Positions 1 to 64,000 of a stretch of DNA of 64,000 nucleotides are shown in pieces. The first letter of the stretch is position 1. Each line of letters starts with the position of its first letter. The translations under genes were made by a program, and so were the position numbers. This DNA is from an uncultured Ruminiclostridium sp. (lineage in GTDB: Bacteria; Bacillota; Clostridia; Oscillospirales; Ruminococcaceae): the NCBI GenBank assembly GCA_944386545.1, contig CALXBK010000005.1, forward strand, positions 1 through 64,000. The letters are read 5' to 3'. Under the pieces are notes generated by a model. It saw only the letters and a list, made by a program, of their open reading frames with translations, did no database searches and had not been told where the DNA came from.

Positions 1-240
1 GAAGCTAAGGGTGTCTTGCGTCCTCGTGCGGCGTACCGCCGCCGAACGGTAGAAATATATTAATGAGAATACGGCGAACCGCCGCAGACTATTCTCAGTA
101 CGTCGGATTTTAAAGAATTTCAGCCCTTAAAATCCACGCAAATACTTTGAAAAAATATTTGCTACGGTGTAAGGTCGGATATATCGTTGGCATTTAAGAA
201 GGATAAACATGATATAATTTTACTGCGGCAAATATCAACC
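1..240. repeat. Intergenic palindromic repeat block downstream of dnaA
   Basis: No gene is visible here. A nested stem-loop spans 64-97 (TGAGAAT paired with ATTCTCA around a CGGCG/CGCCG stem), and a second palindrome spans 105-135 (GGATTTTAA/TTAAAATCC). Positions 15-52 resemble the repeat half at 54930-54966 (CTTGCG-CCTCG-GCGGC-GCCGC-GAACGG). Positions 135-180 resemble 11566-11600 and 20370-20385. It appears to be a composite of dispersed short repeats found elsewhere in this window. dnaN, the usual gene after dnaA, is absent. Confidence 0.6.
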
Positions 241-285
241 TATTGTTGACAAATCTGATAAATGCCGCAGGTATGCCTTTAATCG

Positions 286-1686
286 TTACAGAGCGTTGTT
301 ACCCATGTTCTTTATCATGTCCTCTACCATTCCCTTAAAGGACGGATCCTTTTTAATGCTGGATTTCACCTTGCTGATAGCGTACACTATTGTGGAATGG
401 TCGCGGTTGCCGAACTCCTGTCCGATGTTGGAATAGGAAAGTCCCGTAACCTGGTTTACAACGTATATTGCAACCTGTCTTGCGGTGCTTATCTGGGAAG
501 AACGCTTTTGCGAGCGCATCTCCTCGGGGGTTACGCTGTAAAATTTGCCGACCTCTGATATAATCTTCTCAACCGTCACGGGAATAGGCTCATGATTTGA
601 CTGAATATCCCTCACTACCTGCTGTGCGGTGTTGAGCGTCGGAGTAGAGCCTGTAACCAAGGTCAGCGCGTTTATTTTGGTAATTGCGCCCTCAAGCTGT
701 CTTATGTTGGTCTTGAGCTTGTCCGCAAGAAAATCCACAATGCTGTCCGAAAGGTTAAGACCGTAAAGCTCCGCCTTTCTTTTTATTATGGCAATTCTTG
801 TTTCATATTCCGGCGGTGCAATATCCGCAAGAAGTCCCTGCTCAAAGCGGCTGATAAGTCTTTGCTCAATGCCGTTAAGCTCCTTGGGAGGACGGTCTGA
901 GGTAAAGATAATCTGCTTGTTCTGATTGTAAAGGCTGTTGAACGTGTGGAACAGCTCCTGCTGAGTTTCAACCTTGTTTGAGATAAACTGTATATCGTCT
1001 ATGAGAAGCAGGTCACAGCCCCTGTATCTCTCCTTAAACTCCTCGGTGTTGTTCTTTGTGCGGATTGCCGTTACAAAGTCCTCAGTAAAGTTGTCCGCCG
1101 TGGTGTATATTATCTTCATCTCGGGGTGAAGCTTTTCCATCTCAAACTTAACTGCAGACAAAAGGTGCGTTTTTCCAAGTCCCGGCTCGCTGTAAATGTA
1201 CAGAGGATTGTAACGTGTGCTGGGCTCCTGTACCACCGCCTTGCACGCCGCATACGCAAGCTTGTTGTTGTCGCCTACTATAAAGGTATCAAAGGTATGG
1301 CGGTAGTTGCTTGCAATCTCGCTGTTCTTCAGCTTTGTCTTGACAATGTCGTCGTCCTCAAGCTCTTCCTGTAATTCCGTGGGAGATGCCTCTATATAGT
1401 GGGTGTCGGCGGCTTCCTTCTTATCCTGCTGTACATCCTCCTTGCAGATTATTTCAATGATAACCTGAAAGCCTAATATGTCGCTGAAGCAGTCCTCAAT
1501 AATGTTCTTGAAGTTTGACAGCACCATCGTTCTTACAAAGTTGTTCTCAACGTACAAAATTGCCTTGTTATTATTCAATTTTACGGGTTTTATCGGCTCT
1601 ATCCACAGCTTCATGGCAGTAGATGTGAGAGTAAGCCTCTTTTTCATTTCATTGAATATTTCCTCAAAGGAGTTAAAAGAACTCAT
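286..1686 (-). CDS. dnaA: Chromosomal replication initiator protein DnaA
   Basis: DnaA binds DnaA boxes at oriC, oligomerises with ATP and melts the origin. Visible parts: an N-terminal domain I/II region (about 1-120), an AAA+ core with a Walker A-like SEPGLGKTH and Walker B LLLIDDIQF, the sensor region, and a C-terminal DNA-binding domain ending with the NRDHSTIVYA signature. At 466 aa it is a normal length. I chose the ATG at 1686 because GAGG sits about 6 bases upstream; an upstream in-frame ATG at 1698 overlaps that ribosome site. The first Gly of the P-loop is Ser (YSEPGLGKT instead of the usual YGGVGLGKT). dnaN does not follow; pyk lies upstream on the same strand. I found no convincing promoter in 1699-1933. 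Confidence 0.97.
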   Translation of the reverse strand: MSSFNSFEEIFNEMKKRLTLTSTAMKLWIEPIKPVKLNNNKAILYVENNFVRTMVLSNFKNIIEDCFSDILGFQVIIEIICKEDVQQDKKEAADTHYIEASPTELQEELEDDDIVKTKLKNSEIASNYRHTFDTFIVGDNNKLAYAACKAVVQEPSTRYNPLYIYSEPGLGKTHLLSAVKFEMEKLHPEMKIIYTTADNFTEDFVTAIRTKNNTEEFKERYRGCDLLLIDDIQFISNKVETQQELFHTFNSLYNQNKQIIFTSDRPPKELNGIEQRLISRFEQGLLADIAPPEYETRIAIIKRKAELYGLNLSDSIVDFLADKLKTNIRQLEGAITKINALTLVTGSTPTLNTAQQVVRDIQSNHEPIPVTVEKIISEVGKFYSVTPEEMRSQKRSSQISTARQVAIYVVNQVTGLSYSNIGQEFGNRDHSTIVYAISKVKSSIKKDPSFKGMVEDMIKNMGNNAL

Positions 1687-1925
1687 TTTTAACCTCATCC
1701 CTCTAAATTGAAATTAATAGTAAGCCGAAGTATCAGCTGAAATCGGAAATACACCGTGTAAATTCTCGTAATAATTGTCAAAGCGTATAGTAAAAATAAA
1801 GTAAAATTTTGAAAAAACAAGTAATTTTTTTTGAGAAATTATCAAAACGGATAGATAAAATTATAATACCATAAGTACGGCTAAAAGTCAAGTATGGTAT
1901 CAATATGAAAGACCTAAAAATCCCG

Positions 1926-1952
1926 ATAAAAAAGTGCGGAATGTTTCCGCAC
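1926..1952 (-). terminator. Rho-independent terminator of pyk
   Basis: On the minus strand GTGCGGAA and TTCCGCAC pair (1934-1941 with 1945-1952) around a 3-base loop, followed by a T-run (TTTTTTAT). It lies just after the pyk stop codon. Confidence 0.85.
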
Positions 1953-1966
1953 CTTTGTATTTAATA

Positions 1967-3727
1967 TCAATTATTTGATGAGCAAACAAGTCCCTTTTCC
2001 GCATCAAGGGTAACAGTAACGCCGCTTTTTACTATTGCGCTTGCGTTTTCCGCACCGTAAATTACGGGAATATCAAGCGACAGACCTACAACAGCCGCAT
2101 GGCAGTCCGGCTCGGGCTGTTCTACAACGATACCCGCCGCACTTTTCAGCACGGACATAATCTTGTTTGAGGTTTTGGGGATAACGAGAATTTCTCCCGA
2201 ATGGAACAGCTTTATAGCGTCCTCCTCGGTTTTGCACGCGCATACCGGAGCTGTTACCTTTTTATTTGTAACGCCCTTGCCTCTGACGAGTACGTCGCCG
2301 ACGATATGCACCTTCATCATATTGGTAGTACCCGAAATACCCAGCGGCAGTCCTGCGGTGATTACTATAAGGTCGCCGTCCTTAAGCAGTCCCTCCTCAA
2401 CTGAACGCTGTACCGCAAGATTGAACAGCGAATCGCTGTCGTTTACCTCCTCAAACTTTATCGGAGTAACGCCCCAGGAGAGATTGAGCTGTCTTTGTGC
2501 AACCTCGCTTGTGGTAGCGGCAATAATCGGGCAGGTCGGGCGGTACTTTGAAAGCGTCTTTGCGGTACGTCCTTCCTTTGTCACCGTCAGAATTGCGGTA
2601 GCGCCGAGGTCGATTGAAGTAGTTACCGTTGCGTGTGCGATAGCGTTTGTAACGTTGGGAGTACCCTCGCTCTCTCTCGCATAAAAGCGCTTGCGGTAAT
2701 CTATATCCTGCTCGGTCTTTATCGCGATTGCCTTCATTGTCCTTACCGCGTCAATCGGGAACGCACCTGCGGCGGTTTCTCCCGAAAGCATGATTGCGCT
2801 GGTGCCGTCGTAAATTGCGTTTGCAACGTCGGTGGTTTCAGCTCTTGTAGGGCGGGGATTTTTTATCATAGAATCCAGCATCTGGGTAGCGGTGATAACC
2901 TGCTTGCCGGCATTGTAGCCCTTGTGGATAAGCTCCTTTTGTATTCTCGGAATTTCAACAAACGGAATTTCAACGCCCATGTCGCCTCTTGCAACCATTA
3001 TGCCGTCCGAAACTCTGAGAATATCGTCAATGTTGTTTACGCCCTCCTGATTTTCAATCTTTGCAATTATTCTCATGTGCTTGCCGCCGTTTTCGTCAAG
3101 CAGCCTTCTTATCTGAATAATATCCTCGTCGCCGGTTACAAAGCTTGCCGCAACCATGTCAAAGCCGGTTTTGATACCGAAAAGAAGGTCACTTTTGTCC
3201 CTTTCGCTCATATACGGCATTGAGAGATGAATACCGGGGAAGTTACAGCTCTTGTTGGGCTTTAAAATGCCGCCGTGGATTACCCTGCACTTGATGTCGT
3301 CGCCGTTTTGGGTGCGGTCAATCTCGATAACCTTAAGCTCCAAAAGTCCGTCGTCTATAAGAATGGTAACGCCTGTTTCAATATCCGAGGCGAGCTTGTC
3401 ATAGGTGATGGCGGCTCTTTTTTCGTCGCCCTCAACGTCCTGCGTTGTAAGGATATATTCAGTACCGTTTTTAAGCTCAACGGGCTTGTTGTCCTTAAAG
3501 CTCTTTATACGCACCTCAGGTCCCTTTGTATCAAGTATCGTAGGGATAGGAAGTCTTAATTCCTTTCTTATTTTGTCTAACTGGTCATATCTTCTCTTGT
3601 GGTCCTCGTGCGTGCCGTGCGAAAAGTTGAAGCGCGCGCAGTCCATACCGCTTTTGATAAGCTCCCTTAAAACATTATCGTCGTCAGTTGCCGGACCTAA
3701 GGTACATACTATCTTTGTTTTCTTCAT
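1967..3727 (-). CDS. pyk: Pyruvate kinase with C-terminal PEP-utiliser domain
   Basis: Catalyses PEP + ADP to pyruvate + ATP, the last step of glycolysis, in the cytoplasm. At 586 aa it matches the Bacillus/Clostridia form that carries an extra C-terminal PEP-utiliser-like domain (about 480-586, core CHAAVVGLSLDIPVIYG). The start MKKTKIVCTLGPAT and the active-site signature IIAKIENQEGVNNIDDI are typical. MVARGDMGVEIP and ITATQMLDSM motifs are intact. GGAG lies about 8 bases before the ATG. It has its own promoter (3807-3836) and terminator (1926-1952), so it is probably monocistronic and separate from dnaA. Confidence 0.97.
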   Translation of the reverse strand: MKKTKIVCTLGPATDDDNVLRELIKSGMDCARFNFSHGTHEDHKRRYDQLDKIRKELRLPIPTILDTKGPEVRIKSFKDNKPVELKNGTEYILTTQDVEGDEKRAAITYDKLASDIETGVTILIDDGLLELKVIEIDRTQNGDDIKCRVIHGGILKPNKSCNFPGIHLSMPYMSERDKSDLLFGIKTGFDMVAASFVTGDEDIIQIRRLLDENGGKHMRIIAKIENQEGVNNIDDILRVSDGIMVARGDMGVEIPFVEIPRIQKELIHKGYNAGKQVITATQMLDSMIKNPRPTRAETTDVANAIYDGTSAIMLSGETAAGAFPIDAVRTMKAIAIKTEQDIDYRKRFYARESEGTPNVTNAIAHATVTTSIDLGATAILTVTKEGRTAKTLSKYRPTCPIIAATTSEVAQRQLNLSWGVTPIKFEEVNDSDSLFNLAVQRSVEEGLLKDGDLIVITAGLPLGISGTTNMMKVHIVGDVLVRGKGVTNKKVTAPVCACKTEEDAIKLFHSGEILVIPKTSNKIMSVLKSAAGIVVEQPEPDCHAAVVGLSLDIPVIYGAENASAIVKSGVTVTLDAEKGLVCSSNN

Positions 3728-3806
3728 TTTGTGACTCCTTCGGCGTTTTATTCCTGTTTTCCGACGTGCCTCCTTGCTGTGCGCCGAAAAAACGCTCTAC
3801 AAAATT

Positions 3807-3836
3807 AGTATAGCACTTTTATGCTGTTATTGTCAA
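3807..3836 (-). promoter_or_regulatory. SigmaA-type promoter of pyk
   Basis: On the minus strand TTGACA (3831-3836) is separated by 18 bases from TATACT (3807-3812), about 80 bases upstream of the pyk ATG. Confidence 0.8.
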
Positions 3837-3899
3837 ATGTATCACTGAAATTTTACATGAAATTTACACAACCTTTTTTACTGTTTTTTCAATGCTTAA

Positions 3900-4345
3900 T
3901 AATTTGCCTTAATAAAGGCGGTTTTTCACATTTTCAACGGAGTTTTCAACAGAAAAACACGGATTTTTATAAAAAAACGGTTGAAAAATATAAAAAACTT
4001 ATAGTTATCAACATTTTCAACGTTAATTCCTGTTGAAAGTTTAAGTAAATTAGTTTTATACGAGGTGTAAAGTTAATTAGACTTCCTTATATTTACAATA
4101 TACTCTCCGCATATTACAATTTTTAAATTTCGGACAGGATTTTATACTCACAGTTTTAAGTTTTCCCCAAAAAAATTTGCGGAAATAATTTTTTACACAT
4201 TTTTTTAGAAACAGTTTAAAATCCGATTTTTGATTTTAATAAGGTTTTTTAACATTTTCAACGGAGTTTTCAACCGATTTTGTAAGAAAAAATTAAAAAT
4301 TAGGGGGTTTTTCATTAGTTTTTCACATTTCTCTGTTGAAAACCT
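3900..4345. other. Candidate replication origin with clustered DnaA-box-like 9-mers
   Basis: This AT-rich gap between divergent transcription units (pyk leftward, the 4434 gene rightward) holds about nine 9-mers of the type TTTTCAACR/TTATCAACA or their complements: 3931, 3943, 3979(c), 4005 (TTATCAACA, one mismatch from the consensus DnaA box TTATCCACA), 4014, 4031(c), 4255, 4267 and 4334(c). A 23-base direct repeat (ACATTTTCAACGG... ) occurs exactly at 3928-3950 and 4252-4274. The location beside dnaA and the divergent genes fit oriC. No perfect TTATCCACA is present, so the call is inference. Confidence 0.55.
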
Positions 4346-4363
4346 CTATCCGCAGAGTATAAA
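4336..4363 (+). promoter_or_regulatory. Possible promoter for the 4434/cgs-like operon
   Basis: TTGAAA (4336-4341), 16-base spacer, TATAAA (4358-4363), about 70 bases upstream of the first ATG. The -35 overlaps one DnaA-box-like 9-mer. Confidence 0.5.
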
Positions 4364-4433
4364 AAACTAATAATTCCCAATAATACAATTTGTAAAATTT
4401 ACTTTAGCAGTTGAAAGGAAGCGGATAGATAAT

Positions 4434-4694
4434 ATGGTAAAGGCTGTAAACAAACTGATACTTGAAATCAACAACACGGAAAACGAGTATTTTGAGCGGG
4501 CCGTGTTCTATATCCGTCCCGAAATGGCGGCGAGGGGAAATCTCAGAGAGAAAGCACGGGAATATCTCAGCGAGGTGGCAGGTGATTTCGGCATAAAAAA
4601 GCAGAAAAAGCGGATAATACCGACTGTACTGACCATTATTATAACCGCTGTGCTGTCTGCCGGGGCAGGAGTGCTGATAATCGTACTGCTTTAG
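4434..4694 (+). CDS. Small C-terminally anchored membrane protein, unknown function
   Basis: I do not recognise this 86-aa protein. It has a soluble, charged N-terminal half (about 1-58, including IRPEMAARGNLREKAREYL) followed by a KKQKKR stretch and a single C-terminal hydrophobic segment (about 62-86, rich in I, V, L, A, G). The basic residues before the segment predict a cytoplasmic N-terminus with a tail anchor. An AAAGGA ribosome site lies about 14 bases upstream, which is a long spacing. It is 28 bases upstream of the giant glucan synthase-like gene and very likely co-transcribed, so a role in placing or regulating that membrane enzyme is plausible but is inference. Confidence 0.75.
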   Translation: MVKAVNKLILEINNTENEYFERAVFYIRPEMAARGNLREKAREYLSEVAGDFGIKKQKKRIIPTVLTIIITAVLSAGAGVLIIVLL

Positions 4695-4722
4695 CTGTTT
4701 GCGGCAGATTTAAGGAGAGTAT

Positions 4723-7700
4723 ATGGACAATAAAAAAACCGAGGTAATACAGCTTAATAAACTGGCGCGGCAGTTAAGGCGGCAGAGTATAACGGTGCTC
4801 GGCTGTTGCAGAAAATACTGCGGAGGGTATCTCCCCTTTCTTAAAAGAAATTCAAAAAGCCTTATATATACCCTTGACAATCCTCATCTGACGGTAAGCT
4901 GTGAGAAAAATGGCGGCAGATATACGCCGGTTACTGCCCAAGCGGCTTTTTGCGACAGCGACGATGAAATGATAACACGCCTTGAAGCGCTGTCAGCAGG
5001 CACGGATTTTTTATACGCCGATATTGAGCTTATATCCGAGCTGTATCTGTGCGAGGTTTTCGGAAGATTATACGATGCGGGGCTTGCGGGAGATGAAGCG
5101 GAGTTTTTAAAGCTGTGCGGAGCATTTTCTTACCCGAAATCCTTTCCCGATGATTTAAACGCGCGCTTTGAGCCTATCACGCGCATTTTTGCGGAAAATG
5201 AAAGCTATGAAAGGCTGTGCGACGCTTCAAAGAGGGACTGCCGCAAAATGGCGGCAATGGTGAGCTGTACCGCAAATATCTCCGCACAGAGATTATGCCT
5301 TGCGTACCTTACCGCATGGGAAAAGGGCAAAGAGCTGTACAAATCCGTAAGAGAGGACTATGACAGGGTTTTTCCCGCGCCGAATGTAAAAAAATACGCC
5401 GCTTTTATAATTCTTGCGGCGCTTTTTATAGCCGTACTTTTGTCGGTGATCTTTAAGAACGCATTTTTCATTTTGCTTGGCTTCCCGCTTTACAGGGCGG
5501 TAAAATTCTATACCGACAGAGCTTTGTGCAAAGCGTATTCAAGGCTGTATATCGCGCCTGCAAGGTATGAGCTTTTCGGAAAAATACCGCCTGAAAGTCC
5601 TACCCTTTGCGTAATTTCGGCACTTCTGACCAGCGAAGCCGATGTAGGCAGGCTTATAAAAAACGCAGAGGAGCTTTTAAATCTCAACCGCACGCAAAAC
5701 CTTGAGGTGTGCCTGCTGTGCGACCTAAAGCAAAGTGTAAGAAAAACCGACAGCGCCGATAAAGCGATAATCAGCGCCTGCCGCGACTATGCCAAAAATC
5801 CCTGCCGTAATATATATATAGTACTGCGAGAACGGCAGTATAACGAAAAGCAGGGCTGTTATATGGGATATGAGCGCAAGCGCGGAGCAATAGAACAGCT
5901 TGCAGGGCATTTTTACGGCAGTACGGCGATAAAGGGCAAGATATACGGCAATTTGACGATTACAATGCCGAGATATTTTCTTGTGCTGGATTATGATACC
6001 AAAACGGGGATAGACGACGCCTCAGCTCTTGTATCCGTTGCAATGGCAAATGAGCCGGTTATCAAGGACGGTAGGGTGCAAAGCGGATACGGCATAATAA
6101 CGCCCTTAATGCTTCCCTCTCTTGATTCTTGCAGGAAAAGCGGCTTTGCGGGGATAATGGGGGGCGAGGGCGGCTCTGACTTTTCCGCCTACGGGAGAAT
6201 GTATGACTTTTACCATTCGGTATTTTCCGAGGGGACGTTCTGCGGCAAGGGACTTATTGACGCAAGGGCGTTTTACGATTGCATTTCTCTGCCCGAAAAC
6301 AGGGTGCTTTCCCACGATATTCTTGAGGGAAATATCCTGCGGTGTACAGCCGCCGATACGGTGTTCTGCGAGAGCTTTCCGAAGGACAGTGCGGCGTACT
6401 TTTCACGGCTTACCCGCTGGCAAAGGGGCGATATACAGAATATCCCCTTTATTTTTTCAAAAAAATTGCCTCAGACGCCGCTCGGTAAATTCAAGCTGTT
6501 TGATTTATGCGTAAATGCGGTATGCCCGATTTTCGTCTTTTTATCCTTGCTTTGCGGCAGTCCGCTTTTAAGCCTGCTTGCGGTAATGCTCACCGTAATG
6601 CCGTTTTTAATCCCGACAGGGCGGCAAAGAAGATTTTTAAGCGGCGGCAGTCTTGCTTCAAAGCGGCTTTCAAGAGCCACGGCGGAGCTTCTGCTCATTC
6701 CCAAATATGCCGCAGACAGCCTTTACGCCTTAACTATAAGCGTTTTTCGCATGATAAGGGGACGGCGGCTTCTCACCTGGGTGACGGCATTTGAAAAGCA
6801 AAAGGGCGAGGGAACAGCAAGAACTGTCAGGGAATTTATTATCCCCTGCCTTCTTTGCCTTGCGGTGATTGCATTAAGCGTACCCGAAAATTTCATTGCC
6901 ATTGTGACGGCGCTGCTGTGTATTTGCGCCCTGCCTGTCTTTATCCTGCTTGACAAGCCTGCCGAAAAAAAGCTAACCGAGCTTACAGACAGGGCAAAGT
7001 CCGAGCTTACAGGCGTTGTAAAAACCGAGCTTGAATTTTTTCTCACCTTTTGCAACGAGGAAAATAACTACCTGCCGCCCGACAACGTACAGCTTTATCC
7101 CGTGTATAAAACGGCGCACCGTACCTCTCCGACAAATATCGGTATGTGCATACTAAGCCTTTACTGCGGGTATATGCTGAAATTGATTTCCTTAAGTGAG
7201 CTTGAAAAGAGGCTCTCCCGTCTGCTTGACAGCTTAGACAGGCTTGAAAAATACGAGGGACATCTTTACAACTGGTATGATACCAGAAATCTTATGCCGC
7301 TTGACGGCTTTGTATCGAGCGTTGACAGCGGAAATTTTCTGTGCTGTATAACTGCGGTCCGGCAGGCATTAAGAGGAATAAGCGACGGTACGGCGTCACG
7401 GCTGTCACAGCTTATCAAAAACGCAGATATGGGGCTGTTCTATGACAGGCGTAAGGGACTGCTCAATATCGGCATAAACGCAAAAAGCGGCAAAAAAACG
7501 CAGAACCTTTACGATATGCTGATGAGCGAGGCGAGAATGGCGAGCTTTTACGCCGTGGCAAGAGGACAGGTGCCGCCCTCTCATTATAAGTCGCTCAGCC
7601 GAGTAACGGGCAGAAACGGCAGATACTGCGGCTGTCTGTCCTGGAGCGGCACGGTGTTTGAATATTTTATGCCCGCACTTCTTATTCCCTCGCTTGACGG

Positions 7701-10700
7701 CGGGCTTGTAAAGGAAAATTTAGATTACTGCGTGCATTGTCAGAAAAGTGCGGCGGCAGGCTTTATGTACGGTATAAGCGAAAGCGGATATTACTCCTTT
7801 GACAGCGGGCTTAACTATCAGTATAAGGCGTTCGGCGCAAGGGGGGCGGCGCTCCGTCCCGATTATCGCTTTGAGCCTGTGTATTCGCCCTATTCCGCAT
7901 TTTTAATGCTGTGCTGTGAGCCGATAGAAAGCTATAACCTGCTGTGCCGTTACAGGCAGGAGGGATATTACGACAGCAGGTACGGCTATTATGAAGCGGT
8001 GGATTTAACCCCCTGCCGCACCGAGAAAAACGGCGCTGTAAAGAGCTTTATGGCTCACCATAAGGGCATGAGCATAGCGGCGGCTTATAATGCCGTCAGC
8101 GGCAATGCTCTCATCGACTGCTTTATGAGCGACGGGGATATGAAAAGAGGTTATATGATGACACAGGAAAGAATAACTGCGGGTGCTCCGCTGTTTAAAA
8201 ACGGTAAAAGCGAGATACCGAGATTAAGCCGTGAGGAGGGTGCGGAATATCCCGACAATGCTCCCCTGCTTTTAAACAACGGCAGAATGACGCTGTGCGC
8301 CATGAAAAGTCCCGACAAAAAAAGCGGGATAGCCGAGCTTTTATGGAATAAGCGCAGGGTGTTCTATCCGTCGGTGTTCGGTCAGCATACGTCGCACAGC
8401 CCCTTTTACGGTTTCAGCGCAAGGCTGTTTGACGGAGAGCTGTGCTATGATATACGAAGCGGCGAATTTATGTCGGGCAAGGCGGCAAAATGGCAGGGAA
8501 AATTTCGAGAGCTTGAAATAAGCGAAACGCTGTCGCTGTGTGATAACCTGCCGACAGCGCAGTTTAAATACCGCATTGTGAACAATTCCTCGGTGCAAAG
8601 AAGCCTGTCGCTTGCAATCTATATGCGTCCCGTGCTGGCTCATGAAAAGGCGGCGACGGCGCACCCTGCATTTTCCGAGCTGTTTTTAAGCTGCAGCAAG
8701 GACGAAAAAAGCGGCGTTATCACCGTAAAGCGCACCGACCGTGAAACCATGGCAAGCACTTGCATGGCGATATATCCCGACAGCGGATATTACGTCAGCT
8801 TTGACCGCGAAACGGTGGATATAACAAAGCCGATTTTCGGGGATAATTTAATGTGCGTGCCTGCGCCCTGCGTTTATATTACCCTGCCGTTTGTATTAAA
8901 GGCGGGAGAAGCGCGGGAGATAACGCTGTCGCTGTGCTGTACCGCAAACGAGCAGGCGGCAATATCCGCAGTGAGGGCAAGACCTCTTAAAAGCAGATAT
9001 GAGTACAGCGCAAGTGCGGCGCATATCCTGGCGTGCCGAATGCTGCCGCACATACTGCTTAAATACAGGAACAAAACGCCGAAAAATACGCCAAAGGGAG
9101 ATTTTTCACAGCTTTACAAATACGGCATGGATACCGCAAGGCAGACGGTTATGTTTTACTGCGAGAGGGCAAGCGACGCACTGTATACGGTTTTAAAGGC
9201 GGCAAGGGAGCTTATCTTTGCGGGCTTTGAGATAAACCTTGTGCTTGTCTGCACCTCGGACAAGGGTAGGTGCGGCGAGATAGAGCAGAACGTCAGCCGT
9301 GTGTTTGCGGAGGGCGGAAATGTTTTCACGCTGTCAGCGTCAGAGCTGTCGCAGGACGAAACGGCTTGCCTTGAGTACCTGTCGGTGTATACCGCAAATG
9401 CAAGCGAGCTTGATGTAAGGGAAAATGCCGCACCGCTGTATCCACTGAAAACGGTAAAGCCCCTGCCTAAGCCCCGGTCAGGCGAAAACGGCTTTACCGC
9501 AGAGGGCTTTGCAATATCCGAAAAGCCGCCCGCGCGCTGGAGTAAGGTGCTTGCCAATCCCGTGTTCGGTATGCTGGCGCATTATGATTCGCTCGGCTTT
9601 TGCTGGGCAGGCAACAGTGCGCTTAATACTCTGAACCCGTGGGATAACGATATAACGGGCAGAAACTGCTCAATGTCCGTTTATTTAAAGGAAAAGGACA
9701 GCTATGTCGATTTGCTTGCCTGCTGTCAGACGCTGTTTTGCCATTCGAGCGTAAGCTATAAGGCGAAAACTGAGCATTGCACATGTACGGTGAGCGCAGC
9801 AGTACCGCAAAGAGGCGCGGCGGCGATAATCCGTGTGACGGTGAAAAACGATACGTCGGCGCGCAGAGAGTTTACGCCCGTGCTTAGCTGTCTTTTAAGC
9901 GGGATAAACGTCACGGAAATGAGCGACGGAGTGCTTTGCTCAAGGCGGCTGTCGCAAAATGAGTTTTCGGGATATTTCTGCCTTGAAGCAGTCGGTAACA
10001 GAGTATTCTACGGCAGTAAAAGCGAGGAGATAAAATCGGGACGCTTTGCGGTAAGCCCTGACGGTGACAGCCTTGCGGGCGGGTGCACCCTGGATATACC
10101 CGCAAAGTCAGAGCAAAGCACGGTGTTTATCCTCTCCTACTGCTCAAGGTACGCCGATAAGGGCGCACTTAGCAGACTGATAAAGGAGAAGAATCCGTTA
10201 CTGCTCAAAGGCGAAAAAATGCGCCGGCTGAAGCTGTCCTGCCCCGACGGCGCTTTATGCGAGCTTTTTAACAACTATCTGCCCGAGCAGATAATAAAGG
10301 GGCGTATATACGCACGGACGGGATTTTATCAGAACGGCGGCGCTTACGGCTTTCGCGACCAGCTCCAGGACGGTATGGCGGCGGCGTATCTTGCCCCTGC
10401 GATACTCGCAAGGCTGATATACAGAGCCTGCGCCTGTCAGTTTGAGCAGGGCGACGTACTGCACTGGCACCACCGAACCGAAAAGGGGCGCATGGGAGTG
10501 AGAACTGCGTGCAGCGACGATATGCTGTGGCTGCCGCTTGCCGCCTGCCGCTATTATGAAATGACGGGCGACAGGGAGCTGTTTAAAAAGGGCGTGCGCT
10601 GCTGTACCGCCCCTCCTTACAACGGCACGGATATATACGGCAAGGTAGGAGAGGGCAAAAAAATAACCGTAGCGGAGCATTGTATGCTTGCGGCAAATTA

Positions 10701-11535
10701 CGCCTACAAGACAGGTCCGCACGGGCTTATTCTCATGGGCGGCGGCGACTGGAACGACAGCTTCAATCTTGTCGGACGGGGCGGCAAGGGAGAGAGCGTA
10801 TGGCTGTCTATGTTTGCAAAGCTCGTGTACGACAGGCTGTGCGCTCTGCCCGATGATGTAATATCCCCTGCCGACAAGGAGCTGTTACGGCACAGGAGCA
10901 GGGCTTTAAAGGAGAATATTAATCTCCGCGCTTACGAAAACGGCTATTATATAAGGGCGTTTTACGACGACGGGGAGAAGCTCGGTGCGGCAGGCGCAAA
11001 AAGCTGTGAAATTGATTTGCTCTCACAGGCGTTTTGCGTGCTTGCGGAAGTAGACAGCGGCGACAGGGCGCGCTCTGCGGTAAATCTGGCGCTGTCCTCG
11101 CTTGTCGATTATAAGGGCGGGCTTATAAAGCTGTTTACTCCGCCCTTTACCGCCGAGGGAGAAAACAAGGTCGGATATGCCGCCGCCTACCCTGCGGGAG
11201 TAAGAGAAAACGGCGGGCAGTACACCCATGCGGCGATATGGCTTTGTATGGCGGTAGAAAGGCTGGGCTGTCCCGATGAAGCGCTAAAGCTCCTCTCTAT
11301 GCTGAACCCCGCCTTAAAGGACAGGGAGATATTCAAAAACGAGCCGTATTATCTCTCCGCCGATGTGTATACCAATCCCGACTGCTACGGCAGAGGCGGC
11401 TGGAGCATATACACCGGTGCGGCAGGCTGGTACTATACCGCAGTGTGCCGTCTTATGGGCTTTGATATAAGGAACGGTAAGCCGCAGTCTGACGGGAACA
11501 GGCTTGACGGTACGATAAAGGTGATAGATGACTGA
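4723..11535 (+). CDS. Cyclic beta-glucan synthase-like GT84/GH94 membrane protein
   Basis: This 2270-aa protein has the NdvB/ChvB/Cgs architecture, whose members make cyclic beta-1,2-glucan from UDP-glucose. Segments: membrane helices near 225-265; a GT84-like transferase at about 290-610 with YMGYERKRG (near 382), DYD at 423-425 (the DxD) and R562-L-T-R-W566 (the RxxRW motif); membrane helices near 595-630 and 705-741; a glycoamylase-like domain at about 790-1115 (NIGMCILSLYCGYM, GHLYNWYDT, MAHHKGMS); and a C-terminal GH94/GH36-type catalytic region with YGFRDQLQD (near 1875), SDDMLWLPL (near 1931) and GGGDWNDSFN (near 2007). It is shorter than alphaproteobacterial Cgs (about 2800 aa). Key residues look intact. 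GGAG precedes the ATG. The product and linkage in this organism are unproven; family members in Firmicutes are often just called GH36-type hydrolases. Confidence 0.88.
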   Translation: MDNKKTEVIQLNKLARQLRRQSITVLGCCRKYCGGYLPFLKRNSKSLIYTLDNPHLTVSCEKNGGRYTPVTAQAAFCDSDDEMITRLEALSAGTDFLYADIELISELYLCEVFGRLYDAGLAGDEAEFLKLCGAFSYPKSFPDDLNARFEPITRIFAENESYERLCDASKRDCRKMAAMVSCTANISAQRLCLAYLTAWEKGKELYKSVREDYDRVFPAPNVKKYAAFIILAALFIAVLLSVIFKNAFFILLGFPLYRAVKFYTDRALCKAYSRLYIAPARYELFGKIPPESPTLCVISALLTSEADVGRLIKNAEELLNLNRTQNLEVCLLCDLKQSVRKTDSADKAIISACRDYAKNPCRNIYIVLRERQYNEKQGCYMGYERKRGAIEQLAGHFYGSTAIKGKIYGNLTITMPRYFLVLDYDTKTGIDDASALVSVAMANEPVIKDGRVQSGYGIITPLMLPSLDSCRKSGFAGIMGGEGGSDFSAYGRMYDFYHSVFSEGTFCGKGLIDARAFYDCISLPENRVLSHDILEGNILRCTAADTVFCESFPKDSAAYFSRLTRWQRGDIQNIPFIFSKKLPQTPLGKFKLFDLCVNAVCPIFVFLSLLCGSPLLSLLAVMLTVMPFLIPTGRQRRFLSGGSLASKRLSRATAELLLIPKYAADSLYALTISVFRMIRGRRLLTWVTAFEKQKGEGTARTVREFIIPCLLCLAVIALSVPENFIAIVTALLCICALPVFILLDKPAEKKLTELTDRAKSELTGVVKTELEFFLTFCNEENNYLPPDNVQLYPVYKTAHRTSPTNIGMCILSLYCGYMLKLISLSELEKRLSRLLDSLDRLEKYEGHLYNWYDTRNLMPLDGFVSSVDSGNFLCCITAVRQALRGISDGTASRLSQLIKNADMGLFYDRRKGLLNIGINAKSGKKTQNLYDMLMSEARMASFYAVARGQVPPSHYKSLSRVTGRNGRYCGCLSWSGTVFEYFMPALLIPSLDGGLVKENLDYCVHCQKSAAAGFMYGISESGYYSFDSGLNYQYKAFGARGAALRPDYRFEPVYSPYSAFLMLCCEPIESYNLLCRYRQEGYYDSRYGYYEAVDLTPCRTEKNGAVKSFMAHHKGMSIAAAYNAVSGNALIDCFMSDGDMKRGYMMTQERITAGAPLFKNGKSEIPRLSREEGAEYPDNAPLLLNNGRMTLCAMKSPDKKSGIAELLWNKRRVFYPSVFGQHTSHSPFYGFSARLFDGELCYDIRSGEFMSGKAAKWQGKFRELEISETLSLCDNLPTAQFKYRIVNNSSVQRSLSLAIYMRPVLAHEKAATAHPAFSELFLSCSKDEKSGVITVKRTDRETMASTCMAIYPDSGYYVSFDRETVDITKPIFGDNLMCVPAPCVYITLPFVLKAGEAREITLSLCCTANEQAAISAVRARPLKSRYEYSASAAHILACRMLPHILLKYRNKTPKNTPKGDFSQLYKYGMDTARQTVMFYCERASDALYTVLKAARELIFAGFEINLVLVCTSDKGRCGEIEQNVSRVFAEGGNVFTLSASELSQDETACLEYLSVYTANASELDVRENAAPLYPLKTVKPLPKPRSGENGFTAEGFAISEKPPARWSKVLANPVFGMLAHYDSLGFCWAGNSALNTLNPWDNDITGRNCSMSVYLKEKDSYVDLLACCQTLFCHSSVSYKAKTEHCTCTVSAAVPQRGAAAIIRVTVKNDTSARREFTPVLSCLLSGINVTEMSDGVLCSRRLSQNEFSGYFCLEAVGNRVFYGSKSEEIKSGRFAVSPDGDSLAGGCTLDIPAKSEQSTVFILSYCSRYADKGALSRLIKEKNPLLLKGEKMRRLKLSCPDGALCELFNNYLPEQIIKGRIYARTGFYQNGGAYGFRDQLQDGMAAAYLAPAILARLIYRACACQFEQGDVLHWHHRTEKGRMGVRTACSDDMLWLPLAACRYYEMTGDRELFKKGVRCCTAPPYNGTDIYGKVGEGKKITVAEHCMLAANYAYKTGPHGLILMGGGDWNDSFNLVGRGGKGESVWLSMFAKLVYDRLCALPDDVISPADKELLRHRSRALKENINLRAYENGYYIRAFYDDGEKLGAAGAKSCEIDLLSQAFCVLAEVDSGDRARSAVNLALSSLVDYKGGLIKLFTPPFTAEGENKVGYAAAYPAGVRENGGQYTHAAIWLCMAVERLGCPDEALKLLSMLNPALKDREIFKNEPYYLSADVYTNPDCYGRGGWSIYTGAAGWYYTAVCRLMGFDIRNGKPQSDGNRLDGTIKVIDD

Positions 11536-11544
11536 CGGGCGGTT

Positions 11545-11840
11545 AAAGGCTGAAGGTTTTTGAAATCAACGCAGATGTTTGAAAAACTTTTACTACGGCA
11601 GTAGAAAAAAGCGTTCTTGTTACTTGTCGCTGAACGGTATATTGCTGTAACAGCTTTTCGCTTCCTTTTGGCACAAAAGGAAGTGGGGTGTTGGGGCAAA
11701 GCCCCAACTCGCAGTCCGCAGACTGCGAAATTCCTTGCGCCAAGCTTCACGGCACGCGGAGAAAGGGAAACTGATTTTAAAGGCAAAAGCCTTTAAAATC
11801 AACGCAAATGTTTTTTAAAATGTCCCGGGGGACATTTAAA
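11545..11840. repeat. Composite intergenic repeat element (copy 1)
   Basis: This gap has no gene. Positions 11651-11772 match the reverse complement of 57396-57517 nearly base for base (CTTCCTTTTGGC-CAAAAGGAAG hairpin, then a CCGCAGA/TGCGAAATTC segment and an ACGG-ACGCGGAGAA tail). The match continues into a GTTTTTT-AAAATGTCCCGG segment (about 11800-11837, mate at about 57290-57330). A 12-base palindrome GATTTTAAAGGC/GCCTTTAAAATC lies at 11773-11800, and another inverted repeat AAATGTCCC/GGGGACATTT follows. Confidence 0.75.
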
Positions 11841-11865
11841 CGAAAATAGTTTTAAATTAATCTGT

Positions 11866-11895
11866 AAACAAAATCGGGCGGCTGATTGCCGCCCG
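11866..11895 (-). terminator. Terminator of tyrS
   Basis: On the minus strand CGGGCGGC pairs with GCCGCCCG (11875-11882 with 11888-11895, 5-base loop), followed by ATTTTGTTT, directly after the tyrS stop. Confidence 0.85.
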
Positions 11896-11910
11896 TTATA
11901 CTTATTCTTA

Positions 11911-13125
11911 TTATTCCGCAATAATCTTGCAATAGGTCTTTTTACCCTTTTTGATTACCGCAAATTCGCCTATTTCAATCATTGCCGCAGGGTCGGTAAT
12001 CTTTTCATCGTTTACCGAAATGCCGCCGCCCGTGACATTTGTTCTCGCTTCCCTTTTGGACGGGCAGAGCTTTGAAAAGGTAAGAGCGTCAAGAATGCCC
12101 ACCCTGCCGTCGGTTATCAGCTCTGCGGGGATTACCGCCGTCGGCATATCTGCGCTGACCCCCTTGCCCGAGAACAGCTCCTTTGCCGCGGCAAGCGCCT
12201 TGTCTGCTTCCTTTTCGCCGTGAACAAGCTTTGTAAGCTCGTAGGCGAGTATCTCCTTTGCACCGTTAAGCTCAGCGCCCTCCCATTGCTCCATCTTCTC
12301 AATCTCGTCAAGCGGCAGGAAGGTCAGCATTTTTATGCACTTAATAACATCTGCGTCGGATACGTTTCTCCAGTACTGGAAGAACTCAAAGGGGGAGGTC
12401 TTTTCGGCATCGAGCCATACTGCGCCCTTTTCGGTCTTGCCCATCTTCTTGCCCTCGGAGTTGAGCAGCAGGGTGATGGTCATTGCATATGCGTCCTTGC
12501 CGAGCTTCTTTCTGATTAGCTCCGTGCCGCCGAGCATATTGCTCCACTGGTCGTCGCCGCCGAACTGCATATTGCAGCCGTAGTCGCTGTACAGCTTGTA
12601 AAAGTCGTAGCTCTGCATTATCATGTAATTAAATTCAAGGAAGGAAAGCCCCTTCTCCATTCTCTGCTTGTAGCACTCTGCGGTAAGCATTTTATTTACC
12701 GAGAAGCATGTGCCCACCTCTCTTAACACCTCGATGTAGTTAAGCCCCTTCAGCCAGTCGGCGTTGTTTACGATTATCGCCTTGCCGTCCGAAAAGTCAA
12801 TAAAGCGGCTCATCTGCTTTTTGAAGCACTCCACATTGCGGTCTATCGTTTCTTCGGTCATCATCTTTCTCATATCGGTCTTGCCCGACGGATCGCCTAT
12901 CATGGCTGTGCCGCCGCCGATAAGAACGATGGGCCTGTTGCCCGCCTCCTGAAGTCTTTTCATAAGGCAAAGCGCCATAAAATGCCCTACATGGAGCGAA
13001 TCTGCGGTCGGATCAAAGCCGATGTAGAAGGTCGCCTTGCCCTCGTCAATAAGCTCACGGATTTCCTTTTCGTCCGTAACCTGCGCTATAAGTCCTCTTT
13101 TTGTAAGCTCATCAAAAATTTTCAT
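11911..13125 (-). CDS. tyrS: Tyrosyl-tRNA synthetase
   Basis: Charges tRNA-Tyr with tyrosine (class Ic synthetase, cytoplasm). The 404-aa protein has the Rossmann catalytic domain with the HIGH-equivalent HVGH (45-48, in FDPTADSLHVGH), the KMSKS-equivalent KMGKT (about 226-230) and a C-terminal S4-like RNA-binding domain (about 340-404, PSKREARTNVTGGGISVN). A GGAA-rich ribosome site precedes the ATG. It is controlled by a tyrosine T-box leader (13205-13425) and followed by its own terminator. A short repeat hairpin lies between the T-box terminator and the ribosome site. Confidence 0.97.
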   Translation of the reverse strand: MKIFDELTKRGLIAQVTDEKEIRELIDEGKATFYIGFDPTADSLHVGHFMALCLMKRLQEAGNRPIVLIGGGTAMIGDPSGKTDMRKMMTEETIDRNVECFKKQMSRFIDFSDGKAIIVNNADWLKGLNYIEVLREVGTCFSVNKMLTAECYKQRMEKGLSFLEFNYMIMQSYDFYKLYSDYGCNMQFGGDDQWSNMLGGTELIRKKLGKDAYAMTITLLLNSEGKKMGKTEKGAVWLDAEKTSPFEFFQYWRNVSDADVIKCIKMLTFLPLDEIEKMEQWEGAELNGAKEILAYELTKLVHGEKEADKALAAAKELFSGKGVSADMPTAVIPAELITDGRVGILDALTFSKLCPSKREARTNVTGGGISVNDEKITDPAAMIEIGEFAVIKKGKKTYCKIIAE

Positions 13126-13142
13126 TTCCTTTTCCCTTTCAT

Positions 13143-13167
13143 TTCAATAAGGGGCTTGCCCCCTCAT
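13143..13167. repeat. Fragment of the 144-bp repeat, with a GGGG-CAAG-CCCC hairpin
   Basis: TTCAATAAGGGGCTTGCCCC plus a few more bases matches one end of the elements at 19487-19654 and 23171-23314. Read on the minus strand it forms a GGGGCAAGCCCC hairpin a few bases upstream of the tyrS ribosome site. Confidence 0.7.
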
Positions 13168-13204
13168 TATATTCCGTAATTTTTAAAAGTTCCACGGGGA
13201 ACAA

Positions 13205-13425
13205 AAAAGCCCTCATGTGCCAAAAGCACACGAGGGCGAATTTTCGCGGTACCACCTCGGTTTATCCGCCTAAGTACGGCGAACCTCAAAAGCCTTAACG
13301 CGGCGAACGGGCGTCAGCCTTGCTCGGGGAGTGTAGCTTCACCTTGAAGCGCTGCCGTTTTACACCCGCCAACGGCTCTCTGTAAGCTTATCTTCAAGGC
13401 TAAATTCTCCTGTCAATGCAATTGT
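13205..13425 (-). promoter_or_regulatory. Tyrosine T-box leader with terminator/antiterminator
   Basis: On the minus strand the T-box core AGGTGGTACCGCG is at 13245-13257. It is followed by a strong terminator hairpin (GCCCTCGTGTGC pairing with GCACATGAGGGC at 13209-13237, then TTTTTT). Upstream, a stem I-like structure presents TAC, a Tyr codon, at 13333-13335 within GAAGCTACACTCC; this is the likely specifier. Uncharged tRNA-Tyr would stabilise the antiterminator and let tyrS be transcribed. The 5' end is approximate. Confidence 0.92.
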
Positions 13426-13469
13426 AATTATTAACTTTTCAGGCCTTGCCTGCTCTGAAAAAGTGCGGG

Positions 13470-13817
13470 TTACTTGGATTCTGCGGTGTCGTGAACGGTT
13501 CTGTTCTCTACAATGCAGGACTTTAAAACTCTTATCTTTGTTCTGTCCGAGCCTGTTTCGATAAGCACAGTGTCGTCGGTAACTCTCAGCACCCTGCCGA
13601 TAATGCCTCCGCTTGTTACCACCTCGTCTGCGACCTCAAGCTGGTTTAACATCTCCTTCATCTTCTTGCTGCGCTTTTTTTCGGGTCTGATGATGAGGAA
13701 GTAGAAAATCACTACCATAAGAGCTAAAGGGAGAAGCATCAGCAGACTGCTCATCATGTTGCCCTGCTGCTGTGTTCCGTCAGAGGTAGTGGCTAAAACA
13801 TTCAGTAATTCCGTCAT
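13470..13817 (-). CDS. yajC: Preprotein translocase subunit YajC
   Basis: YajC is an accessory membrane protein of the Sec translocon (SecDF-YajC). The 115-aa protein has one membrane helix (about 22-43, LLMLLPLALMVVIFYFLII), then the family signature RPEKKRSKKMKEML and a cytoplasmic domain with VTSGGIIGRVLRV-DDTVLIE. The ribosome site GGAAAGGAAA precedes the ATG. It lies between the rnfDEA/glycoside hydrolase group and the tyrS T-box, all on the minus strand. A CTTTTCAG/CTGAAAAG hairpin follows it without a clear T-run. Confidence 0.95.
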   Translation of the reverse strand: MTELLNVLATTSDGTQQQGNMMSSLLMLLPLALMVVIFYFLIIRPEKKRSKKMKEMLNQLEVADEVVTSGGIIGRVLRVTDDTVLIETGSDRTKIRVLKSCIVENRTVHDTAESK

Positions 13818-13978
13818 TTTTGTTTTCCTTTCCGTTTGTTCTTATTTTCACTGCGGCAATGACTTGCCGACGATTTTAAGTCTGCCTTTCAATTGTAACA
13901 TATCCTGCCTGTAATTGCAAGAGAAAATTTTAATTGCGGCAGATGTTTTGAGAAAATCCGAAAATTTTCCCGAAATAA

Positions 13979-15265
13979 TCAGGCGATAAACTCCTCAAAG
14001 CCCGTCTTGATAAGCGCCTGCCTTATCTTCTCTGCGGCATCGGGCGAAAGCTCCGTGCTGTCTGTCAGCCTTACTGCGATACTGTCCGTGCCGATTTCCT
14101 TTTTAACAAGTCCCATAACCTGTGAAGCCGCCTGCGCCTTGTCGGAGCTAAGCGTTACCGTTTTGCTCTCGGTCAGGGTAAGCTTTTTGCCTGCAAGGGA
14201 TAAATCCATGTTGATTGTAACCGCACAGTCGGGCATAAGTGAGATGCTTGCGAGTATCTCCGCCGTCTTGTCGTATTCCGTCGCTTCGGCGCATACAAGG
14301 TCGGAGGCATTTATCTCGGCGGATACCCTTACGTCGGGATTTGCCGCCATAGCCTTTTCGGCACACTTTTGTGCAAGCTGTGCCAATTTTTCGCTTCTGC
14401 TTTCGGATTGCAGGGCGCTTTCAACCAGCTTGTAGTCAGAGGCTCTGAATGCGGGGAACATGGTGTTTTGCAGTATAATCTCGTCAAAGCCCGCCTTTGC
14501 AAGCTCTGTGCAGATTGAAGCGAGGTAATTGACAGCGCCCTCGGAATAGGGAGTTACCCACGGCTTGCCGCCCTTGTTTTCATAGTTGTCAAGCCATGTC
14601 CAGCCGCCGTCCTCTGCAAGGTAGCCGTAGCCCTTTTCTAAGTAGGGCGTGAGCTTGTCAAGCAATGTCGAGACACTTGCGGCAGGGGTTATTCCCGCTT
14701 CCTCGCACGCCTTTGCGATAGCATGGGCTGAAAGCGTACCTTTTACTATCTCGGCGTTGTCCTTTACGCTTTTGAGGGAGGATTTGTACAAAAGCTCTCC
14801 CGTTTCGTTCTTTAGGTTGAAAATAACGGTGTTGTAGCCGTCCGCCTTTGCCTGTTCAAGGTATTTTTTAAGAGCGTTTTCGCTGCTGAGAGCCGTATTA
14901 GGTGCGGTAACGGCGCTGAGCTTTTGTCTTTCGGGCTTTGGCTCGGAGGAGTCTTGGGACGAGGTTTCGCTCTCGCTTGTAATGTCGGAGCTGTTTTCGT
15001 CGGTGCTTTCCACCTGTGACTGAGGGGGCGTCCACGCAGGCTCGCTTGAGCTTTGGGCGTCCTGTCCCGAAAAGAATTTTATAAGCGGTGAGGCGATAGA
15101 GTAGCCGAGCAACACAAGCGCGCCTGCAACTATTATAAGAACGACAGCCTCAAATATTTTTCTGCCTGTGCTTTTACGCCTTTTATACAGGTTCTTTCTT
15201 GAACGGTTTACCTTGACGCCGCTTTTTGAGCCGCGTCCCTTTTTCCAAATGGCGTTTCTTCCCAT
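13979..15265 (-). CDS. Membrane-anchored putative glycoside hydrolase (DUF4015-like)
   Basis: Starting at the ATG preceded by GAGGTAGG (15265), this is a 428-aa protein. A very basic N-terminus (1-32) leads into one membrane helix (about 36-60). A Ser/Glu-rich linker with several SSE/TSS runs (about 65-115) follows, then an extracytoplasmic domain (about 120-428). This domain resembles the DUF4015 putative glycosyl hydrolase family: VIFNLKNETGELLYKS, AVNYLASICTELAKAGFDEIILQN and a TIM-barrel-like pattern. I cannot assign a substrate. Its start overlaps no other gene but lies 34 bases after the rnfA stop, on the same strand, so it is probably the last gene of the rnfDEA operon. An in-frame start further upstream at 15313 would overlap rnfA and has no good ribosome site. 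Confidence 0.75.
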   Translation of the reverse strand: MGRNAIWKKGRGSKSGVKVNRSRKNLYKRRKSTGRKIFEAVVLIIVAGALVLLGYSIASPLIKFFSGQDAQSSSEPAWTPPQSQVESTDENSSDITSESETSSQDSSEPKPERQKLSAVTAPNTALSSENALKKYLEQAKADGYNTVIFNLKNETGELLYKSSLKSVKDNAEIVKGTLSAHAIAKACEEAGITPAASVSTLLDKLTPYLEKGYGYLAEDGGWTWLDNYENKGGKPWVTPYSEGAVNYLASICTELAKAGFDEIILQNTMFPAFRASDYKLVESALQSESRSEKLAQLAQKCAEKAMAANPDVRVSAEINASDLVCAEATEYDKTAEILASISLMPDCAVTINMDLSLAGKKLTLTESKTVTLSSDKAQAASQVMGLVKKEIGTDSIAVRLTDSTELSPDAAEKIRQALIKTGFEEFIA

Positions 15266-15299
15266 AAAACCTACCTCTTTGTATCGGATAAACGAAATA

Positions 15300-15899
15300 T
15301 CAGTTGAGCGCATTTGTGGAATAGCCCGTCAGCGCATAGAACGCCAGCGACATTATACCCACAAACACCATCATTATAGGCATACCTCTGAACGCCTCGG
15401 GGATAAGAGGTGAGTTGAGCCGCTCGTTTGCAATGTGCAAAAAGAACAGCGCAACGAAAAAGCCCGCCGATATGCCAAGCCCAAAGCCGATGTATGCAAT
15501 AAAATCCTCATGGTATACGGTGTTTAAGAACAGCGCGCCCAGCACCGTCGCATTGAACACCGACAAATGAACATATTTTTTTATGCTTTTGAATATTTTG
15601 GGCATAAACCGCCATATCGCAAGCAGACTGCCCATGTACACAACGCTTACCACAACCGTGTAGATAAGCGGCATGATGATATAGAAGTACGGCAAATCGG
15701 CAAGCAGATTGTCTATAAAGAAGGTAATACAGCTTGATACGGTTATTACATAGGTTATGCCGAGTCCCATTCCGATTATGCTTTCCTTTTTACGGGAAGC
15801 GTAAAAGGCTACGCTTGTACCCAGCGCACGGGAAAAAATCGCATTTTCGACAAACATTGCGAAAAGAGCGGTATTTATAAATAATGCAAGCTTGTCCAC
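15300..15899 (-). CDS. rnfA: RnfA-like membrane protein lacking both cluster cysteines
   Basis: This 199-aa, six-helix protein aligns without gaps to RnfA/RsxA in the diagnostic regions: ENAIFSRALG, GMGLG, FRGMPIMMVFVG and SLAF. In RnfA and NqrE one [2Fe-2S] ligand is Cys in LGxCPF; here the position is Ser29 (RALGTSVAF). The second ligand, Cys in NCAVLG, is Ala117 (FNATVLG). So the fold is retained but the iron-sulfur site is not. The start is GTG at 15899 with AGGTGAGG upstream, 3 bases after the rnfE stop. It forms an operon with rnfD and rnfE. Automatic annotation will call it electron transport complex subunit A, but electron transfer through the usual cluster seems impossible. Confidence 0.85.
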   Translation of the reverse strand: MDKLALFINTALFAMFVENAIFSRALGTSVAFYASRKKESIIGMGLGITYVITVSSCITFFIDNLLADLPYFYIIMPLIYTVVVSVVYMGSLLAIWRFMPKIFKSIKKYVHLSVFNATVLGALFLNTVYHEDFIAYIGFGLGISAGFFVALFFLHIANERLNSPLIPEAFRGMPIMMVFVGIMSLAFYALTGYSTNALN

Positions 15900-15902
15900 G
15901 GT

Positions 15903-16595
15903 TTACCTCACCTTTTCCGCCGCCTGTTTGCGCGCGGCTTCTTCGTTCATGCGTATTCTGCGGTTACGCAGATAGTTGTAAAGGGCTCTGAAAAGTCCCG
16001 ACATCACGCCGACCATTATAAATCCGCCGAACGGCGCTTCAAATGCGGCAACGCTTATATCAAGCAGCTTAATTCCGCCTATCGAGCCAAAGCAGATAAG
16101 CTCTCTTGCCGCACCGGTAAGGATACAGATAACCGAGAAGCCTATTATAAAGAAGCTGACGTCTATTATCATTTTCAGCCTGTTTTCAAGATAAAATCGG
16201 CTTTCCGTTTTTGAGAATATCAGCGCGTTTGTAATAATAAGCGGCATATAAATACCGATAAGCTCGACGGTAAGCGGGAATATTTCTTCAAGCAGTATTA
16301 CCGTCGGGATATAGTAAACCGAGCCTACAAGAACATAAATAATTACTCTGAGCGTATAAACAATTCTCTTTGAAACAAAGGAGCAGGTAAAGATAGTGAA
16401 GAATGAGATAAGCGCAAAGGCAATCGCTATAACCACGCCCTTTTTGAAGGTGGTAGCGGCGATAATCACGGGGGCGTTTACAATGCCCGTCATCAGCACG
16501 ACGTTCTGCTTTGCAAGACCGTCCAGCAAATCTCTTGTAAATTTGAAAGGATTACTCCGTGTCTTTTTCGGTTTTATCTGTTTTGAGCGAGCCAT
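15903..16595 (-). CDS. rnfE: RnfE-like membrane protein lacking both cluster cysteines
   Basis: This 230-aa, six-helix protein is homologous to RnfE/RsxE/NqrD, as shown by GLAKQNVVL and GIYMPLIITN. The two Cys residues that complete the intramembrane [2Fe-2S] site are replaced: Cys in GLCP is Ala41 (VNAP), and Cys in TNCI is Ala124 (TNAL). The N-terminus (1-18) is very basic, and the C-terminus is a charged tail rich in Arg and Glu. The start ATG at 16595 overlaps the rnfD end by 44 bases but has a perfect GGAGG about 7 bases upstream, so I accept the overlap. It is translated between rnfD and rnfA. Confidence 0.85.
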   Translation of the reverse strand: MARSKQIKPKKTRSNPFKFTRDLLDGLAKQNVVLMTGIVNAPVIIAATTFKKGVVIAIAFALISFFTIFTCSFVSKRIVYTLRVIIYVLVGSVYYIPTVILLEEIFPLTVELIGIYMPLIITNALIFSKTESRFYLENRLKMIIDVSFFIIGFSVICILTGAARELICFGSIGGIKLLDISVAAFEAPFGGFIMVGVMSGLFRALYNYLRNRRIRMNEEAARKQAAEKVR

Positions 16596-17868
16596 CAGAG
16601 TCCTCCTTTTCCGTGTTTGCCTTTTCAGTCTGACGTTCTTTTTCTTTTTGCTTCTTTTTGGCGTTGTCCGACTGCTTTTCCTTTATTTTTTCCAGAACCG
16701 ACTTTTTTCTGCGTTTTACCTTTGTAATCTTGTTGTCAATGGGGGGCATATTATAGGTGACAGGCTCAAGCAGCAGCTCCTGCGTGTCCTCAAGCTTAGG
16801 CATTTCGCCCTGCTTTGCCTGTGCGGAGAGCTTTTCATACGAGCCGAGGTTGTTTTTAAGATATGACGCCGCCTGCTTTACCTTTTTCTTTATATCGAAC
16901 GCCAGCTTGTCAAGGTACAGCGACAGCGCGTTTACCACAAGCAAGGCAAAGACGAATACGCCCTCTATCTGTGCGGTGTTTCTGAAAATAACCGCAATCA
17001 CGCCGAGAAAAATTCCGTACAGTATGCGTCCGCCGTTGGTGTAAGGGAGCGTCTGCGGATCGTTTGCAAGGAAGATAAAGCCGAACAGCATAAAGCCCGA
17101 TATAAATTGAAACACTACCGCTTCCCATGTAGGCTCGACGCTTGTAGTGAGATAGGTAAGCAGTGCGGTTACGGTAATCGCGCCGAGCGTTGCCGAAAGC
17201 GATACGCTTCTGCGAAGTACAAGGCAGATACCGCTGACAACCAGGACTAAAATGTGCGTTGTGCCCATAGGTCCCGCAAAGCTGCCCATAAGTATTTCAA
17301 GCGGGGACAGCGACGGCATTGCGCCGTTTTTGATAAAGCTGCTCTCTATACTGCTGACAAGCCCCTGAGCCTGCCCGAAAATTTCAAGCTGTGTGCCGGG
17401 CACGGGATAGGACAGCACCTGCGTCGGATAGCATATTATAAGAAACGCAACGGCTACCGCCGTCGGGTTGAAAATGTAGTTATCCTTGCCGCCGAAGATG
17501 TGCTTTACCGTGACTGCAAGCACAGCGCCGATTGCGACGATATAATATTCAACGCTTGCAGGGAGCATTAGTGCGAGCGCAAGGCCGTAAGCGATTGTGG
17601 ATAAATCCTTTACGCCGTACTCCTTTTTGGAAAGGAAACAGCCTATCATATCCGTTATGATACAGCACAGCACCGAAAAGGCGCATACTATGACAGGTCT
17701 TAAGCCGTAGCTTGTAAATGCCATTACAAGTACGGCGAGCATGAACAAAATCTGATCGCCGTAAATGCTGCGGGGCTTGCGCAGCTTCTTTTTGGCCGCT
17801 TCCTTGCTCATCAGCAACGGAGCGTCTTCTATTTTTTTAAGCAATTCCTGCGTTGAAGGGTTACTCAT
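16552..17868 (-). CDS. rnfD: RnfD-like membrane protein without the FMN threonine and with a long charged tail
   Basis: This 438-aa protein has an RnfD/NqrB-type membrane core (about 35-323): STIAYGLALALMLPAS, FNPTAVAVAFLI, FLANDPQTLPYTNGGR. RnfD normally carries FMN covalently on the Thr of a D-x-x-S-G/x-A-T motif. The aligned segment here (VSSIESSFIKNGAMPSLS, 171-188) has Glu175 at that position and no SAT motif; the only SAT is at 225-227 inside a predicted helix. Residues about 325-438 form a Lys/Glu-rich cytoplasmic tail that standard RnfD lacks. AAAGGAACAG lies before the ATG. It is the first gene of rnfD-rnfE-rnfA-glycoside hydrolase, with no rnfC, rnfG or rnfB nearby. Confidence 0.85.
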   Translation of the reverse strand: MSNPSTQELLKKIEDAPLLMSKEAAKKKLRKPRSIYGDQILFMLAVLVMAFTSYGLRPVIVCAFSVLCCIITDMIGCFLSKKEYGVKDLSTIAYGLALALMLPASVEYYIVAIGAVLAVTVKHIFGGKDNYIFNPTAVAVAFLIICYPTQVLSYPVPGTQLEIFGQAQGLVSSIESSFIKNGAMPSLSPLEILMGSFAGPMGTTHILVLVVSGICLVLRRSVSLSATLGAITVTALLTYLTTSVEPTWEAVVFQFISGFMLFGFIFLANDPQTLPYTNGGRILYGIFLGVIAVIFRNTAQIEGVFVFALLVVNALSLYLDKLAFDIKKKVKQAASYLKNNLGSYEKLSAQAKQGEMPKLEDTQELLLEPVTYNMPPIDNKITKVKRRKKSVLEKIKEKQSDNAKKKQKEKERQTEKANTEKEDSDGSLKTDKTEKDTE

Positions 17869-17991
17869 AGGGTGTGTCTGTTCCTTTCAGTCTGTGGGCG
17901 GTAACAAAACCGTAATTTATAAAATATACTGTTGTAACGGGGATTTTCCCCTGTAAAATTCAATTAAAGCTTGCTATGACGGAGGTACGGC

Positions 17992-18540
17992 ATGAATATA
18001 GATATGCTTGCGGCAAATACCGTAAAGATAACCATGGACAGCGAGGAAATGTCGGCATACAACATAAGCTGTGACGACATCTCAAAAAATACCCGTGAGT
18101 CAAAGCTGGCTCTTTCCCGCTTTATAAGCGAAATAAAGGAGGAAAACAAGCTTGTCTTGCCCTTTGACAGAATGCTGATTGAGGCGTTTCCCCGAAAAAA
18201 CGGAGGCTGTGTGCTGTATCTGTCCTGCCTTAAAAGGGCGGTAAAAAATGGGGAAAAGCAGTTTTTCTTCCGTTCGGAGAGCCTCAGCGATATTGCAAGG
18301 CTTTGCCGCGCCCTATCGGGCTTTGAGGGAGTGCGGGCAAGCCTTTATCTGAACGCCTGCAACGAGGAGTGTGCGTACCGTCTTGCGGTAGCCTGCGACA
18401 GCGATAATCCCCGCATAAAGCAGATTGCCTCGGAGTTTGCCGTATTTGAGGGAAGCTCGGATATTCTCCTGCCCGATACCGAGGAGTATTACAGCCTTAT
18501 CTGTCCCGACGCGCTTCACTTTCTGCCCAAGGTGTTTTGA
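17992..18540 (+). CDS. MecA-family adaptor protein
   Basis: MecA adaptors deliver substrates such as ComK to the ClpC ATPase for degradation by ClpCP. This 182-aa protein has the typical N-terminus (MNIDMLAANTVKITMDSEEM). The middle is short, and a C-terminal domain (about 80-180) has an FRSESLSDIARLCRAL segment like the MecA C-domain. It is somewhat shorter than Bacillus MecA (about 218 aa). GGAGG lies about 8 bases before the ATG. It is divergent from rnfD and convergent with rpe, its stop codon directly abutting the rpe stop. Targets here are unknown. Confidence 0.78.
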   Translation: MNIDMLAANTVKITMDSEEMSAYNISCDDISKNTRESKLALSRFISEIKEENKLVLPFDRMLIEAFPRKNGGCVLYLSCLKRAVKNGEKQFFFRSESLSDIARLCRALSGFEGVRASLYLNACNEECAYRLAVACDSDNPRIKQIASEFAVFEGSSDILLPDTEEYYSLICPDALHFLPKVF

Positions 18541-19188
18541 TTAAAGGCGTAAAAGCTCTGCGGCGGCGTTCATATCCCCGGAACGGAAAAGATACGTTCC
18601 TGCGACAAGCACGTTTGCGCCGGCTGTTTTTGCGACCGGGGCGGTTTTATTGTCAATACCGCCGTCAACCTGAATGTCGAGGTTAAAGCCGTTTTCGTTG
18701 CAGAAGCTTCTCAGCGCCTTTACCTTTTCGGCGCACTGCGGGATAAAGCCCTGTCCGCCGTAGCCCGGATCAACCGTCATCACAAGCACCATATCGCAAA
18801 GCGGCAGATACGGTATACATTCCTCCCACGGGGTGGCGGGCTTTATCGCAAGTCCGCTTTTCATGCCCTGCCGCCTGATTTCGGCAAGGTTTGCGGCGGT
18901 GTTGCCCTCGCTTTCAAGGTGAATTGTCAGCATATCGCTGCCCGCCCCTGCAAACAGGGGGATAAGCCGCGTGGGATCGTGCACCATCAGGTGGGTGTCG
19001 AAAAACAGCCTTGTTATCGGCCGCATTGCCGCAACGACATTGTTGCCGTATGTTATATTATCTACGAAAACGCCGTCCATAACATCAATATGAAGCCAAT
19101 CGACGCCGCTTTTTTCTGTTTTTTTAATCTCGTCTGCAATGCGTGTAAGGTCACTCGCAAGCATTGAAGCGGAAATGACAGTTTTCAT
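18541..19188 (-). CDS. rpe: Ribulose-phosphate 3-epimerase
   Basis: Interconverts ribulose 5-phosphate and xylulose 5-phosphate in the pentose phosphate pathway. The 215-aa TIM barrel shows SASMLASDL, HIDVMDGVFVDNITYG, HLMVHDP, MTVDPGYGGQGF and the phosphate-binding IQVDGGID segment. The metal-ligand and active-site Asp/His residues are in place. An AAGGAGAG ribosome site precedes the ATG. There is no intergenic DNA between this gene and the convergent mecA-like gene, so neither has room for a normal terminator. Confidence 0.96.
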   Translation of the reverse strand: MKTVISASMLASDLTRIADEIKKTEKSGVDWLHIDVMDGVFVDNITYGNNVVAAMRPITRLFFDTHLMVHDPTRLIPLFAGAGSDMLTIHLESEGNTAANLAEIRRQGMKSGLAIKPATPWEECIPYLPLCDMVLVMTVDPGYGGQGFIPQCAEKVKALRSFCNENGFNLDIQVDGGIDNKTAPVAKTAGANVLVAGTYLFRSGDMNAAAELLRL

Positions 19189-19343
19189 AGCTCTCCTTTA
19201 CAGTCCGAAACACAATTATACATATTAATCATATAACATAACCGCTTTTTCGTCAAGAGTAAGCAAAAAATTAAACTAAACTTTTTGCAGTTTAAACAAA
19301 AAAGCGGTATTTTATACTGTCTTTTGTAGTCATTTTATATCCT

Positions 19344-19374
19344 CGGATTTTAAAGGCGAAATCTTTAAAATCCG
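19344..19374. repeat. 12-bp palindrome of the GATTTTAAAGGC family
   Basis: CGGATTTTAAAG (19344-19355) pairs with CTTTAAAATCCG (19363-19374). The same palindrome occurs at 11773-11800 and, in diverged form, at 103-135. The rest of 19189-19486 contains no gene. Confidence 0.6.
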
Positions 19375-19486
19375 TAAAAAGCTTTGCCGCATTACAGCGG
19401 TTTTCAAAAGGCGGCGGGGTTTTGGCACGTCGTTTCTGAAAAGTATTCCGTTAATCCCCGTTTGCGGCTTTACTTTCCGTAAGCCC

Positions 19487-19654
19487 TTATAACTTAGGCA
19501 AGATTTCCCCCGCCTCTAAGGCGGCGGGTTCCATATTCAGTTTCAGTTGGGGTTCAATCCCCAACTGAAACTGAATCGCAGCTTCGCTGCGGCTTGCCAC
19601 GTTGAATGACGGGGCAAGCCCCTTATTGAATGACGGGGCAAGCCCCTTATTGAA
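19487..19654. repeat. 144-bp dispersed repeat (copy 1) plus a 24-bp tandem duplication of its end
   Basis: Positions 19487-19630 are the reverse complement of 23171-23314 with about four mismatches in 144. Inside are a CCCCGCC/GGCGG hairpin, a long palindrome (TTTCAGTTGGGG paired with CCCCAACTGAAA), a GCAGCTTCGCTGC hairpin and a GGGGCAAGCCCC hairpin. The last 24 bases are duplicated in tandem (19602-19625 and 19626-19649). The duplicate supplies the stop codon of the tcdA-like gene. Confidence 0.9.
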
Positions 19655-20342
19655 GCTGTCTTATTATCTCTCCCGCCATAATAAGCCCTGCGGCGGAGGG
19701 GACAAAGGAAATGCTTGCGGGGACGGGCCTGCCGTTTTCGTCAAGAGGGCTTTTTATCGGCTTTTCCCTTGAGCAGACAACGCAGAGGCGGTCAATGCCT
19801 CGCTTTTTTAGCTCGTGACGCATAACTCTCGCAAGCGGACATTCGCTCGTGCTGAAAATATCCGTTATTTCAAACATTTCGGGGTGCAGGCGGTTGCCCG
19901 TGCCCATACAGCTTATTATCGGCGTGCCTGCCTTTTTACAGCTTTCTATAATGCAGAGCTTTGCCGTAACGGTGTCAACTGCGTCCGCAACATAGTCAAA
20001 GCGGGAAAAGTCAAGCTCTCCCGCCGTTTCGGGCAGGAAAAACAAGTTGTGCGCCGTGACGACAGCCTGCGGGTTTATATCGAGTATGCGCCGCTTCATA
20101 ACCTCGGCTTTGGGCTGTCCTATCGTTGAAGTAAGTGCGACAATTTGCCTGTTGCGGTTGGAGTCGGCAACAATATCTCTGTCAATTAGGTGGATATTGC
20201 CCACGCCCGCCCTTGCAAGCGCCTCTGCGACAAAGCCGCCCACTCCGCCGATGCCGAAAACGCAGACGGTTTTTTCCTTTAATTTAAGCGCCGCTGCTTC
20301 TCCTATAAGTCCTGCGGTGCGTGTTCTCAGTTCGTCTGTCAT
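19647..20342 (-). CDS. tcdA: tRNA threonylcarbamoyladenosine dehydratase (ThiF/E1-like)
   Basis: TcdA (CsdL) uses ATP to cyclise t6A37 to ct6A37 in tRNAs decoding ANN codons. The 231-aa protein has the E1-like adenylation fold: GIGGVGGFVAEALARAGVG (nucleotide loop), LIDRDIVADSNRNRQ and DAVDTVTAK, then a C-terminal half with TSECPLARVMRHELK. The family's FSxE/CPLA pattern favours TcdA over ThiF or MoeB. GGAG precedes the ATG. The stop codon lies inside the repeat element at 19626-19649. Confidence 0.9.
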   Translation of the reverse strand: MTDELRTRTAGLIGEAAALKLKEKTVCVFGIGGVGGFVAEALARAGVGNIHLIDRDIVADSNRNRQIVALTSTIGQPKAEVMKRRILDINPQAVVTAHNLFFLPETAGELDFSRFDYVADAVDTVTAKLCIIESCKKAGTPIISCMGTGNRLHPEMFEITDIFSTSECPLARVMRHELKKRGIDRLCVVCSREKPIKSPLDENGRPVPASISFVPSAAGLIMAGEIIRQLQ

Positions 20343-20359
20343 GTGATGCCGACGCTCCT

Positions 20360-20460
20360 TTCAAAAGATTTGCTATGGTGTCGGATAAAGTTTTTTGTCC
20401 TTAATATTAAAGCTTTCGCCCGCCTTTTTTCAAAAGGAGGTGGGGTTTGGGCGAAGCCCT
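20360..20460. repeat. Degenerate intergenic repeat pieces
   Basis: TTTGCTATGGTGTCGGATA (20369-20387) resembles 167-182. The segment around 20412-20458 (CGCC-TTTTTTCAAAAGGAGGTGGGG, GGGCGAAGCCC) resembles the hairpin start of the element at 11651. No coding region. Confidence 0.45.
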
Positions 20461-20483
20461 GCGAAAGGGTACAAAGATAAAAA

Positions 20484-20512
20484 GGGGAGCATTTTGTACG
20501 CTCCCCATAAAA
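20484..20512 (-). terminator. Terminator of the chemoreceptor gene
   Basis: On the minus strand GGGGAGC (20500-20506) pairs with GCTCCCC (20484-20490), followed by TTTTTATC, just after the chemoreceptor stop codon. Confidence 0.85.
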
Positions 20513-20517
20513 GCTTT

Positions 20518-21849
20518 TTATTCTTCCACGGTCGGACCTTCAAGATGAACCTGTCCGTCCTCACGCAGATGGAACTGCTTGACAAGGCTTTGCAGATCCT
20601 TTGCCTGAGCCGCGGTAATCGCGCTTGCTCCTGCGCTTTCCTGTGCGGTGGCGGCGTTGTTCTGAACGACTGCGGAAATCTGCTCCACGCCCGTCAGCAC
20701 CTGCTCAACCATAACCGCCTGCTCTGCGGAAAGTCCGGAAATGTTGTTGATAAGTCCGCTTGCGTTTGCAAAACGTTCAACTGCGCTTTCAATCGTTGCG
20801 GCTGTCGAATCCGCAATCTGCGTGCCGTTGGCAACCGCTTCAATAGTTCCGCCGATAAGCTCGCCTGTTGTCTGCGCCGCCTCTGCGGATTTGCCCGCAA
20901 GGTTTCGTACCTCGTCCGCAACAACCGCAAAGCCCTTGCCCGCTTCACCTGCTCTCGCCGCTTCTACTGCCGCGTTGAGCGCAAGTATGTTGGTCTGGAA
21001 GGCAATGCTGTCTATGGTGTTGATTATTTTTTCAATCTCGGCGGATTTCTCTTCAATATCCTTCATTGCGGCAAGCATTTTCTGCATTTCGGCGTTGCCC
21101 TGCTTTAAGTCGCCCGTAACCGCGTCGGAAATGCCGCTTGCGTTTTTCGCATTCTCGGCGTTTTTGCGGACTCTGCCCGAAATATCCTCAATGTTCTCGG
21201 AAAGCTGTCTTATCGACGCCTCCTGCTCGGACGTGCCCTGTGCGAGCGCCTGTGAGCCTGCCGAAACCTGCTCGGAAGCATCGTACAGCGCAATGCCGGA
21301 TTTCTTTATCCTTGAAATGGACTCGTTGAGATTTACTAATATCTGCTCAAAGGCTTCCTTTATGGGGATAAATTCGCCCTTATACTCATAGTTTATGCTA
21401 AAACTGATATTACCGTATGACATTTGCGTAAGCAGATATGTAAGCTCGTCAACCATCTTTTTAAGATACCACTTTGTGGTGTTGAGCGCACCTGCAAGCC
21501 TGCCTATGTCGCTGTCGGTGATTTTGACGTTAAATTCCTCCGAGAGGCGTCCCTCTGAAAAATTTTCTATTTCGCGGCGAATTTGCCTGATGGGCTTTAT
21601 TACAGCTTTTTTGAAGTATATAAAAAGCAGTATAAACAGTGCGATAACCAGCATAACCGTTATGCCTGCCGCAATAGTGGAAATTACAAGAGCGCTGTCG
21701 GCATCGGAATCTCTGATCATAAAGCTGACTGCGAAGCCGTATGCGGTTATCGCTCCGAGAAGAAATAAGCAGCATACCGTGCATAAAAAGGTTATAACAA
21801 AATTTTGATCTGTAAATTTACGCTTAATAAATCTAAAAAATTTCTTCAT
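20518..21849 (-). CDS. Methyl-accepting chemotaxis protein with minimal extracytoplasmic part
   Basis: A chemoreceptor that signals through CheA/CheW (not in this window). The 443-aa protein starts at 21849, with GGAG 8 bases upstream. It has two membrane helices (about 16-38 and 52-77) joined by only about 15-20 residues, so there is no periplasmic ligand domain. A HAMP-like region (about 78-130) follows, then the methyl-accepting signalling domain with the conserved hairpin tip [19 protein letters not shown] and [19 protein letters not shown]. It may sense membrane state or work with a partner. It follows comFB-like and parA-like genes on the same strand with gaps of about 20 and 40 bases. 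Confidence 0.93.
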
Positions 21850-21868
21850 AATAACACTCCTATAACAT

Positions 21869-22300
21869 TTATATATCCATATCATGGAACGGGCGGCGCT
21901 TGTTCTTGATTATCAGCTTTACCAGAGCCGAGTATATCTCTTTTCTGGCGCAGTTAAAATATTCGTCCGTCTGCCGCTTTCCATTGCCCGAAACCGTTAC
22001 AATGCGGACCGACACGCTGCCAAGCAGCAGCTTTTCCGCCACGCTCCTGCACTTCTCGCAATGGCAGGTATTGAAGCGCTCAAGGGTATCCTCAAGCAGC
22101 TCGCCTATAACCATTCTGTTTATATCGAGAGTTACCTTTTTTGAAACCTCGCCGTTATCGCGGACGGTATTTCTGTGGGCAAGATTTGCCTCTCTGCGCC
22201 GTCTTGCGTCAATGGGCAGATAGGGGTTTGAGCCGGACGGATTTGAGTTAATCAGGCTCATAACGTGCGGAGTTTTGCTGGATCTGATTTCAGGGGACAT
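21869..22300 (-). CDS. ComFB-like protein with a CxCxxC motif
   Basis: This 143-aa soluble protein resembles the late competence ComFB family. An N-terminal basic, disordered stretch (about 1-55) is followed by a domain with [14 protein letters not shown] and C-H-C-E-K-C (near 79-84), a likely metal site. The C-terminal helices follow. ComFB homologues in other phyla have been reported to bind cyclic dinucleotides; that link is only a suggestion here. The ATG at 22300 has AGAGG 8 bases upstream; a GTG three codons earlier overlaps that site. It sits between parA-like and chemoreceptor genes, so a role in array or motility control is possible. Confidence 0.7.
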
Positions 22301-22339
22301 TCGCTTCACCTCTTGAACATATTATACCTTTCGGAAAAG

Positions 22340-23158
22340 TTATTCGGATTTTTTCCTGCGGCCTCTTTTGCTTTTTGCGGTCCTTGGAGATTTTACTCCG
22401 TTATCAATACCAGTGATCTCGGCGATAAGCCTTTTAAACTCGGTTGTCGCCTTTGAACGGGGAGCGTACTCCATAATGCTTACGCCGTGTGCGGGAGCTT
22501 CCGCCAGCACAACATTTGCGCTGATACGGGTGTCAAGTATGCGTGTGCCGAGTTGGTCGGCTATCATGGAAGCCAGCTCCTCAACCTCCTTTGTCAGCAA
22601 TAGGCGGGGATTGTACTTGTTAAGGAGTATACCCGAAACCTCAAGCTCCTTGTTGTAATATTTCTTTACCGCAAAGATGGTTTCTTTAAGCTGTGCTATA
22701 CCCTGAAGGCTGAGTATTTCCGCTATCATCGGGATAATCAGCTTGTTTGTTGCGGTGTAGGCGTTTATCGTCAGCACCGACAGCGCAGGGGGAGTATCTA
22801 TTATGATATAGTCGTAATCGTCCGATACAGCAGCCAAGGCTTCTCTGAGCAGGTATTCCCTGCCGACGCCCGTAAGCTCAAGCTCACAGCCCGACAGCAG
22901 AATATTTGCGGAAATGACATCGCAGGTATCGGTGCACTGGATAGCCTCCTTTGCCGTGCAGACGCCCTTGAAAACATCGTACATAGTATTGCAGTCCTCA
23001 ATGTCAGCGCCGAGACTGAAGCTGAGATTTCCCTGCGGGTCAAGGTCTATTGCAAGCACTTTGTAGCCCGCCTCGTTAAGGCCTCCGCAAAAAGCGGCGC
23101 AGGCGGTTGTCTTTCCTACTCCGCCCTTTTGATTTGTAAAAGCGATTACCTCTGCCAT
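22340..23158 (-). CDS. ParA/Soj-family ATPase (orphan)
   Basis: A 272-aa Walker-type ATPase with the deviant P-loop KGGVGKTTAC, AIDLDPQGNLS and YIIIDTPPALSVLT, typical of ParA/Soj proteins that make nucleotide-dependent gradients on DNA or membranes. No parB gene follows. The C-terminus is strongly basic (about 250-272), which may aid nonspecific DNA binding. The next genes on the strand encode a ComFB-like protein and a chemoreceptor. This resembles ParA paralogues that position chemoreceptor arrays or other cargo more than chromosome-segregation Soj. That role is inference. GGAGGAGC precedes the ATG, and a repeat element ends 12 bases upstream. Confidence 0.88.
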   Translation of the reverse strand: MAEVIAFTNQKGGVGKTTACAAFCGGLNEAGYKVLAIDLDPQGNLSFSLGADIEDCNTMYDVFKGVCTAKEAIQCTDTCDVISANILLSGCELELTGVGREYLLREALAAVSDDYDYIIIDTPPALSVLTINAYTATNKLIIPMIAEILSLQGIAQLKETIFAVKKYYNKELEVSGILLNKYNPRLLLTKEVEELASMIADQLGTRILDTRISANVVLAEAPAHGVSIMEYAPRSKATTEFKRLIAEITGIDNGVKSPRTAKSKRGRRKKSE

Positions 23159-23170
23159 AGCTCCTCCGAT

Positions 23171-23314
23171 TTCAATAAGGGGCTTGCCCCGTCATTCAAC
23201 GTGGCAAGCTGCAGCGAAGCTGCGATTCGGTTTCAGTTGGGGATTGAACCCCAAATGAAACTGAATATGGAACCCGCCGCCTTAGAGGCGGGGGACATCT
23301 TGCCTAAGTTATAA
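23171..23314. repeat. 144-bp dispersed repeat (copy 2, inverted)
   Basis: Reverse complement of 19487-19630 with about four mismatches. Its GGGGCAAGCCCC hairpin end lies immediately upstream of the ribosome site of the parA-like gene. The two inverted copies bracket tcdA, mcp, comFB and parA. Confidence 0.9.
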
Positions 23315-23321
23315 CGTCTGT

Positions 23322-23357
23322 AAGACAAAGGCGGCGTAATTACCTTACCGCCGCCTT
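23322..23357 (-). terminator. Terminator of the diguanylate cyclase gene
   Basis: On the minus strand AAGGCGGCG (23349-23357) pairs with CGCCGCCTT (23328-23336), then TTGTCTT. Lies 20 bases after the gray GGDEF gene's stop codon. Confidence 0.7.
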
Positions 23358-23377
23358 ATAATTTTATCAGTGCCGGC

Positions 23378-25387
23378 TTACAGCGTGTGCTGGAGTCCCT
23401 CCATGTTGGAATCCTCCGGCTGATAGATGTGGTAGTTTGCCTTGCCGTTCTTCTTTACAAAGTACATAGCCTCGTCAGCCGCCGCAATAAGCGTCTTGCT
23501 GTCCTCGCCGTGCTCCGGCGACAAGGAAATACCTATACTTGCCTTTACGTTGATAATAACGCTTGCAAGGTCACTGCGGTAGCCTCTGTACAGCTCGTCG
23601 ATAAGGTCGAGCGAAAGGCTCTCAATGTTTTCAATCTGTTCGGGGTCGGTAACGCACAGTACGAACTCGTCGCCGCCGAAGCGTCCTGCGAATCCGCTTC
23701 CCTTAACTCTCTGCTTGATACAGCTGGAAACATACTTTATAACCTCGTCGCCTACGGAATGTCCGAAGCGGTCGTTGATAAACTTGAAATCGTCTACGTC
23801 GACGAACAGCACCGCAACTCTTGTATGCGCGTTTCTCTCAATCTCGCTCTTAAGCTCGCGCTCAAAGGTGCTTCGGTTGTAAAGCTGTGAAAGGAAGTCA
23901 TAGCTTGCACGCTCGGAAAGCTGAAGCTCCATTTTCTTTTCGCTGTCTATATCGGTAATAACGCCGATAACTCTTAAAGGCTCGCCCAGACGGTCGGTAA
24001 TGCAGATTGCACGGAGCGCAAACCATACGACGAAGCCGTTTTTGGTGGTCATCTGATACTCTGCGCTGTGTCCCGTTTTGTTTTTGAGCAGGGTGCTTAT
24101 ATCTCTCTTGTAGCCCTCGGCATCCTGCTCGGTCATTATCTTGTCAAGGAACTTACCGTTGGCAAGCTGTGCCTCGGACGGGTCAATGTCAAATCTCTCG
24201 CGGAAGTTATCCGAAACATACATGATTTCCTTTTGGAAGTCCCACTCAAAAAGCATATTGTCCGAAATGTCGGAGATTGTTTTGTGAAGCTCCTCGGACA
24301 TACTTACATCGTTCAGCATATCGTTGAATAAGTCTGCAATATCCCTGAACTGAGTATTTGTCTTGACTTCAAGACGCCTTTCCCTGTCGCCGCCTTGTAT
24401 CTCTCTGATACCCGAGGTGATGGTGGTCATTGTGCCTATCAGCTTGTTTGATATGAACAGTCCGAGCAGTACGCACAGAACCGCTGCGCCTGCTATAACG
24501 CCGAGCGAAATGATTATGGGCGTTGTTATCTGTGAGGACACCATGCTTGCGGGGTAAACGCTTACCCAGCTCCAGCCGGTGCTGGAAACTGATGTAAAGC
24601 TGCCTCTGCTTCCTATGTAGCCGCCTGAACTGTAATCTGCGGAATCGCCCTCAGCGGGAGAGGAAAGCAGGAATACCGACTGCATATCGCTGTTGCCTAT
24701 CTCGTTTATGCTGCTGATTGCCTTTCCGTCGAAGTTAAGCACCGCACCCTTGCCGTCAGTAACGCTCAGATAGCCGTAGCCCTGTCCGTAATTGCTGTTG
24801 GAAAGCAACTCGGACAGCTTCTTGGGGTCGATAACCTCAACCACATAGCCCAGCGTATTGTTAAGGTCGTCCTCTATGCACTTTGCTATAAAGAATACGT
24901 TTGTGCCGTAATCTTCTTCATTCATGTATATGGGAGAGAGGTAGGTCTGTCCGGGGGAAAGGGACTGAATATCCTCAAAGCCGAAGAAAGGGAGTCCGTT
25001 ACCCTGCACCTCCATATAGTCAAGCAGAATGGTGCCTGACTTGTCAAGTATGTTGACGTTGAGAATTTCGTCATTGCCCGCCGAAACCATGTTTTCGCAA
25101 AGGGTAGAAATTTCTTCCTTTATCTCCTCGGTTGCAGAACCCGAGTTTGCGAACAATCCCACATAGTTATGTATGGACATATAGCTTACGCCCGCCGCAT
25201 ATTTGGCAATTGTCTGGTTGACAACCTCAGAGCCTGCCGCACCTGCGGATCTTGCGTACTGCGAAACGGTATCGTTTGCAAAGCCCGACATAGCCATAGC
25301 GCCGAACAGTCCGGCTACTATTGCGGGAATCAGCGCAAAGGCGAGTACAAGGTATCGTAGCAGAGCCTTGATTTTTATTGTATGCAT
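23378..25387 (-). CDS. Membrane diguanylate cyclase (dCache-HAMP-PAS-GGDEF)
   Basis: Makes c-di-GMP from two GTP. The 669-aa protein has a first membrane helix (about 10-33), a large extracytoplasmic sensor of dCache type (about 35-285), a second helix (about 288-313), HAMP (about 315-365), PAS (about 375-495, with a PAC-like VIGVITDIDSEKK) and GGDEF (about 500-660). The catalytic signature RFGGDEFVLCV is intact, as is YDFLSQLYNRSTFE. The inhibitory I-site RxxD upstream of GGDEF is not seen (KGSG at that place), so product inhibition may be absent. GGAGG precedes the ATG. It lies 60 bases downstream of the PilZ gene and is likely co-transcribed with it. Confidence 0.93.
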   Translation of the reverse strand: MHTIKIKALLRYLVLAFALIPAIVAGLFGAMAMSGFANDTVSQYARSAGAAGSEVVNQTIAKYAAGVSYMSIHNYVGLFANSGSATEEIKEEISTLCENMVSAGNDEILNVNILDKSGTILLDYMEVQGNGLPFFGFEDIQSLSPGQTYLSPIYMNEEDYGTNVFFIAKCIEDDLNNTLGYVVEVIDPKKLSELLSNSNYGQGYGYLSVTDGKGAVLNFDGKAISSINEIGNSDMQSVFLLSSPAEGDSADYSSGGYIGSRGSFTSVSSTGWSWVSVYPASMVSSQITTPIIISLGVIAGAAVLCVLLGLFISNKLIGTMTTITSGIREIQGGDRERRLEVKTNTQFRDIADLFNDMLNDVSMSEELHKTISDISDNMLFEWDFQKEIMYVSDNFRERFDIDPSEAQLANGKFLDKIMTEQDAEGYKRDISTLLKNKTGHSAEYQMTTKNGFVVWFALRAICITDRLGEPLRVIGVITDIDSEKKMELQLSERASYDFLSQLYNRSTFERELKSEIERNAHTRVAVLFVDVDDFKFINDRFGHSVGDEVIKYVSSCIKQRVKGSGFAGRFGGDEFVLCVTDPEQIENIESLSLDLIDELYRGYRSDLASVIINVKASIGISLSPEHGEDSKTLIAAADEAMYFVKKNGKANYHIYQPEDSNMEGLQHTL

Positions 25388-25446
25388 ATTCCTACCTCCG
25401 AATAGTGAATAGTATTTGTATTTCCGTCAAAGCGGTAACGCCTGCC

Positions 25447-26139
25447 TTAATCGGCAAGCTCTCTTGCTTTCTGTATAAGCTCGTACTGGAGCTTGTAAAT
25501 GTATCTTGAAATTGCTTCCTCTTCCGAGCTTTTTATGGAAACGAAACGGCAGCCGTAGCCGGTTTCTCCCTGCGGAGAATCTATCGGCTGTTCTCTGAGC
25601 ACCTCGGCGTTAAGCTCCATGCGCACACCCTCAAGTCTTACTATTATCATCACCCTGTCGCCCCTGGTGTAGCGGCTTAAGGAATTGGTGCAGACAAAGA
25701 ACACGCCGCCGATGTTTATGTCCTTGATACGTATTTCATCGGGCGGCTCGAGCGAAACGAGCGTTTCGGGATCGTCCTTTGAACGCAGGGTTATAAACGC
25801 ACGTACGTCCGTCTTTATCTTGAAGAAGCGCCGCCGTTCCTCCATGGTTTTTGCCCCGGCAGGATCAAGCACGACATTTAGCTGTCTGTCCGTCGAAACC
25901 GAAACAAAGGTGCGGAAACGCAGTCTGTCCCCGTTTTTCTTTGTCGCGTATACATCTATCTCGGTAGTGCTGTCTATCTCAGGCAGACGCCTTCCTTTTA
26001 TCATCAGAAGATTTTCTATCGGATTGCCGTTTGCGTCGTACACAGCGGGAAAATCAAAGTTGCCGTCGGCAGTGAACAGCCTTTTCCCGTCAGTAGCAGC
26101 AAACTCAAAAGAGGTAAATTGTTCTTTCCTGTATCCCAA
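25447..26139 (-). CDS. PilZ-domain protein, YcgR-like flagellar brake candidate
   Basis: YcgR-type proteins bind c-di-GMP and slow the flagellar motor. This 230-aa protein has an N-terminal YcgR-like domain (about 1-95) and a C-terminal PilZ domain (about 100-230). The first PilZ motif reads ERRRFFKIK: the second Arg of RxxxR is Lys. The second motif reads DINIGG: the Ser of D/NxSxxG is Asn. Both changes are conservative but could weaken binding. The start is probably the TTG at 26139, six bases after AAGGGAG; a TTG two codons earlier is too close. A promoter lies at 26216-26244. It precedes the diguanylate cyclase and faces the flagellar operon. Confidence 0.85.
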   Translation of the reverse strand: MGYRKEQFTSFEFAATDGKRLFTADGNFDFPAVYDANGNPIENLLMIKGRRLPEIDSTTEIDVYATKKNGDRLRFRTFVSVSTDRQLNVVLDPAGAKTMEERRRFFKIKTDVRAFITLRSKDDPETLVSLEPPDEIRIKDINIGGVFFVCTNSLSRYTRGDRVMIIVRLEGVRMELNAEVLREQPIDSPQGETGYGCRFVSIKSSEEEAISRYIYKLQYELIQKARELAD

Positions 26140-26215
26140 TGGCAACTCCCTTCTGCGGAAGTTAAATTTTTACATTTAAGCCGCATTTTAATAAACGCAA
26201 TTCGTTTTACAATTT

Positions 26216-26244
26216 ATTATACAATAAAGCGACGGATAAATCAA
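26216..26244 (-). promoter_or_regulatory. SigmaA-type promoter of the PilZ/diguanylate cyclase operon
   Basis: On the minus strand TTGATT (26239-26244), 17-base spacer, TATAAT (26216-26221). Confidence 0.75.
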
Positions 26245-26338
26245 GGAAATTTGTGAGGTTTTTTGTGCAAAGAAAAAAATTCTGCAATTTGCTTAAAAAG
26301 CGCATAGGTTTTTTATACAATTTATTTAGTAAATTGCG

Positions 26339-26368
26339 TTGACTTTTTTGCGAGAAATGGAATATAAT
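26339..26368 (+). promoter_or_regulatory. SigmaA-type promoter of the 26409 gene
   Basis: TTGACT (26339-26344), 18-base spacer, TATAAT (26363-26368), about 40 bases upstream of the ATG. Confidence 0.8.
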
Positions 26369-26408
26369 TATGGTACAATATTAAAATATAACGAAATCGG
26401 AAGTATAT

Positions 26409-27122
26409 ATGAGGAATTTTTTTCATGCAAACACGTCGGGATTACGCAAGGCCTCCGTCATAATGAGCGCGGTACCGGGTGCGGTACTGCTTTTGCCTGC
26501 CCTGCTTTGCTTTATGTCGCTTTACTTTGACCGCAGTGCGACAGTCAGCGTGCAGGCTGTTCTTATGCGTGCGGGGCTTGCTGCGGCGTGCGTTGCTGTG
26601 TGGCTTGTAATCAGCTTTTCGGTTTATGTACTGTGCCGAAGGAGAATGAACGGAATATCGCGGCACACTTATTTTGAAATACAGCAGAACGCATTTATTC
26701 TCAGCCGCTATGCGGGCAGAGTCCTCGGCGGCGGCGGAGGTCCCGTAAGGCGGCTTTATGTTATCTCGGTGCAGGATTTAAAGCTGTCAATGAAGAACGG
26801 CAGGCTGATTTTTGAGGGCGATATAAGGCAATACGAGGGCGGCAGCGAAACGCTGGGCTATCACATAAAAAGAGGAAAGCCGGAGTTTGACGAGTGGTGG
26901 CTGAACGTAAACGGCTATAAGCGGATAAATCGGATTGAGCTGCCTGCTTGTTTTGAAAAGCAGAGCTTTATTTTCAGGTGCTGTAAAATTGCGCTCGCCC
27001 GCAGTCAGAGAGCCGCACAGATAAGAAAAGCGCCCCCCGGCGCGCGCCGTCCCGCGCTTAAAAGAAGAAGCTCAAGGGGCAGAATGTACACCGAGCTTCC
27101 CACCTTTGACAGGAACTGGTAG
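26409..27122 (+). CDS. Two-helix membrane protein of unknown function
   Basis: I do not recognise this 237-aa protein. Two hydrophobic segments (about 14-38 and 48-75) anchor the N-terminus. The remainder (about 76-237) is cytoplasmic and possibly folded to about 185 (ISRHTYFEIQQNAFILSRYAG, VQDLKLSMKNGRLIFEGDIRQY). It ends with a very basic tail rich in Arg, Ala and Pro. The fold of the middle could be PH-like but I cannot show that. No good Shine-Dalgarno site is seen before the ATG. It has a near-consensus promoter and a hairpin terminator, so it is a stand-alone gene between the c-di-GMP module and the flagellar operon. Confidence 0.8.
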   Translation: MRNFFHANTSGLRKASVIMSAVPGAVLLLPALLCFMSLYFDRSATVSVQAVLMRAGLAAACVAVWLVISFSVYVLCRRRMNGISRHTYFEIQQNAFILSRYAGRVLGGGGGPVRRLYVISVQDLKLSMKNGRLIFEGDIRQYEGGSETLGYHIKRGKPEFDEWWLNVNGYKRINRIELPACFEKQSFIFRCCKIALARSQRAAQIRKAPPGARRPALKRRSSRGRMYTELPTFDRNW

Positions 27123-27127
27123 ACAAT

Positions 27128-27150
27128 GCTTCAACCATCCTGAAGCTTTT
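27128..27150 (+). terminator. Terminator after the 26409 gene
   Basis: GCTTCA (27128-27133) pairs with TGAAGC (27141-27146), followed by TTTT. Short stem, well placed. Confidence 0.6.
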
Positions 27151-27265
27151 GTGCAAAATGACAATACAACACTTTTTTATTTGCATCAAATATTCTCTGC
27201 TATACAAGTTATTCACAGAAATACCGCAAAAATTTCGTAAAAACTCATTTTTTTCAATCTGTCAC

Positions 27266-27294
27266 TTGAAAAGTTTTTATAAATGGTGTATAAT
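27266..27294 (+). promoter_or_regulatory. SigmaA-type promoter of the flagellar operon
   Basis: TTGAAA (27266-27271), 17-base spacer, TATAAT (27289-27294). It would give a leader of about 140 bases before flgB, starting with a GCAG...GTAAC/GTTAC...CTGC hairpin (about 27303-27333). I could not match the leader to a known riboswitch. Confidence 0.8.
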
Positions 27295-27438
27295 TTAAAG
27301 CGGCAGTGTGTGTAACCAAGGCGTTACCCTGCGCTGAAATATTATACTTGTTTAAATATATCTACATGTTGGCATGATTAATTTCAACAAATACAACATA
27401 TTGTGCTTATATTGGACATTATGGAAAGGACTGAAGAT

Positions 27439-27825
27439 ATGGCTCTGTTTAACACCAACGCTTTCAGAATTACCGAGCAGGGATTGTCGGTGCTGTGGCA
27501 AAAGCAGCAAATAATCTCACAGAACATCGCAAATCAGGACACTCCCGGCTACAACTGCAAGTATCTTGATTTTTATGCCGTGCTGAAGGACAGGCTTGAA
27601 AGCACAAGCGTTGTCGGCGGCAAGGCGGCACCCGGCAAAAAGCAGGTAGAGCTTCAGACGGTTGTGTACGAGGACGAAATCACAAACACTCAGCCTGACG
27701 GCAACAACGTTGATGTTGATTCCCAGTCAAACGAGCTTGCAAAGCTCCAGCTTCATTACCAGGCTCTGAAAAATCAGATGATCGGCGAATTTGTGAGAAT
27801 ACGCTCGGCGATGAAGACAACATAA
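27439..27825 (+). CDS. flgB: Flagellar basal-body rod protein FlgB
   Basis: Proximal rod subunit of the flagellar basal body, exported through the flagellar type III apparatus. The 128-aa protein has the family's N-terminal rod motif SQNIANQDTPGY (about 28-39) and the C-terminal helix QMIGEFVRIRSAMKTT. The start at 27439 (MALFNTNAF) has AAGGA about 10 bases upstream; an earlier ATG at 27403 would add 12 residues not seen in the family. It is the first gene of a rightward cluster that continues to fapA. Confidence 0.95.
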   Translation: MALFNTNAFRITEQGLSVLWQKQQIISQNIANQDTPGYNCKYLDFYAVLKDRLESTSVVGGKAAPGKKQVELQTVVYEDEITNTQPDGNNVDVDSQSNELAKLQLHYQALKNQMIGEFVRIRSAMKTT

Positions 27826-27902
27826 CAAACGGCTTTATTTTAATACGGATATTGAAACAGCGAAAGGGATTTCTACGCATTTTACATAGAAAGGAACTGC
27901 AA

Positions 27903-28385
27903 ATGGCATTTTTAAGCTCTCTTAACATTGCGGCGTCGGGCATGGCAGCAGAAAGGCTGAGGCTTGACATCATAGCTCAGAATGTTGCCAACGCAAAGAC
28001 CACCCGCACCGAGGACGGAACTCCGTACAGACGGCAGATTGTGGTATTTTCGGAAAACAAGGGCTTTAACTCCGTGCTTGAGGAAACGATAGCAAAGCGC
28101 AAGGCGAAAATCGAGGGCGGCATACCCGCAGGGACGGTTACCGCAACGAAAAATAAGGGCGTGCTTGTGACGGAGATTGTGGAGGACGAAACTCCGCTTA
28201 CACCCGTGTACGATCCTACCCACCCCGACGCAGACGAGAACGGGTATTACTATCTCCCCAACGTCGATGTGGCTGAGGAGGAAATGGACGCGCTCGCGGC
28301 AACCCGTTCCTATGAAGCGAATTTAGCTGTGCTGAACGCAGTAAAATCAATGGCGCAGACCGCACTGAGCATAGGCAACTCATAA
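27903..28385 (+). CDS. flgC: Flagellar basal-body rod protein FlgC
   Basis: Rod subunit, 160 aa. N-terminal signature LRLDIIAQNVANAKTTRTEDG with the conserved N-V-A-N-A pattern, and C-terminal NVDVAEEEMDALAATRSYEAN typical of FlgC. The ATG at 27903 has AAGGA 8 bases upstream; an upstream in-frame ATG at 27852 lacks a site and adds a non-homologous extension. It lies 77 bases after flgB and 21 bases before fliE. Confidence 0.95.
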   Translation: MAFLSSLNIAASGMAAERLRLDIIAQNVANAKTTRTEDGTPYRRQIVVFSENKGFNSVLEETIAKRKAKIEGGIPAGTVTATKNKGVLVTEIVEDETPLTPVYDPTHPDADENGYYYLPNVDVAEEEMDALAATRSYEANLAVLNAVKSMAQTALSIGNS

Positions 28386-28406
28386 AACCCGAAAGGAAGA
28401 TGAACC

Positions 28407-28712
28407 ATGTTTATAGTACCGCTTTCAAGCAATATTACTCCGATGTCTGCAACGTCAAGAGCTGACGCAGTAAAGACGGAGGAAACAGAAGAGGCTTCTT
28501 TCCTCGATATATTTGAATCGCTTGTAAACAACGTCAAGGAAACCGACGCACAGGTACAGCAGGACTCTATTGACCTCATGCTGGGCGATGTAGACGACCT
28601 GGCGCAGATACAGGTAAATCTCGAAAAGGCGGCGGTTGCCGTTGACCTGCTCGTTACCGTAAAGAACAAGGCGGTTGAGGCATACAACGAAATCATGAGA
28701 ATGAACGTATAA
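28407..28712 (+). CDS. fliE: Flagellar hook-basal body protein FliE
   Basis: FliE links the MS ring to the rod. The 101-aa protein has the usual disordered start followed by FLDIFESLVNNVKETDAQ and the conserved C-terminal helices (DLAQIQVNLEKAAVAVDL, KAVEAYNEIMRMNV). Preceded by GAAAGGAAG about 8 bases from the ATG. It sits between flgC and fliF, the normal Firmicutes order. Confidence 0.95.
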   Translation: MFIVPLSSNITPMSATSRADAVKTEETEEASFLDIFESLVNNVKETDAQVQQDSIDLMLGDVDDLAQIQVNLEKAAVAVDLLVTVKNKAVEAYNEIMRMNV

Positions 28713-28737
28713 TACCCCCGGAAGGACAAATGTATAG

Positions 28738-30351
28738 ATGAAGGAAAAGCTTTCCGCTTTTTTTAGCGGAGTTAAGACAAAATGGGGCGCGCTTGCAAGA
28801 AATCTGCGCGTGTTCATAGTAACCTCGCTGTGCGTGGTTGTTGTGGGCGCGATAGTGCTTGCAATCGTGCTAAATCAGAAATCGTACACGGCGATATACA
28901 CAGGCCTTGACAACGAAGAAGCAAATCAGGTTATTTCTGCCGTAAACGATCTCGGTATAACGGACGTAAAGGTCGGCTCAAACGGCTCTGTGCTTGTGCC
29001 GAGCAATATTGCGGACGACACGAGAATGCAGCTTAGTATCCAGGGCTATCCGAAATCCACCTTTAACTTTGACGTATGGAACAACGGCATAGGAATATGG
29101 TCTACCGACACCGAGAAAAAGGTGCTTCAAATTCAGCAGCTTCAGACGCATCTGATGAAGGCGATAAACACCATTGACCAGGTGAAAAATTCCTATGTCA
29201 TTATTACCATGCCCGAAAACAGCAATTATGTAATCTCTACCGACACTGACGAGCCCAGAGTAAGCGTAAAGCTGGACTTAAAGGCGAACGCCAATCTCTC
29301 CCCTGAGCAGATAGAGGGTATTTATGCACTTGTTCTGAACTCTCTGCCCGGTCTTGAAAGGGAGAATATCACAATTGCCGGTACGGGCGGCGAGCTTCTC
29401 ACCCCTGATACGGGAACGGTTGACGAGGATGCGCTGTACCAGTCAAGGCTCAACTTCCAGGAGCAGATGCAGAATCTGCTGAAAAGCCAGCTTGACGATA
29501 CCCTTAAAAAGCTGTACAAGAACTATACCATAAACGTAAACGTATCGCTCAATTACGACAAATCAAAGTCGGAGCTTACCATCTACACACCGTCGATACC
29601 CGAGGACGGAACCTCGGGCGGTATGATTGAAAGCTCCACAAAGACCGAGGGCTGGGGCGGAATAGGCTCGCTGTCGGGCGTTGTAGGAACAACCTCAAAC
29701 AGCGACATTTCACCGAATTACCCCACCATTGAGGGCGATGAGGACGGCGAATACTATTATCAGGACAGCATAACAATAAAGCGTCTTGTAAATACCGAAA
29801 TAAGACAGCTTGAAAAGAACGGCTACACCGTTGATAAGATAACAGCTGCGGTAACGGTTGACCAGATAAATATGCTTGAAGCGGACAGAGAACGGCTCAG
29901 AGAGGTAGTTGCGTTTGCCATAGGCGCAGATGTTGAGAATGTAACGGTTGCCAACTATCCCTTTGTAATCAACGGCACAACCGACGTACCGGGCGGCAAC
30001 AGCAGCATAATCGGCGGCTCGGTATTCGATCCGACCGTATACCTTATACTTCTGCTTGGCTTTGTGGTTATTGTACTGCTTATCATTGCGATACTCACAA
30101 GCAACGCAAAGAAGAAAAAGCGCGCAAGAGCGGCAAGAGCGAAAGCAGCGGCGGCGGCAGCGGCGGCACAGACAGGCGAGCAGTTTATCGAGGAGCCTCA
30201 GCCGCAGGCAGAGGAATTTAACATTCAGAGCCTTGAAAACTTCGGCGAGGAATCAAAGGCCGCTGTACTTAAGCGTGAAATCAAGGATTTCTCACGTACC
30301 AACCCCGACGTTGTGGCACAGCTTATCCGTTCAATGCTGAAGAGCGACTGA
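28738..30351 (+). CDS. fliF: Flagellar MS-ring protein FliF
   Basis: FliF forms the membrane-embedded MS ring on which the motor and export gate assemble. The 537-aa protein has an N-terminal helix (about 22-45), YscJ-like ring domains (about 46-220), a periplasmic beta-collar region, a C-terminal helix (about 438-462) and a cytoplasmic tail. The tail has a poly-Ala/Lys stretch and ends with REIKDFSRTNPDVVAQLIRS, the FliG-binding segment. GGAAGGACAAA precedes the ATG. It is of normal length for the family. Confidence 0.96.
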   Translation: MKEKLSAFFSGVKTKWGALARNLRVFIVTSLCVVVVGAIVLAIVLNQKSYTAIYTGLDNEEANQVISAVNDLGITDVKVGSNGSVLVPSNIADDTRMQLSIQGYPKSTFNFDVWNNGIGIWSTDTEKKVLQIQQLQTHLMKAINTIDQVKNSYVIITMPENSNYVISTDTDEPRVSVKLDLKANANLSPEQIEGIYALVLNSLPGLERENITIAGTGGELLTPDTGTVDEDALYQSRLNFQEQMQNLLKSQLDDTLKKLYKNYTINVNVSLNYDKSKSELTIYTPSIPEDGTSGGMIESSTKTEGWGGIGSLSGVVGTTSNSDISPNYPTIEGDEDGEYYYQDSITIKRLVNTEIRQLEKNGYTVDKITAAVTVDQINMLEADRERLREVVAFAIGADVENVTVANYPFVINGTTDVPGGNSSIIGGSVFDPTVYLILLLGFVVIVLLIIAILTSNAKKKKRARAARAKAAAAAAAAQTGEQFIEEPQPQAEEFNIQSLENFGEESKAAVLKREIKDFSRTNPDVVAQLIRSMLKSD

Positions 30352-30389
30352 CGGTAAGTGTATTTGTCTTATAAAAGGAGCGTGTTAGA

Positions 30390-31394
30390 ATGGAAGCTTT
30401 AACCAGCGCCCAGAAGGCGGCGATTATAATAAGCTCAATAGGCACGGAAAACGCGTCAGAGGTGTTCAAGCACTTTTCCGACGAGGAGGTAGAGTCGATA
30501 ACTCTTGAGATTGCCCGCATGAACTACTACCCCATGGAGGTAGTGGATGAGGTGCTTAACGAGTTTTACGAGCTTTGCCTCACACAGAAGGTAATATCCG
30601 AGGGCGGCGTTGAATATGCGAGGGACGTGCTTGAAAAGGCGTTCGGTCCGCAGGCGGCGCAGGCTCTGTTTGAGAAGATAACAAAGCAGTTTCAGACCAA
30701 GTCGTTTGCGTTTGTGCGCAAGGCGGACTATAAAAACCTGCTTGCCATAGTGCAAAACGAGCACCCGCAGACCATTGCGCTGATACTCTCCTATGCGAGA
30801 AGCGATCAGGCGTCCGCTATACTCAGCGAGCTGCCTAAGAAAACCCGTATAGACGTTGTAGAGCGTATGGCGAAGATGGACAGGGCTTCACCCGATGTGG
30901 TAAAGTCCATAGAGCAGACGCTTGAGAGAAAGTTTGCAAGCATTATTACCTCGGATTCTACCGAGGTCGGCGGCGTGAATTATGTAGCCGACGTGCTGAA
31001 CAACGTAGACCGCGCGACCGAGAAGTACATATTTGACGAGCTGACGCTAAGGGACCCGAAGCTCGCAGACGAGATAAGAGCGAAGATGTTCGTGTTCGAG
31101 GATATTGTTACGCTGGACAACATGGCTATCCAGTCCTTTATCCCCGAGGTGGATTCCAAGGACCTCGCAGTTGCAATCAAGGGCTCTACCCCGGAGGTTG
31201 CGGAGTGTATCTACGCAAATATGTCAACCCGTATGCGCGAGAGCATACAGACCGATGTCGAGTACCTGCATAACGTGCGTATGCGTGACGTTGAAGAAGC
31301 ACAGCAGAGAATTGTATCCATCATACGCAGACTTGAGGACGAGGGTACGCTTGTCATCTCCAAGGGCGGCAAGGACGACGAAATTATCGCATAA
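30390..31394 (+). CDS. fliG: Flagellar motor switch protein FliG
   Basis: FliG is the rotor protein that interacts with MotA and generates torque. The 334-aa protein has the N-terminal FliF-binding domain (ALTSAQKAAIIISSIG), the EHPQTIALIL motif (about 128-137) of the middle domain, and a C-terminal domain with the charged torque helix (TLRDPKLADEIRAKMFVFED, MRDVEEAQQRIVSIIRRLED). AAAGGAG precedes the ATG. Order fliF-fliG-fliH is conserved. Confidence 0.97.
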   Translation: MEALTSAQKAAIIISSIGTENASEVFKHFSDEEVESITLEIARMNYYPMEVVDEVLNEFYELCLTQKVISEGGVEYARDVLEKAFGPQAAQALFEKITKQFQTKSFAFVRKADYKNLLAIVQNEHPQTIALILSYARSDQASAILSELPKKTRIDVVERMAKMDRASPDVVKSIEQTLERKFASIITSDSTEVGGVNYVADVLNNVDRATEKYIFDELTLRDPKLADEIRAKMFVFEDIVTLDNMAIQSFIPEVDSKDLAVAIKGSTPEVAECIYANMSTRMRESIQTDVEYLHNVRMRDVEEAQQRIVSIIRRLEDEGTLVISKGGKDDEIIA

Positions 31395-31433
31395 CCGCGA
31401 TAACCGAAATAACCCGAAAGCGAGGCTTTTACA

Positions 31434-32375
31434 TTGGGAGTATACAAGGCTGTTTACGGAGCAGTCCCCCCTGCCGCAAACGGTGCAGTGGTAATTGACA
31501 ATACGGTAAAAATTCGCCCCGCACAGGCCTGTCAGCCCGAAATAACCGAGCCGGTTGGGCAGGACGGACAGACGGCAGTCGGGGAGCAGGCAAAAGCCGC
31601 AGAGCGAAAGGCGCAGGAGGAACGCAAACGTGCTTTTGAAGCGGAAATCGAGGCGATAAAGGAATATTACCGCGACGAGGGCGAAAAGGCGCTTGAAGAA
31701 GCGAGAATACGGGCCGAAAAAATACTTGACGATACCAAAAAGCAGGCACAGCAATACGCCGAAGGCGCTAAGGCACAGGCGCAGGAGCTGTTTGAAAAGG
31801 CTAAAGAGGACGGCTTTTCAAAGGGACACGACGACGGCTATAAGGCGGGACTGATGAAGTGCCGAGATATGCTGCTGGAATTAAAGCAGATAAGCGAGGA
31901 TATAAACCGCCAAAAGCAGGAGCTTTTTGAAGGATACGAAACGGAGATTTTCGACACGGTGATGGAAATAGCAAACCGTGTCACGGTAAACTCCCTTGCC
32001 CAGAAGGACAAGGCGGTAATAAGGAAAACGATAAAGGAAGCGGCAAAGGCGTTTTACAACAGCGATTACATAAAGCTCACGCTGTCAAAGACGGACGTGA
32101 CGCAGGAGATGACCGCAGATGCGGACTTTTTCAAAAAGCTGTTTGTCAACGCAAAGACCGTGGAGGTAGAGGTACTCAAGGACGCTCCGACGGGTACTGT
32201 TATAATAGATGACGGAAGCGAAATAACCGACGCGGGAATACAGACACAGCTCAAAATGATTGAAGAGCTGGGCAGAGGAAAGTACCGCCGCACCCCTTCA
32301 AAAAAGAAACAGCAGGCGGCTGATACCTCTGCCTTTGATGAAGCGGAGCCGTTATCCGATGCGAAGCAGGAGTAG
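31434..32375 (+). CDS. fliH: Flagellar assembly protein FliH
   Basis: FliH binds and regulates the export ATPase FliI. The 313-aa protein starts with TTG (MGVYKAVYG) preceded by GCGAGG. It has a variable N-terminus (1-60), a long Glu/Lys/Ala coiled coil (about 60-165, ERKAQEERKRAFEAEIEAIK) with a GxxxG-like KGHDDGYKAG, and a C-terminal FliH/HrpE domain (about 170-290). It ends in a basic tail. It is longer than enteric FliH (about 235 aa). Confidence 0.9.
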   Translation: MGVYKAVYGAVPPAANGAVVIDNTVKIRPAQACQPEITEPVGQDGQTAVGEQAKAAERKAQEERKRAFEAEIEAIKEYYRDEGEKALEEARIRAEKILDDTKKQAQQYAEGAKAQAQELFEKAKEDGFSKGHDDGYKAGLMKCRDMLLELKQISEDINRQKQELFEGYETEIFDTVMEIANRVTVNSLAQKDKAVIRKTIKEAAKAFYNSDYIKLTLSKTDVTQEMTADADFFKKLFVNAKTVEVEVLKDAPTGTVIIDDGSEITDAGIQTQLKMIEELGRGKYRRTPSKKKQQAADTSAFDEAEPLSDAKQE

Positions 32376-32423
32376 CTTTTCACGGTGCAGACGCTGTAAT
32401 TTCTACATCCGAAAGGATAGCAG

Positions 32424-33728
32424 ATGAATTTAAAGGGATTTTTAAAAGAGCTGAAAACAGCAGATACATATAAATATCTCGGAAAAATCGAAAAAATTGT
32501 CGGAATGACCATTGAGGCAAGCGGTCCTGTGTGCAACATAGGCGACGTGTGCCGCATATACTCAAAGGCGATGGACAGCTCGATTTTTGCCGAGGTGGTC
32601 GGATTTAACGACCGCAGGGTATTGCTCATGCCGTACACCGACATGGAGGGAATAGGTCCGGGCAGTATCGTCGAAAGCACAGGCGACAAGCTGATGGTGC
32701 GTGTGGGCGAAGCGCTCAAGGGCAGAATAATCGATGCTGTGGGCAATCCGCTTGACGGAGGAGCGCCTGTCGAATACACCGAGGCAGTGCCTATATCGGG
32801 AACGCCCGTAAATCCCCTCACCCGCCCCAAAATCAGCGAGCCTATTGAGCTTGGCGTAAAGGCGATTGACGGTATACTGACAATCGGCAAGGGACAGAGA
32901 ATGGGAATATTCGCAGGCTCGGGCGTCGGAAAATCCACCCTTATGGGTATGATAGCAAGAAAGGTAAAGGCGGACATAAACGTAATCGCTCTTGTGGGCG
33001 AGAGAGGCAGAGAGGTCCGCGAGTTTATAGAGAACGATTTGGGCGACGAGGGCATGGCAAGGTCGGTTGTGGTAGTAGCTACCTCGGATCAGCCTGCAAT
33101 GATGAGAAACAAATGCCCCATGACGGCGACTGCGATAGCGGAGTATTTTTGCTCGCAGGGAATGGACGTACTGCTGATGATGGATAATCTCACCCGTTAT
33201 GCAATGGCGCAGAGAGAAATCGGTCTGTCGATAGGAGAGCCGCCCGTTGCCAGAGGCTACACCCCGTCAATCTATTCCGCAATGCCGAAGCTGCTTGAAA
33301 GGGCGGGCTGCTTTGAAAGGGGCAGTATCACGGGAATTTACGCAGTGCTGGTCGAGGGCGACGACACCAACGAGCCTATCTCGGATACGGTAAGAGGTAT
33401 CATAGACGGACATATCGTGCTTAGCCGTAAAATTGCGGCGCAGAACCACTACCCCGCTATTGACATTCTCCCCAGCGTATCACGTCTGATGACGATAATA
33501 TGCGATGAAAAGCAGGTAAATGCGGCAGGAAAGCTCAGAAACCTGCTGTCGCTGTACAACAACAACTACGATTTGATTTCGATAGGCGCATATAAAAAGG
33601 GTACAAACCCTGCGCTTGACGAGGCAATCAAGAAAATAGACAAGATAAACGCATTTCTCATGCAGGGAATGTACGAGGCGTTTTCCATGGAGGAAACGGT
33701 AAAACTGCTTGAACAAGCGGTTTCGTAA
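32424..33728 (+). CDS. fliI: Flagellum-specific ATPase FliI
   Basis: FliI energises flagellar protein export and is related to the F1 beta subunit. The 434-aa protein has the P-loop GSGVGKSTLMG, the Walker B segment LLMMDNLTRYAMAQREIGL and the export-ATPase block GEPPVARGYTPSIYS. GAAAGGAT precedes the ATG. It sits 48 bases after fliH and 6 bases before fliJ, so the three are likely translated as a unit. Confidence 0.97.
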   Translation: MNLKGFLKELKTADTYKYLGKIEKIVGMTIEASGPVCNIGDVCRIYSKAMDSSIFAEVVGFNDRRVLLMPYTDMEGIGPGSIVESTGDKLMVRVGEALKGRIIDAVGNPLDGGAPVEYTEAVPISGTPVNPLTRPKISEPIELGVKAIDGILTIGKGQRMGIFAGSGVGKSTLMGMIARKVKADINVIALVGERGREVREFIENDLGDEGMARSVVVVATSDQPAMMRNKCPMTATAIAEYFCSQGMDVLLMMDNLTRYAMAQREIGLSIGEPPVARGYTPSIYSAMPKLLERAGCFERGSITGIYAVLVEGDDTNEPISDTVRGIIDGHIVLSRKIAAQNHYPAIDILPSVSRLMTIICDEKQVNAAGKLRNLLSLYNNNYDLISIGAYKKGTNPALDEAIKKIDKINAFLMQGMYEAFSMEETVKLLEQAVS

Positions 33729-33734
33729 GTGTGA

Positions 33735-34184
33735 ATGAAAAAATTTGAATTTACCTTGGAGTCGCTGAAAAAGTACAATCAGCAGACGCTTGACAGCGAA
33801 AAAACCGTACTCGGCAGACTGAGGGCGGAGCTGAGAGCCTTAGAGCAGAGCCTTGAAGCGAAAAACGCTGAGCTTGACGAGGCGATACAGCAAACCGACG
33901 TCAAAATGAGAAAGGGCGTCAGCGTCACAGAGCTTACCGTGCATAAGAGGTACATCTCCGCATTACAGCAGGAGATACGCCTGATACAGCACAACATAGC
34001 GAAAAAGCACCAAGAGATACAGGCTCAGCTTGAAAGGGTAATCGAGGCTACCAAAGAGGTGTCGAAGCTCGAAAAGTTAGAGGAAAAACAGCTTGAGGAG
34101 TACCGCTACAACGAGCGCAAGGAGGAAGAACGCTTTATAGAGGAGTTCGTTTCCAACACGTCGGCTCAAAGCGGCGGTGAATAA
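33735..34184 (+). CDS. fliJ: Flagellar export protein FliJ
   Basis: FliJ is a small coiled-coil chaperone-escort factor and export regulator that binds FliI and FlhA. The 149-aa protein starts MKKFEFTLESLKKY, the usual FliJ opening, and is almost entirely Glu/Lys/Gln-rich coiled coil. It begins 6 bases after fliI. It is followed by a 115-bp tandem repeat array and a new promoter, so it may be the last gene of the first flagellar transcript. Confidence 0.92.
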   Translation: MKKFEFTLESLKKYNQQTLDSEKTVLGRLRAELRALEQSLEAKNAELDEAIQQTDVKMRKGVSVTELTVHKRYISALQQEIRLIQHNIAKKHQEIQAQLERVIEATKEVSKLEKLEEKQLEEYRYNERKEEERFIEEFVSNTSAQSGGE

Positions 34185-34298
34185 TCTACAGCAGATATAT
34201 GCATAGAGCACCGTCATAAAGGGTGTGCAACCGATATTCGGCAAATTGTTACAATTTATCTTGCGGACGCTGTCTGCCACGGAGATATTGCAAACTGT

Positions 34299-34674
34299 TA
34301 TGTACTTGTGAACAGTCTGCGCCGACACGTTGCAGTGTTAAGATTGTCTTAACGGTATCGTTTATCAGCGAAGCCGACGAGGGCACAAGACAGCAAAAAA
34401 TAAGCAGTATGTGTATGTGCCCGAGAACAGTCCGCGCCGACACGTTGCAGTGTTAAAATTGTCCTAACGGTATCGTTTATCGGCGAAGCCGACGAGGGCA
34501 CAAGACAGCAAAAAATAAGCAGTATGTGTATGTGCCCGAGAACAGTCCGCGCCGACACGTTGCAGTGTTAAAATTGTCCTAACGGTATCGTTTATCGGCG
34601 AAGCCGACGAGGGCACAAGACAGCAAAAAATAAGCAGTATGTGTATGTGCCCGAGAACAGTCCGCGCCGACACG
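34299..34674. repeat. 115-bp tandem repeat array between fliJ and fliK
   Basis: Three full units start at 34321, 34436 and 34551, with a 9-base start of a fourth at 34666 and a degenerate lead-in at 34299-34320. Units 2 and 3 are identical; unit 1 differs at three positions. Each unit contains CGGCGAAGCCG, and a GGGCACA...TGTGCCC stem around an A-rich loop, followed by CGAGAACAGTCCGCGCCGACACG. Unit 1 also has the palindrome TTAAGATTGTCTTAA. No start-to-stop reading frame is conserved because 115 is not divisible by three. Single diverged copies lie at 54891-54966 (inverted) and 55766-55819. Confidence 0.95.
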
Positions 34675-34680
34675 GCGCAG

Positions 34681-34709
34681 TTGACAAATTGATGAAAATG
34701 TGTTAGAAT
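34681..34709 (+). promoter_or_regulatory. Near-consensus promoter upstream of fliK
   Basis: TTGACA (34681-34686), 17-base spacer, TAGAAT (34704-34709), directly after the repeat array and about 110 bases upstream of fliK. Confidence 0.85.
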
Positions 34710-34822
34710 AAAGACGGTTAAAATGTGTATTTTTCATAAAAATTATAAAATAATAAGAGCGCAAAAAGTTAAAGATAACAACTGAATTTAGATATAGTTT
34801 CCATCGGAAGGAGGTGATAACA

Positions 34823-36352
34823 GTGAATGTAGCTACGGTATCCGTTCCGGCTTCCGGCACACCCTTTTCGTCCTGTAAAAGAGAGGCGGCGGGCGATTTC
34901 GGCGGATTGCTTGACAGTCTGAAGCGAAGCCAAAGCAACGCTTCAACAGGCAATTCGGTGAAAACCGCAGACAAACAGCCAAAGCAAGGCGGGAACATGC
35001 AGAAACCGACGGATAGCACGGAGCAGAAAAATCAGACGGAGTACATTTCAAAGGATGCAGAACAGTCAACCGACAACGCACAGAACGAAAATTCGGCAGT
35101 GCGCAGGGACAGCGTAAGCGCAGACGTGGAAAAGGTTCTTCAAAGCGAGCCGTTCAGCCTTCGCGAAGCGGCTAAGCTCCTTGAAAACGAGGAGCTGCTT
35201 TCCGAAGAAGAGCTGCTTGAACTAAGCCGCAGATATTACGGCGTGCTGTTCTCCGGTGACATTCAGGCGATATTGCAACAGCCTGCCTGTCAGATGAACC
35301 GGGGCGAGCTTGCACCTGCCGACGAGGTTGGCGCGGTTGACGTAATGGGCACGGTTGCAAAAGGCACGGCAGTTACGGCGCAGACGGCTGTAAATCCGAT
35401 TAAGACGGAAATTACCGCAGATGCAGCGTTACAGCAAACGTCGGTAATGCCGCAGGAAACACCGCAGAGTGCGCAACCCCCACAGACTGCTCAGCCCGTT
35501 CAGACGGAGGCTTTAGCAGATAATATCGGCGCGGACGCAATTATTCCGCAGGATATTTCGGATAAGCAGGCTTTTACGCAGGGGCTGACAAATCAGAGCA
35601 AAGCGGTGCAAGGCCCCGAAAGCACAAATAAGGCTATGACGCCGACAGCGGCGGAAAGCAGGGCTGAAAGCGGCACAATGAGGCAGATGACGGACTTTAC
35701 CGCAACGGTAAGGCTTGAAAACGTCAGAACGTCGTCGGCGCAGAATTACGAGCCGGTCATAACCGAGCAGGCGGCAATAAAGCCCCTTATCGGCAGACAG
35801 GTTGAGGTCAAGAGCGACGAGGTAAGACAGCTTGTTCAGAGCACGGCTTCAGACAGCGACCTTAACTCACAGCAGAAGATTGTAACCGCCGAAAATATGC
35901 AGGGACTTGAAAATCCCGCATTATCGGACGGCATGAGCAGCTCCGGGGGCGCTGAAAAGCCACTCGCGAGGCTGAGCGTCACCGAGGTGTACGAGCTGAT
36001 TGAGAAAAGCTCCGTAAAACCGGGTACAAGCGAGATGTCCTTTGAGCTTACACCCGAAACACTCGGTAAGATTACCGTAAAGCTGATAAACGAAAGCGGA
36101 AGGCTGACGGTAAAAATTATCACCGAGAACGAAACCGCAAGACAGCTTCTTGCGGCGAAATCCGAACAACTTGCACAGGCTCTTAAAAACGACGGCGTAG
36201 AGCTTGCACAGTACAAGGTCGAAACCGAGCAAAGAGAGCTGTTCAATCAGAGCTTTGACGGAAGCAGCAAAAACCCCTACAGGCAGACAAGAAGCGGCGG
36301 CGAGAAAACCGATGAGTTTGAACGGCTGCTGGGAGAAGCAAGGGACGAATAA
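34823..36352 (+). CDS. fliK: Flagellar hook-length control protein FliK
   Basis: FliK measures hook length and switches export specificity through FlhB. The 509-aa protein starts with GTG at 34823, preceded by a perfect AAGGAGGTGA. Its first 380 residues are Gln/Thr/Ala/Glu-rich and low in complexity, including a Q/P-rich stretch near 210-230. The C-terminal Flg_hook domain (about 390-470) has FELTPETLGKITVKL and LTVKIITENETARQLL. The position between fliJ and flgD is standard. The first ATG/GTG triplets upstream overlap the ribosome site. Confidence 0.92.
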   Translation: MNVATVSVPASGTPFSSCKREAAGDFGGLLDSLKRSQSNASTGNSVKTADKQPKQGGNMQKPTDSTEQKNQTEYISKDAEQSTDNAQNENSAVRRDSVSADVEKVLQSEPFSLREAAKLLENEELLSEEELLELSRRYYGVLFSGDIQAILQQPACQMNRGELAPADEVGAVDVMGTVAKGTAVTAQTAVNPIKTEITADAALQQTSVMPQETPQSAQPPQTAQPVQTEALADNIGADAIIPQDISDKQAFTQGLTNQSKAVQGPESTNKAMTPTAAESRAESGTMRQMTDFTATVRLENVRTSSAQNYEPVITEQAAIKPLIGRQVEVKSDEVRQLVQSTASDSDLNSQQKIVTAENMQGLENPALSDGMSSSGGAEKPLARLSVTEVYELIEKSSVKPGTSEMSFELTPETLGKITVKLINESGRLTVKIITENETARQLLAAKSEQLAQALKNDGVELAQYKVETEQRELFNQSFDGSSKNPYRQTRSGGEKTDEFERLLGEARDE

Positions 36353-36383
36353 TTCACGGCGAATAATCGGGAAAGGAGGAAAC

Positions 36384-37070
36384 ATGGCAGAATTATCGGG
36401 ACTCCAGAGCGTACAGGCAAACCACGAAAAATATGCGCACCTTTTTGAAAGCTCCGAAACAAACGATACAGTAAGCACCGACACCTTTTTCAGTCTGCTT
36501 ATGGCGGAGATGAGCAACCAGGATCCCTTAGAGCCTATGTCGAATACAGAGTTCGTATCGCAGATGGCGCAGTTTACGGCGCTCCAGGCACAGAAGGAAA
36601 ACCTTACATACAGCATGTCAAACTATGCGGCGGGACTTGTCGGCAAAACTCTGACGGTAAACGCTCAGAACGAAGACGGCACTCTTGTATCGGGCTTATG
36701 CACGGGCATGAGCATAAACGGCAGCGATGTAAAGGTTACGGTAAACGGCGCGCAGTATGAAATTTCGGCAATCAAGGCGGTCGGCGAAGCCGAAAAGACC
36801 GAAACCCCCGACTTATCAAGCGCAGTACAGCTTATAGGCAAGTATGTGACGGTAAATGTTTTAGGCGACGACGGCGAGTATTATTACACGGCGGGCAACG
36901 TTGAAGCGGCGGAGATAAAGAACGGCGAGCCTATGATAGTGATAGACGGCTATCTTTACAGGCTGAGCGAGGTTATATCCGTGGGCAGCGAGCCTCCACA
37001 GAGCGAAGAAACCACCGACAGCAGTACGCCGGACGAGATAACCGAGCTTATGGAAATGCTCGGCAGATAA
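36384..37070 (+). CDS. flgD: Flagellar hook assembly protein FlgD
   Basis: FlgD is the scaffold cap needed to polymerise the hook. The 228-aa protein has the conserved block FFSLLMAEMSNQDPLEPM and TEFVSQMAQFTALQ (about 38-75), then a beta-rich C-terminal region with KTLTVNAQNEDG. The ATG at 36384 is preceded by GGAGGAAAC. A longer reading frame in the same phase runs back into fliK but lacks a ribosome site. It is 31 bases after fliK. Confidence 0.95.
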   Translation: MAELSGLQSVQANHEKYAHLFESSETNDTVSTDTFFSLLMAEMSNQDPLEPMSNTEFVSQMAQFTALQAQKENLTYSMSNYAAGLVGKTLTVNAQNEDGTLVSGLCTGMSINGSDVKVTVNGAQYEISAIKAVGEAEKTETPDLSSAVQLIGKYVTVNVLGDDGEYYYTAGNVEAAEIKNGEPMIVIDGYLYRLSEVISVGSEPPQSEETTDSSTPDEITELMEMLGR

Positions 37071-37086
37071 GGAAAGCGGTAGAATT

Positions 37087-37491
37087 ATGTTGATTAATGA
37101 ATTAAGGCTCAGAAATCTTCAGATTTCAACTGCCAACAGCGTAAACACCGCAAAAGCAGGGAATGCCGAAAATTCCGCACAGGAGCATGGCAGCTTTGCA
37201 CAGGCTTTGCAAAAGGAGCTTGACGCAAGAAGCGCGGCTGTGGGATTTTCAAAACACGCAATGAAGCGTATTGAAAGCAGAAGCATTGAAATACTCGACT
37301 CGGATATGCTTGAAAGACTGTCAAGCGGAGTTGAGCTTGCCGCAAGCAAGGGCAGTAACGAAGCGCTTGTGCTTGTGGACGAGGCGGCTTTTGTGGTAAG
37401 CGTGAAAAACCGTACGGTAATCACGACAATGTCTAAGAACGACTTAAAAGGAAACATATTTACAAATATCGACTCAACCGTAATTATGTAA
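37087..37491 (+). CDS. Flagellar operon protein, TIGR02530 family
   Basis: This 134-aa protein matches the conserved but poorly understood flagellar operon protein family found between flgD and flgE in Firmicutes. Diagnostic segments are FSKHAMKRIESRSIEI, LERLSSGVELAASKGS and the C-terminal FVVSVKNRTVITTM with an FTNIDSTVIM end. The N-terminal 45 residues look disordered. A role in hook or rod assembly is inferred from position only. GGAAAGC lies upstream. Confidence 0.88.
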   Translation: MLINELRLRNLQISTANSVNTAKAGNAENSAQEHGSFAQALQKELDARSAAVGFSKHAMKRIESRSIEILDSDMLERLSSGVELAASKGSNEALVLVDEAAFVVSVKNRTVITTMSKNDLKGNIFTNIDSTVIM

Positions 37492-37570
37492 TACCGGACC
37501 GAAAGGAAGTATTTCCGCCCCGAACGACTGACGGGCAGACGGTTGACCGATTCACAGAAAGGACTTTAAC

Positions 37571-39139
37571 ATGGTTAGATCATTAATTTCGGGTGTATCG
37601 GGACTTAAAACACACCAGCAGAAGATGGACGTTATCGGTAACAACATCGCTAACGTAAACACCGTTGGCTTCAAGACCAGCGTAACCACCTTCCAGGAGG
37701 TTTACTATCAGACCAAGAAGAACGGCTCTGCGGGTAACAATATGCAGGGCGGCGTAAACCCCTCACAGGTAGGCTACGGTACTAAGCTCGGCGCAATAGG
37801 CCAGGTAATGGGACAGTCGGGCTTCACCTACTCCGACACGGTTTATGACTGTGCGCTGTCGGGCGAGGGCTTCTTCCAGGTAATGGACCAGGCGGGCAAC
37901 ATTTTCTATTCAAGAGCAGGCGTGTTCAACGTTGATAACGCGGGCAATCTTGTTGATTCAAACGGCAACATGGTGCTGGGCGTAAGCGGCGACGCTACGG
38001 GCGTTGAGCCTTCTTCAAACAGAATTACCTTCGCTATCCCCGAGGTGCTTGACAATCAGGCAAGCTACAGCAAGGTTATAAACTATCTCGGCGGCGAATA
38101 TCCGCTTACAATATCTGCTGACACCGCAACACCGGACGGAAACATTTCGATAGGCTTTATCACAGGCGAGAGCGATTTCGCATACATGAGCGGAACAAAG
38201 CTCGTTGTACAGCTTGACGAGGCTAACGAATACACAAGCATAAACGATCTTGAGGACGCAGTGCTGAGAGCCTGCCAAAACGGCGGCGTTGAGCTTGAGG
38301 GCGTTATACCCCTGAATATTGAGCTTGACACCGTTCCGCCTGCCGCCGACATTCCCGCAACAACGGCTACCAACACAATGACTCTGACAGACGGTACAAA
38401 CACCGCAAGCCTCACCTTCACGACGGTAAACCCCGGTGAATATGCCAACAGCTACACCGTAAACCTCAGATACTCCGAAAACGCAATCGAAACCACCGCA
38501 AAGTGGACGGATAACGGTCTTACGATAAGCGTTCATCCCAACGCAACCGTTGCCGACATTCAGGCGGCAATGGACCTTGCGGCAGGCGCAAACGACAAGT
38601 ACCAGATGACCGTAACCAGCGCAGACTGGGATACAAACGGCGCACCCAACATTGCAACCCTGCTTGAAACGGACGGCAAGGTAGGTCTTGCGGGCGGCTC
38701 TAACAACTTCTTCTCAGACATGGTTGAGCTGCTGGGCAACATCAAGCTCACCGACGGACGAGTACAGGCAGAGCAGACGGTAAACGACCTTGACAGCGTT
38801 TACATCAATGAGGACGGTACGGTTTACGGCGTTCATGCGGTACACGGCATCATTATGCTGGGCAGAATTGACATCGTAACCTTTGACAACCCCAACGGTC
38901 TTGAGCAGATAGGAAGCTCCTACTGGAGAGAAACCCTGGCGTCCGGCGAGCCCCAGATAAACATCGCAGGCGAGAACGGCTCCGCATCGGTAGTATCCGG
39001 TGCGCTTGAAATGTCAAACGTTGACCTCTCTCAGGAATTTTCCGATATGATTATCACACAGAGAGGCTTCCAGGCTAACTCAAGAATTATCACTACCTCC
39101 GATACAATGCTTGAGGAGATAGTAAATCTCAAGAGATAA
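37571..39139 (+). CDS. flgE: Flagellar hook protein FlgE
   Basis: Main structural protein of the hook. The 522-aa protein has the rod/hook N-terminus MVRSLISGVSGLKTHQQKM with NNIANVNTVGFKTS. A middle region of beta domains, apparently with insertions between about 180 and 360, follows. The C-terminus NVDLSQEFSDMIITQRGFQ and TTSDTMLEEIVNLKR is canonical. AAAGGAC precedes the ATG. Codon use is unusually uniform (AAC, GGC, GTA), as expected for a highly expressed gene. Confidence 0.96.
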   Translation: MVRSLISGVSGLKTHQQKMDVIGNNIANVNTVGFKTSVTTFQEVYYQTKKNGSAGNNMQGGVNPSQVGYGTKLGAIGQVMGQSGFTYSDTVYDCALSGEGFFQVMDQAGNIFYSRAGVFNVDNAGNLVDSNGNMVLGVSGDATGVEPSSNRITFAIPEVLDNQASYSKVINYLGGEYPLTISADTATPDGNISIGFITGESDFAYMSGTKLVVQLDEANEYTSINDLEDAVLRACQNGGVELEGVIPLNIELDTVPPAADIPATTATNTMTLTDGTNTASLTFTTVNPGEYANSYTVNLRYSENAIETTAKWTDNGLTISVHPNATVADIQAAMDLAAGANDKYQMTVTSADWDTNGAPNIATLLETDGKVGLAGGSNNFFSDMVELLGNIKLTDGRVQAEQTVNDLDSVYINEDGTVYGVHAVHGIIMLGRIDIVTFDNPNGLEQIGSSYWRETLASGEPQINIAGENGSASVVSGALEMSNVDLSQEFSDMIITQRGFQANSRIITTSDTMLEEIVNLKR

Positions 39140-39170
39140 TTTCTTTTTATAAATTTTCCTTTTGCGGTTT

Positions 39171-39198
39171 CGGCGGCGAGGAAACGGCTTCGCCGCCG
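39171..39198 (+). other. GC-rich hairpin after flgE
   Basis: CGGCGGCGA (39171-39179) pairs with TCGCCGCCG (39190-39198), with no T-run after it. This may be a stabilising or processing hairpin that separates abundant flgE mRNA from downstream genes. Confidence 0.55.
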
Positions 39199-39233
39199 CA
39201 AACTGTAAAAAAACGGCTGTAAGGATGGGAAAT

Positions 39234-39434
39234 ATGATTTATTTAAACAAACTTAACGGTGAAAAATTTATGATAAACCCCGAGCTTATCGAGATTGTGA
39301 CGGAAACCCCCGATACGGTGATTACCACAAGCACGGGACATTCATATATTGTTGAGCAGTCCATGGAAGAGATAATTGCGCTCATAAAGGAATATAAGCA
39401 GTCATTGCGCCGTTTAAGAACGGACAGAGGCTGA
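39234..39434 (+). CDS. flbD: Flagellar FlbD-family protein
   Basis: Small (66-aa) protein of the FlbD family (PF06289), a conserved flagellar gene just after flgE in Firmicutes and spirochaetes. It has MIYLNKLNGEKFMINPELIE, ETPDTVITTSTGHSYIVEQS and a C-terminal helix. Not to be confused with the Caulobacter regulator FlbD. AAGGATGGG is about 6 bases before the ATG at 39234. It precedes motA. Confidence 0.9.
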   Translation: MIYLNKLNGEKFMINPELIEIVTETPDTVITTSTGHSYIVEQSMEEIIALIKEYKQSLRRLRTDRG

Positions 39435-39516
39435 TATAAACTCGGATATAACAGCCTTGTGCTGTGTTATACAACAATGTTGCGGGAAATATCCTGCCAA
39501 ACAGGAGGAAATCGTT

Positions 39517-40287
39517 TTGAATATTACAATAATTATAGGATGGATTGTTGCATTCGGATTAGTAGTTTACGGTATATACAGCGGCGGTAATATTGAGTGG
39601 TTTATAGATATGCCGTCCGTCATGATCACATTCGGCGGTACGATAGGCTGTCTTATTGCGTCCTTCCCGCCCTCATACCTTGCAAAGCTCCCTACATATT
39701 TTAAGCTTGCGCTGTTCCCGAAAAAGCACAATCCTTATGTGTATATCGAGCAGATTGTCGAGTTTGCAAAGATTGCAAGAGCAAAGGGACTAATCTCCCT
39801 TGAGGACAACGCCAACAAGTGCGAGGATCCTTTCCTTAAGGAAAGCCTTATGCTGATAGTTGACGCGAACGATCTGGACAAGGTGCGCTCAATGCTTGAC
39901 GATGCGATAGACTTTATGTGCGAGCGACACGACAAGGGCAGACTTTTCTTTGAAAAGGGCGTTTCAATCTTCCCTGCCTTTGGTATGTTGGGTACGCTAA
40001 TCGGTCTTGTAAATATGCTTCGGGGAATGGACAGCGATTCCAGCAACCTGTCGGCAGGTATGGCGACTGCACTTATCACTACCCTTTACGGCTCGCTCGG
40101 TTCAAACGTCCTGTTTGCGCCGCTTGCCTCTGCGCTTAAGAGCAGCCATGAGCAGGAGCTTTTATGTATGCAGATAATCGAGGAGGGCGTTTTGTCGATA
40201 GCGGCAGGCTCTAACCCCAGACTTATACAGGAAAAGCTCGAATTTATGCTTGCGCAGAGCGATGTAGCAAAGCACAGGAAAAAGTAA
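39517..40287 (+). CDS. motA: Flagellar motor stator protein MotA
   Basis: MotA forms the five-subunit ring of the ion-driven stator, contacting FliG. The 256-aa protein has four membrane helices. The first pair includes IIIGWIVAFGLVVYG and SVMITFGGTIGCLIASF; the second includes FPAFGMLGTLIGLVNML and TALITTLYGSLGSNVLFAPLA. The start is TTG at 39517, with AGGAGG about 8 bases upstream. MotA/MotB lie inside the main fla cluster rather than as a separate unit. Confidence 0.95.
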   Translation: MNITIIIGWIVAFGLVVYGIYSGGNIEWFIDMPSVMITFGGTIGCLIASFPPSYLAKLPTYFKLALFPKKHNPYVYIEQIVEFAKIARAKGLISLEDNANKCEDPFLKESLMLIVDANDLDKVRSMLDDAIDFMCERHDKGRLFFEKGVSIFPAFGMLGTLIGLVNMLRGMDSDSSNLSAGMATALITTLYGSLGSNVLFAPLASALKSSHEQELLCMQIIEEGVLSIAAGSNPRLIQEKLEFMLAQSDVAKHRKK

Positions 40288-40294
40288 TTTGCTA

Positions 40295-40323
40295 TTGAAA
40301 TAACACACAAAATGTGGTATAAT
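40295..40323 (+). promoter_or_regulatory. Near-consensus promoter between motA and motB
   Basis: TTGAAA (40295-40300), 17-base spacer, TATAAT (40318-40323). It is about 100 bases upstream of motB, so motB and later genes can be transcribed apart from motA. Confidence 0.75.
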
Positions 40324-40419
40324 TATATGACTGAATATGAGCGCCCGGCGGCGGTAAGCCTGAAAAACGGTATAATAACCGCTTTCGTGGGCAATCGGAT
40401 AAAATAAGGAGGTGTAACC

Positions 40420-41448
40420 GTGAGTAAAAAAAATCGCAAGAGTGAGGACGTAGTAGGTAACTGGCTTGATACCTATGCAGACATGGTTACGCTTCTGCTC
40501 TGCTTCTTCGTGCTTCTGTACTCCGCTTCGTCGGTAGACGAAACGAAGTGGCAGTACATTTACCAGTCCTTTACGTCAAGCGGCGAATACATAAATCCGT
40601 TTGTAATGGACGAACAGCCGCAGAATAATGCGGCGGACACCAACGGCAACGCTGAATCTCCTCCGAACACCCAGCACGGCGGCACGACCCCCGAAGAAAC
40701 CGAGGGACTGCCTGCGGATTTTAACGAATTGTACAGCTATCTGCACATGACTGCACAGGAAAACGAGCTTGCACAGTACATACACATTGAGCAGACACCC
40801 ACCCGAATATTTATCCGCTTTGACAATATGATAATGTTCGACGGAAACAGTGCGGTGCTGAAAGAAGAAGGCAAGCGTGTGCTTGATAAGTTCATGCCCG
40901 GCATAAAAGCGGTAAACTCCTACATCAAGTCCTGCACGGTATCGGGACATACCGCAAAGGCCGTATCCGAGGTGAATGACTGGGATTTATCCGCGGCAAG
41001 AGCCTCAAGCGTTGTAAAGTACATGGACTACAACCGCTGCGTCGACAGTGAAAAATTTACCGTTGAGGGCAAGGCGTGCTACTCGCCGATAACGGAAAAC
41101 GAAACCTCAGAGGGCAGAGCCAAGAACCGCAGAGTTGAAATAATGATTGTGCGCGACCAGCTCGACACCACCTCTCAGGCGGTAATTGACGATATACTCA
41201 AGTACGAATACCGTCTTGACGGTGCAAACACCGATCCTTACGAGGACGATAACGATGACGATGAGGTTGACAGCAGCGTTGTTGACAATATTATCGACAA
41301 TATGGAAAACAAATACGAAAACAGCGGCGACGGTGACGGCGACGAGGACAGCATGACAGGTCCTCAGTACGTTCCGCCCGTGACGGGAATACCGACGGAT
41401 ATACTCGGTCCCCTGCCGCAGGAAACACCCTCAGCCGAAAGTGAATAA
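40420..41448 (+). CDS. motB: Flagellar motor stator protein MotB
   Basis: MotB anchors the stator to peptidoglycan and carries the ion-binding aspartate. The 342-aa protein has one helix with the key Asp21 in TYADMVTLLLCFFVLLYSAS. A Ser/Asn/Gly-rich linker follows, then an OmpA-like peptidoglycan-binding domain (about 130-250, DWDLSAARASSVVKYM, EGRAKNRRVEIMIVR). The C-terminus (about 255-342) is an unusually long acidic tail rich in Asp and Glu. The CFFVLL pattern is closer to sodium-type PomB than to H+-type MotB, but that is only a hint. Start GTG at 40420 has GGAGGTG. Confidence 0.93.
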   Translation: MSKKNRKSEDVVGNWLDTYADMVTLLLCFFVLLYSASSVDETKWQYIYQSFTSSGEYINPFVMDEQPQNNAADTNGNAESPPNTQHGGTTPEETEGLPADFNELYSYLHMTAQENELAQYIHIEQTPTRIFIRFDNMIMFDGNSAVLKEEGKRVLDKFMPGIKAVNSYIKSCTVSGHTAKAVSEVNDWDLSAARASSVVKYMDYNRCVDSEKFTVEGKACYSPITENETSEGRAKNRRVEIMIVRDQLDTTSQAVIDDILKYEYRLDGANTDPYEDDNDDDEVDSSVVDNIIDNMENKYENSGDGDGDEDSMTGPQYVPPVTGIPTDILGPLPQETPSAESE

Positions 41449-41491
41449 TACGGCGGGTGCATAAAGAGTAAAAAGAGGGGGGGCAGGCTTT

Positions 41492-42484
41492 TTGGCTGAC
41501 ACCTTAACGCAAGAACAGATAGACGCCATGCTTTCAAGCGTGCTTTCAGGCACACCGGTTTCTCTTGAAGCTCACGAGGACACGGATGAGGTTAAGGAGT
41601 ACGATTTCCGCACTCCGAAGAAATTCACCAAAGAGCAGATAAAAATTCTTGAAAGAATTTTTGAGAATTACACCAGACACTTGTCGTCCTATCTGACGGG
41701 ACTTTTAAGGCTTTACTGCAAGGTGACGCTCGCAACCATCGAGGAGCAGAAATACTTTGAATTCAGTAACGCACTGCCCGATTACACCATAATGGGCATA
41801 CTGGACCTGGGTATAAAGGACGACGATATTGAGGAGAGCGTGGCAGTGCTTCAGATGTCAAACTCACTCACATTTACGATGATTGACAGAATGCTCGGCG
41901 GCAAGGGCGCGTACGAAAATGCAGACCGTGACTTCACCGAAATCGAAATAAACGTGATGTCGGATATAGTCGGCAGAGTCACAACCCTTATGAAGCAGGC
42001 TTGGGACGGATATGTAGAAACCTCGCCGAAAATGACGGCGATTGAAACCAATTCAAGAATTATCTCGGCGGCGGACGCAGATGAAACGATGATAATCGTT
42101 GCAATGGAGGTTACCATAAACGATTCAAAATCGGTAATATCCTTCTGTATGTCGGCGATAACGCTCGAGCAGATAATGAAGAAGTTCTCCGCAAAGTTCA
42201 GCTCTGGAAAGAAGTCGGTAAGCCCGACAAAGGAATCGGAGCGCAAGGACAACATCATGATCACGCTCGAACAATCGGAGCTTACCGTCACCGCAGTGCT
42301 GAGCGAAACACAGCTTATGCTGAAGGATGTGCTTACGCTTTCGGTAAACGATATAATTCCGCTGAATAAGCCAATAGATCAGAACATCTCGCTCAAGGTC
42401 GGAAGCACCGTCTGGTTTGACGGAAAGCTCGGCACCTACGGCGGCAAAAAGGCTTTTAAGATAGATAATATTCTAAAGAATTGA
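41492..42484 (+). CDS. fliM: Flagellar motor switch protein FliM
   Basis: FliM is the switch component that binds CheY-P. The 330-aa protein starts with TTG and has the N-terminal CheY-binding motif LTQEQIDAMLSSV. The middle CheC-like domain includes KYFEFSNALPDYTIMGILDL and FTMIDRMLGGKG. The C-terminal SpoA domain includes MLKDVLTLSVNDIIPLNKP. GAGGGGGGG lies upstream. fliL, often found between motB and fliM, is absent. Confidence 0.95.
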   Translation: MADTLTQEQIDAMLSSVLSGTPVSLEAHEDTDEVKEYDFRTPKKFTKEQIKILERIFENYTRHLSSYLTGLLRLYCKVTLATIEEQKYFEFSNALPDYTIMGILDLGIKDDDIEESVAVLQMSNSLTFTMIDRMLGGKGAYENADRDFTEIEINVMSDIVGRVTTLMKQAWDGYVETSPKMTAIETNSRIISAADADETMIIVAMEVTINDSKSVISFCMSAITLEQIMKKFSAKFSSGKKSVSPTKESERKDNIMITLEQSELTVTAVLSETQLMLKDVLTLSVNDIIPLNKPIDQNISLKVGSTVWFDGKLGTYGGKKAFKIDNILKN

Positions 42485-42494
42485 GGTAAAGCAA

Positions 42495-43694
42495 ATGGCA
42501 AAACTGACCACTCTGTCGGATATGCAGCTTGATGCGGTAGGCGAAATAATGAATATCAGCATGGGGAGCGCAGCCACAGCGGTATCCGAGCTGCTTAATG
42601 CAAAGGTGTGGATAACCACTCCGAGCGTAAGCGTTGTTGAGGCGTCAAAGCTGAATTATTCAAGGCTTGAGCCGGCAATGTGCGTAAAAATTGAGTACAT
42701 AAAGGGACTTGCAGGCTCTAATCTGATGATTTTAAAGCAGGACGACGTTCAGCTTATTTTAAATCAGCTTATGGGCAAGCCGCCCGTTATTTCGCCTGAC
42801 TTTGAGTTTGACGAGCTTAATATAAGCGCAGTAAGCGAGGTAATGAACCAGATGATGGGAGCGTCTGCCACGGCGCTGTCGGAATTTCTCGGAATAAGCA
42901 TAGATATTTCAACTCCCGAGCCGCGCATACTGATCGATGTCAATATTGCGGAGCTTCAGAGCTACGAACCCGAAGAGATGATTACGGCAATAAACTTTGA
43001 CCTCACCATAGACGGAGTTATCAAGTCGGAGTTTATCTCGGTAATGGATATAGAGCTTGCGGCGATAATCGCAGACAAGATGCTCGGAACAACGGTAAGC
43101 CAGTCTGAGCCTGCACCTGAAACGGCACAACCTGCACCCGCACCTGCGCCCGTGGCACAGCCTGCACCCGCACCTGCGCCTATGGCACAGCCTGCACCCG
43201 CACCTGCGCCTATGGCACAGCCTGCACCCGCACCTGCGCCTATGGCACAGCCCGCACCCGCACCTGCGCCTATGGCACAGCCCGCACCCGTACCTATGGC
43301 ACAGCCCGGATACGGCTACGCACAGCCCGGATACGGTTATGCGCAGCCTGTAATGACGCAGCCGATAAGCTATCAGAACGCACAGCTCGCACAGTTTGAG
43401 AGCTTTGAGCCGGCAATAGGAGCAGAGCAGAAGGAAAATCTCAAGCTCCTTATGGATGTGCCGCTTCAGATTTCAGTTGAGATAGGCTCTACAAAGAAGA
43501 AGATAAGGGATATTCTTGAATTTACGCAGGGTACGATAATAGAGCTTGAGCGTCAGGCGGGAGCTCCCGTTGACGTAATGGTAAACGGAAACCTTATCGC
43601 AAGAGGTGACGTTGTGGTAATAGACGATAACTTTGCGGTAAGAATTACCGAGATTGTTAAGTCCAAATTCATGGACAGCTTGGGAAAAGGCTGA
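42495..43694 (+). CDS. fliY: Flagellar motor switch phosphatase FliY (FliN-type)
   Basis: FliY combines a CheC-like CheY-P phosphatase domain with a FliN rotor domain. The 399-aa protein has two phosphatase-type motifs in the N-terminal region, AVGEIMNISMGSAA and AVSEVMNQMMGASA, both with the ExxN pattern. A linker (about 200-290) made of QPAPAPAPMA repeats and GYGYAQ follows. The C-terminal SpoA/FliN domain (about 310-395) contains DVPLQISVEIGSTKKKIRDI. The linker is encoded by a 30-bp tandem repeat. AGGTAAAGC precedes the ATG. Confidence 0.95.
   Translation: MAKLTTLSDMQLDAVGEIMNISMGSAATAVSELLNAKVWITTPSVSVVEASKLNYSRLEPAMCVKIEYIKGLAGSNLMILKQDDVQLILNQLMGKPPVISPDFEFDELNISAVSEVMNQMMGASATALSEFLGISIDISTPEPRILIDVNIAELQSYEPEEMITAINFDLTIDGVIKSEFISVMDIELAAIIADKMLGTTVSQSEPAPETAQPAPAPAPVAQPAPAPAPMAQPAPAPAPMAQPAPAPAPMAQPAPAPAPMAQPAPVPMAQPGYGYAQPGYGYAQPVMTQPISYQNAQLAQFESFEPAIGAEQKENLKLLMDVPLQISVEIGSTKKKIRDILEFTQGTIIELERQAGAPVDVMVNGNLIARGDVVVIDDNFAVRITEIVKSKFMDSLGKG
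43131..43345. repeat. 30-bp coding tandem repeat in fliY
   Basis: Five 30-bp units (43131-43280) encoding a Pro-Ala-rich decapeptide, then a 24-bp partial unit (43281-43304) and two 21-bp CCCGGATACGG-type units. Units are almost identical, so copy number is likely to vary between strains without breaking the frame. Confidence 0.9.
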
Positions 43695-43741
43695 TAATTC
43701 ACAATTAATCATAAAGCAGATACGGAAAGGAACCTCATCTT

Positions 43742-44104
43742 ATGGATAAGAAGATTTTACTCGTTGATGACGCGGCATTCATGAGAATGCTTATACGCAA
43801 TACCCTCACACAGAACGGGTACACGAACATTCTCGAAGCGGCGGACGGCGCAATTGCAGTATCTACATACTCGGCTGAAAAGCCCGACCTTGTTATAATG
43901 GATATAACAATGCCCAACATGACGGGTATAGAGGCACTCAAGGAGATAAAGGCGGCAGATCCGGCGGCTAAGGTTGTGATGTGCAGTGCGATGGGACAGG
44001 AGGCTATGGTAGTCGAGGCTATCAAGCTCGGCGCGCTTGACTTTATCGTAAAGCCTTTCAAGGCAGAAAGAATACTCCAGACGGTGAATAAAATTATCGG
44101 TTAA
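43742..44104 (+). CDS. cheY: Chemotaxis response regulator CheY
   Basis: CheY-P carries the chemotaxis signal to the switch (FliM/FliY). The 120-aa receiver has the acidic pair in LLVDDAAF, the phosphoacceptor Asp in VIMDITMPNM (about 53), Ser/Thr in VVMCSAMG and Lys in FIVKPFKAE. AAAGGAACC precedes the ATG. Its stop codon overlaps the fliO start by one base (TAATG). Confidence 0.95.
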   Translation: MDKKILLVDDAAFMRMLIRNTLTQNGYTNILEAADGAIAVSTYSAEKPDLVIMDITMPNMTGIEALKEIKAADPAAKVVMCSAMGQEAMVVEAIKLGALDFIVKPFKAERILQTVNKIIG

Positions 44105-44676
44105 TGGAATATATTCAGCTTGCATTCGCCCTCATAGGGATAATAGCCCTTATTATCCTGTTTTGCTGGGCGCTTGGAAAATTAAACAAGGGAATACTTA
44201 AAACCGGCGGCAAGCGGTTAAAGGTGCTTGACAAGATAACGCTCGGCGGCGAGAAAGCTATCGTTGTTGTGAGCATAACAGGCCGCTGTATGGTTTTGGG
44301 TGTTACCGCGGGGAAAATAGAAAAGCTTGAGGATTTGGAGCTTACAGAGGAGCAGTATCTTGAGCTGATAAACACAAAGGACGAGGGACAGCCCGAAGGC
44401 TTCTTCCCTGCCTTTAAGCAGGCGTTTGCGCAGAACGTAAAAGGCTTGCGCAAGGGCGGCGATAAGGGCGGCTCGGCAGGTAGGCAGTGCGGCTCATCTG
44501 ACAGGGGTGAAAACCCGACCGATAGCGGCGGCTCGTCTGATAGGGGTGAAAATCCGACAGAAAACGACGGCTCATCTGACAAGAACAGCGGAAATTCGTC
44601 TGACGAGGACGGCAGCTTTGATGATATACTCCGCAGAAAAACTTCCTATGAGAGGAATAATAACAGTGATAGCTAA
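44104..44676 (+). CDS. fliO: Flagellar biosynthetic protein FliO
   Basis: FliO supports assembly of the FliP/Q/R export gate. The 190-aa protein has one N-terminal helix (about 6-25), a small FliO domain (KRLKVLDKITLGGEKAIVVV) and a C-terminal tail (about 120-190) rich in Ser, Gly, Asp and Asn. The tail carries two or three copies of GSSDRGENPT. It starts on the A of the cheY stop codon and ends inside the fliP start region. Confidence 0.88.
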   Translation: MEYIQLAFALIGIIALIILFCWALGKLNKGILKTGGKRLKVLDKITLGGEKAIVVVSITGRCMVLGVTAGKIEKLEDLELTEEQYLELINTKDEGQPEGFFPAFKQAFAQNVKGLRKGGDKGGSAGRQCGSSDRGENPTDSGGSSDRGENPTENDGSSDKNSGNSSDEDGSFDDILRRKTSYERNNNSDS

Positions 44677-45538
44677 AAGGAACACGGCTTTTAAAAAGAT
44701 TTTAAAAGACAACAAGCGGATTTTTATCCGCTTTATCGTGTCTTTAGCGGTTAGTTTGGTTTTGATATGCACGCTTTGCGGCGTAGGCTCACTTGCGGCG
44801 TCCGCACAGGATGCAGACACCTCTGTTATCACCGAAACGGAGAATTCTTCAGTCATGAAGGATCTTATCGGCGTTGACGCTTCGCAGTCGCTTGAGGTAA
44901 TACTGCTGGTGACGATTTTGTCGCTTGCGCCCTCGCTTCTTGTGATGATGACGTCATTTGCAAGAATAGTGATATGCTTCAGCTTTCTGAGGACGGCATT
45001 GCAGACGCAGACCACGCCTCCGAATATGGTTATCACGGGGCTGTCGCTGTTTCTGACGATATTCATTATGTGGCCTGTATTTTCGGAGATAAACGAGGTA
45101 GCCTACAAGCCCTATACGGCAGGCGAGATTACGCTTGAGCAGGCGCTTGACAACGCAGGCAAGCCGCTTAAAACCTTTATGTTAAAGCAGACATCGAACG
45201 ACGATATGAAGTTCTTCCTTGATTTAAAGGGACAATCCCTTTCGGACGGCGCAAACGCCGCCGAGGTAACCCTTGAAAATTACAGCGATGAGCTGGGCTT
45301 TGAGGTGGTAATTCCCGCCTTTATCATAAGCGAGCTTGCAAGAGCCTTCCAGATGGGCTTCCTCATCTTCATACCGTTCCTTGTAATAGATCTGGTGGTA
45401 TCCTCTACCCTTATGGCTATGGGTATGATGATGCTTCCGCCCGCAATGATTTCCCTGCCCTTCAAGATACTGCTGTTCGTGCTGGTTGACGGCTGGCAGC
45501 TTATGACGGGTACGCTGGTCGCTTCCTACAATTTGTAG
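44666..45538 (+). CDS. fliP: Flagellar export gate protein FliP
   Basis: FliP is a core subunit of the flagellar type III export gate. The 290-aa protein has an N-terminal helix that could act as a signal sequence, a short acidic segment, then the conserved SFARIVICFSFLRTALQTQTTPPN, the central loop and the C-terminal helices (AFQMGFLIFIPFLVIDLVVS, MMMLPPAMISLPFKILLFVL). I chose the GTG at 44666 because GAGGA lies 9 bases upstream, overlapping the fliO end by 11 bases. An ATG at 44648 has no ribosome site. Confidence 0.92.
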   Translation: MIAKRNTAFKKILKDNKRIFIRFIVSLAVSLVLICTLCGVGSLAASAQDADTSVITETENSSVMKDLIGVDASQSLEVILLVTILSLAPSLLVMMTSFARIVICFSFLRTALQTQTTPPNMVITGLSLFLTIFIMWPVFSEINEVAYKPYTAGEITLEQALDNAGKPLKTFMLKQTSNDDMKFFLDLKGQSLSDGANAAEVTLENYSDELGFEVVIPAFIISELARAFQMGFLIFIPFLVIDLVVSSTLMAMGMMMLPPAMISLPFKILLFVLVDGWQLMTGTLVASYNL

Positions 45539-45581
45539 CGGCGACGGGATAAAAGCATTTTGAGAAAAGGAGGGAGCTTTT

Positions 45582-45854
45582 GTGACGCAGGATATAGCTA
45601 TGGAGGTATTTACCGCAGCGCTTGTGCTTGCGCTGAAGCTGGGGCTCCCCATACTTGTAGCGGCAGTTCTTATCGGACTTATAATAGCGATATTGCAGGC
45701 GGCGACGCAGGTGCACGAGCAGACGCTCTCCTTTGCGCCCAAAGCCATAGTTGTAGCAATTGTAATGCTGCTGCTCGGTCCGTGGATGATGAACAGCTGT
45801 ATAGAATTTTTCAACTACATATTTGAGCTTATGGCGACGGTGGGTGCTTCCTGA
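45582..45854 (+). CDS. fliQ: Flagellar export gate protein FliQ
   Basis: FliQ is a small gate subunit packed against FliP/FliR. The 90-aa protein has two membrane helices with the family pattern LGLPILVAAVLIGLIIAILQ and ATQVHEQTLSFAPKA. It starts with GTG preceded by AAAAGGAGGGAG. The stop codon overlaps the fliR ATG by one base. Confidence 0.95.
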   Translation: MTQDIAMEVFTAALVLALKLGLPILVAAVLIGLIIAILQAATQVHEQTLSFAPKAIVVAIVMLLLGPWMMNSCIEFFNYIFELMATVGAS

Positions 45855-46642
45855 TGACCTTGAGCGATGTATGGGAGTCGATAGTAAACAATGCGCTCGG
45901 CTTTCTTATGATAATGTGCAGAGTTTCGGGCATATTCAGCTTCAATCCGATATTCAACCGTGCAAACTTTCCTATGCGGCTCAGGGCAGGCACTACCTTT
46001 GCAATGGCGGTGCTGTTTGCCGCTTCTATGGGCGAGATAAGCTACTCCCCCGCCGGAGTATTTGGCTTTGCGTTTGATATATTAAAGGAGCTTGGACTGG
46101 GGCTTGTGCTGGGCTTTATGGTGAACATAATACTCAGCGTGACCATTATGGCGGGTGAAATGGTAGACTATCAGACGAGTCTTTCCATGGCGAGGGCGAT
46201 GGACCCCGCAACGGGTATTTCGATGCCGCTTTTTGCAAATGTTTATTACTATATGTTCGTGCTGTATTTCTTTATTACCAACGGACATTTATCCTATATA
46301 AAGCTGTTTCATATATCATACGAAACCCTGCCGATAGGCTTTACGGGGATAACGGCGGACGTGTTCTGGGCGGTATCCTCCTACTTCACAACGGCGCTTA
46401 CCTTGGCTGTCAAGCTCGCCGCACCGATAATTGCGATAGGCTTTATCACCGAGCTTTGTCTCGGTGTGCTGATGAAGGCGGTGCCTTCAATCCACATCTT
46501 TGCGCTTAACATTCAGTTGAAGGTGCTGGTCGGACTTGCGGCGGTGCTTATTGCGGCACAGCCCATGTCGGACTTTATCGAGCGGCTTCTGGGAATTATG
46601 TGGCAGAACCTTTACGGTCTGCTTTCCATGATGTCGGGATAG
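45854..46642 (+). CDS. fliR: Flagellar export gate protein FliR
   Basis: FliR is the remaining gate subunit; it can interact with FlhB. The 262-aa protein has about six helices. The family segment RVSGIFSFNPIFNRANFPMR is followed by GFMVNIILSVTIMAGEMVDYQT and a C-terminal MKAVPSIHIFALNIQLKVL. It is translationally coupled to fliQ (TGATG) and ends 10 bases before flhB. Confidence 0.95.
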   Translation: MTLSDVWESIVNNALGFLMIMCRVSGIFSFNPIFNRANFPMRLRAGTTFAMAVLFAASMGEISYSPAGVFGFAFDILKELGLGLVLGFMVNIILSVTIMAGEMVDYQTSLSMARAMDPATGISMPLFANVYYYMFVLYFFITNGHLSYIKLFHISYETLPIGFTGITADVFWAVSSYFTTALTLAVKLAAPIIAIGFITELCLGVLMKAVPSIHIFALNIQLKVLVGLAAVLIAAQPMSDFIERLLGIMWQNLYGLLSMMSG

Positions 46643-46652
46643 GAGGCGGCGA

Positions 46653-47714
46653 ATGGCGGGACAGGAAAAAACCGAAAAAGCCACTCCGAAAAAGCGAAGA
46701 GATACACGAAAAAAGGGCGAGGTGCTTCAGAGCAAGGAGGTTTCCGTTGCGGTATTCGTGGTGGGAATATTCGCCTTTCTTGCGGTGTTCGGCAACTATA
46801 TGTTCCGGATGCTGATGAACTATATGCAGGAATGTATGAGCAGTATAGACAAGACGGGAAGCACCGTCGAGTTTGCAATGGGAGTGTTCTGGAACGTTGC
46901 GATAATCGTGCTTTGCACCTTAGGTCCTATCCTTGCGGCGGGCGTACTGCTGAGCTTACTCCCCGTAATAGTGCAGACAAAGGGACTGTTCAGCATGAAG
47001 GCGCTGAAGCCCAAATTCAGCAGACTTAATCCCTTTACGGGAATAAGAAGGCTGTTCTCGCTTCAGGCGCTGATGGGGCTTGTAAAGGGACTGATAGAGG
47101 TTACCGTTGTCTGTGCGGTGCTGTACTTTCAGATTTTGGACAGGGTAAACGAATTTAAAAAGCTGATAGACACCGATCCGATAAAGATAGTGGCGTACAT
47201 TGCCGAAACCTCAATGAGCCTTATCGTGACGATATTCGTCATGCTGGTGTTCGTAGCGGCGGCGGATTATGTATTTCAATGGTGGTCATTTGAGAAAAAA
47301 ATCAAAATGTCAAAGCAGGAGGTCAAGGACGAGTACAAGCAGCTCGAAGGTGATCCTCAGATAAAAAGCAGAATAAAGCGCAAACAGCAGGAAATGGCAC
47401 AGCAGAGAATGATGCAGGAGGTGCCCACCGCGGACGTTGTAGTGCGTAACCCTACCCATTACGCCGTTGCGCTGAAATACGACAAGGATTCGTCCTACAA
47501 GGCGCCTGTCGTTGTAGCAAAGGGTACTGACGCCTTAGCGCTCAGAATTGTAGCGGTGGCGCAGGAGCATAACGTCTACATCACCGAGAACAAGCCGCTT
47601 GCAAGAGGACTTTACGAGGCGGTAGACGTGGGGCGTGAAATCCCCAGAGAGTTTTATACAGCGGTAGCCGAGGTGCTGGCGATGGTATACGAGGCGCAGA
47701 ACAGAAAGCTGTAA
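46653..47714 (+). CDS. flhB: Flagellar export switch protein FlhB
   Basis: FlhB switches export from hook to filament substrates by self-cleavage. The 353-aa protein has four membrane helices (about 30-210) and a cytoplasmic domain with the autocleavage motif NPTH (about 267-270, VVRNPTHYAVALKY). The N-terminus EKTEKATPKKRRDTRKKG is typical. GGAGGCGGCG precedes the ATG. It interacts functionally with FliK, encoded earlier in the cluster. Confidence 0.96.
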   Translation: MAGQEKTEKATPKKRRDTRKKGEVLQSKEVSVAVFVVGIFAFLAVFGNYMFRMLMNYMQECMSSIDKTGSTVEFAMGVFWNVAIIVLCTLGPILAAGVLLSLLPVIVQTKGLFSMKALKPKFSRLNPFTGIRRLFSLQALMGLVKGLIEVTVVCAVLYFQILDRVNEFKKLIDTDPIKIVAYIAETSMSLIVTIFVMLVFVAAADYVFQWWSFEKKIKMSKQEVKDEYKQLEGDPQIKSRIKRKQQEMAQQRMMQEVPTADVVVRNPTHYAVALKYDKDSSYKAPVVVAKGTDALALRIVAVAQEHNVYITENKPLARGLYEAVDVGREIPREFYTAVAEVLAMVYEAQNRKL

Positions 47715-47742
47715 AAAAGAAAGAAAGGAGACATTTCGGCGT

Positions 47743-49809
47743 ATGGTAAAAAAGATGATGAGCAACGTGTTTGCCGTGTTTGTAATTTTTATCGTACTCG
47801 GTATTATCATACCTCTGCCGACGCCCGTGCTCGACTTTCTTCTGATTGTAAACATAGGACTTTCCCTTGTCATACTTCTTATGACAATGTACATAAAGGA
47901 GGCTCTTGAGTTCTCCATCTTCCCGACAATACTCCTTCTGACGACGGTTTTTCGACTGTCGCTGAACATATCCACAACAAGAGGAATTCTCTCGAACGGC
48001 TATGCGGGCGAGGTTGTAAAAACCTTCGGTGAGTTCGTAATGGGCGGCGACGCCATTGTCGGATTTATCATCTTCATAATCATCGTAATAGTAAACTTCC
48101 TGGTTATCACCAAGGGCTCGGAACGTGTATCCGAGGTAGCGGCAAGATTTACCCTCGACGCAATGCCGGGTAAGCAGATGGCTATCGACGCAGACCTGAA
48201 CACGGGCGCGATTACCGACGAGGAAGCCAAGATACGCCGTGCCAAGGTACAGCGCGAGAGCGACTTTTACGGAGCTATGGACGGTGCGACGAAGTTCGTA
48301 AAGGGAGATGCGATAATCTCCATTATTACCGCACTTATTAACCTTATAGGCGGCGCTGTGCTGGGACTTATGGACGGACAGGATTTCAACACCGTGCTTT
48401 CCACCTACTCCCTTGCGACGGTCGGCGACGGCCTTTGCTCGCAGATACCCGCACTTATGATTTCCGTTGCAACCGGTATGGTTGTAACAAGGGCGGCAAG
48501 CACCGACAGCTTCAACGAGGATATAAAAAGGCAGTTTACCTCTCAGCCCAACGTCATGATGATTTCGGGTATCGTTGTTGCGGCGCTGATTGTTGTGCCG
48601 GGCTTCCCCAAGCTGATACTCCTCATGGTAGGCTTCGGACTGTTCTTCTTCGGTCTTTGGCTTTCAAGAAAGCAGGAAAGGCTGCTTGCGGCGCAAAAGG
48701 CGCGCGAGCAAAGGGAGTCGCTTGCGAAAATGCAGGAAAAGCCCAGCAGCGAGGGCGACTATTACAGGGACATCGACAACGTGTTCAAGCTGCTTAACGT
48801 CGAGCAGATAGAAATGGAGTTCGGTTACAGCCTGCTCCACCTCGTTGACGAGAAAAGCGGCGGTCACTTTATAGACCGTGTGGTAATGTTCAGAAAGCAG
48901 TTTGCGCTGGATATGGGTATGGTTATCCCGTCGGTAAGAATGACGGACAATCCCGAAATAACCCCCAACCAGTATGTTATAAAAATAAAGGGCGAGGAGG
49001 TAGCGAGAGGTGAGATACTCTCAGACCATTATCTTGCTTTGGATAACGGCGACGTTATAAACCCAGTTGAGGGAATTGACACCGTTGAGCCCGCTTTCGG
49101 AATTCCGGCGAAGTGGATAAGCGCAGACAAGAAGGTAATGGCGGACGTTGCGGGCTATACGCTTATAGATCCCGTATCGGTAATGATAACGCACTTATCC
49201 GAGGTTATAAAGCAGCATTGCAGCGAGCTTCTCTCACGGCAGGACGTAAAGACCATGGTGGAAAACATCAAGGCGACAAACCCGACGCTTATCGACGACC
49301 TTATACCGAACGTCATATCGCTTGGCTATCTCGAAAAGGTGCTGTGCCTGCTGCTTCGCGAGGGCGTGCCGATAAGGGATATGGAAACGATACTCGAAAC
49401 GCTGGGCGACCATGCGGGTGCGCTCAAGGATATAGACATCGTAACGGAATACGTAAGACAGGCGCTTAAGCGTACCATTACAAGACGCTTCTGCGAGGCA
49501 GGCTCGCTGAGGGTAATTACGGTTGATCCCAAGGTTGAGGATACGATAGTTGCGAGCGTAAAGAAATCCGACACGGGCAGTTATCTTGCAATGGATCCCG
49601 ACCTCATTCAGAAGATTGTTTCCGTGACAACGGGCGAAATAGACAAGGTAAAGGACGTTATCCCGAATATAATCGTACTCACCTCTCCCGTTGTGCGTAT
49701 CTACTTTAAAAAGCTGATAGACCAGTTTATACCCAATATTACGGTGCTTTCGTACAGCGAGATTGACAGCACCGCACAGATACAGGCGATAGGAAATATT
49801 GCGCTGTAG
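47743..49809 (+). CDS. flhA: Flagellar export protein FlhA
   Basis: FlhA couples ion flux to export and docks chaperone-substrate complexes. The 688-aa protein has about eight N-terminal helices (to about 310), the conserved FHIPEP-type block VTKGSERVSEVAARF and DAMPGKQMAIDADLN, and a large cytoplasmic domain (about 340-688). AAGAAAGGAG precedes the ATG. flhF and flhG, which follow flhA in many Firmicutes, are missing; the sigma factor gene comes next. Confidence 0.97.
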   Translation: MVKKMMSNVFAVFVIFIVLGIIIPLPTPVLDFLLIVNIGLSLVILLMTMYIKEALEFSIFPTILLLTTVFRLSLNISTTRGILSNGYAGEVVKTFGEFVMGGDAIVGFIIFIIIVIVNFLVITKGSERVSEVAARFTLDAMPGKQMAIDADLNTGAITDEEAKIRRAKVQRESDFYGAMDGATKFVKGDAIISIITALINLIGGAVLGLMDGQDFNTVLSTYSLATVGDGLCSQIPALMISVATGMVVTRAASTDSFNEDIKRQFTSQPNVMMISGIVVAALIVVPGFPKLILLMVGFGLFFFGLWLSRKQERLLAAQKAREQRESLAKMQEKPSSEGDYYRDIDNVFKLLNVEQIEMEFGYSLLHLVDEKSGGHFIDRVVMFRKQFALDMGMVIPSVRMTDNPEITPNQYVIKIKGEEVARGEILSDHYLALDNGDVINPVEGIDTVEPAFGIPAKWISADKKVMADVAGYTLIDPVSVMITHLSEVIKQHCSELLSRQDVKTMVENIKATNPTLIDDLIPNVISLGYLEKVLCLLLREGVPIRDMETILETLGDHAGALKDIDIVTEYVRQALKRTITRRFCEAGSLRVITVDPKVEDTIVASVKKSDTGSYLAMDPDLIQKIVSVTTGEIDKVKDVIPNIIVLTSPVVRIYFKKLIDQFIPNITVLSYSEIDSTAQIQAIGNIAL

Positions 49810-49839
49810 CTGATAACCACTTCGGGAAAGGAGGAAACT

Positions 49840-50601
49840 ATGGCGGTAATTACTCCGAATGCCGAACGCATACCCGACCTGCTCGAAAAATACAGGCAGA
49901 CGGGCGATATAAACGTAAGAAATGAAATCGTACTGCTGAACTTAGAGCTTGTCAGAGCCATAGCCTGCTCCATGAGAGGCGTGTACACAGGGTACGCCGA
50001 CACCGACGATATAGTAAACGAGGGTGTTATCGCTCTTATGGCGGCGATAGAGGGCTACGATGCGCAACGCGGTGTAAAATTTGAAACCTACGCAGGAATT
50101 AAGATAAAGGGCGCGATTATCGACTATATGCGCCGCCTTGACAGAGTGCCGCGAACACTCAGACGGCTGTCAAAACAGTTAGACGAGAACTTTGCACGGC
50201 TTAACTCCGAGCTTGGCAGAGCGCCGACAAACGCAGAGCTTGCAAAAAGCATGGATATGACCGAACAGCAATTATCCCGCCTTATGGCGAACACTGCGGG
50301 AATGATTACGCTCTCGTTTGAGGAGCTGTTATACGAGGACAATTTCGACTCCGGCTTTGCTTCAGGCGACGATACCGCCGACAAACAGCTTTTTGAAAGG
50401 GAGAAAAAGCAGGTTATAGCCGATGCGGTTGCGGCTCTTGCCGAGAAGGAACGGCTTGTGGTAACAATGTACTATTACGAGAGGCTGAAATACTCCGAAA
50501 TTGCAAAGGTTATGGGAGTCACCCAGTCGAGGGTGTGCCAGATTCATTCACGGGCGATGCTTGTGCTTAAAAACAAGCTCGAAGAATATATCAAGGGATA
50601 G
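49840..50601 (+). CDS. fliA: Flagellar sigma factor FliA/SigD
   Basis: Sigma28 directs RNA polymerase to late flagellar and chemotaxis promoters. The 253-aa protein has sigma region 2 (DTDDIVNEGVIALMAAIE, GVKFETYAGIKIKGAIIDYM), region 3 (PRTLRRLSKQLDENFARL) and region 4 (ALAEKERLVVTMYYYERL, EIAKVMGVTQSRVCQIHSRA). GGAAAGGAGG precedes the ATG. I did not find an obvious sigma28 promoter (TAAA-15-GCCGATAA) inside the cluster. The anti-sigma factor FlgM is not encoded here. Confidence 0.95.
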   Translation: MAVITPNAERIPDLLEKYRQTGDINVRNEIVLLNLELVRAIACSMRGVYTGYADTDDIVNEGVIALMAAIEGYDAQRGVKFETYAGIKIKGAIIDYMRRLDRVPRTLRRLSKQLDENFARLNSELGRAPTNAELAKSMDMTEQQLSRLMANTAGMITLSFEELLYEDNFDSGFASGDDTADKQLFEREKKQVIADAVAALAEKERLVVTMYYYERLKYSEIAKVMGVTQSRVCQIHSRAMLVLKNKLEEYIKG

Positions 50602-50615
50602 AAAGGAGGGAGAAA

Positions 50616-51356
50616 ATGCAAAGAGCGTTCTATAATCTAGCACAGTCAATGATAAACCATCAGCGTTCTCTTGACGCTATTTCAAACAACCTGACAAACA
50701 TCAACACGGCAGGCTACAAAAAGGATGAGATAGTGACAAACACCTTTAAGGAAGAGCTTATACTCGTCAGCAACCGCAGAAAGGTAAGCGGCTCATTCTT
50801 GCAGACCTATGTTGACACAAGCAAGACAAACCTTGAGCAGAGCAGCTTTGAATTTACCGAGAGCCCGTTTGACGTAGGCATACAGGGCGATGTGTACTTC
50901 AATATACAGACTGCGACAGGCGATGTCATGCAGACAAGAAAGGGACAGTTTGAGCTGGACTCAGAGGGCTATCTCTGCCTTAACGACAGCGGCAGGGTAA
51001 TGGGACAAAACGGTCCGATTTACATAGGCAACGACGACTTCATAGTAGACAATGACGGTAACATATTAAATCCCGACGGCGAGATAGTTGACGCCTTACT
51101 TTTAAGCTACATACCGCCCGAAGCGGACGTCGCAAAGGTAGGCGACAGCCTGTTCGTGTATGACGGAGATATGGAAATACCCGAGGGCTTGTCCTATGAC
51201 ATCATTCAGGGCTGCTTTGAAAAGTCAAATGTGGACGCAAACAAGGAAATTACCGCCATGATGGAAACACAGCGGCTGTTTGAGGCGAGCAGCGCCATCC
51301 TCAAATACATGGATACCATCAACGGCAGAGCGGCAAGCGAAATTATCAAACTATAA
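50616..51356 (+). CDS. flgF: Flagellar rod protein FlgF/FlhO type
   Basis: Distal-rod family protein, 246 aa. It has the N-terminal motif DAISNNLTNINTAGYKKDE, a middle domain, and the C-terminal motif CFEKSNVDANKEITAMMETQ with ASSAILKYMDTIN. In Bacillus the equivalents beside each other are FlhO and FlhP. The pair here sits after fliA rather than with flgB/C. AAAGGAGGGAG precedes the ATG. Confidence 0.9.
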   Translation: MQRAFYNLAQSMINHQRSLDAISNNLTNINTAGYKKDEIVTNTFKEELILVSNRRKVSGSFLQTYVDTSKTNLEQSSFEFTESPFDVGIQGDVYFNIQTATGDVMQTRKGQFELDSEGYLCLNDSGRVMGQNGPIYIGNDDFIVDNDGNILNPDGEIVDALLLSYIPPEADVAKVGDSLFVYDGDMEIPEGLSYDIIQGCFEKSNVDANKEITAMMETQRLFEASSAILKYMDTINGRAASEIIKL

Positions 51357-51371
51357 GCGAGGTGAAAAGAA

Positions 51372-52100
51372 TTGAACATAGCGTTTTACACAGGCAGAAC
51401 GGGACTTATCGCACAGCAGGAGGGACTTAACGTTTACTCCAACAACATAGCGAACGTCAACACCGTCGGCTTTAAGGCGTCACGTCCGAGCTTTGCGGAC
51501 TGCATTTACACCGTTCAGCGTGCGACTGAGCCGGAATGGCAGACAGGACACGGCGAGTATGTGCAAAGCACACAGCTTATGTACGGCGTGGGAGTGTTTA
51601 CCTTTACGGAGCGTGAGCTTGATTTTGCGATACCGTCTGAGGAAGGCTTCTTTGCGGTAATGGACAGAAACGGCAATGTAAACTATACAAGAGCCGGAGA
51701 TTTTCAGATGTCGCAGATTGACGACCACTGGGAGCTTGTCACCGTAAACGGAGAATTTGTACTGGATTACGAGGGCAATCACATCACCGTACCCTTTGTC
51801 GAAAACACCGACACACCCGATTATGCCGCACTTACAGAGATGATAGGCGTATACACCTTCGACAACAACTTTGGACTCGAACTTCTCGGAAGCAACAAGT
51901 TTGCCGCCACCGAGAGGTCGGGAGAGGCTGCTGCCGATACGAACGTTGAAAAGCTGAGAATGGCGCTCGAACGCTCCAATACGGATATTGCGGGCGATAT
52001 GGTGCATATCATAGAAACACAGCGGTCTTACCAGCTCAGCGCGAGAGTAGTGCAGACTGCCGACGAGCTTGAGCGTATAACAAACAATTTACGAGCATAA
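51372..52100 (+). CDS. flgG: Flagellar rod protein FlgG/FlhP type
   Basis: Distal-rod family protein, 242 aa. The N-terminal motif NVYSNNIANVNTVGFKAS and the C-terminal motif LERSNTDIAGDMVHIIETQRS with SARVVQTADELERI are clear. The start is TTG at 51372 with GAGGTG upstream. It lies 15 bases after flgF, and both probably form part of the rod that passes through the wall. Confidence 0.9.
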   Translation: MNIAFYTGRTGLIAQQEGLNVYSNNIANVNTVGFKASRPSFADCIYTVQRATEPEWQTGHGEYVQSTQLMYGVGVFTFTERELDFAIPSEEGFFAVMDRNGNVNYTRAGDFQMSQIDDHWELVTVNGEFVLDYEGNHITVPFVENTDTPDYAALTEMIGVYTFDNNFGLELLGSNKFAATERSGEAAADTNVEKLRMALERSNTDIAGDMVHIIETQRSYQLSARVVQTADELERITNNLRA

Positions 52101-52122
52101 TTTTCTCCTTTATAAAGCTGTC

Positions 52123-52148
52123 CTCCCCTGTAAGGTAAGGCAGGGGAG
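52123..52148 (+). other. Hairpin between flgG and cheC
   Basis: CTCCCCTG (52123-52130) pairs with CAGGGGAG (52141-52148). There is no T-run, so it is a weak terminator or processing site. Confidence 0.45.
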
Positions 52149-52183
52149 TGACGGCGAAATCAAATCCGGGATGAGGTGACATT

Positions 52184-52804
52184 ATGATAAAAAGCTACGA
52201 TGACTTGAACCCCGTACAGCTTGATGTACTGCGTGAAATAGGAAACATAGGTTCAGGAAACGCCGCAACTGCGCTCTCTCAGCTACTCGGAAGATGTGTT
52301 GATATGCAGGTGCCGAAGGTTCAGCTTATGGACATCGGCGATGCGATAAATACCTTAGGCTCACCCGATAAATTGGTGGTGGGAATACTTGTGCGGCTTT
52401 CGGGCGACCTTGACGGAATGATTATGTTTCTGCTTGAGGAGGCATTTGCCAAGACGATAGTTACGGGGCTTACGGGCAATCACCCGTTTACCCTTTACGA
52501 GCTGAGCCCCGAGGACGCATCGGTGCTGAGCGAAATAGGAAATATAATGGGCGGAAGCTATATAAACGCTATCGCGGATTTAAGCTCAACGGTAATAGAT
52601 ATGTCCGTGCCCATGCTTACCGTTGATATGCTGGGCGCAATAATGACAGTACCCGCAACGGAGCTTTCCGAGGCTTACGAGAAGGTACTTATGATAAGCG
52701 AACAATTTTTGATAGATTCAATTGAAATACAATCGGATATGCTGCTTATTCCGACAGTTGCGTCGCTTAGCAACATACTGAAAATACTGGGGGCAGACAG
52801 TTGA
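52184..52804 (+). CDS. cheC: CheY-P phosphatase CheC
   Basis: CheC removes phosphate from CheY-P and partners with CheD in adaptation. The 206-aa protein has the two-fold CheC repeat with both active motifs present: LREIGNIGSGNAATAL (about 16-31) and LSEIGNIMGGSYINAI (about 114-129), each with the ExxN pair. GATGAGGTGAC precedes the ATG. It overlaps the cheD start by four bases. Confidence 0.94.
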   Translation: MIKSYDDLNPVQLDVLREIGNIGSGNAATALSQLLGRCVDMQVPKVQLMDIGDAINTLGSPDKLVVGILVRLSGDLDGMIMFLLEEAFAKTIVTGLTGNHPFTLYELSPEDASVLSEIGNIMGGSYINAIADLSSTVIDMSVPMLTVDMLGAIMTVPATELSEAYEKVLMISEQFLIDSIEIQSDMLLIPTVASLSNILKILGADS

Positions 52805-53274
52805 AAATCATTGTCGGAATTTCCGACCAGAAGCTGTGCCGAGTCCCCGATACGCTCATTACATACGCTCTGGGAAGCTGTGTGGGAATATGTATGTTTG
52901 ACAAGACTGCGGGCATTGCAGGTCTTGCTCATGTAATGCTCCCCGACAGCTCGGCAATTCCTGCGGACAGCAACAAGTGCAAGTTCGCGGATACCGCCAT
53001 TCCCCTGCTTTTCGATGCGATGGTACAAAGCGGAGCATCGCCGTCAAGAATTACGGCGAAGATAGCAGGCGGAGCGAATATGTTTGCACCTGTGTCGGAG
53101 GCAATGTCCATAGGCGACCGTAACGTTGAAGCGACAAAGGCGGCGCTTGCAAAGCTCGGTGTACCGATAATTGCGTCGGATACGGGGCTTAACTACGGCA
53201 GAACTGTGTCCTTCAGCCCCGAGGACGGGATGATGGAGATAGTATCAAGCTTAAAGGGAAACAAGACAATCTGA
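52801..53274 (+). CDS. cheD: Chemoreceptor glutamine deamidase CheD
   Basis: CheD deamidates receptor glutamines and binds CheC. The 157-aa protein has the catalytic Cys in YALGSCVGICMF, His in GLAHVMLP and Thr in KFADTAIPLLF. The start is TTG at 52801, overlapping the end of cheC, which implies translational coupling. Likely substrates include the receptor at 20518. Confidence 0.95.
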   Translation: MKIIVGISDQKLCRVPDTLITYALGSCVGICMFDKTAGIAGLAHVMLPDSSAIPADSNKCKFADTAIPLLFDAMVQSGASPSRITAKIAGGANMFAPVSEAMSIGDRNVEATKAALAKLGVPIIASDTGLNYGRTVSFSPEDGMMEIVSSLKGNKTI

Positions 53275-53349
53275 CAGACAGTTATGCTCTTTCGGGATAA
53301 CAGCAATCAGCAATGACGCAAGAAAAATAAGAAAGAAAAGAGGTGTGAC

Positions 53350-54867
53350 ATGGATAACGCAGACAGAAAAATGAACGACGTACCGATGTCCGAGCTTGTT
53401 GAGCTTGAAAAGCAGACAGCTTCACCGATACAGCCGGAGGATATAGCTATAAAGCCTGCGCCTCCGATGATGCAGGGAGCACAAGGCCCGTTCGGGATTA
53501 AGACAGATGCTGTCGCAAAGGTAGTGGTATCTGACGACAAGTTAGAAGCGACTATGTGCGTGTTCGCCCCCCAGTTTTCGGGCAGGGATATTACGGTTGA
53601 CGATATGAAGGCGGCACTTAGGGCAGAGCATGTCACCTACGGAATAGATGAGCCGCTTCTTGAAGAAATAGCGGCAAACAGGCTGTATGACAAGATTTTT
53701 ACGGTAGCGTACGGTATGCCCGCGCATGACGGTGCGGATGGAAGCGTAGCGAGCCTTTACGAAAAGAACAAGGAGCTTACTCCCCGCACTCTTGAGGACG
53801 GAAGCGTTGACTTCAGAGATCTCGGACTGGTTGTAAATATCAGTGCGAACGACCTGATTTGCGAAATCACACCCGAAACTCCCGGCGAGGAGGGTATGAA
53901 CGTCTGCGGGCAAGTGATAGCGCCGCGTCCCGGCAGACCGCCCGTAATCCCGCAGGGACAGAACACCGTGCTGTCCGCTGACGGAACAAAGCTGTATGCG
54001 GCGCAAAGCGGAAACCTGGTATACAAGAACGGCAAATTCAACGTTGAAACCACGTTTATGATTTCCAAGGATATAGACGTGTCCACGGGAAATATAAACT
54101 TCCTCGGCGATGTTATAGTAAAGGGAAGCGTGCAGGAGGGCTTTTCGGTAACTGCGGGCGGAAGCCTCACGGTATACGGCGCCGTAACCGGAGCGGAAAT
54201 TACCGCACATGACGACATCACCGTAAAGAACGGCGTGTGTGCGAGCAAGATAACCTCGCAATACGGCAATATCTCCATAGGCTTCGGCGAAAACGATATT
54301 ATCACCACCAGGGGCAATCTTACAAGCACCTCGCTCGTTGCATGCAGGATAAAGATTGAGGGTAACCTCGACTGTACACGCTCGCCCGGTGCGCTTGTCG
54401 GCGGAGAGTGCAGTGTAATGGGCAGCTTCGCCGTAGCACAGCTCGGACACAAGAGCTATATCCAGACTGTCGTATCTGTCGGCAGTACCAGCAATCTCCT
54501 CATGGAGATGGACGCTCTTGAAAAGCAGTGCGCCGAAATTGACGAATATATTCAGAAGATAAGCGCCTCGCTTGAATATCTTCAGGAGAAAAAGAGAAGA
54601 GGTGAGCATCTCCCGCCCGATAAGGAGGCCTATATTGCTTCGGCAATCCGCATGAAAGTGCAGAAGGGACTTGACAAAAAGCCTCTCAGACAGCGCATAG
54701 ACGAGATAAAGCATATCATAAACGCAAAGGAAAGCCTTTCGCTCAAAATCCAGAAGTGCATTTATCCCAATGTCAAGATAAATCTCAACAGCTTCTCAAC
54801 CGTGACCACATCGGAATACGGCAGATGTAACGTAGTCTGCGGTGCGAACGGTATCGAATTCAGATAG
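53350..54867 (+). CDS. FapA/DUF342-family protein
   Basis: This 505-aa protein belongs to the FapA (DUF342) family. Members are found with flagellar or polar-assembly genes; the biochemical role is not settled. An N-terminal disordered part (1-75) precedes a region with ENKELTPRTLEDGSVDFRDLG. A central right-handed beta-helix-like stretch (about 215-370) of regular Gly/Val/Ile repeats (GDVIVKGSVQEGFSVTAGGS) follows, then a C-terminal coiled coil (about 378-480). AAGAAAAGAGGTG precedes the ATG. Last gene of the flagellar cluster. Confidence 0.9.
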   Translation: MDNADRKMNDVPMSELVELEKQTASPIQPEDIAIKPAPPMMQGAQGPFGIKTDAVAKVVVSDDKLEATMCVFAPQFSGRDITVDDMKAALRAEHVTYGIDEPLLEEIAANRLYDKIFTVAYGMPAHDGADGSVASLYEKNKELTPRTLEDGSVDFRDLGLVVNISANDLICEITPETPGEEGMNVCGQVIAPRPGRPPVIPQGQNTVLSADGTKLYAAQSGNLVYKNGKFNVETTFMISKDIDVSTGNINFLGDVIVKGSVQEGFSVTAGGSLTVYGAVTGAEITAHDDITVKNGVCASKITSQYGNISIGFGENDIITTRGNLTSTSLVACRIKIEGNLDCTRSPGALVGGECSVMGSFAVAQLGHKSYIQTVVSVGSTSNLLMEMDALEKQCAEIDEYIQKISASLEYLQEKKRRGEHLPPDKEAYIASAIRMKVQKGLDKKPLRQRIDEIKHIINAKESLSLKIQKCIYPNVKINLNSFSTVTTSEYGRCNVVCGANGIEFR

Positions 54868-54890
54868 CAGGCGGCAGATCTGTGCACCCG

Positions 54891-54966
54891 GTTCTCGGGC
54901 GCATAAAGAAAGCGCTGTTTGTTCGGCAGCTTGCGCCCTCGGCGGCTTCGCCGCTGAACGGCAGTT
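54891..54966. repeat. Diverged, inverted copy of the 115-bp family repeat
   Basis: GTTCTCGGGCGCATA and GCGCCCTCGGCGGCTTCGCC-G-TGAACGG match the reverse complement of the fliJ-fliK unit (GTTCTCGGGCACATA, TGCCCTCGTCGGCTTCGCCG, AAACG). Position 15-52 is another partial match. Confidence 0.7.
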
Positions 54967-55022
54967 ATAGGCTAAACCTTTTGTGCCGTCTCACGGCGTG
55001 CTTCGATTGAGCATATTGAAAC

Positions 55023-55064
55023 AGTAAAGCAGCGAACGCTTGGGCGTTCGCTGCTTTACTTTAT
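55023..55064 (+). terminator. Strong hairpin downstream of fapA
   Basis: A perfect 17-bp stem (55023-55039 with 55044-55060, 4-base loop TTGG) followed by TTATT. It is the likely end of the flagellar transcript. Confidence 0.8.
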
Positions 55065-55225
55065 TCGCCCTTAGAAGGTGTTGTCTGCCACGCAAAACGC
55101 AAAAAGTGGGAAACCACGGAATAAGCCGAAATAAAGCGGGATAAATCAGCACAAAGCTAATTGTTATGCGGTTTGTTGCGTGTTGCAAGTGGTTTATCCG
55201 GCACGGCGTTGAAAAATGAGTTGTC

Positions 55226-55260
55226 AAAAAAATCGGTGTGTTTTTGCACCGATTTTTTTT
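55226..55260. terminator. Bidirectional terminator-like hairpin
   Basis: AAATCGGTG (55230-55238) pairs with CACCGATTT (55247-55255); A-run before and T-run after make it a bidirectional terminator. Confidence 0.75.
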
Positions 55261-55320
55261 ATCTGTTGAAAAGGAGAAGCGTTTTAAATAACCGTTTCAA
55301 ACTGTTTTAATTGCATTTTA

Positions 55321-55366
55321 AAAGCCGTTAAAGCGCATTGTTAAGCGTTTTAACGGCTTTTCTTTC
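55321..55366 (+). terminator. Terminator-like hairpin
   Basis: AAAGCCGTTAAA (55321-55332) pairs with TTTAACGGCTTT (55349-55360), followed by TCTTT. Confidence 0.65.
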
Positions 55367-55418
55367 ACTTTTATATGAATTTAAATAAATTCCAATTATT
55401 GAAAATGTTAGCAACGAA

Positions 55419-55470
55419 CTCAACGAACAAAAATCAATGTATCAACGAACTTGTTCGTTGAGCTTTTTGT
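55419..55470 (+). terminator. Terminator-like hairpin with CAACGAAC repeats
   Basis: CTCAACGAACAA (55419-55430) pairs perfectly with TTGTTCGTTGAG (55451-55462), followed by CTTTTTGT. Confidence 0.7.
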
Positions 55471-55630
55471 CTAACCTAAAATCTAAAGAAAAAGTTAAAA
55501 TTGTACTACTTTTTTTACAACGAACCTATAACCTTTCCCTTGCACACGCAAGTATCGTCTGAACCGATCCTATCATTGTATTAATCACAGCATGAAAAGA
55601 CTAAAGAATCAATATCACAAGAAACACAAG

Positions 55631-55665
55631 GACGCTTTTGACATAAACATCAAAAGCGTCTTTAC
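55631..55665 (+). terminator. Terminator-like hairpin
   Basis: GACGCTTTTGA (55631-55641) pairs with TCAAAAGCGTC (55650-55660), followed by TTTAC. Confidence 0.65.
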
Positions 55666-55765
55666 AATACTTCTGTATGGCCAACCGAAAAATGTCCTCT
55701 GTATTATTATTTTGGCATATTCAAGCCTGCTGTGATTTACCTGACGGATAATCGTGTTAAGCGCA

Positions 55766-55819
55766 GGGGCGCAGAATATCCTAAGCATTTGCACTGTTTA
55801 TTCGCCCCCGAGAACAGTC
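55766..55819. repeat. Partial copy of the 115-bp family repeat touching the scfB stop
   Basis: GGGGCGCA...CGCCCCCGAGAACAGTC matches the stem and tail of the fliJ-fliK unit (GGGCACA...TGTGCCCGAGAACAGTC) with a different loop. It ends on the scfB stop codon (55818-55820). Confidence 0.65.
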
Positions 55820-57176
55820 AGCAACCACTTGCCGCCGCAAGAGCGATAGCGCACTCAATTCTCTTTTTCTGCAATTCGCAGGAGAGGGCGTGCGGCTTTT
55901 TGACATCTCCCTCATAGATAAAGCTGTTGGCGTTACAGCCGCCCGAGCAGTAAAATCTTGCCCAGCAGTCGGAACAGCCCTCTTTGCTGTAAATGTGGAT
56001 ATCTGCGAAATAGTCCTTTATCTCACGGTTAAGCTCGCTCGTGAAGATGCTGCCCATTTTCCACTGCTCAATGCCCACAAACTGATGACAGGGGTAAATA
56101 TCGCCGTCGGGAGTAACCGCAACATACTCGTTTCCGCAGCCGCAGCCTCTGAGCCTCTTTATGGCGCATGGACCCTGATTTAAGTCAATCATGAAGTGGA
56201 AGAAGTTGAACCTGCGCTCGCCCTTTTCCTTTTGCTCCTCCATGATTTTTTCAAGGCGGTCATACTCCGCAAAGATTGCGGGTAAATCCTCCTTTGTAAG
56301 AGCGTAGGGCCGGCTTTCGTCGGTTACGACAGGCTCAACGGAGAGCTGTTCAAAGCCGAGGTCGCTGATGTGGAGCACGTCGTTTGCAAAGTCGAGATTG
56401 TACTTTGTGAAAGTACCTCTGACATAGTAGTCCTTTGTGCCTCTGCCTGCAACGAGCTTTTGGTATTTAGGCACGATTATGTCATAGCTTCCCTTTCCCG
56501 ACGGTGTGGGACGGATATTGTCGTTTACCTCTTTTCTTCCGTCAAGGGAGAGAACGCAGTTTGACATCTCCTTGTTTATATAATCAATTTTATCGTCGGT
56601 GAGAAGCATACCGTTTGTGGTAATGGTAAAGCGAAAATTCTTGCCGTGCTGTTTTTCTATGCTTCTTGCGTACTTTACCGTTTCAACCACGGTGTCCCAC
56701 GCCATTAGCGGCTCGCCGCCGAAGAAGTCAACCTCAAGATTTTCCCTGTCGCCGCTTTGCTCTATAAGGAAATCCATTGCCCTTTTGCCCGTTTCGGGAG
56801 ACATAAGCATACGGCTTCCGCCGAAGTCGCCCGTCTGTGCAAAGCAGTATTTGCACCTTAAATTGCAATCGTGCGAAACGTGCAGGCACATCGCCTTTAT
56901 GGGAGCTTTCATCGCCATTGCGGCGTACTTTTTATAGTCGTCCTCGGTAAAGAGCATACCCTCTTTGTGAAGCTCGGCAAGCTCAAAGTAACATTCTTTC
57001 ACTTCATCAGCGTCATAATCCGACATTTTTGCAAGAATATCCGCAGGGCACTCGCTCTCAAAGGGCGGCGCGGCATAGTCGAGCAGCTTGTAGGTAAGCT
57101 CGTCAACGAGGTGAACGCCGCCGCTGCACACGTCCAGAACTATGTATTTTCCGTTTTGTATGTATTTGTGTATCAT
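55818..57176 (-). CDS. scfB: SCIFF peptide radical SAM maturase
   Basis: Radical SAM/SPASM enzyme that forms Cys-to-Thr (thioether) links in the SCIFF peptide. The 452-aa protein has an N-terminal peptide-recognition region (1-90), the radical SAM cluster motif CNLRCKYC (about 104-111), FFGGEPLM and TITTNGML. The C-terminal SPASM cysteines are in CGCGNEYVAVTPDGDIYPCHQ and EGCSDCWARFYCSGGCNANS, followed by a last Cys in LSCELQ. These would hold two auxiliary 4Fe-4S clusters. AAGGAAAATAAAG precedes the ATG. The precursor gene scfA lies 500 bases upstream. Confidence 0.95.
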   Translation of the reverse strand: MIHKYIQNGKYIVLDVCSGGVHLVDELTYKLLDYAAPPFESECPADILAKMSDYDADEVKECYFELAELHKEGMLFTEDDYKKYAAMAMKAPIKAMCLHVSHDCNLRCKYCFAQTGDFGGSRMLMSPETGKRAMDFLIEQSGDRENLEVDFFGGEPLMAWDTVVETVKYARSIEKQHGKNFRFTITTNGMLLTDDKIDYINKEMSNCVLSLDGRKEVNDNIRPTPSGKGSYDIIVPKYQKLVAGRGTKDYYVRGTFTKYNLDFANDVLHISDLGFEQLSVEPVVTDESRPYALTKEDLPAIFAEYDRLEKIMEEQKEKGERRFNFFHFMIDLNQGPCAIKRLRGCGCGNEYVAVTPDGDIYPCHQFVGIEQWKMGSIFTSELNREIKDYFADIHIYSKEGCSDCWARFYCSGGCNANSFIYEGDVKKPHALSCELQKKRIECAIALAAASGC

Positions 57177-57237
57177 CTTTATTTTCCTTTATGAGTTTAG
57201 TTTTTCAGCCTCCGAAAAAACATCAGCCCGTAACAAA

Positions 57238-57662
57238 CTATAAGCCCCCGATAAGGGGGCTTACTTATCGTAAGCGCATTTTAAACAAGCTGCTTTTCAA
57301 AATGTCTCACCGGGACATTTTGAAAAAACACCTTGCAAAAAATAAATATCAGGGGGAGCGGTCTTGTTCGCTCCCCCGAAAAAAGCTGTCGCTTTTTTCG
57401 CCCCCTTCTCCGCGCGCCGTGAGCATGGCGCAGAGAATTTCGCATTCTGCGGAATGCGAGTCAGGGCGCTGCCCCGACACCCTGCTTCCTTTTGCGCCAA
57501 AAGGAAGCGAAAAGCTGTTCTATGATTGTATTGCGACAGATAGCAATAATCATATCCGGACAGGCTTTAAAGGTTCAAAGCAATTTAAAAAGAACAGTCG
57601 AAAATTTAAAACTTGTTTCGGTTCAATTTTGACAGTCATAAGCCCCCGATAAGGGGGCTTAC
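57238..57662. repeat. Composite repeat element between scfA and scfB (copy 2), flanked by 25-bp direct repeats
   Basis: The same 25-base hairpin sequence (AAGCCCCCGATAAGGGGGCTT core) occurs exactly at 57240-57264 and 57638-57662. Between them, 57396-57517 is the reverse complement of 11651-11772, and about 57290-57330 matches about 11800-11837. An internal GGGGGAGCG/CGCTCCCCC hairpin is present (57352-57376). No reading frame. Confidence 0.85.
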
Positions 57663-57678
57663 ATAATCAGAGCAATGA

Positions 57679-57822
57679 TTACTTTACTGCCTCGCACTTC
57701 TGGTTTGCTACCGTACAGCTTGTCTTGCAGGCTGACTGGCAGGAAGTCTGGCATCTGCCGCAACCGCCCTTAGCGGCTGTCTGCTTGAGGTTTGCCTTGT
57801 TGACAGTCTTAATGTGCTTCAT
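57679..57822 (-). CDS. scfA: SCIFF ribosomal peptide precursor
   Basis: SCIFF (six cysteines in forty-five residues) is a near-universal Clostridia peptide modified by the adjacent radical SAM enzyme. This 47-aa peptide starts MKHIKTVNKANLKQT and has exactly six Cys in the C-terminal half (GGCGRCQTSCQSACKTSC, then KCEAVK). The ATG at 57822 is preceded by a perfect AAGGAGGTG. A consensus promoter lies at 57852-57880. The mature structure and function remain unclear. Confidence 0.96.
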   Translation of the reverse strand: MKHIKTVNKANLKQTAAKGGCGRCQTSCQSACKTSCTVANQKCEAVK

Positions 57823-57851
57823 AAAAACACCTCCTTGACATTTACACCTAA

Positions 57852-57880
57852 AGTATAGCATACTCCGCCGTAAAATTCAA
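57852..57880 (-). promoter_or_regulatory. SigmaA-type promoter of scfA
   Basis: On the minus strand TTGAAT (57875-57880), 17-base spacer, TATACT (57852-57857). Confidence 0.8.
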
Positions 57881-57908
57881 TACCTATTTTCCTCGGCGGG
57901 AAAAATAG

Positions 57909-58061
57909 TTACATCCAGCCGTAATCGTCGTATTCACTCCACTTGTCCTCTTTTGCCTGCTGCTGCATAACTCTCATTACAATGTAGGCTACACAGGCAA
58001 CCACAGCGAGAAGTGCGCCGATTATCGGCAGAGCGTAATTCTTCTTTCTTTTTTCTTCCAT
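57909..58061 (-). CDS. Small single-helix membrane protein coupled to rsmI
   Basis: A 50-aa protein that starts MEEKRKKNYALP, has one hydrophobic helix (about 10-31, IIGALLAVVACVAYIVM) and ends with a hydrophilic, acidic and aromatic tail (KWSEYDDYGWM). The positive N-terminus predicts N-in topology. AGGAGG lies 8 bases before the ATG, inside the last codons of rsmI, whose stop is 3 bases away. Translation coupling with rsmI is therefore likely. No function is known to me. Confidence 0.8.
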   Translation of the reverse strand: MEEKRKKNYALPIIGALLAVVACVAYIVMRVMQQQAKEDKWSEYDDYGWM

Positions 58062-58063
58062 GC

Positions 58064-58924
58064 TTATTCCTCCTTAGAATTGTCCTGCCCGTCAAGAGCA
58101 AGATAGTGCTTATATACCTCGGATTTTGCAAAGCCGTATTCCTTTGCCGCCGCTTTGCACGCGTCGGACGGCTTCATACCGGCTGTTACAAGCTCCCTTG
58201 CCTTTAATGCGGCGTTTTCGGGGGTGCAGTCCCCGGATTTTTCCTCCGCCCTGCTTTGCCCCTCTATCACAAGGACAAATTCGCCCTTGGGAGTGCGTTC
58301 TTCATAATAGCGGCACAGCTCGGACAGCGTACCCTTTATCACTTCCTCGTGAAGCTTTGTAAGCTCTCTGCAAAGCGCAGCGTTTCTGTCGCCCAGCGCC
58401 TGGTATAAATCCGCAAGCGTGTTTTTGAGCTTGTGGGGGGCTTCGTAAAAAATAAGCGTGCGGCGGCTGTTTTTTATCTCGGCGATATGCTCGTCGCGCT
58501 GTTTTTTGGTAACGCTTAAAAATCCCTCAAAGCTGAAGCGTGAGGTATCAAGCCCGCTCATGCACAGCGCCGTGACGAACGCCGCAGGGCCGGGTACGCT
58601 TTCAAGCGGTATGCCGTGCAGGTGACATTCCCTCACAAGCTCCTCGCCCGGATCTGAAATACAGGGCATACCCGCGTCGGTAACAACGGCACAGGTTTCG
58701 CCCGAAAGGAGCCGTTCTATAATATCCTCGCACCGCTTGCCGCTGCTGAACTTGTGATAGCTCACCATCGGCTTGCTGATACCCAGGTGTGAAAGCAGCT
58801 TGCGGGTAACTCTCGTATCCTCTGCCGCTATGAAATCCACCTTTGCAAGCGTGTCTGAGGCTCTTTGTGACAAATCCGAAAGATTGCCTATCGGAGTGCC
58901 GACTATATATAATTTTCCTGTCAT
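58064..58924 (-). CDS. rsmI: 16S rRNA (cytidine1402-2'-O)-methyltransferase
   Basis: RsmI methylates the ribose of C1402 in the decoding centre. The 286-aa tetrapyrrole-methylase-type protein has GTPIGNLSDLSQRA, AEDTRVTRKLLSHLGI, VTDAGMPCISDPGEELV, PSAFVTALCMSGL-type PGPAAFVTALCMSGL and FYEAPHKL. The C-terminal domain (about 235-286) resembles the RsmI HTH tail. It follows the trmN6-like gene by three bases, a common pairing in Firmicutes. Confidence 0.95.
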   Translation of the reverse strand: MTGKLYIVGTPIGNLSDLSQRASDTLAKVDFIAAEDTRVTRKLLSHLGISKPMVSYHKFSSGKRCEDIIERLLSGETCAVVTDAGMPCISDPGEELVRECHLHGIPLESVPGPAAFVTALCMSGLDTSRFSFEGFLSVTKKQRDEHIAEIKNSRRTLIFYEAPHKLKNTLADLYQALGDRNAALCRELTKLHEEVIKGTLSELCRYYEERTPKGEFVLVIEGQSRAEEKSGDCTPENAALKARELVTAGMKPSDACKAAAKEYGFAKSEVYKHYLALDGQDNSKEE

Positions 58925-58927
58925 GCT

Positions 58928-59683
58928 TTAAGTATCCTCTTTGCTTTGTTCCTGCCGCGCTCCGTAAATCTCCTGCATTTCTTGTGTAAGAGAGCCGTCG
59001 GAGTTGTAAACCGTGAAGCTCTCGTTCATCTCAAGTCCGGGCTTGCCGCCCTTTTTTCCGCTGATAAGAAGCAGATACGGCTTTTCTCCCGCATGGGAGC
59101 AGACAGGGCGCAGGGCTTTAGGCTCTATGCCATTTTCGCGCATGGCGCATATCACGTCTGCAAGGCGAAGCGGTATCATGCAGAGCTTGAGAATGCCGCC
59201 GTATTTAAGAAGCCTTGCTGCCGCCTTCATTACATCGTTTATGTCGCACAGAATTTCATGCCGTGCTATCGCCTGCGCTTCGGACAGCCGCTGTTCGCCC
59301 GTTCCCTTTTTCCAGTAGGGCGGATTTACCGTCACTATGTCAAAGTATTCGCGCGGGAGCTGTTCGGGAGCTTTTATATCGCACAGCACGGGCTTTACAA
59401 AGTCACCCAGCGAGTTTTCCTCAACGCTTTTTATAAACAGCTCTACCGCTTGCGGCATAATCTCCGCACCGTATATTTCACGGGGCGGGTTTTTCTTTAT
59501 TTTACGGCACATGATAAGCGGGATTATACCGCACCCCGTGCAAAGGTCGCACACCCTATGGTGCGGTGCGGGATCGGCAAAATCCGCAAGCAGAAATGCG
59601 TCCGTGCCGAATTTATGGTCGTCGCTTACATATATTTTAAGCCCGTTTAAGTCGTAGCTTTCGATTTTTGGGTTTTCCGACAT
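58928..59683 (-). CDS. tRNA1(Val) (adenine37-N6)-methyltransferase family protein
   Basis: A 251-aa Rossmann methyltransferase with the SAM site VCDLCTGCGIIPLIM and the N6-adenine motif NPPYW (in IVTVNPPYWKKGTG), as in TrmN6/YfiC. The N-terminal GLKIYVSDDHKFGTDAFLLADF is typical of this family. The exact substrate is inferred from family and from pairing with rsmI. An AAAACC-rich upstream region lies right after the trkH stop. Confidence 0.88.
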   Translation of the reverse strand: MSENPKIESYDLNGLKIYVSDDHKFGTDAFLLADFADPAPHHRVCDLCTGCGIIPLIMCRKIKKNPPREIYGAEIMPQAVELFIKSVEENSLGDFVKPVLCDIKAPEQLPREYFDIVTVNPPYWKKGTGEQRLSEAQAIARHEILCDINDVMKAAARLLKYGGILKLCMIPLRLADVICAMRENGIEPKALRPVCSHAGEKPYLLLISGKKGGKPGLEMNESFTVYNSDGSLTQEMQEIYGARQEQSKEDT

Positions 59684-59684
59684 A

Positions 59685-61046
59685 TCAGCCCACCATAATG
59701 TTTCCCTCGGGCAGTATCTTGTTTTTGTCCGAATTGTGTTTTCTTGCGACGAGTGCGCTCATTAAGGTAACGGGACCAACTCTTCCCGCAAACATCGCCA
59801 GCACCATGATAAGCTTTGAGGGAGCGTTCATCTCGGCTGAAGTGCCGAGTGAATAGCCTGTTGTAGAGAAGCCCGATACTACCTCAAAGATTACGCAATG
59901 CAGCTTAAGCGTTTCGCACATCATAGTTATCGCCGTAAAGGACACCGCAATAAACGCAAGCGACAGAACAGTAACGGTAAAGGTCTTGTAAACGGCATCT
60001 CGCTTGATTTTGCATCCGAGCATATAGGTGTCGTCTCTGCCCTTGAGTACGGATATAACGGTGAAAACGATAATCGCAAGGGTTGTGACCTTGATGCCGC
60101 CGGCGGTAGAAGCGGGAGCGGCGCCGATAAACATCAGAACGGTAATGGCGACCTTTGTAAACGGGAGAAGACCGTTCAAATCAAAGCATACGAAGCCGGC
60201 GGTCCTTGAGCTTGCGCTTAAGAACATACTTGTCAATATTTTTTCTCCCACCGGCATATTTCCCAGAGTTGCGGGGTTGTTAAATTCCGGAATTAAAATC
60301 AGCAATGTTCCGCTTACAAACATAACCGATGTCATCAGCAAAACCACACGTGTATGCAATAAAAGACGGTTAAGCTTTTTGTAATGACGGATATTCTGCC
60401 AGACAATAAAACCAAGACCGCCGAGTAAAATCAACACAATCATTGTAATCATAACAAGCGGGTTGCCGGTATATTCGCTCAATCCGTAAGCTCCCTGATG
60501 TGCGGACATCAGATCAAAGCCTGCGTTGCAGAAAGCGGATATCGAAGTGAAAATTGCGATAAATACTCCCAAAGCCCCGAAATCCGGCACGAACGCAATG
60601 CACAGTACGGCAGCGCCGAGAGCCTCCAGACCGAACGAATACAGTACGATTTCACAAAAAAGCTTTTTGGTGTTTGTCGCCATTGCATCGTCGGTAAGAT
60701 CTGAAGCCGCCATTTTAACGGTGGACCAGCCTAATTTTTTTCCCAACATAAGGTTTATAAATGTAACCAAGGTAAGAAAGCCCAAGCCTCCGACCTGGAT
60801 TAAGAGGAGAATAACACCGTGTCCGAAGGGAGTGAAGTAATTATATGTGTCGAGTAATGTTATTCCCGTAACGCAGGTTGCGCTTGTTGCGGTGAACAGG
60901 CAGTCTACCGGATTGCCGAACTGACCGTTCCTAATTGAAAACGGCATACACAGCAATATCGTTCCTGTGATTATTATCGTCGCAAAGCCGAAAATAAGCA
61001 GCCTTGCGGGTTGGATTTGTTTGTTTTTTTGCTTTAGAATAGGCAT
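59685..61046 (-). CDS. Potassium uptake transporter subunit TrkH/KtrB
   Basis: Membrane channel subunit of a Trk/Ktr K+ uptake system. The 453-aa protein has four M1-P-M2 repeats. The selectivity-filter segments include ATSATCVTGITLLD, AFCNAGFDLM, SSRTAGFVCFD and GFSTTGYSLG. The regulatory RCK subunit (TrkA/KtrA) is not adjacent on either side. AAGGAGGC precedes the ATG. The upstream neighbour, on the same strand, is the polytopic 61074 gene. Confidence 0.93.
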   Translation of the reverse strand: MPILKQKNKQIQPARLLIFGFATIIITGTILLCMPFSIRNGQFGNPVDCLFTATSATCVTGITLLDTYNYFTPFGHGVILLLIQVGGLGFLTLVTFINLMLGKKLGWSTVKMAASDLTDDAMATNTKKLFCEIVLYSFGLEALGAAVLCIAFVPDFGALGVFIAIFTSISAFCNAGFDLMSAHQGAYGLSEYTGNPLVMITMIVLILLGGLGFIVWQNIRHYKKLNRLLLHTRVVLLMTSVMFVSGTLLILIPEFNNPATLGNMPVGEKILTSMFLSASSRTAGFVCFDLNGLLPFTKVAITVLMFIGAAPASTAGGIKVTTLAIIVFTVISVLKGRDDTYMLGCKIKRDAVYKTFTVTVLSLAFIAVSFTAITMMCETLKLHCVIFEVVSGFSTTGYSLGTSAEMNAPSKLIMVLAMFAGRVGPVTLMSALVARKHNSDKNKILPEGNIMVG

Positions 61047-61073
61047 TTTAGCCTCCTTGAAGAATAAAAATGA

Positions 61074-62912
61074 TTAATTGCTTTCCGACGGCGGAGCCTC
61101 AGGTGTGTTTTCAAAGCGGCGGCGCACGGCATTTTCTCCTGTGGCGTAGATGTTGACAGAATCAATGCGGCCGATAAGCAGACACAGACCGTTTGTTTTT
61201 ACGGAAGCCTCGCTTACTATGTAACCGTTTTCGGGAAGCGCCGCTTCGGTGTCGGCGTAGCTTATCCTGTCGCCCTGAGAGCAAAACTGCAAATTCATTG
61301 CGGTAGTTTTTCCGCCCTTATATACGCAGATTTGTCTGCCCGTTTCATTCGGGGAGTAGGCTTCAACCGTCTGTTTTATGCGGTCGGATATTTCAGAGCT
61401 GTCATAGCCTGTGAGAGTAAAGCCGAAAAGCGACAGACCAACTGAAGCTATTGCGGTAACTGCTACAACTACGAGGCTGATTGAGGCGACAATGGCAGAG
61501 CCGTACCGCTTTGTACAGCACACCACAACGGTCATCAGCGCATACGCCGTGAACATAAGGCATATCGGATAGAGGGCGTTTCCTGCATTAAGACCGCCTG
61601 AAAAATCTCCGCCGACAAGCAGTACCTGAAGCCCCGGCGTAACAGCCCCCGAAAGAGCGTCAAGCTCCGCAAGCGTGTCACAGCGCAAAAGAAGCATTGC
61701 CCCCGAGCAGGTAAAGCCGAGGACGATAATGCAGATAAGCAGTCTTGCATAGGTTATGCCGTATTTGAAGATATACGCAAGGAAGAAGAACACCATTGCC
61801 GCAAGCACAGGCACACAGCCCGACGAGCCGAAAAGCACGTCCTGCGAGCTTATCTTGGGGGCGCAGCTTATCAGTGCGTCAAAGGGCACTGCGAAAATAA
61901 GCACCGAGGAGCAGAATACGCCGAGCAGCATAAAGCACTTGTCGTTTGAATTTATCTCGTCCTTTTTCCTGCCCTTGTTTTTTCTGTGGGCGAGAATTAT
62001 TTTATATACGCATATAGCCGCGACAGCAATTGCGGAAAGGGAAATTCCCCAGGTCGATACCGTAAGGTAGAACAGTCTGCCGCCTACAAGCGTAAGCCAC
62101 CGTGTAAAGCCCCCTGCGTTTATCGAAGCAATGCCCGACACGACAGCGTTTGCCGTACCGCCCGAAAAATCATACAGTCCCATTTGCTCAATAAGGAGTG
62201 TCGCTCCCGTTTCTGCGGCGCAGATAACAACAAAGGCTGCCGTATAAACGCTGAAAAGCAAGGTAGTTTTTTTGTCGGCTATGCGGCGCAGTAAAAACAG
62301 CAGGCACACGGCAGGGAAAATCACAACGCAGGCGTCGTTTACAAAGCACGCTCCTGCGGTAAGTGCAGCGGCATAGACAGAGGCAAAAAAGCGTCTTGCC
62401 TTTCCTCTTTGCTTATCCTCTTTTTTAAACAAGGCAAGCAGAAGAAGCCAGAAGAAAACCGCAGACAGAGGCTCGTCCAGCAAAAACCTTGAGCTGACAA
62501 GGGTCAGCGGAAGCACGCCGACGGTTATGCTCACCATAAGTCTTTGCCAGAGCTTTTGTATATTCATCCTTCCCGAAAGCACAAAAGCCGCAGCGGGTAT
62601 AACGGCGTATACCGCCGAGCTTATCATCGAAAACAGCTTGTATTGTAAAATGTGGCCGGGGCAGATAAGCATGGCGGGCAGGTACAGTATTCCCTGCAAG
62701 AAACCGCCGAGGCTGTCAACATTCGGCATAACCGCAGACCAGTCCCTGCCTAAAAAGACAGCCGCCGCACCCGCACCCTTGAATTCCTGTTCAAGCGACA
62801 TTGACGGGGCAAACAATCCCGTCAGCGCTGCGACAAACCAGAATGTAAGAAAAATCAGGGCAACAACGCCTTTTTCGCCCTTTTTTTCATAGAAATTATC
62901 AAGACTCGGCAT
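61074..62912 (-). CDS. Polytopic membrane protein, possibly GT-C-like
   Basis: This 612-aa protein has about 12-13 hydrophobic helices between about 20 and 510 and an extracytoplasmic C-terminal domain (about 515-612, YKGGKTTAMNLQFCSQG). The first loop contains a short charged segment after helix 1 (SLEQEFKGAG), and there is a VNDACVVIFPAVC segment. The overall shape recalls GT-C glycosyltransferases, but I see no firm catalytic signature and make no functional claim. The ATG at 62912 is preceded by GGGGGGAG; a TTG at 62933 overlaps that site. Confidence 0.75.
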   Translation of the reverse strand: MPSLDNFYEKKGEKGVVALIFLTFWFVAALTGLFAPSMSLEQEFKGAGAAAVFLGRDWSAVMPNVDSLGGFLQGILYLPAMLICPGHILQYKLFSMISSAVYAVIPAAAFVLSGRMNIQKLWQRLMVSITVGVLPLTLVSSRFLLDEPLSAVFFWLLLLALFKKEDKQRGKARRFFASVYAAALTAGACFVNDACVVIFPAVCLLFLLRRIADKKTTLLFSVYTAAFVVICAAETGATLLIEQMGLYDFSGGTANAVVSGIASINAGGFTRWLTLVGGRLFYLTVSTWGISLSAIAVAAICVYKIILAHRKNKGRKKDEINSNDKCFMLLGVFCSSVLIFAVPFDALISCAPKISSQDVLFGSSGCVPVLAAMVFFFLAYIFKYGITYARLLICIIVLGFTCSGAMLLLRCDTLAELDALSGAVTPGLQVLLVGGDFSGGLNAGNALYPICLMFTAYALMTVVVCCTKRYGSAIVASISLVVVAVTAIASVGLSLFGFTLTGYDSSEISDRIKQTVEAYSPNETGRQICVYKGGKTTAMNLQFCSQGDRISYADTEAALPENGYIVSEASVKTNGLCLLIGRIDSVNIYATGENAVRRRFENTPEAPPSESN

Positions 62913-62946
62913 ATCGCTCCCCCCTTTCCTCAAATTCAGGCGAGTA

Positions 62947-63849
62947 TCAGCCGAAAATGCCGAAAACGTTTACGCTTATTCCGGCAAGATTGTTTATAAG
63001 CTGGATAAAAATAATCATTACAATTGCAACGCAGACGGCGTATGCAATGGAGTAAAACAGTGCCGGTTTTCCTGCCGCACCGATAAGCTCCATGATTTTT
63101 TCGGGGCTTTCGCCCTCGTTTTCCCGCTTTATTGCCTTGATTTTCTTTATCGCACTTTTGAGATACCAATAGTTGAAGAACATCAGCACGAAGAAATTGA
63201 GCGCAAGGGTAACTATGCCCGCAACATAGCGTATAAACATTCCCATCGGCTCTGAAATAGCCGCCTTTGCGACAAAATCAGCCGCTAAAAGCTGTACCTC
63301 GGAGCATAAAACCGTGATAAGCATTACCATAACCCCGAACAGGTTCATTTTGCGGTAGAAGCAATGCACGGGCATAAACAAAAACGCCGCAAAATTCAGC
63401 TTTATCATTTTTCCTGATTTTATAATATCCCTGAAAACGGGCAGGTAATAAAGCCCGTTTTTACCGACATAGCGGAACAGCTCCACACAGCTTACTCCGT
63501 CAACGGGCTCAAAGCACGGCTTTTCGGCAAGCATACGCTCGGTCTGACGGTTAAAGCTGTCGATGTCAAACACATGAACGCCGTAAGCCTCCTGTCCTTC
63601 AAAGACTTCTTCAAACGTGCTTTCGTCTGTATTGTCCTTACTGCCGTCAAGCTCCTTTGTTTCGGCGCTGTGAATATTGCCCTGCCATTCATAGCTTCCG
63701 TGCTCGCTTTCGTGGATACAGGAGCCGTTTTTCAGATAGCACTCTCTGTGATACGGCGTGCCGCAGTCGGGGCAAACTACTATATCGTCATCACCGGCGA
63801 AGCTTGCGCCGCATATATCGCATTTTTCTTTTTCAAATATCTCGTTCAT
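62947..63849 (-). CDS. RING-like zinc domain plus DUF2628-type membrane protein
   Basis: The 300-aa protein starts with a cysteine/histidine zinc domain (about 8-50): CDICGASFAGDDDIVVCPDCGTPYHRECY with a further Cys, as in the prokaryotic RING finger family 1. A linker (50-140) follows. The C-terminal half (about 150-300) has four membrane helices with FLFMPVHCFYRKMNLFG, matching the DUF2628 pattern. No substrate is known. The ATG at 63849 has AAGGA 9 bases upstream; a TTG at 63867 does not. It is followed by the 61074 gene after 35 bases. Confidence 0.8.
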   Translation of the reverse strand: MNEIFEKEKCDICGASFAGDDDIVVCPDCGTPYHRECYLKNGSCIHESEHGSYEWQGNIHSAETKELDGSKDNTDESTFEEVFEGQEAYGVHVFDIDSFNRQTERMLAEKPCFEPVDGVSCVELFRYVGKNGLYYLPVFRDIIKSGKMIKLNFAAFLFMPVHCFYRKMNLFGVMVMLITVLCSEVQLLAADFVAKAAISEPMGMFIRYVAGIVTLALNFFVLMFFNYWYLKSAIKKIKAIKRENEGESPEKIMELIGAAGKPALFYSIAYAVCVAIVMIIFIQLINNLAGISVNVFGIFG

Positions 63850-64000
63850 CTTTTTGTCCTTTTTCAATCGTTATATATAAACCTCAAAGGGGGTGAATTT
63901 TCGTTAACTATCAGTATACCATATTAATGGCTGTAATTCAAGGCTAAACTGCTAAAAAATACTTGCAAAGTCGAAATAATGCGGGAGTATTGCCTTATTC

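Follow-up and report, generated by a model that had tools for sequence, protein, structure and literature searches.

The window, by which we mean the whole stretch of 64,000 nucleotides that was analysed, comprises three adjacent genes resembling rnfD, rnfE and rnfA of the Rnf complex (Table 1), hereafter referred to as the triad or, individually, as D, E and A. In the ORF survey, all three exhibit open frames and plausible ribosome sites, as had been predicted; E and A are separated by 3 nt, and, with the starts as listed, D and E overlap by 44 nt. The Pfam matches, PF03116 for D and PF02508 for both A and E, are all well above the cutoffs, and the homology to Rnf subunits is also seen with profiles of solved Rnf/Nqr chains from the PDB, which match A, E and D. 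In contrast to the canonical rnfA, rnfE and rnfD of the same genome, which pass the NCBIfam cutoffs with 257, 242 and 303 bits, the triad misses these cutoffs by far (87 of 229, 43 of 213 and 126 of 207 bits for A, E and D, respectively). A survey of ORFs and Pfam domains at the locus revealed no rnfB, rnfC or rnfG near the triad, in agreement with the original prediction, and the only RnfG-type FMN_bind protein of the host genome (1.99 Mb, 99.6% complete) is encoded within a canonical rnfCDGEAB operon. This operon, whose possible presence the original prediction had raised, lies on another contig and has all four cluster cysteines.

Table 1. Features of the triad locus and its surroundings, in window coordinates.
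Feature	Position	Strand	Remarks
Gene for 2270-aa protein	4723-11535	+	GH94 catalytic and supersandwich domains; weak glucoamylase-like stretch
DUF4015 (putative glycosyl hydrolase domain) protein gene	13979-15313 (likely start 15265)	-	one N-terminal hydrophobic segment
RnfA-like gene (A)	15300-15899	-	GTG start; PF02508 match; open frame
A, Ala117	15549-15551	-	replaces cluster Cys; N116 kept
A, Ser29	15813-15815	-	replaces cluster Cys
RnfE-like gene (E)	15903-16595	-	PF02508 match; open frame
E, E131	16203-16205	-	ion pair with R83 kept
E, Ala124	16224-16226	-	replaces cluster Cys
E, R83	16347-16349	-	ion pair with E131 kept
E, Ala41	16473-16475	-	replaces cluster Cys
RnfD-like gene (D)	16552-17868	-	PF03116 match; open frame
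D, cytosolic tail motif	16735-16785	-	conserved; T362-D378, TQE...YNMPPID
D, D270	17059-17061	-	riboflavin ligand kept
D, Glu175	17344-17346	-	flavinylated Thr absent
D, N134	17467-17469	-	riboflavin ligand kept
mecA-like gene	17992-18540	+	divergent; many relatives have it between rpe and D
rpe, ribulose-phosphate 3-epimerase gene	18541-19188	-	conserved upstream neighbour of triad

The DUF4015 domain has been reported fused to a YkyA domain, which is also found fused to polysaccharide deacetylases. Of the MecA profile, only the N-terminal third is matched by the mecA-like gene. The 2270-aa GH94 protein encoded elsewhere in the window is presumably of the cyclic-glucan/phosphorylase type.

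With regard to the [2Fe-2S] cluster, alignments to the canonical RnfA, RnfE and RnfD of the same genome and order place Ser29 and Ala117 of A and Ala41 and Ala124 of E at the four cysteine positions, which are the replacements originally predicted. Profile matches to solved Rnf/Nqr chains gave the same columns; as these alignments agree with the genome's own canonical copy, a misalignment of the cysteine columns is ruled out. Across the main residue alignment (60 redox-poor sequences and 14-15 canonical ones), none of the 60 exhibits a cysteine at the position of RnfA Cys25 or at either RnfE position (25 and 108). The position of RnfA Cys113 is occupied by alanine in all 12 members of the window's subclade and is still a cysteine in 21 of 22 other congeners and in 13 of 20 other loci of the window's family, f1 (f1 and f24 are the codes given by the tool to GTDB-like families, not names, and the data are mostly MAGs). 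A second alignment covered 30 f24 loci, 27 of them with an aligned A and two also among the 60. By hand tally, RnfE Cys108 is lost in 30 of 30 and RnfA Cys25 in 27 of 27 of these, with RnfE Cys25 remaining in 18 of 30 and RnfA Cys113 in 3 of 27. RnfA Cys25 and RnfE Cys108 are thus missing from all members examined. Any member seen retains at most two of the four ligands, and at least one f24 locus has two cysteines left. The four predicted losses hold for the window; nevertheless, they do not form one joint stable set, as RnfE Cys25 and RnfA Cys113 vary by lineage.

The linker of the window's D lacks the S-x-[AS]-T flavinylation motif, and the alignment exhibits no threonine near the site, as predicted, although the exact column of the lost threonine is ambiguous (Glu175 or Ile174). 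The canonical RnfD of the same genome carries a TSST site. The claim that every known redox site is lost must, however, be narrowed: the four cysteines and the threonine are gone, but the residues corresponding to the riboflavin ligands N123 and D249 of A. woodii RnfD (PMC11889175) are kept as N134 and D270, both invariant across the genus. They are also kept in all six aligned loci that carry a truncated RnfC-like gene (C', described below), and of 20 other f1 loci, 13 have His, Cys or Ser instead of the asparagine. Judging from these residues, a flavin site on the cytosolic side of D may persist although the trans-membrane electron path is gone.

The structural model of D can be superposed on RnfD chains, with a TM-score (by target) of 0.80 for 9eri_D. 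Foldseek also matched it weakly to UT and Amt/Rh channels (TM ~0.3), to which it bears no sequence relation; that canonical RnfD resembles urea and ammonium channels had been described before (PMC9588780). D further exhibits a cytosolic extension with the motif TQE...YNMPPIDNK, shared by this genus and, in part, by one sister genus, in which motif T362, E364, M374, P375 and D378 are invariant (25 sequences); no further copies of this tail were found in the genome. As RnfC is held by the D termini in canonical Rnf (PMC9588780), the tail may, by analogy, have replaced the RnfC contact with a contact to another partner. That its invariant Thr-x-Glu could be a phospho-Thr docking site is a guess only. 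The genome has a single FHA-domain match, at G000:C17:35108-35308.

Other residues were compared using the roles reported for A. woodii Rnf. In the window's proteins and those of its congeners, the RnfE R67-E115 pair is kept as R83 and E131, the buried asparagine of both broken helices is kept (RnfA N116 and RnfE N123), the RnfA L108 gate is kept as L112, and RnfA Tyr105 is kept as Y109, with a phenylalanine in three congeners. K32 is changed to arginine, RnfA E88, T110 and T111 are lost, and so are R154 and E158, which face RnfB. As read from these sequences, the overall pattern is one of lost redox partners and ligands and a retained gating frame. Lineages carrying C' do not conserve the ion pair, so the window's genus offers the strongest case for the transporter argument set out below. 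The AlphaFold model of A is of moderate confidence only, and no claim about a pocket is built on it.

The order rpe-(mecA)-D-E-A-DUF4015 is observed, within the limits of the contigs, in 33 congeneric loci, where yajC often lies further out, and in 23 loci from other f1 genera, three of which have an extra rnfC-like gene before D. The DUF4015 gene adjoins A in all f1 loci examined. In f24 the order is mostly rpe-C'-D-E-A, and a DUF4015-like sequence follows A in several loci despite short flanks. A chance DEA fragment near envelope genes is ruled out by this synteny across two families. C' retains two [4Fe-4S] motifs and a degraded Complex1_51K (NADH/FMN) domain, which is matched with E-values of 6e-7 to 3.5e-4 as opposed to 9.5e-46 in canonical RnfC. 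Truncated RnfC-like genes head the redox-poor operon at L184:10224-11279, L188:4906-6171, L189:10210-11337 and L231:9936-11162. Five f24 loci (L251, L253, L254, L262 and L263) exhibit RnfE-like frames of about 390-500 aa, twice the normal length, which possibly reflect fusion partners or wrong start calls. The named relatives in the public collection are MAGs mostly labelled Ruminiclostridium or Oscillospiraceae, many of them from animal guts. In a wider sampling of the class (two samples of 391 genomes, of which the top-scoring loci were inspected, such that very divergent members might escape), no redox-poor triad was found outside f1 and f24, all inspected top matches being complete rnf operons. 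A second rnf operon with G and B and with partial ligand changes was seen in family f19 (genome G053, L233:6387-11850), where RnfE Cys108 is replaced by glycine and the first RnfA cysteine is shifted by one; it is apparently a separate case.

In a joint tree of A and E, the redox-poor A sequences form one clade (SH-aLRT 100) and the redox-poor E sequences another (99), each siding with its canonical orthologue and with a similar inner order for A and E, although the search was quick, some branches are long and the inner details are unsure. The triad is a paralogue of the Rnf core that has been stably inherited and is intact in dozens of genera. Because the A and E clades mirror each other, its origin is best explained by a duplication of the whole rnf operon, after which rnfG and rnfB were lost, as was rnfC in the window's lineage. 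In two other families, canonical rnfB was seen to be followed immediately by a DUF4015 gene (L071:5495-6433 and L075:9671-11116). The data suggest that DUF4015 was already a neighbour of the rnf operon; most parsimoniously, an operon of the order C-D-G-E-A-B-DUF4015 was ancestral, from which first G and B disappeared, and then C' in the window's line.

Pairwise dN/dS values of A, E and D range from 0.02 to 0.16, with similar values for rpe. These values and open frames in dozens of species rule out decay into pseudogenes. The prediction of a stable derived family rather than decay is borne out by the single A and E clades, the conserved DEA synteny, the purifying selection and the canonical operon elsewhere in the genome. 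Across 54 loci, tree distances of A correlate with those of E at 0.93, of D at 0.84 and of DUF4015 at 0.81 (0.89, 0.78 and 0.73, respectively, after removing rpe, which serves as a single-gene proxy for species distance), compared with 0.54 for A and rpe. As these correlations go beyond rpe, they support, without proving, that A, E and D form a complex and work with DUF4015. The predicted link to neighbouring envelope proteins likewise stands, DUF4015 being conserved next to A and co-evolving with it. Most genomes carry both the canonical and the redox-poor operon. One congener, G033 (96% complete), has the redox-poor pair and no canonical Rnf-Nqr pair, an assembly gap being possible; since it has the redox-poor pair alone, the triad does not seem to need canonical Rnf. 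Purifying selection thus acts on the triad beside canonical Rnf and, in one genome, apparently without it.

Compared with Rnf (RnfCDGEAB; Rsx in E. coli), the triad shares homologous A, E and D subunits, the gene order D-E-A, the D fold and, in this genus, the riboflavin ligands and the R67-E115 pair of RnfE. It differs by the absence of the [2Fe-2S] ligands, of the FMN site of D, and of RnfB, RnfG and RnfC at the locus. Na+-NQR (NqrABCDEF) is also thought to derive from a duplicated rnf operon, and its NqrA lost its cofactors (PMC4014512; PMC11889175). It is the closest precedent, as a proposed rnf-operon duplicate in which one subunit lost its cofactors, although NQR kept the cluster and the covalent flavins and stayed an oxidoreductase. 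Membership of Na+-NQR is ruled out, as genes of the nqrA or nqrF type were likewise absent from the surveyed ORFs and Pfam domains of the locus. In NQR/RNF-like flavinylation systems, an NqrB/RnfD homologue is used outside the full complex, with a fused NAD-binding domain and FMN-binding partners (PMC8238504). In contrast, the window's D consists of PF03116 alone, and the missing PF00175 domain and the lack of a nearby FMN_bind protein rule out membership of these systems too. No description of Rnf/Nqr membrane subunits devoid of the cluster cysteines was found in the open literature searched.

From known Rnf biochemistry it follows that the electron circuit of Rnf cannot operate in the triad: it has neither the intramembrane [2Fe-2S] ligands nor the site at which FMN is attached to RnfD, and the shuttle subunits RnfB and RnfG are absent. 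The term redox-dead used in the original prediction therefore fits the trans-membrane path, but neither the surviving riboflavin ligands of D nor the RnfC remnant with its two [4Fe-4S] motifs in sister lineages. With a probability of roughly 0.5, we consider the triad to be an Rnf-derived transporter, no longer driven by electrons, which would serve transport or envelope energisation together with DUF4015. A and E would have kept the arrangement of an inverted dimer with broken helices and act as a membrane transporter, whose alternating access would use the small residues where the cluster once sat, the buried asparagine pair and the Arg83-Glu131 pair. D could be a partner channel or a flavin-binding anchor, and its tail a cytosolic docking or regulatory element in place of the RnfC contact. 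The complex would serve the extracytoplasmic, glycan-acting DUF4015 protein encoded just downstream: it would carry an ion or small solute through the membrane, or else hold DUF4015 in place or energise it. The retention of the ion-pair, gate and buried-asparagine residues alongside the loss of the RnfB-docking residues argues for this transporter. Against it count the kept riboflavin ligands, which leave room for some redox role of D, the persistence of one RnfA cysteine in many relatives and of two cysteines in at least one f24 locus, the ion pair not being conserved where C' is present, and the only moderately confident A model. The Na+ path is itself disputed in Rnf and NQR, between the A/E dimer (PMC11889175) and D/NqrB (PMC9588780, PMC12174285). 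A derived family linked to an envelope protein thus stands from the original proposal of reuse, whereas the role, be it transport, ion permeation or scaffolding, stays conjectural.

The explanation that ranks next is a scaffold or regulator without transport of its own, in which the Rnf fold would position DUF4015 outside and a cytosolic partner inside via the D tail. The neighbourhood and co-evolution of DUF4015 and the five invariant tail residues favour it, but the broken-helix, gate and ion-pair residues are conserved in the genus beyond the needs of a passive platform, and we regard it as rather unlikely. Somewhat more doubtful is a cytosol-facing redox sensor or partial chain, in which riboflavin-bound D would exchange electrons with the [4Fe-4S] clusters of C', where C' is present, and regulate A/E with no electrons crossing the membrane. 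Such a role would account for the riboflavin ligands being invariant in the genus and kept in the C'-bearing loci, and for the two motifs of C'; however, the window's lineage has no C' at the locus, and most of the other f1 loci have replaced the riboflavin-ligand asparagine. The co-occurrence of both operons in most genomes would also be expected of an accessory module of canonical Rnf or of a decaying duplicate. This is very improbable, as G033 has the triad without a canonical pair, the RnfB-docking residues are lost, and the low dN/dS and intact frames argue strongly against decay.

Returning to the transporter, the triad could even be the first complex of the Rnf/Nqr superfamily that is not an oxidoreductase, i.e. 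an alternating-access A/E/D transporter for envelope glycan work with DUF4015 in two families of gut Clostridia; we put this broader claim forward tentatively, as slightly short of an even chance. As a natural and widespread paralogue that has lost the electron path yet retains the ion-pair residues of A/E and the fold of D, the triad amounts to a separation-of-function experiment made by evolution. The staged loss of carriers within the membrane core itself, with C'DEA and then DEA as intermediates, offers a case of a redox pump becoming something else. It is also a warning for annotation: the triad genes pass the Pfam Rnf-Nqr cutoffs, and counting them as an energy-conserving Rnf complex would lead to misleading metabolic reconstructions; G033, which seems to possess the redox-poor form only, is an example.
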